Source: Solirubrobacterales bacterium
GTDB lineage: Bacteria > Actinomycetota > Thermoleophilia > Solirubrobacterales > Solirubrobacteraceae
Direction: 5' to 3'
Assembly: GCA_013695395.1 (NCBI GenBank)
Contig: JACDAP010000608.1
Coordinates: 1-10,320, forward strand
DNA: 10,320 nucleotides
The notes under the pieces were generated by a model. It did no database searches. It was not told where the DNA came from and saw only the letters and a program-made list of their open reading frames with translations. Position numbers and translations under genes: made by a program. How positions within the stretch are numbered: the stretch's first letter is position 1; each line of letters starts with the position of its first letter. Positions 1-10,320 of the stretch are shown here, one piece after another.

Positions 1-606
1 GTCCGCGGTGCCGTGGAACATGAGCAGCGGCGGGTCGCCGCCGTCGAGATCGGCGACGGGGCCGAAGCCGGCGATCGCGACGGCGGCTTGCACGCGCGCG
101 GGTCCGGTGGCCCGGGCGGCGACGTTAAGCGCGGTGATCCCCCCGGCCGAGGCGCCGAGGATCACGATGCGTTGCGGGTCGATCCCGAACCGGACGGCGT
201 TCTCCCGCAGGAAGCGGATCGCGGTCTCGGCGTCCTCCTGCGCGAAGGCCGACGAGGCCTCCAGACCGCGGTCGAGCACCTCGGCGTGCGGGAGCAGCCG
301 GTAGTCGATCGTGGCGGCGACGAACCCGGCGGCGGCCAGCGGCCGCAGGTAGGGCCGCATCCGGCCCCGGGCACCCGAGTGGAAGCCGCCGCCGTGAACG
401 AGCACGACGGCGGGGGCGCCGCGGCGCGGTGTCCGTGCGGGGTGCGCGAGGTCCATCGCGAGCGGCAGGCCGTCCGGGACCGCGTAGAGGAGTCCGCGCT
501 CGATCGCGGCCGCCGGAGTAGGCGCGCGTGGCTCGGCGAGCGCCGGCGGGGCCATCATCAGTAGCAGGCTCGCGCCGGCGAGCAGGAGGGAACGGGCGGG
601 GCGCAC
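1..606 (-). CDS. Exported alpha/beta hydrolase (esterase/lipase-like), 3' end cut by window
   Basis: A reading frame open from a GTG at 606 down to base 1 gives 202 residues with no stop, so the C-terminus lies outside the window. Residues 1-24 look like a signal peptide (RPAR, then a Leu/Ala-rich core, ending ALA before Glu25), so the enzyme is probably secreted or lipid-anchored. The alpha/beta-hydrolase marks are in order: the oxyanion-hole motif HGGG at residues 71-74, the nucleophile elbow GASAG with Ser153, and LLMFHGTAD at the truncated end, whose Asp202 would be the acid of the triad; the His is missing. HGGG plus GxSxG is typical of the carboxylesterase/hormone-sensitive-lipase group. 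The GTG is preceded at 7 nt by GAAAG, a weak ribosome site. The substrate cannot be told. The family is firm; the start is fairly sure because no better start with a full signal peptide exists. Confidence 0.85.
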   Translation of the reverse strand, partial: MRPARSLLLAGASLLLMMAPPALAEPRAPTPAAAIERGLLYAVPDGLPLAMDLAHPARTPRRGAPAVVLVHGGGFHSGARGRMRPYLRPLAAAGFVAATIDYRLLPHAEVLDRGLEASSAFAQEDAETAIRFLRENAVRFGIDPQRIVILGASAGGITALNVAARATGPARVQAAVAIAGFGPVADLDGGDPPLLMFHGTAD

Positions 607-675
607 GAAGGATCTTTCGGCCGGCGGCGGTCGACGGTTGAGCGGTTCTCACGGAGTGTTCACAGATGGCCCTCC

Positions 676-688
676 TGGCCCGCGGCCA
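676..688 (-). terminator. Weak hairpin downstream of tRNA-Trp
   Basis: TGGCC and GGCCA face each other around a 3-nt loop, 18 nt beyond the tRNA 3' end. It could end transcription of the tRNA, but the stem is only 5 bp and no T tract follows. The rest of the 607-705 gap shows no gene or other convincing signal. Confidence 0.2.
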
Positions 689-705
689 CTTGGACGACTC
701 GACAG

Positions 706-779
706 CAGGGGAGACAGGATTCGAACCTGCGACCGCCGGTTTTGGAGACCGGAGCTCTGGCCAACTGAGCTACTCCCCT
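706..779 (-). tRNA. trnW: tRNA-Trp (anticodon CCA)
   Basis: The reverse complement folds into a complete 74-nt cloverleaf. The acceptor stem AGGGGAG/CTCCCCT has seven Watson-Crick pairs. The D arm is GCTC with a 9-nt loop containing GG. The anticodon stem CCGGT/ACCGG carries the loop CTCCAAA, placing CCA at positions 34-36, which reads the Trp codon UGG. The variable loop is 5 nt, and the T arm has the loop TTCGAAT. The discriminator base is G, as expected for bacterial tRNA-Trp. The 3' CCA is not encoded (CTG follows). In many actinobacteria tRNA-Trp lies just before secE-nusG; here it stands alone next to metabolic genes. Confidence 0.97.
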
Positions 780-780
780 G

Positions 781-806
781 GGCGACGGTCAGTCTAGACC
801 GTCGCC
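781..806. repeat. 10-bp perfect inverted repeat directly upstream of tRNA-Trp
   Basis: GGCGACGGTC (781-790) and GACCGTCGCC (797-806) are exact inverted copies around the 6-nt loop AGTCTA. It ends one base before the 5' end of the mature tRNA. On the minus strand the loop reads TAGACT, a fair -10 hexamer. The structure may therefore be the tRNA promoter or operator, a leader hairpin, or a terminator for rightward transcription. No T tract is present. Confidence 0.55.
791..796 (-). promoter_or_regulatory. Possible -10 box of tRNA-Trp
   Basis: TAGACT on the minus strand matches TATAAT at four of six positions. It sits 11 nt before the mature tRNA 5' end, which would give a leader of only a few nucleotides. 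No -35 resembling TTGACA is seen 16-18 bp further upstream, so this is tentative. Confidence 0.3.
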
Positions 807-810
807 GGGA

Positions 811-816
811 TATCGT
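811..816 (+). promoter_or_regulatory. Possible -10 box for a leaderless transcript of the SDR gene at 824
   Basis: TATCGT ends 7 nt before the ATG at 824, the spacing expected if transcription starts at or next to the start codon. No Shine-Dalgarno sequence stands at normal spacing (the closest, GGGA, is 13 nt away). The call rests on the shared pattern with the starts at 2037, 2098 and 3676. Confidence 0.35.
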
Positions 817-823
817 CCGTCAT

Positions 824-1672
824 ATGCCATGCGCGTCCGCCATTTTCGCGCCCGACCTACTCGCCGGACGGGTCGTCCTCGTCACCGGCGGCGGCACGAA
901 CCTGGGGCGCGAGGCGGCGCGAGAGCTGCTCGGCGCGGGAGCGCTCGTCGTCATCGCCGGTCGCCGGGCCGAGGTGCTCGAGGAGGCCTGCGCCGACCTG
1001 GGCGCCGGGGCCTCGGCGGTCGTCGGTGACATCCGGGAGCCCGCCGATCGCGAGCGGATCGTCCGGACGGCGCTCGAGCGGCACGGCCGGCTCGACGTGC
1101 TCGTCAACAATGCCGGCGGGCAGTACTTCGTGCCGGCCGAGTCGATCTCGGAGAAGGGCTGGAACGCGGTCCAGCGGCTGAACGTCGGCGGGACGCTCGG
1201 GATGATGGAGGCCGCCGCCGAGCACGGGTTCGGCCCGGAGGGGGGAGCGATCGTCAACGTCACCGTCTCCCCGCACAGCGGGATGCCCGCCATGGCCCAC
1301 ACCGGGACCGCGCGGGCGGCGGTCGAGGCGCTCGGGCGGGAGCTCGCCGCCGAGTGGGCGGCTTGTGGCATCGCCGTCACGAGCCTCGCGATCGGCCGCT
1401 TCGACACCGCCTCGCTGCGCAAGTACCCCGCCGTGCTCACCCGGTCGATCGCGCGGACCGTCCCGCTGCAGCGGCTTGGCACCATGCAGGAGTTCGGATG
1501 GGCCGTCGTGATGCTCGCCTCACCGCTCGGCCGCGCGTTCAGCGGCGGGACCCTCACGCTCGACGGCGGCGTGGACAACTGGCACGGCCCGTGGCCCACC
1601 GGGGACCAGGCCGAGGACGGGGTCGTGCCGATCGAGGCGCGCCCGGCCGCCGCCCCGCCTCCCTCCGGCTAG
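824..1672 (+). CDS. SDR oxidoreductase, enoyl-/dienoyl-CoA reductase-like, non-canonical active site
   Basis: The 282-residue product is a short-chain dehydrogenase with a Rossmann fold. The cofactor loop is TGGGTNLG (21-28), with the NNAGG motif beginning at Asn95. The N-terminal phrase FAPDLLAGRVVLVTGGG resembles the peroxisomal trans-2-enoyl-CoA reductase/2,4-dienoyl-CoA reductase group, which would reduce unsaturated acyl-CoA with NADPH; this is an inference from family resemblance. The usual Tyr-x3-Lys is not there. The stretch MAHTGTARAAVEAL puts Thr160 and Arg164 in the Tyr and Lys places, a departure I recall in members of this group. The C-terminal 35 residues are Pro/Ala-rich and probably disordered. 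The start is ATG 824: a longer upstream frame would run antisense through the tRNA gene. The stop overlaps that of the converging gene. The SDR call is secure; the substrate is not. Confidence 0.88.
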   Translation: MPCASAIFAPDLLAGRVVLVTGGGTNLGREAARELLGAGALVVIAGRRAEVLEEACADLGAGASAVVGDIREPADRERIVRTALERHGRLDVLVNNAGGQYFVPAESISEKGWNAVQRLNVGGTLGMMEAAAEHGFGPEGGAIVNVTVSPHSGMPAMAHTGTARAAVEALGRELAAEWAACGIAVTSLAIGRFDTASLRKYPAVLTRSIARTVPLQRLGTMQEFGWAVVMLASPLGRAFSGGTLTLDGGVDNWHGPWPTGDQAEDGVVPIEARPAAAPPPSG

Positions 1673-2037
1673 CCGCCGAGCCGCGCGCCCATCTCCTGCG
1701 CCAGCGCCGCGAGGCCCGAGGCGGGGCGGATCATCACGGTGAACTCGGTGATGCGGCCCTCCGCGTCGGTACGGATGAGGTCCATGCCCTGGAGCTCCCG
1801 GTCGCCGACCCGGGCCTCGAAGATCAGGGCGTGCGCGTCGGGGCCCGCGAGCTCGTCGGTGTAGCGGAAGTCCTCGAAGACCGTGAAGACGGTGGAGAGG
1901 ATGTGCGCGACGGTCTGGGCTCCCTCGTAGGGCTTGAAGACCGCTGGGGAGCGGAAGACGACGTCGTCGTGGAGCAGGGCTGTCCCCGCCTCGATGTCGG
2001 CGGCTTCGACGGCGGCGCGGAACGCGGTGGCGGACAC
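1669..2037 (-). CDS. SnoaL-like / NTF2-fold small protein
   Basis: The 122-residue protein starts with GTG and has the look of the SnoaL-like NTF2 superfamily: an N-terminal helix (FRAAVEAADIEAGTALLHDDVVFRSP), a mid-chain region on conditions and dimer strands (VFTVFEDFRYTDELAG), and the closing strand pair around MDLIRTDAEGRITEFTVMI. Family members are small cone-shaped barrels used as isomerases, cyclases or ligand binders; nothing here tells which. Length matches a single domain of this type. The gene converges on the SDR gene, both stop codons lying inside one CTAG (1669-1672), and diverges from the SDR at 2098 across a 60-bp gap. The start is chosen because a TTGATG / TAGGCT promoter pair ends 6 nt before it and there is no Shine-Dalgarno sequence. 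Confidence 0.82.
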   Translation of the reverse strand: MSATAFRAAVEAADIEAGTALLHDDVVFRSPAVFKPYEGAQTVAHILSTVFTVFEDFRYTDELAGPDAHALIFEARVGDRELQGMDLIRTDAEGRITEFTVMIRPASGLAALAQEMGARLGG

Positions 2038-2043
2038 GCACCG

Positions 2044-2073
2044 AGCCTACGCGAGGCGGGAATGCGACATCAA
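2044..2073 (-). promoter_or_regulatory. Promoter of the SnoaL-like gene (leaderless type)
   Basis: On the minus strand TTGATG (2073-2068) is followed after 18 bp by TAGGCT (2049-2044), and the GTG start comes 6 nt later. The -35 matches TTGACA at four positions. The spacing predicts a transcript starting at the GTG itself. Confidence 0.5.
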
Positions 2074-2084
2074 CCGACGTCACA

Positions 2085-2090
2085 TAGGCT
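2085..2090 (+). promoter_or_regulatory. -10 box for a leaderless transcript of the SDR gene at 2098
   Basis: TAGGCT, the same hexamer used by the divergent gene, ends 7 nt before the ATG at 2098. The intervening CCCCGCC cannot act as a ribosome site. No good -35 is visible. Confidence 0.42.
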
Positions 2091-2097
2091 CCCCGCC

Positions 2098-2925
2098 ATG
2101 GCTGCTCCCACCTCGCTCTCCGGCCGCACGGCCGTCATCACCGGTGCCGGCTCGGGGATCGGTCGCGCGCTCGCGCTGCGCCTCGCCGCTCACGGCTGCC
2201 CGGTCGCCCTCTGCGACTGGGACGAGGAGGGTGTCCGCGACACGGCTGCCGCCATCTCGGGCCCGGTCCTCACCCAGAAGCTCGACGTCCGCGACCGCCA
2301 GGGCCAGATGGCCTTCGCCGCGGAAGTCCGCGAGTGGGCATCGGCCCCGATCGGGCTCGTGGTCAACAACGCGGGCGTCACCACGAGCCAGACCGTGCTC
2401 GACGCGAGCCCCGAGGACGACGAGTGGTGCTTCGACGTGAACTTCCACGGGGTCGTCCACGGCACGCGCGCCTGGCTGCCCGTCCTGCACGAGCAGGGCT
2501 CGGGCACGATCGCCAACGTCTCGAGCGTCTTCGGCCTGCTCGCCTTTCCCACGCAGAGCGCCTACTGCGCCTCGAAGTTCGCGGTCCGCGGCTTCACCGA
2601 GGCGCTCCGCCACGAGCTCCGCGGGAGCCCGGTCAACGCGGTGGCGATCCACCCGGGCGGCATCCGCACCAACATCGTCGACAACGCCCGCTTCCACGTC
2701 GACGACCAGGGCGGCACCGACCACGCCGCGATGTCGCGCGACTTCCAGAAGCTCGCGCGGACGAGCCCGGAGAAGGCCGCCGAGACGATCCATCGCGGCG
2801 TCGAGAAGGGCAAGGACCGGATCCTGATCGGCCCGGACGCCGCGTTCCTCTCGCTGCTGACCCGGGTCGCGCCGGTCCGCTACTACGACGTGATCGACAA
2901 GCTCTCGCCGCTCATCCGCCGGTAA
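2098..2925 (+). CDS. Classical SDR family NAD(P)-dependent oxidoreductase
   Basis: The 275-residue product has every mark of a classical short-chain dehydrogenase. These are TGAGSGIG at 15-22 (dinucleotide loop), CDWDEEG after the second strand (an Asp there usually favours NAD), NNAG at 90-93, the catalytic Ser143, and Tyr156-x3-Lys160 inside AYCASKFAV, with the standard S-x12-Y spacing. The PGGIRTNI stretch is the substrate-loop region. The C-terminus is longer than in minimal SDRs and reads VAPVRYYDVIDKLSPLIRR, a tail shared by many actinobacterial SDRs of unknown substrate. It would oxidise an alcohol or reduce a ketone in the cytoplasm; the substrate is not evident. ATG 2098 is chosen because it begins the SDR fold at the usual distance and has a -10 box 7 nt upstream. 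The frame extends upstream to 1354 only as an antisense shadow of other genes. Confidence 0.93.
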   Translation: MAAPTSLSGRTAVITGAGSGIGRALALRLAAHGCPVALCDWDEEGVRDTAAAISGPVLTQKLDVRDRQGQMAFAAEVREWASAPIGLVVNNAGVTTSQTVLDASPEDDEWCFDVNFHGVVHGTRAWLPVLHEQGSGTIANVSSVFGLLAFPTQSAYCASKFAVRGFTEALRHELRGSPVNAVAIHPGGIRTNIVDNARFHVDDQGGTDHAAMSRDFQKLARTSPEKAAETIHRGVEKGKDRILIGPDAAFLSLLTRVAPVRYYDVIDKLSPLIRR

Positions 2926-2945
2926 CGTCGTCAGTCGAAACGCGA

Positions 2946-2964
2946 GCGCCGCCCTCGGCGGTGC
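2946..2964. terminator. GC hairpin between convergent genes, possible shared terminator
   Basis: GCGCCGCC (2946-2953) pairs with GGCGGTGC (2957-2964) around a CTC loop, eight pairs with one G-T. It lies inside the 49-bp gap between the stops of the SDR and the flavodoxin-like gene, the right place to end both transcripts. There is no T tract, as is common for actinobacterial terminators. Confidence 0.5.
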
Positions 2965-2974
2965 GAAGCCGTAC

Positions 2975-3676
2975 TCAGGAGCGGTACTCCGGGTTCGGAT
3001 GGTCGAAGTTCGCGCCGTCCGCCCACGCGTTCCGGTCGTTCCCCTCGTTCGGGAAGCCGCCCGCGCGCTTGAGCAGCGCCGCGAGATGCATGAGGTTCCA
3101 GGCGGCGAAGACCGTGTTCTTCTGCGTGAACTGGTTGTCGAGGCCCGCGCCGTCGTCGCCGTAGCTCGGGCCCGGCCCGGCCTCGCCGAGCCAGGTCGAG
3201 TCGGCCTGCGGCGGGATCGCGTAGCCCAGGTGCTGCAGTGAGTACAGGACGTTCATCGCGCAGTGCTTGGCCCCGTCCTCGTTGCCGGTGACGATGCAGC
3301 CGCCGACCCGGCCGTAGTACACCGACTGGCCCTTCTCGTTGAGCTGGCCGGAGTTGCCGTAGAGGCGCTCGACCACCCGGGTGCAGACGCTCGACTTCTC
3401 CCCGAGCCAGATCGGAGTGCCGAGCACGAGGATGTCGGCGGCGGTGACCTTCTCGAAGAGCGCAGGCCAGTCGTCCTGCGCGGCGCCCTGCTCGCGCATG
3501 TCCGGCTGGACACCCGGAACGAGCGCCAGATCGACGGCGCGGACGCTCTCGACCGCGACGCCCTGCGCCTCCATCACGCCAACGGCCACATCCATCAGCA
3601 GCTGGGTGTGCGACGGCTCGGCCGACCCCTTCAGCGAGCAGTTCAGGAAGAGCGCAGAGAGGTCTGAGTAGTCCAT
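2975..3676 (-). CDS. Flavodoxin-fold NAD(P)H-dependent FMN oxidoreductase
   Basis: The 233-residue product belongs to the flavodoxin-like NADPH-dependent FMN reductase group (WrbA/IsfD type). The first strand and phosphate loop read LFLNCSLKGS (9-18), where the loop after NCS would bind the FMN phosphate. LVLGTPIWLGEKSS (about 83-96) is the second flavin-contacting loop, followed by a helix with TRVVERLYG. VGGCIVTGNEDG is the third strand and loop. The C-terminal 60 residues (GPSYGDDGAGLDNQFTQKN onwards) form an extension seen in the longer flavodoxin family oxidoreductases. It probably transfers two electrons from NAD(P)H through FMN to a quinone or other small acceptor in the cytoplasm; the acceptor is unknown. 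No signal peptide is seen. The ATG is preceded by TAGCCT at 6 nt and no Shine-Dalgarno sequence. It diverges from the cyclase gene. Confidence 0.88.
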   Translation of the reverse strand: MDYSDLSALFLNCSLKGSAEPSHTQLLMDVAVGVMEAQGVAVESVRAVDLALVPGVQPDMREQGAAQDDWPALFEKVTAADILVLGTPIWLGEKSSVCTRVVERLYGNSGQLNEKGQSVYYGRVGGCIVTGNEDGAKHCAMNVLYSLQHLGYAIPPQADSTWLGEAGPGPSYGDDGAGLDNQFTQKNTVFAAWNLMHLAALLKRAGGFPNEGNDRNAWADGANFDHPNPEYRS

Positions 3677-3682
3677 GGCAGA

Positions 3683-3688
3683 AGGCTA
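3683..3688 (-). promoter_or_regulatory. -10 box for a leaderless transcript of the flavodoxin-like gene
   Basis: TAGCCT on the minus strand ends 6 nt before the ATG at 3676. It differs by one base from the TAGGCT boxes at 2044 and 2085 and has the same spacing to the start. Confidence 0.4.
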
Positions 3689-3713
3689 TGCCCGGCGCAC
3701 ACCGCCCGGGTGA

Positions 3714-3719
3714 CATGCT
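3714..3719 (+). promoter_or_regulatory. Possible extended -10 for the adenylate cyclase gene
   Basis: CATGCT, preceded by TGA (a TGN extension), ends 7 nt before the GTG at 3727. It supports that GTG over the in-frame ATGs at 3688 and 3715. No -35 is visible. Confidence 0.3.
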
Positions 3720-3726
3720 CACCCCC

Positions 3727-5277
3727 GTGAGCCGCACCAAGCGCCGCGATCGCCTGTTCGTCGGCGACCCGAGCATGTCCGGCGCCCGGATCCGCCGGCG
3801 CGCCACCGTGCTCACCGTCGGTGCGATCACCCTCGCGAACACGATCGGCGCGATCGTCGTGACTGCCTTCGCGCTCTTCGCGCTGCCCAAGCCGGAGAGC
3901 GACCAGGACACCGCGATCCTCGTCACGAACCTGTCGGTCGGCGTCGGCTACCTGCTGCTCGCGCTCGCCGTCGGCGTGGTGTGGGGCATCCGCCGCCTCG
4001 CGGGTGGACCCGACGGCCACGGGCAGTGGCTGCTCGACGACCGCACGCCCACCGCCGAGGAGCGGCTCTTCATCCTGCGTGCCCCGCTGCGGCTCATGGT
4101 CATCGAGGCGGTGCTCTGGGGGACGGCCGTCGTGCTGTTCGTCGTGATCGACCTGGTGTTCTTCTCCGCACTGCTCGCCCTCGGCGTCGGGCTCACGGTG
4201 CTCCTCGGCGGCATCACCACGGCCGCCGCCTGCTTCCTGCTCACCGAGCTCGCGATGCGGCCCGTCGCGGGCCGGGCGCTGGCCTCCGGCGCCAGCAGCC
4301 GCCGCGGCGTGCCCGGGGTCGCCACCCGGCTCTCCCTGGCCTGGGCGCTCGGAACCGGCGTCCCGGTCATCGGGCTCCTGATGATCGCGATCGTCGCGAT
4401 CACTCCGGTCGAGATCCCGGAGAACACACTGGCGATCACCATCCTCGCGCTCGGCGGGATCACGCTCGGCTTCGGCGCCGTGGTGACCTTCCTGGCCGCC
4501 TACGCGACCGTCCACCCAATCGGCGCGCTGCGGCTCGGACTGCAGAAGGTGCGCGAGGGGGACTTGGAGATCGAGCTCGGCGTCTGGGACTCGACCGAGA
4601 TCGGGCTGCTCCAAGCCGGGTTCAACGACATGGTCACCGGCCTGCGCGAGCGGGAGCGGATCCGCGACGTCTTCGGCCGTCAGGTGGGGGAGGACGTCGC
4701 CGCGCGTGCGCTGGCCGACGAGATCCAGCTTGGCGGCGAGGTGCGTGAGGTCGCGATCCTGTTCTGCGACCTGACCGGCTCGACGAATCTCGCGATGGAG
4801 CGCGAGCCGCAGGAGGTGGTCGAGCTGCTCAACCGCTTCTTCGTCGAGGTCGTCGAGGTCGTGGAGGCCAACGGCGGGTGGATCAACAAGTTCGAGGGCG
4901 ACGCGGCGCTCGCGATCTTCGGTGCCCCCATCGAGGTCGACGACGCGGCCGGCCGCGCGCTCAAGGCCGCCCGTGAGCTCGACGAGCGTCTGCGGGAACG
5001 GGTCTCGGAGCTCGAGGCGGGGGTCGGCGTCGCGTTCGGCGAGGCGGTCGCCGGCAACATCGGGGCGGAGTCGCGCTTCGAGTACACGGTGATCGGCGAC
5101 CCGGTCAACGAGGCCTCGCGCCTGACCGACATGGCCAAGTCGACCGACGGCCGGGTACTCGCCTCGGAGGCCGCGCTCGATGCGTGCGCCGCTGGGGAGC
5201 GCGACCACTGGGAGCTCGGCGAGGAGGTCACGCTGCGTGGCCGCTCGCGGCCTACGCGGCTGGTGCTGCCGAGCTGA
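3727..5277 (+). CDS. Membrane class III adenylate cyclase with HAMP domain
   Basis: This 516-residue protein would make cAMP from ATP on the inner face of the membrane. After a basic N-terminus (SRTKRRDR) come six hydrophobic segments, the first near residues 26-48 and the last near 235-262. A HAMP linker follows (about 262-315, starting HPIGALRLGLQKVREGDLEI). The cyclase homology domain occupies the rest. Metal ligands are Asp348 (FCDLTGS) and Asp392 (FEGDAAL). The adenine-selecting pair is Lys388 (INKF) and Asp458 (VIGDPVN). The transition-state pair is Asn461 and Arg465 (NEASRL). All six are present, so it should be an active ATP-specific homodimer. Layout and length match mycobacterial Rv3645 and the Rv1318c-Rv1320c group. 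In-frame ATGs at 3688 and 3715 are alternative starts; the GTG leaves a 50-bp divergent gap and has a -10-like box upstream. It ends 43 nt before the GntR gene. Confidence 0.9.
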   Translation: MSRTKRRDRLFVGDPSMSGARIRRRATVLTVGAITLANTIGAIVVTAFALFALPKPESDQDTAILVTNLSVGVGYLLLALAVGVVWGIRRLAGGPDGHGQWLLDDRTPTAEERLFILRAPLRLMVIEAVLWGTAVVLFVVIDLVFFSALLALGVGLTVLLGGITTAAACFLLTELAMRPVAGRALASGASSRRGVPGVATRLSLAWALGTGVPVIGLLMIAIVAITPVEIPENTLAITILALGGITLGFGAVVTFLAAYATVHPIGALRLGLQKVREGDLEIELGVWDSTEIGLLQAGFNDMVTGLRERERIRDVFGRQVGEDVAARALADEIQLGGEVREVAILFCDLTGSTNLAMEREPQEVVELLNRFFVEVVEVVEANGGWINKFEGDAALAIFGAPIEVDDAAGRALKAARELDERLRERVSELEAGVGVAFGEAVAGNIGAESRFEYTVIGDPVNEASRLTDMAKSTDGRVLASEAALDACAAGERDHWELGEEVTLRGRSRPTRLVLPS

Positions 5278-5281
5278 GCCC

Positions 5282-5311
5282 TTGACAGCCCGTCGAGCCA
5301 GCTTGCATACT
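5282..5311 (+). promoter_or_regulatory. Promoter of the gntR-aceE-aceF operon
   Basis: A perfect TTGACA (5282-5287) is followed after 18 bp by CATACT (5306-5311). The predicted start of transcription lies about 3 nt before the GTG at 5321, so the mRNA should be leaderless or nearly so. This is the only consensus -35 box I found among the starts in the window. Confidence 0.65.
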
Positions 5312-5321
5312 AGTGGGCAAG
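5302..5321. promoter_or_regulatory. Near-palindromic operator candidate over the pdh operon -10 region
   Basis: CTTGCATACTAGTGGGCAAG is symmetric at eight of ten base pairs, with outer arms CTTGC/GCAAG and a core ACTAGT sharing one centre. It covers the -10 box and reaches the first base of the GTG start. FadR-type GntR proteins bind short palindromes of about this size and commonly repress their own operons, so the encoded regulator is the natural ligand. That link is inferred. Confidence 0.5.
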
Positions 5322-6007
5322 TGGCTCTCGCACTGATCGAACGGACCCCTGGACTCGCCGCCCGCGAACGGATCTACCTCACGCTCCGTGAGGCGATCAC
5401 CACGGCGGAGCTGGTCCCCGGGCGGCGGCTCTCGGAGAACGAGCTCGCCGGCCAGCTCGGCGTCAGCCGGACGCCGATCCGCGAGGCGCTCGCCTTGCTC
5501 CGCGAGGAGCGGCTCGTGGCGATCGTGCCCCAGCTCGGCACCTTCGTCACGCGCATCAGCCCGTCGGCGATCGCCGACGCCGCCTTTGTCCGGGAGGCGC
5601 TCGAGTGCGCCGCGGTCCGGCTGGCCGCCGAACGGATCGAGAGCGCCGCGCTCGCTGAGCTGCAGGCGAACCTCGCGCTGCAGGCGGACGCTGAGCCGGC
5701 ACGCTTCCACGGGCTCGACGACGACTTCCACCGCCTGCTCTGCGAGGCCTCCGGGCATCCCGTGGCCTGGGCGCTCGCGCATCGGGCCAACGGCCAGCTC
5801 GACCGACTGCGCCGCCTCAGCCTGCCCGAGCCCGCCTACCGGCAGGAGATGGTCGACGAGCACCACGACGTGCTCGCCGCGGTCGCCGAGCTCGACCCCG
5901 ACCGCGCCGAGCGCACCCTGCGCCACCACCTGCGGATGGTGCCCTCGCTGCTCGGCGCCCTGCAGGCGCGCCATCCCGACTTCTTCGAGGAGGACCCGCA
6001 TGCCTGA
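5321..6007 (+). CDS. FadR-subfamily GntR regulator, PdhR-like by position
   Basis: The 228-residue protein has an N-terminal winged helix (about 15-80) with the GntR signature LSENELAGQLGVSRTPIREAL at 37-57 and the wing PQLGTFVTRI. It continues into an all-helical FCD effector domain (about 85-220). Likely metal and ligand residues are Asp133 and His137 (DDDFH), His181/182 (EHHDVL) and His202/203 (RHHLRM), the Asp-His3 pattern of FCD proteins. It leads the pyruvate dehydrogenase genes and overlaps aceE by 8 nt, exactly where enterobacteria keep pdhR, so it probably senses pyruvate or a related carboxylate and controls the operon. This role is inferred from position; FCD proteins bind many different acids. 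GTG 5321 is chosen because the promoter ends a few bases upstream and the domain starts normally. I do not assign the symbol pdhR because orthology is untested. Confidence 0.88.
   Translation: MALALIERTPGLAARERIYLTLREAITTAELVPGRRLSENELAGQLGVSRTPIREALALLREERLVAIVPQLGTFVTRISPSAIADAAFVREALECAAVRLAAERIESAALAELQANLALQADAEPARFHGLDDDFHRLLCEASGHPVAWALAHRANGQLDRLRRLSLPEPAYRQEMVDEHHDVLAAVAELDPDRAERTLRHHLRMVPSLLGALQARHPDFFEEDPHA
5987..5993 (+). promoter_or_regulatory. Shine-Dalgarno sequence of aceE
   Basis: GAGGAGG, inside the end of the regulator gene, lies 6 nt before the ATG at 6000. It fixes the aceE start, whose frame is otherwise open for a further 600 nt upstream. Confidence 0.85.
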
Positions 6008-8627
6008 CGTCGATCCCGCCGAGACCGCCGAGTGGCTCGAGGCGCTCGACGGCGTGCTCCGCGCCGACGGCCCCGAGCGGGCGCAGGAGCTGCTCGAGAC
6101 GCTCCTGGACCACGCCCGCCATCAGGGCGCGCCGGTCGTCTCGGGGCTCTCCACGCCGTACGTGAACACCCTCGACTCCGCGGCCGACCCGTCGGGCGAT
6201 GACTCCGCGGCGCTCGAGCAGCGGATCCGCGCCTACGTGCGCTGGAACGCGATCATGATCGTGCTGCGCGCCAACGCCGAGAGCTCCGAGCTCGGTGGCC
6301 ACATCGCCAGCTACCAGTCCGCCGCGACGCTCTACGAGGAGGGCTTCAACAACTTCTGGCATGGCCCCGAGGGCGAGCACGGGGGCGACCTGATCTACAT
6401 CCAGGGCCACTCGTCGCCGGGCATCTACGCGCGCGCCTTTCTCGAGGGCCGGCTCAGCGAGGAGCAGCTGCTGAAGTTCCGTAGCGAGGTCGGTGGCGGT
6501 GGCCTCTCCAGCTACCCGCACCCCTGGCTGATGCCGGACTTCTGGCAGTTCCCGACGGTCTCGATGGGCCTCGGGCCGCTCATGGCGATCTCCCACGCCC
6601 ACTTCATGAAGTACCTCACCGGCCGCGGGATCGTCGACACGACCGGCCGGAAGATCTGGGCGTTCATGGGCGACGGCGAGATGGACGAGCCGGAGTCGAT
6701 GGGCGACATCTCGATGGCCGGGCAGGAGAAGCTCGACAACTTGATCTTCGTGGTCAACTGCAACCTGCAGCGGCTCGACGGACCCGTCCGCGGCAACGGC
6801 AAGATCATCCAGGAGCTCGAGACGAACTTCCGCGGCGCGGGCTGGAACGTCATCAAGGTGATCTGGGGCTCGCGCTGGGACGAGCTGCTGGCCCGGGACC
6901 ACGACGGCCACCTCAGGCGCCGGATGGACGAGGCGCTCGACGGTGATTACCAGACCTACAAGTCGCGGAGCGGCGCCTTCGTGCGCGAGCACTTCTTCGG
7001 CACCTCGCCCGAGCTCGCGGCGATGGTCGAGGACTGGAGCGACGACGAGATCTGGCAGCTCAACCGCGGCGGCCACGATCCGCTCAAGGTGCGGGCGGCC
7101 TACCAGGCGGCCGTCGAGCACACCGGGCAGCCGACGATCATCCTCGCCAAGACGATCAAGGGCTACGGGATGGGGGAGTCCGGCGAGGGCCAGAACATCA
7201 CCCACCAGCAGAAGAAGATGAGTGAGGACGTGCTCAAGAGCTTCCGCGACCGGTTCGGCCTGCCCCTGACCGACGAGCAGGTCCATGAACGGGCCTTCGT
7301 GAAGCTGCCGGAGGGCTCGGAGGAGCACCGGTATCTGCTCGAGCGGCGTGAGGCGCTCGGCGGGTTCCTGCCGCAACGCACCGGTCGCGCGCAGTCGCTC
7401 GAGGCCCCGGAGCTCTCCGCGTTCAAGGCGGTCACCGACGGGGCCGGCGACCGCGAGATCTCCACGACGATGGCCTTCGTCCGGGTCCTCGCCGCGGTGC
7501 TCCGCGACAAGCAGATCGGCAAGCGGGTGGTGCCGATCGTGGCCGACGAGTCGCGCACCTTCGGCATGGAGGGCATGTTCCGCCAGCTCGGGATCTTCAG
7601 CCAGGTCGGGCAGCTCTACGACCCCGAGGACGCCGGCTCGCTCATGTACTACAAGGAGGCCGAGAGCGGCCAGATCCTCCAGGAGGGGATCAACGAGGCG
7701 GGCGCGATCAGCTCGTGGATCGCCGCGGCGACGAGCTACGCCAACCACGGCGAGCCGATGATCCCGTTCTACGTCTACTACTCGATGTTCGGCTTCCAGC
7801 GGGTGGGGGATCTGGCCTGGGCGGCGGGCGACTCCCGGGCGCGCGGCTTCCTCATCGGCGGGACGAGCGGGCGCACGACGCTCAACGGCGAGGGGCTCCA
7901 GCACGAGGACGGCCACTCCCACCTGATCTCCGCGACGATCCCGAACTGCGTCTCCTACGACCCGAGCTTCGGCTACGAGGTCGCGGTGATCGTCCAGGAC
8001 GGTCTGCGGAGGATGCTCACCGAGCAGGAGGACGTCTTCTTCTATCTGACGGTGCTCAACGAGAACCACGTGCAGCCGGCCCTGCCCGAGGGCGCCGAGG
8101 AGGGGATCCTGCGGGGGATGCACCGGGTGCGCTCCGGCGGCGACGCTGCGGATCTCCAGCTGCTCGGGTCCGGCGCGATCCTGCGCGAGGTGCTCCACGC
8201 CGCCGACCTGCTCACGGAGGACTGGGGGCTCGAGGCCGACGTGTGGAGCGTCACCTCGTTCACCGAGCTCGCGCGGGACGGGAACGCCTACCTGCGGGCG
8301 CAGCGGCTCGGAGTGGGCGAGCCGCAGGACGTGCCGTTCGTCGCCTCGTGCCTGGACCCTGAGCGCGGCCCGGTCGTCGCCGCGACCGACTACCAGCGGC
8401 TCTTCGCCGAGCAGATCCGTCCCTGGGTGCCCGGTCGCTACGAGGTGCTCGGCACCGACGGGTTCGGCCGCTCGGACTACCGCGCGGCGCTGCGCTCCTT
8501 CTTCGAGGTCGACCGCTTCCACGTGGTCGTCGCCGCCCTGCACGCGCTCGGCCGCACCGAGGACGTAGCGGCCGCCTTGGCCAAGTACGAGATCGACACG
8601 GAAGGAGCGCCGCCGTGGCGACGCTGA
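6000..8627 (+). CDS. aceE: Pyruvate dehydrogenase E1 component, homodimeric AceE type
   Basis: This 875-residue enzyme decarboxylates pyruvate with thiamine diphosphate and passes the acetyl group to the lipoyl arm of E2, the entry of glycolytic carbon into the citric acid cycle. Length is close to E. coli AceE (887). Landmarks in order are [20 protein letters not shown] (near 170), the thiamine diphosphate motif from GDGEMDEPE (224) to NCNLQRLDG (253), and [11 protein letters not shown]. These are followed by GGHDPLK with His359 (the equivalent of the active-site-loop His of E. coli), KTIKGYGMG, and then [26 protein letters not shown] and [19 protein letters not shown] in the pyrimidine-binding half. 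It overlaps the regulator by 8 nt and aceF by 13 nt, so translation is probably coupled. The ATG has a perfect Shine-Dalgarno sequence. All expected conserved blocks are intact. Confidence 0.98.
8601..8607 (+). promoter_or_regulatory. Shine-Dalgarno sequence of aceF
   Basis: GAAGGAG lies 7 nt before the GTG at 8615, inside the last codons of aceE, and decides the aceF start. Confidence 0.8.
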
Positions 8628-9997
8628 AGGACGTGCTGGTACCCGACATCGGGGACTTCTCGGAGGTGCCGGTGACCGAGCTGCTCGTGAGCCCGGGGGA
8701 CACGGTGGCCGAGGAGGATCCGCTCGTCGTCGTCGAGTCCGACAAGGCGACGATGGAGATCCCCGCTCCGTTCGCGGGGACAGTGAAAACGCTCGAGGTC
8801 GCCGTCGGCGACAAGGTGAGTGAGGGCGCGAAGATCGCGGTCATCGAGGTGGAGGGCGACGGCGAGGACACCGACCCGGCGGCCGCCGCCGGAGCGGACC
8901 GGACCCCGGACGAGGCACCCGAGGAGCGGCGGCCGCCGAGCTCGGAGGCCGCCGCGGCCTCCTCGGTCGCCTCCGCCGTCGTGGCCGAGGCCCAGTCGGC
9001 GCCGCCGCCGGACGGGCACTCGGTGAGCGCGGATGAGCGCCCGAACGGTGGACGCCAGTCCGCACTCAGCGATGAGGACGGGGTGAGCGCGGATGAGCGC
9101 CCGAACGGTGGACGTCAGTCCGCGCTCAGCGTCCATGCGAGCCCGGTGGTGCGGCGGCTCGCGCGCGAGAAGGGGATCGATCTCGCCGAGGTCACCGGCT
9201 CCGGTCGGAACGGACGGATCACCAAGGAGGACCTCGAGGGCGCCCCGACGGGCACCGAGGGCGGGACCACCGCGGGCTCCGGGGCCGGGGCGCCTGCCAA
9301 GCTCCCGTCCGCCGGAGAAGGAACGCGCGAGCCGCTCTCCCGGATCCAGCAGATCAGCGCCCGCAACCTCAGCGCGGCGTGGCAGACGATCCCGCACGTC
9401 ACCCACCACGACGACGCGGACATCACCGAGCTCGAGGCGTTCCGCAAGCAGCTCAACGGCGAGCAGCAGGACGTGAAGGTGACGATGGTCGCGCTGCTGC
9501 TGAAGGCGTGCGCGGCGGCCCTGGACGAGTTCCCCCGCTTCGCCTCGAGCCTCGACGGTGAGGAGCTCGTCGTCAAGGCCGAGCGCCACATCGCTTTCGC
9601 CGCCGACACACCGAAGGGGCTGATGGTCCCGGTGGTCCGCGACGTCGACCAGAAGGGTCTGCTCCAGCTGGCGGCCGAGCTCACCGAGCTCTCCGGCAAG
9701 GCGCGGGAGGGCAAGCTCGGGCCGAAGGAGCTGAGCGGCGCGGTCTTCACCATCTCCTCGCTCGGCGGGATCGGGGGCACCGGGTTCACCCCGATCGTCA
9801 ACCCGCCCCAGGTGGCGATCCTCGGGGTCGTGCGGTCGGCCATGCAACCGGTCTGGGAAGGGCAGGAGTTCCAGCCCCGGCTGGTGCTCCCGCTCTCGCT
9901 CTCCTACGACCACCGCGTGATCGACGGCGCCGCCGCCGCACGCTTCACCGCCCACCTGGCGGGCCTGCTGACCGACCTGCGGAGGGTGCTGCTGTGA
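8615..9997 (+). CDS. aceF: Pyruvate dehydrogenase E2, dihydrolipoamide acetyltransferase
   Basis: This 460-residue E2 carries acetyl groups from E1 to CoA and forms the core of the complex. One lipoyl domain (1-78) has the lipoylated Lys44 in [12 protein letters not shown] Glu/Ala/Pro-rich flexible linker (about 80-172) follows. It contains two copies of the peptide [16 protein letters not shown] (137-152 and 157-172) separated by DEDG. The peripheral subunit-binding domain starts at once ([17 protein letters not shown] to GRITKEDL, about 174-205), then a Gly/Ala linker and the catalytic domain (about 235-460). The catalytic domain ends with [16 protein letters not shown], where His433 and Asp437 are catalytic. 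E. coli AceF has three lipoyl domains; one is common elsewhere. The GTG start has a good Shine-Dalgarno sequence, and the stop overlaps the next gene as GTGA. The repeat insertion is the oddity. Confidence 0.95.
9022..9070 (+). repeat. Intragenic palindromic repeat, copy 1 (in aceF linker)
   Basis: This 49-bp unit shares 47 bases with copy 2, sixty bases further on. It is bounded by the inverted arms TGAGCGCGGA (9024-9033) and TCCGCACTCA (9059-9068), nine of ten pairs. It is read in frame as [16 protein letters not shown]. The flanks outside the unit are not similar beyond chance. Confidence 0.85.
9082..9130 (+). repeat. Intragenic palindromic repeat, copy 2 (in aceF linker)
   Basis: The arms TGAGCGCGGA (9084-9093) and TCCGCGCTCA (9119-9128) are perfect over 10 bp. 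Inside them TGAGCGCCC and GGACGTCA give a second, imperfect stem around a GAACGGT loop. The two differences from copy 1 (9055 C/9115 T and 9064 A/9124 G) are both silent, so the encoded peptides are identical. Copy 2 ends where the subunit-binding domain begins. Confidence 0.85.
9981..9986 (+). promoter_or_regulatory. Shine-Dalgarno sequence of the lipoyl-domain gene after aceF
   Basis: GGAGGG lies 7 nt before the GTG at 9994, inside the last codons of aceF. It selects this GTG as the start. Confidence 0.75.
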
Positions 9998-10320
9998 TCG
10001 TCGAGGTGCCGGACATCGGGGACTTCACGGACGTCCCGATCGTGGAAATGCTCGTCAGCGTGGGGGACACCGTGGCGGTCGAGGATCCCCTGATCGTGCT
10101 CGAGACCGACAAGGCGAGCTTCGAGGTCCCCGCGCCCGAGGCGGGCACGGTGGCCGAGCTGCTCGTCGAGGTCGGCTCGCTCGTGCAGCAGGGCACGCCG
10201 ATCGCGCGGCTGGAGCCAGCCGAGGGCGACGCTTCGGCGGAGACCGGAGGCGCCGGCGCGACCGGTAGCGACGGCGACGGCGCGACGACCGCCGGCACCG
10301 ACGCGGGGGAGGAGCCGAGC
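9994..10320 (+). CDS. Lipoyl-domain protein, probably N-terminus of dihydrolipoyl dehydrogenase (E3); cut by window end
   Basis: The 109 visible residues hold one complete lipoyl domain (1-75) with the lipoylation site [11 protein letters not shown] (Lys near 43). A Gly/Ala/Asp/Thr-rich flexible linker then runs off the window. The domain closely resembles that of the preceding aceF (both open VPDIGDF and share VGDTV or PGDTV, then EDPL). In several bacteria (Neisseria, Ralstonia) the third gene of the aceE-aceF operon encodes an E3 fused to an N-terminal lipoyl domain. That is the best guess here because E1 and E2 are already present and only E3 is missing. A second E2-type acyltransferase cannot be excluded, since the catalytic part is not in view. 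The GTG start overlaps the aceF stop (GTGA) and has a good Shine-Dalgarno sequence. Confidence 0.8.

Follow-up and report, generated by a model that had tools for sequence, protein, structure and literature searches.

The paired palindrome in the linker of aceF is most probably (a probability of about 0.7) one of the copies of a non-autonomous palindromic element that is dispersed through the genome of Solirubrobacterales bacterium (Actinomycetota). Each of its two units is a 49-bp dyad, in which family-specific arms (TGAG-H-GCGGAT in type A) flank a more conserved core. The twin lies in contig JACDAP010000608.1, of which all 10,320 nucleotides analyzed here are referred to as the window, and its features are collected in Table 1.

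The original prediction, made from the window sequence alone, held that two 49-bp units with 47 identical bases and a 60-bp distance occupied the aceF linker. Positions and identity were borne out (9022-9070 versus 9082-9130, 47/49 identical, 60 bp from start to start). Re-reading of the sequence also returned the described outer arms (TGAGCGCGGA / TCCGCGCTCA), paired at 10/10 positions in copy 2 and at 9/10 in copy 1 with one C/A mismatch, and the aceF ORF does read one and the same 16-residue peptide from both units (residues 137-152 and 157-172), the differences being silent only. The canonical strand of the type-A unit 1 (9022..9070) is the minus strand, running from GCTGAG to CTCACC. Since Pfam placed a lipoyl domain at aa 6-77 and an E3-binding domain at aa 173-208, followed by the acyltransferase domain at aa 235-459, the twin takes up the last part of the linker, and the E3-binding match begins at the very next base. 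In folding tests, units 1 and 2 gave z-scores of -3.4 and -4.8 on the plus strand and -5.2 and -5.5 on the minus strand, the latter being best, and none of 200 shuffles equaled the native fold in any of the four unit/strand tests. A scan of the window against Rfam detected no curated RNA family at the twin; the sole match above the cut-off was a tRNA gene at 706-779 on the minus strand.

Table 1. The twin palindrome and its host gene (window coordinates).
Feature	Position	Strand	Remarks
Unit 1 of twin, type A, 49 bp	9022..9070	-	R1 66.7 bits; 47/49 identical to unit 2
Spacer, 11 bp	9071..9081	.	length conserved among twins, letters not
Unit 2 of twin, type A, 49 bp	9082..9130	-	R1 66.1 bits; outer arms 10/10 paired
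aceF, E2 of pyruvate dehydrogenase, host gene	8615..9997	+	ORF
E3-binding domain of aceF	9131..9238	+	PF02817, aa 173-208; starts at the base after unit 2

The expectation of further copies in the genome was strongly confirmed, both by BLAST and by the places found with two profile models. When positions 9000-9150 were compared with the host's own genome (3.25 Mb in 637 contigs, 87% complete), copies were recovered on 19 other contigs (E ≤ 6.4e-5, best 7e-28), and the aceF unit is therefore more than a chance or local event. A model built from 35 units (R1; alignment A1, with unit ends SSTGAG / CTCASS) detected at least 36 full type-A units with 55.8-73.8 bits, in addition to one cut by a contig end. 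Because 35 of these 36 full units are rows of the model's own alignment, the independent evidence for dispersal consists of the BLAST result and of later finds. Among the weak matches of R1, a second family was encountered. Units of this family B are laid out over 49 bp in the same way, but their arms are TGAGAATGGAT/ATCCATTCTCA and their core is CGCCCGCC-N-GGCGGGCG, as compared to arms TGAGHGCGGAT/ATCCGCNCTCA and core CGYCCACC-N-TTCGGGCG in family A. A joint model (R2) placed at least 37 type-A and at least 21 type-B copies and 1 partial copy in the genome, with 7 of the family B places absent from its alignment; the next match below these was a single one at chance level (E 0.65). Family B places include L068-L076 and L314-L317 and are likewise twinned at about 60 bp. 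The genome thus holds about 59 copies as a lower bound, with 57 places outside aceF. By its dispersal, its geometry and its placement, this is a genuine palindrome family, which is scattered through the genome, forms twins and enters proteins. The exact type-A pattern had 0 matches in collections of genome contigs and viral contigs, outside which the host's own genome possibly lies, and positions 9011-9140 had no match in plasmid and phage collections at the sensitivity used.

Pairing at a nearly fixed distance was common to both families. Family A comprised 14 twins, 1 triple, 5 singles and 1 truncated copy, and family B 8 twins and 5 singles, one of which (C37) lies 31 bases from a contig end. 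Over the 24 junctions of the 22 twins and the triple, the spacer measured 11 bp in 19, 10 bp in 2, 12 bp in 1 and 13 bp in 2. As judged from the asymmetric core, 13/16 family-A junctions were direct and 3/16 inverted, with equal spacing. Spacer letters look unrelated from locus to locus, and no resemblance to the flanks was detected over 21 junctions (permutation p 0.21 left, 0.089 right). A tandem duplication of flank plus unit was rejected, since the spacers are overall unlike the flanks; C568 alone fits, with 8/10 bases. Twin partners were more alike than units across loci (42.6 versus 40.1 of 49; p 0.0001 in 10,000 re-pairings of 14 pairs, C105, which has an insertion, and C476a being set aside).

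Most copies were situated behind genes. With gene calls from a simple codon-usage script rather than a published tool, the 33 loci (counted without the truncated copies at the C256 and C535 ends and the partial C313) were classified as 14 tandem, 12 convergent, 2 divergent, 3 coding and 2 undetermined, so that 26/33 follow a gene; the 12:2 ratio of convergent to divergent loci has a one-sided binomial probability of 0.0065 (calculated by hand). At 8/33 loci (C595, C252, C455, C568, C262, C507, C91 and C620), the predicted stop codon of the neighboring gene lies inside the element, in six of them as the TGA of the TGAG end, and the element therefore seems to be a source of new protein ends at these loci. 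At L009, two type-A copies 1.1 kb apart (1-41 and 1162-1270) have between them a minus-strand gene (37-936) whose domains are AbiEi-antitoxin-like and DUF559.

This placement is also what would be seen if the copies were RNA elements, i.e., 3'-end hairpins serving bidirectional termination or protection of mRNA ends that had spread because they are useful. The preponderance of the 12 convergent and 14 tandem loci over the 2 divergent ones, the stable folds on both strands and the similar placement of REPs (PMC3733652) all agree with such a role. However, no T-run was seen by eye beside the 21 listed twins (no four-T run within 14 bases after and no four-A run within 14 bases before), family A lacks covariation (see below), and the three loci inside genes would need read-through transcription. 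We regard this explanation as possible, at clearly less than even odds.

The arms were further analyzed for covariation. Within family A, the variable partner positions showed none, as 433/500 shuffles paired as well; dyad symmetry is therefore what the data demonstrate, and not a hairpin kept by selection. The earlier claim that each unit could fold into a hairpin stands for the capacity to fold, in which each unit beats 200/200 shuffles on both strands, and not for selection on the hairpin. Between the two families, concerted differences were seen at two pairs (score reached by 0/500 shuffles), and these can be one event. The covariation data fit either a dyad bound by a dimer or a hairpin that needs only the fixed pairs.

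A dimer-bound dyad raises the alternative that the copies are double-stranded DNA sites for a dimeric nucleoid-associated or regulatory protein, where the 60-bp distance lets two dimers meet, binding is the reason for which copies persist, and the coding copies are incidental. The independent variation of the two arms at variable positions within family A is in line with this, as are the spacers, kept in length and not in letters in direct and inverted pairs alike, and the arms, which are self-complementary across species despite changes of letters. Yet 26/33 loci follow genes, as against only 2 located between divergent promoters, single units occur at 10/33 loci (with C37 being 31 bases from its contig end), and a binding site alone does not explain the dispersal of a 49-bp homologous sequence. 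We therefore consider binding sites an unlikely explanation for the family.

Three loci of the genome are coding, namely, the aceF linker, an intein in a UvrD-type helicase and a linker in an M17 aminopeptidase, and in all of them the element is in frame. The original proposal that it is tolerated where protein structure is loose agrees with the latter two sites. The intein (Pfam Intein_splicing, 44 bits) holds a type-A unit at L013:1001-1049 and is missing from the aligned homologue in the same-genus genome G120; this copy represents one selfish element nested in another. The M17 copy (L019) sits in the linker that joins the enzyme's two domains. Among the 29 best aligned M17 homologues, a similar peptide was found in 3 (P0123, P0125 and P0126), and none was recognizable by eye in the other 26, including the close P0124. 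Counting twin units only, the aceF reading frame was stop-free in 29/30 distinct type-A units, and a recurring peptide thus arises without any need of coding selection; the other five frames were stop-free in 24, 20, 16, 8 and 4 of the 30. The frame used in UvrD is the dyad counterpart of the aceF frame (open in 24/30), while the frame used in M17 is usually shut by the TGA of TGAG and is open in this copy because that unit end reads CGAG.

Related elements were detected in other genomes. R1 at E 0.001 gave matches in at least 6/146 genomes of the family, at 48 bits or less in those other than the host's own, and R2 in at least 15/146, or at E 1e-6 in at least 10/232 genomes of the order. In G115, G118 and G120, as well as in G008 (another genus) and G164 (another family), the layout was recognized by eye with other self-complementary arms, and the G164 core is almost identical to that of the host; the weak R2 matches L213, L214, L224, L226 and L065, also judged by eye, resemble coding sequence rather than elements. 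In L319 (about 1440-1550; G164:C256), nearly the same core stands between different arms (GAGTGAATCC); shortly before this unit lies a second palindrome, whose arms (CAGTGCAATCC...GGATTGCACTG) differ again. The combination GAGACCCG...CGGGTCTC was located 7 times in G115 and twice in G117 and was missing from the 6 remaining genomes of the genus; the reversed control had 0 matches. A palindrome scan of G115 yielded 403 overlapping hits versus 164 in one shuffled control. When nine G115 arm motifs were counted against their reversed forms, GAATGAAGGTTC (16 versus 2) and CGAACGTCGATC (91 versus 20) were well above background, TCGAGCGTCCATC (14 versus 5) was less clear, and the remaining six were not clearly above it. 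Within 400 kb of G115, L081-L100 are further dispersed palindromes of 45-49 bp with other arms (e.g., GGTGAATGAAGGTTCA at 8 places), and two palindromes with different arms are 60 bp apart at 290206/290266. Same-arm 60-bp twins were found neither in 400 kb of G115, which have one twin at 68 bp, nor in 1.28 Mb of G120, where a palindrome scan of the same kind revealed no abundant family. Nine pieces of 19-22 kb from relatives, either named or MAGs, contained no R2 match at E ≤ 1.

Four further orthologous places were compared with G120. At C568, between carbamoyl-phosphate synthase-type and DHODB electron-transfer-type genes, the G120 sequence aligns on either side of the twin but lacks the twin itself. 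G120 itself has an in-frame unit inside its DHODB electron-transfer-type gene (L227:12455-12503; peptide SADEHPGGGRDPAFG), at a point where the host's DHODB-type protein has a different insert. The G120 gap at C77 is short but contains element-like letters, and at C252 and C507 the alignment is too poor to judge.

The search for traces of transposition gave negative results. No signal of target duplication was obtained (best z 2.4 of 686 length/offset combinations at 32 loci), and the copies may be too old to retain one. No parent transposon was found in a search for Y1_Tnp only: the domain had 0 matches in the host's own genome (87% complete) and was absent from 7/8 genomes of the genus, including the host, G115 and G120, but present in 22/146 of the family. 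These counts bear on whether the element is a REP or REPIN moved by a RAYT (Y1 tyrosine transposase). Small palindromes that are intergenic, paired and in part intragenic, together with the Y1_Tnp matches in 22/146 family genomes, recall such a system. In contrast, Y1_Tnp is missing from the genome itself and from 6/7 other genus genomes, including the palindrome-bearing G115 and G120, the units have no GTAG or CGTC end tag, and direct twins prevail. A RAYT-driven REP was rejected as the main account on the absence of Y1_Tnp from this genome and most of the genus, and we consider it very improbable.

The element was then compared with repeats described in other bacteria. REPs are 20-40 bp long, carry GTAG or CGTC tags and form mainly head-to-head or tail-to-tail dimers, head-to-tail ones being negligible in CGTC families; CGTC REPs have no dedicated transposase, and intragenic REPs occur (PMC3733652). 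With REPs, BIMEs and REPINs, our element shares dispersed short palindromes, species-specific families, pairing and an occasional intragenic position (PMC3733652), and like REPs its loci are mostly behind genes (14 tandem, 12 convergent and 2 divergent of 33). It differs in the unit length of 49 bp, in unit ends (SSTGAG / CTCASS) that bear no unpaired GTAG or CGTC tag, in the direct orientation of 13/16 family-A junctions and, compared to GTAG REPs with their RAYT (Y1), in the 0 Y1_Tnp of a genome 87% complete. Rickettsia palindromic elements (RPEs) are small palindromes of about 105-150 bp that lie between genes or have become part, in frame, of protein genes unrelated to one another (PMC10969869, PMC2229807). 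The likeness to RPEs proposed at the outset holds for in-frame insertion in unrelated genes (aceF, the UvrD intein and the M17 aminopeptidase, and the DHODB-type gene in G120) and does not extend to size and taxon: RPEs belong to Rickettsiales and are also reported in Wolbachia, whereas the present units, which measure 49 bp (109 bp per twin) and mostly occur in pairs 60 bp apart, belong to Solirubrobacterales (Actinomycetota). The coding share, at 3/33 loci, is also smaller. MITEs such as ERIC, NEMIS, RUP and YPAL are small non-autonomous repeats with inverted ends, some of them fused in frame (PMC2229807); they measure about 100-200 bp, many with target duplications, in contrast to 49 bp and none detected here. 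From intrinsic terminators, the element differs by the lack of a T-run after the hairpin at the 21 listed twins, as seen by eye. The element thus works like a REP or an RPE, yet departs from both in several of the features compared; it is filed as neither, since tag, size, dimer type and RAYT do not agree with REPs, nor size and taxon with RPEs. Among the best matches in openly licensed papers, we found no literature on such repeats in this group; the sections seen of PMC12306157 have three Actinomycetota in a table and no mention of Thermoleophilia.

The history of the aceF site was traced in relatives. Of the same-genus genomes aligned (G114, G115, G117, G119 and G120), only G120 has a unit, at the same place and in the same orientation. 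This single, decayed unit is the orthologue of unit 2 (9082..9130; 29/49 identical) and has 12 of 19 positions still paired (14 in unit 2); R2 scores it weakly, at 14.8 bits (E 0.43 over 1.28 Mb), and plain orthology would also account for the resemblance. In the homologues P0004-P0036, at least 12 had an element-like peptide, as judged by eye, just before VHASP (e.g., SADERPGGGHRSALE in P0022). P0005 has a 20-residue (60-bp) twin peptide (VSMDAPPPRGGGSTLS / VSMDATPPSGGGSMVS), P0004 and P0029 read VDSPSLSEGQTT, and P0021, P0023 and P0033-P0036 have no element-like peptide at this site. Given the decayed G120 unit and these peptides, the first aceF insertion appears to be older than these species, with the second unit and the arm type varying among them. 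With arm types outside G000 and G120 read from peptides and not from DNA, G000 is type A, the P0005 peptide (VSMD...) suggests type-B-like arms, P0004 and P0029 a third arm type, and the others single, decayed-looking units. It is conceivable, if doubtful, that the aceF site remains occupied and that its arms are replaced in situ around a core that stays.

As to the original question of whether relatives lack the segment, four same-genus genomes and more distant homologues do, and G120 and the close homologues with element-like peptides do not. A clean empty site inside aceF was not present among the relatives aligned, because those without a unit are too diverged. Of the "small mobile or dispersed" element first proposed, dispersal is borne out by the roughly 59 copies; mobility is inferred, with neither a target duplication nor a clean-ended empty/filled pair at aceF. 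An ordinary local duplication of the aceF linker segment, to which the great variability of E2 linkers among homologues and the single unit in G120 might point (the second unit of the twin could be a local copy), was ruled out as the main account by the 57 other, mostly noncoding, places and agrees poorly with spacers that do not derive from the flanks (p 0.21 and 0.089); it is hardly credible, being refuted for the unit as such, yet it may apply to the doubling at aceF.

For the dispersed element, then, we infer mobility, an enzyme, a role and an in-place change of arms. Copies would spread in trans by a putative enzyme recognizing the dyad and core, and those surviving would be the ones that landed near gene ends or in frame in linkers; a second unit would arise at the set 60-bp center distance, and arms would turn over between species.

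In the literature, palindromes read as protein were a trait of Rickettsia and Wolbachia, apart from some REPs located within genes in other organisms. Found in a GC-rich soil lineage, in a genome without a RAYT, the present dispersed element enters proteins and is twinned at almost exactly 60 bp; it is an independent case for studying the spread of such repeats, their preference for sites behind genes and the way in which selfish DNA is taken up by linkers and inteins. Since sister species have other arms around a similar core, the turnover of these families can be compared directly. If arms are indeed rewritten in place, a putative process would homogenize arms and twin spacing genome-wide, even inside a conserved coding gene, and this would be a palindrome system with switchable arms, measured 60-bp pairing and an enzyme unrelated to RAYTs.
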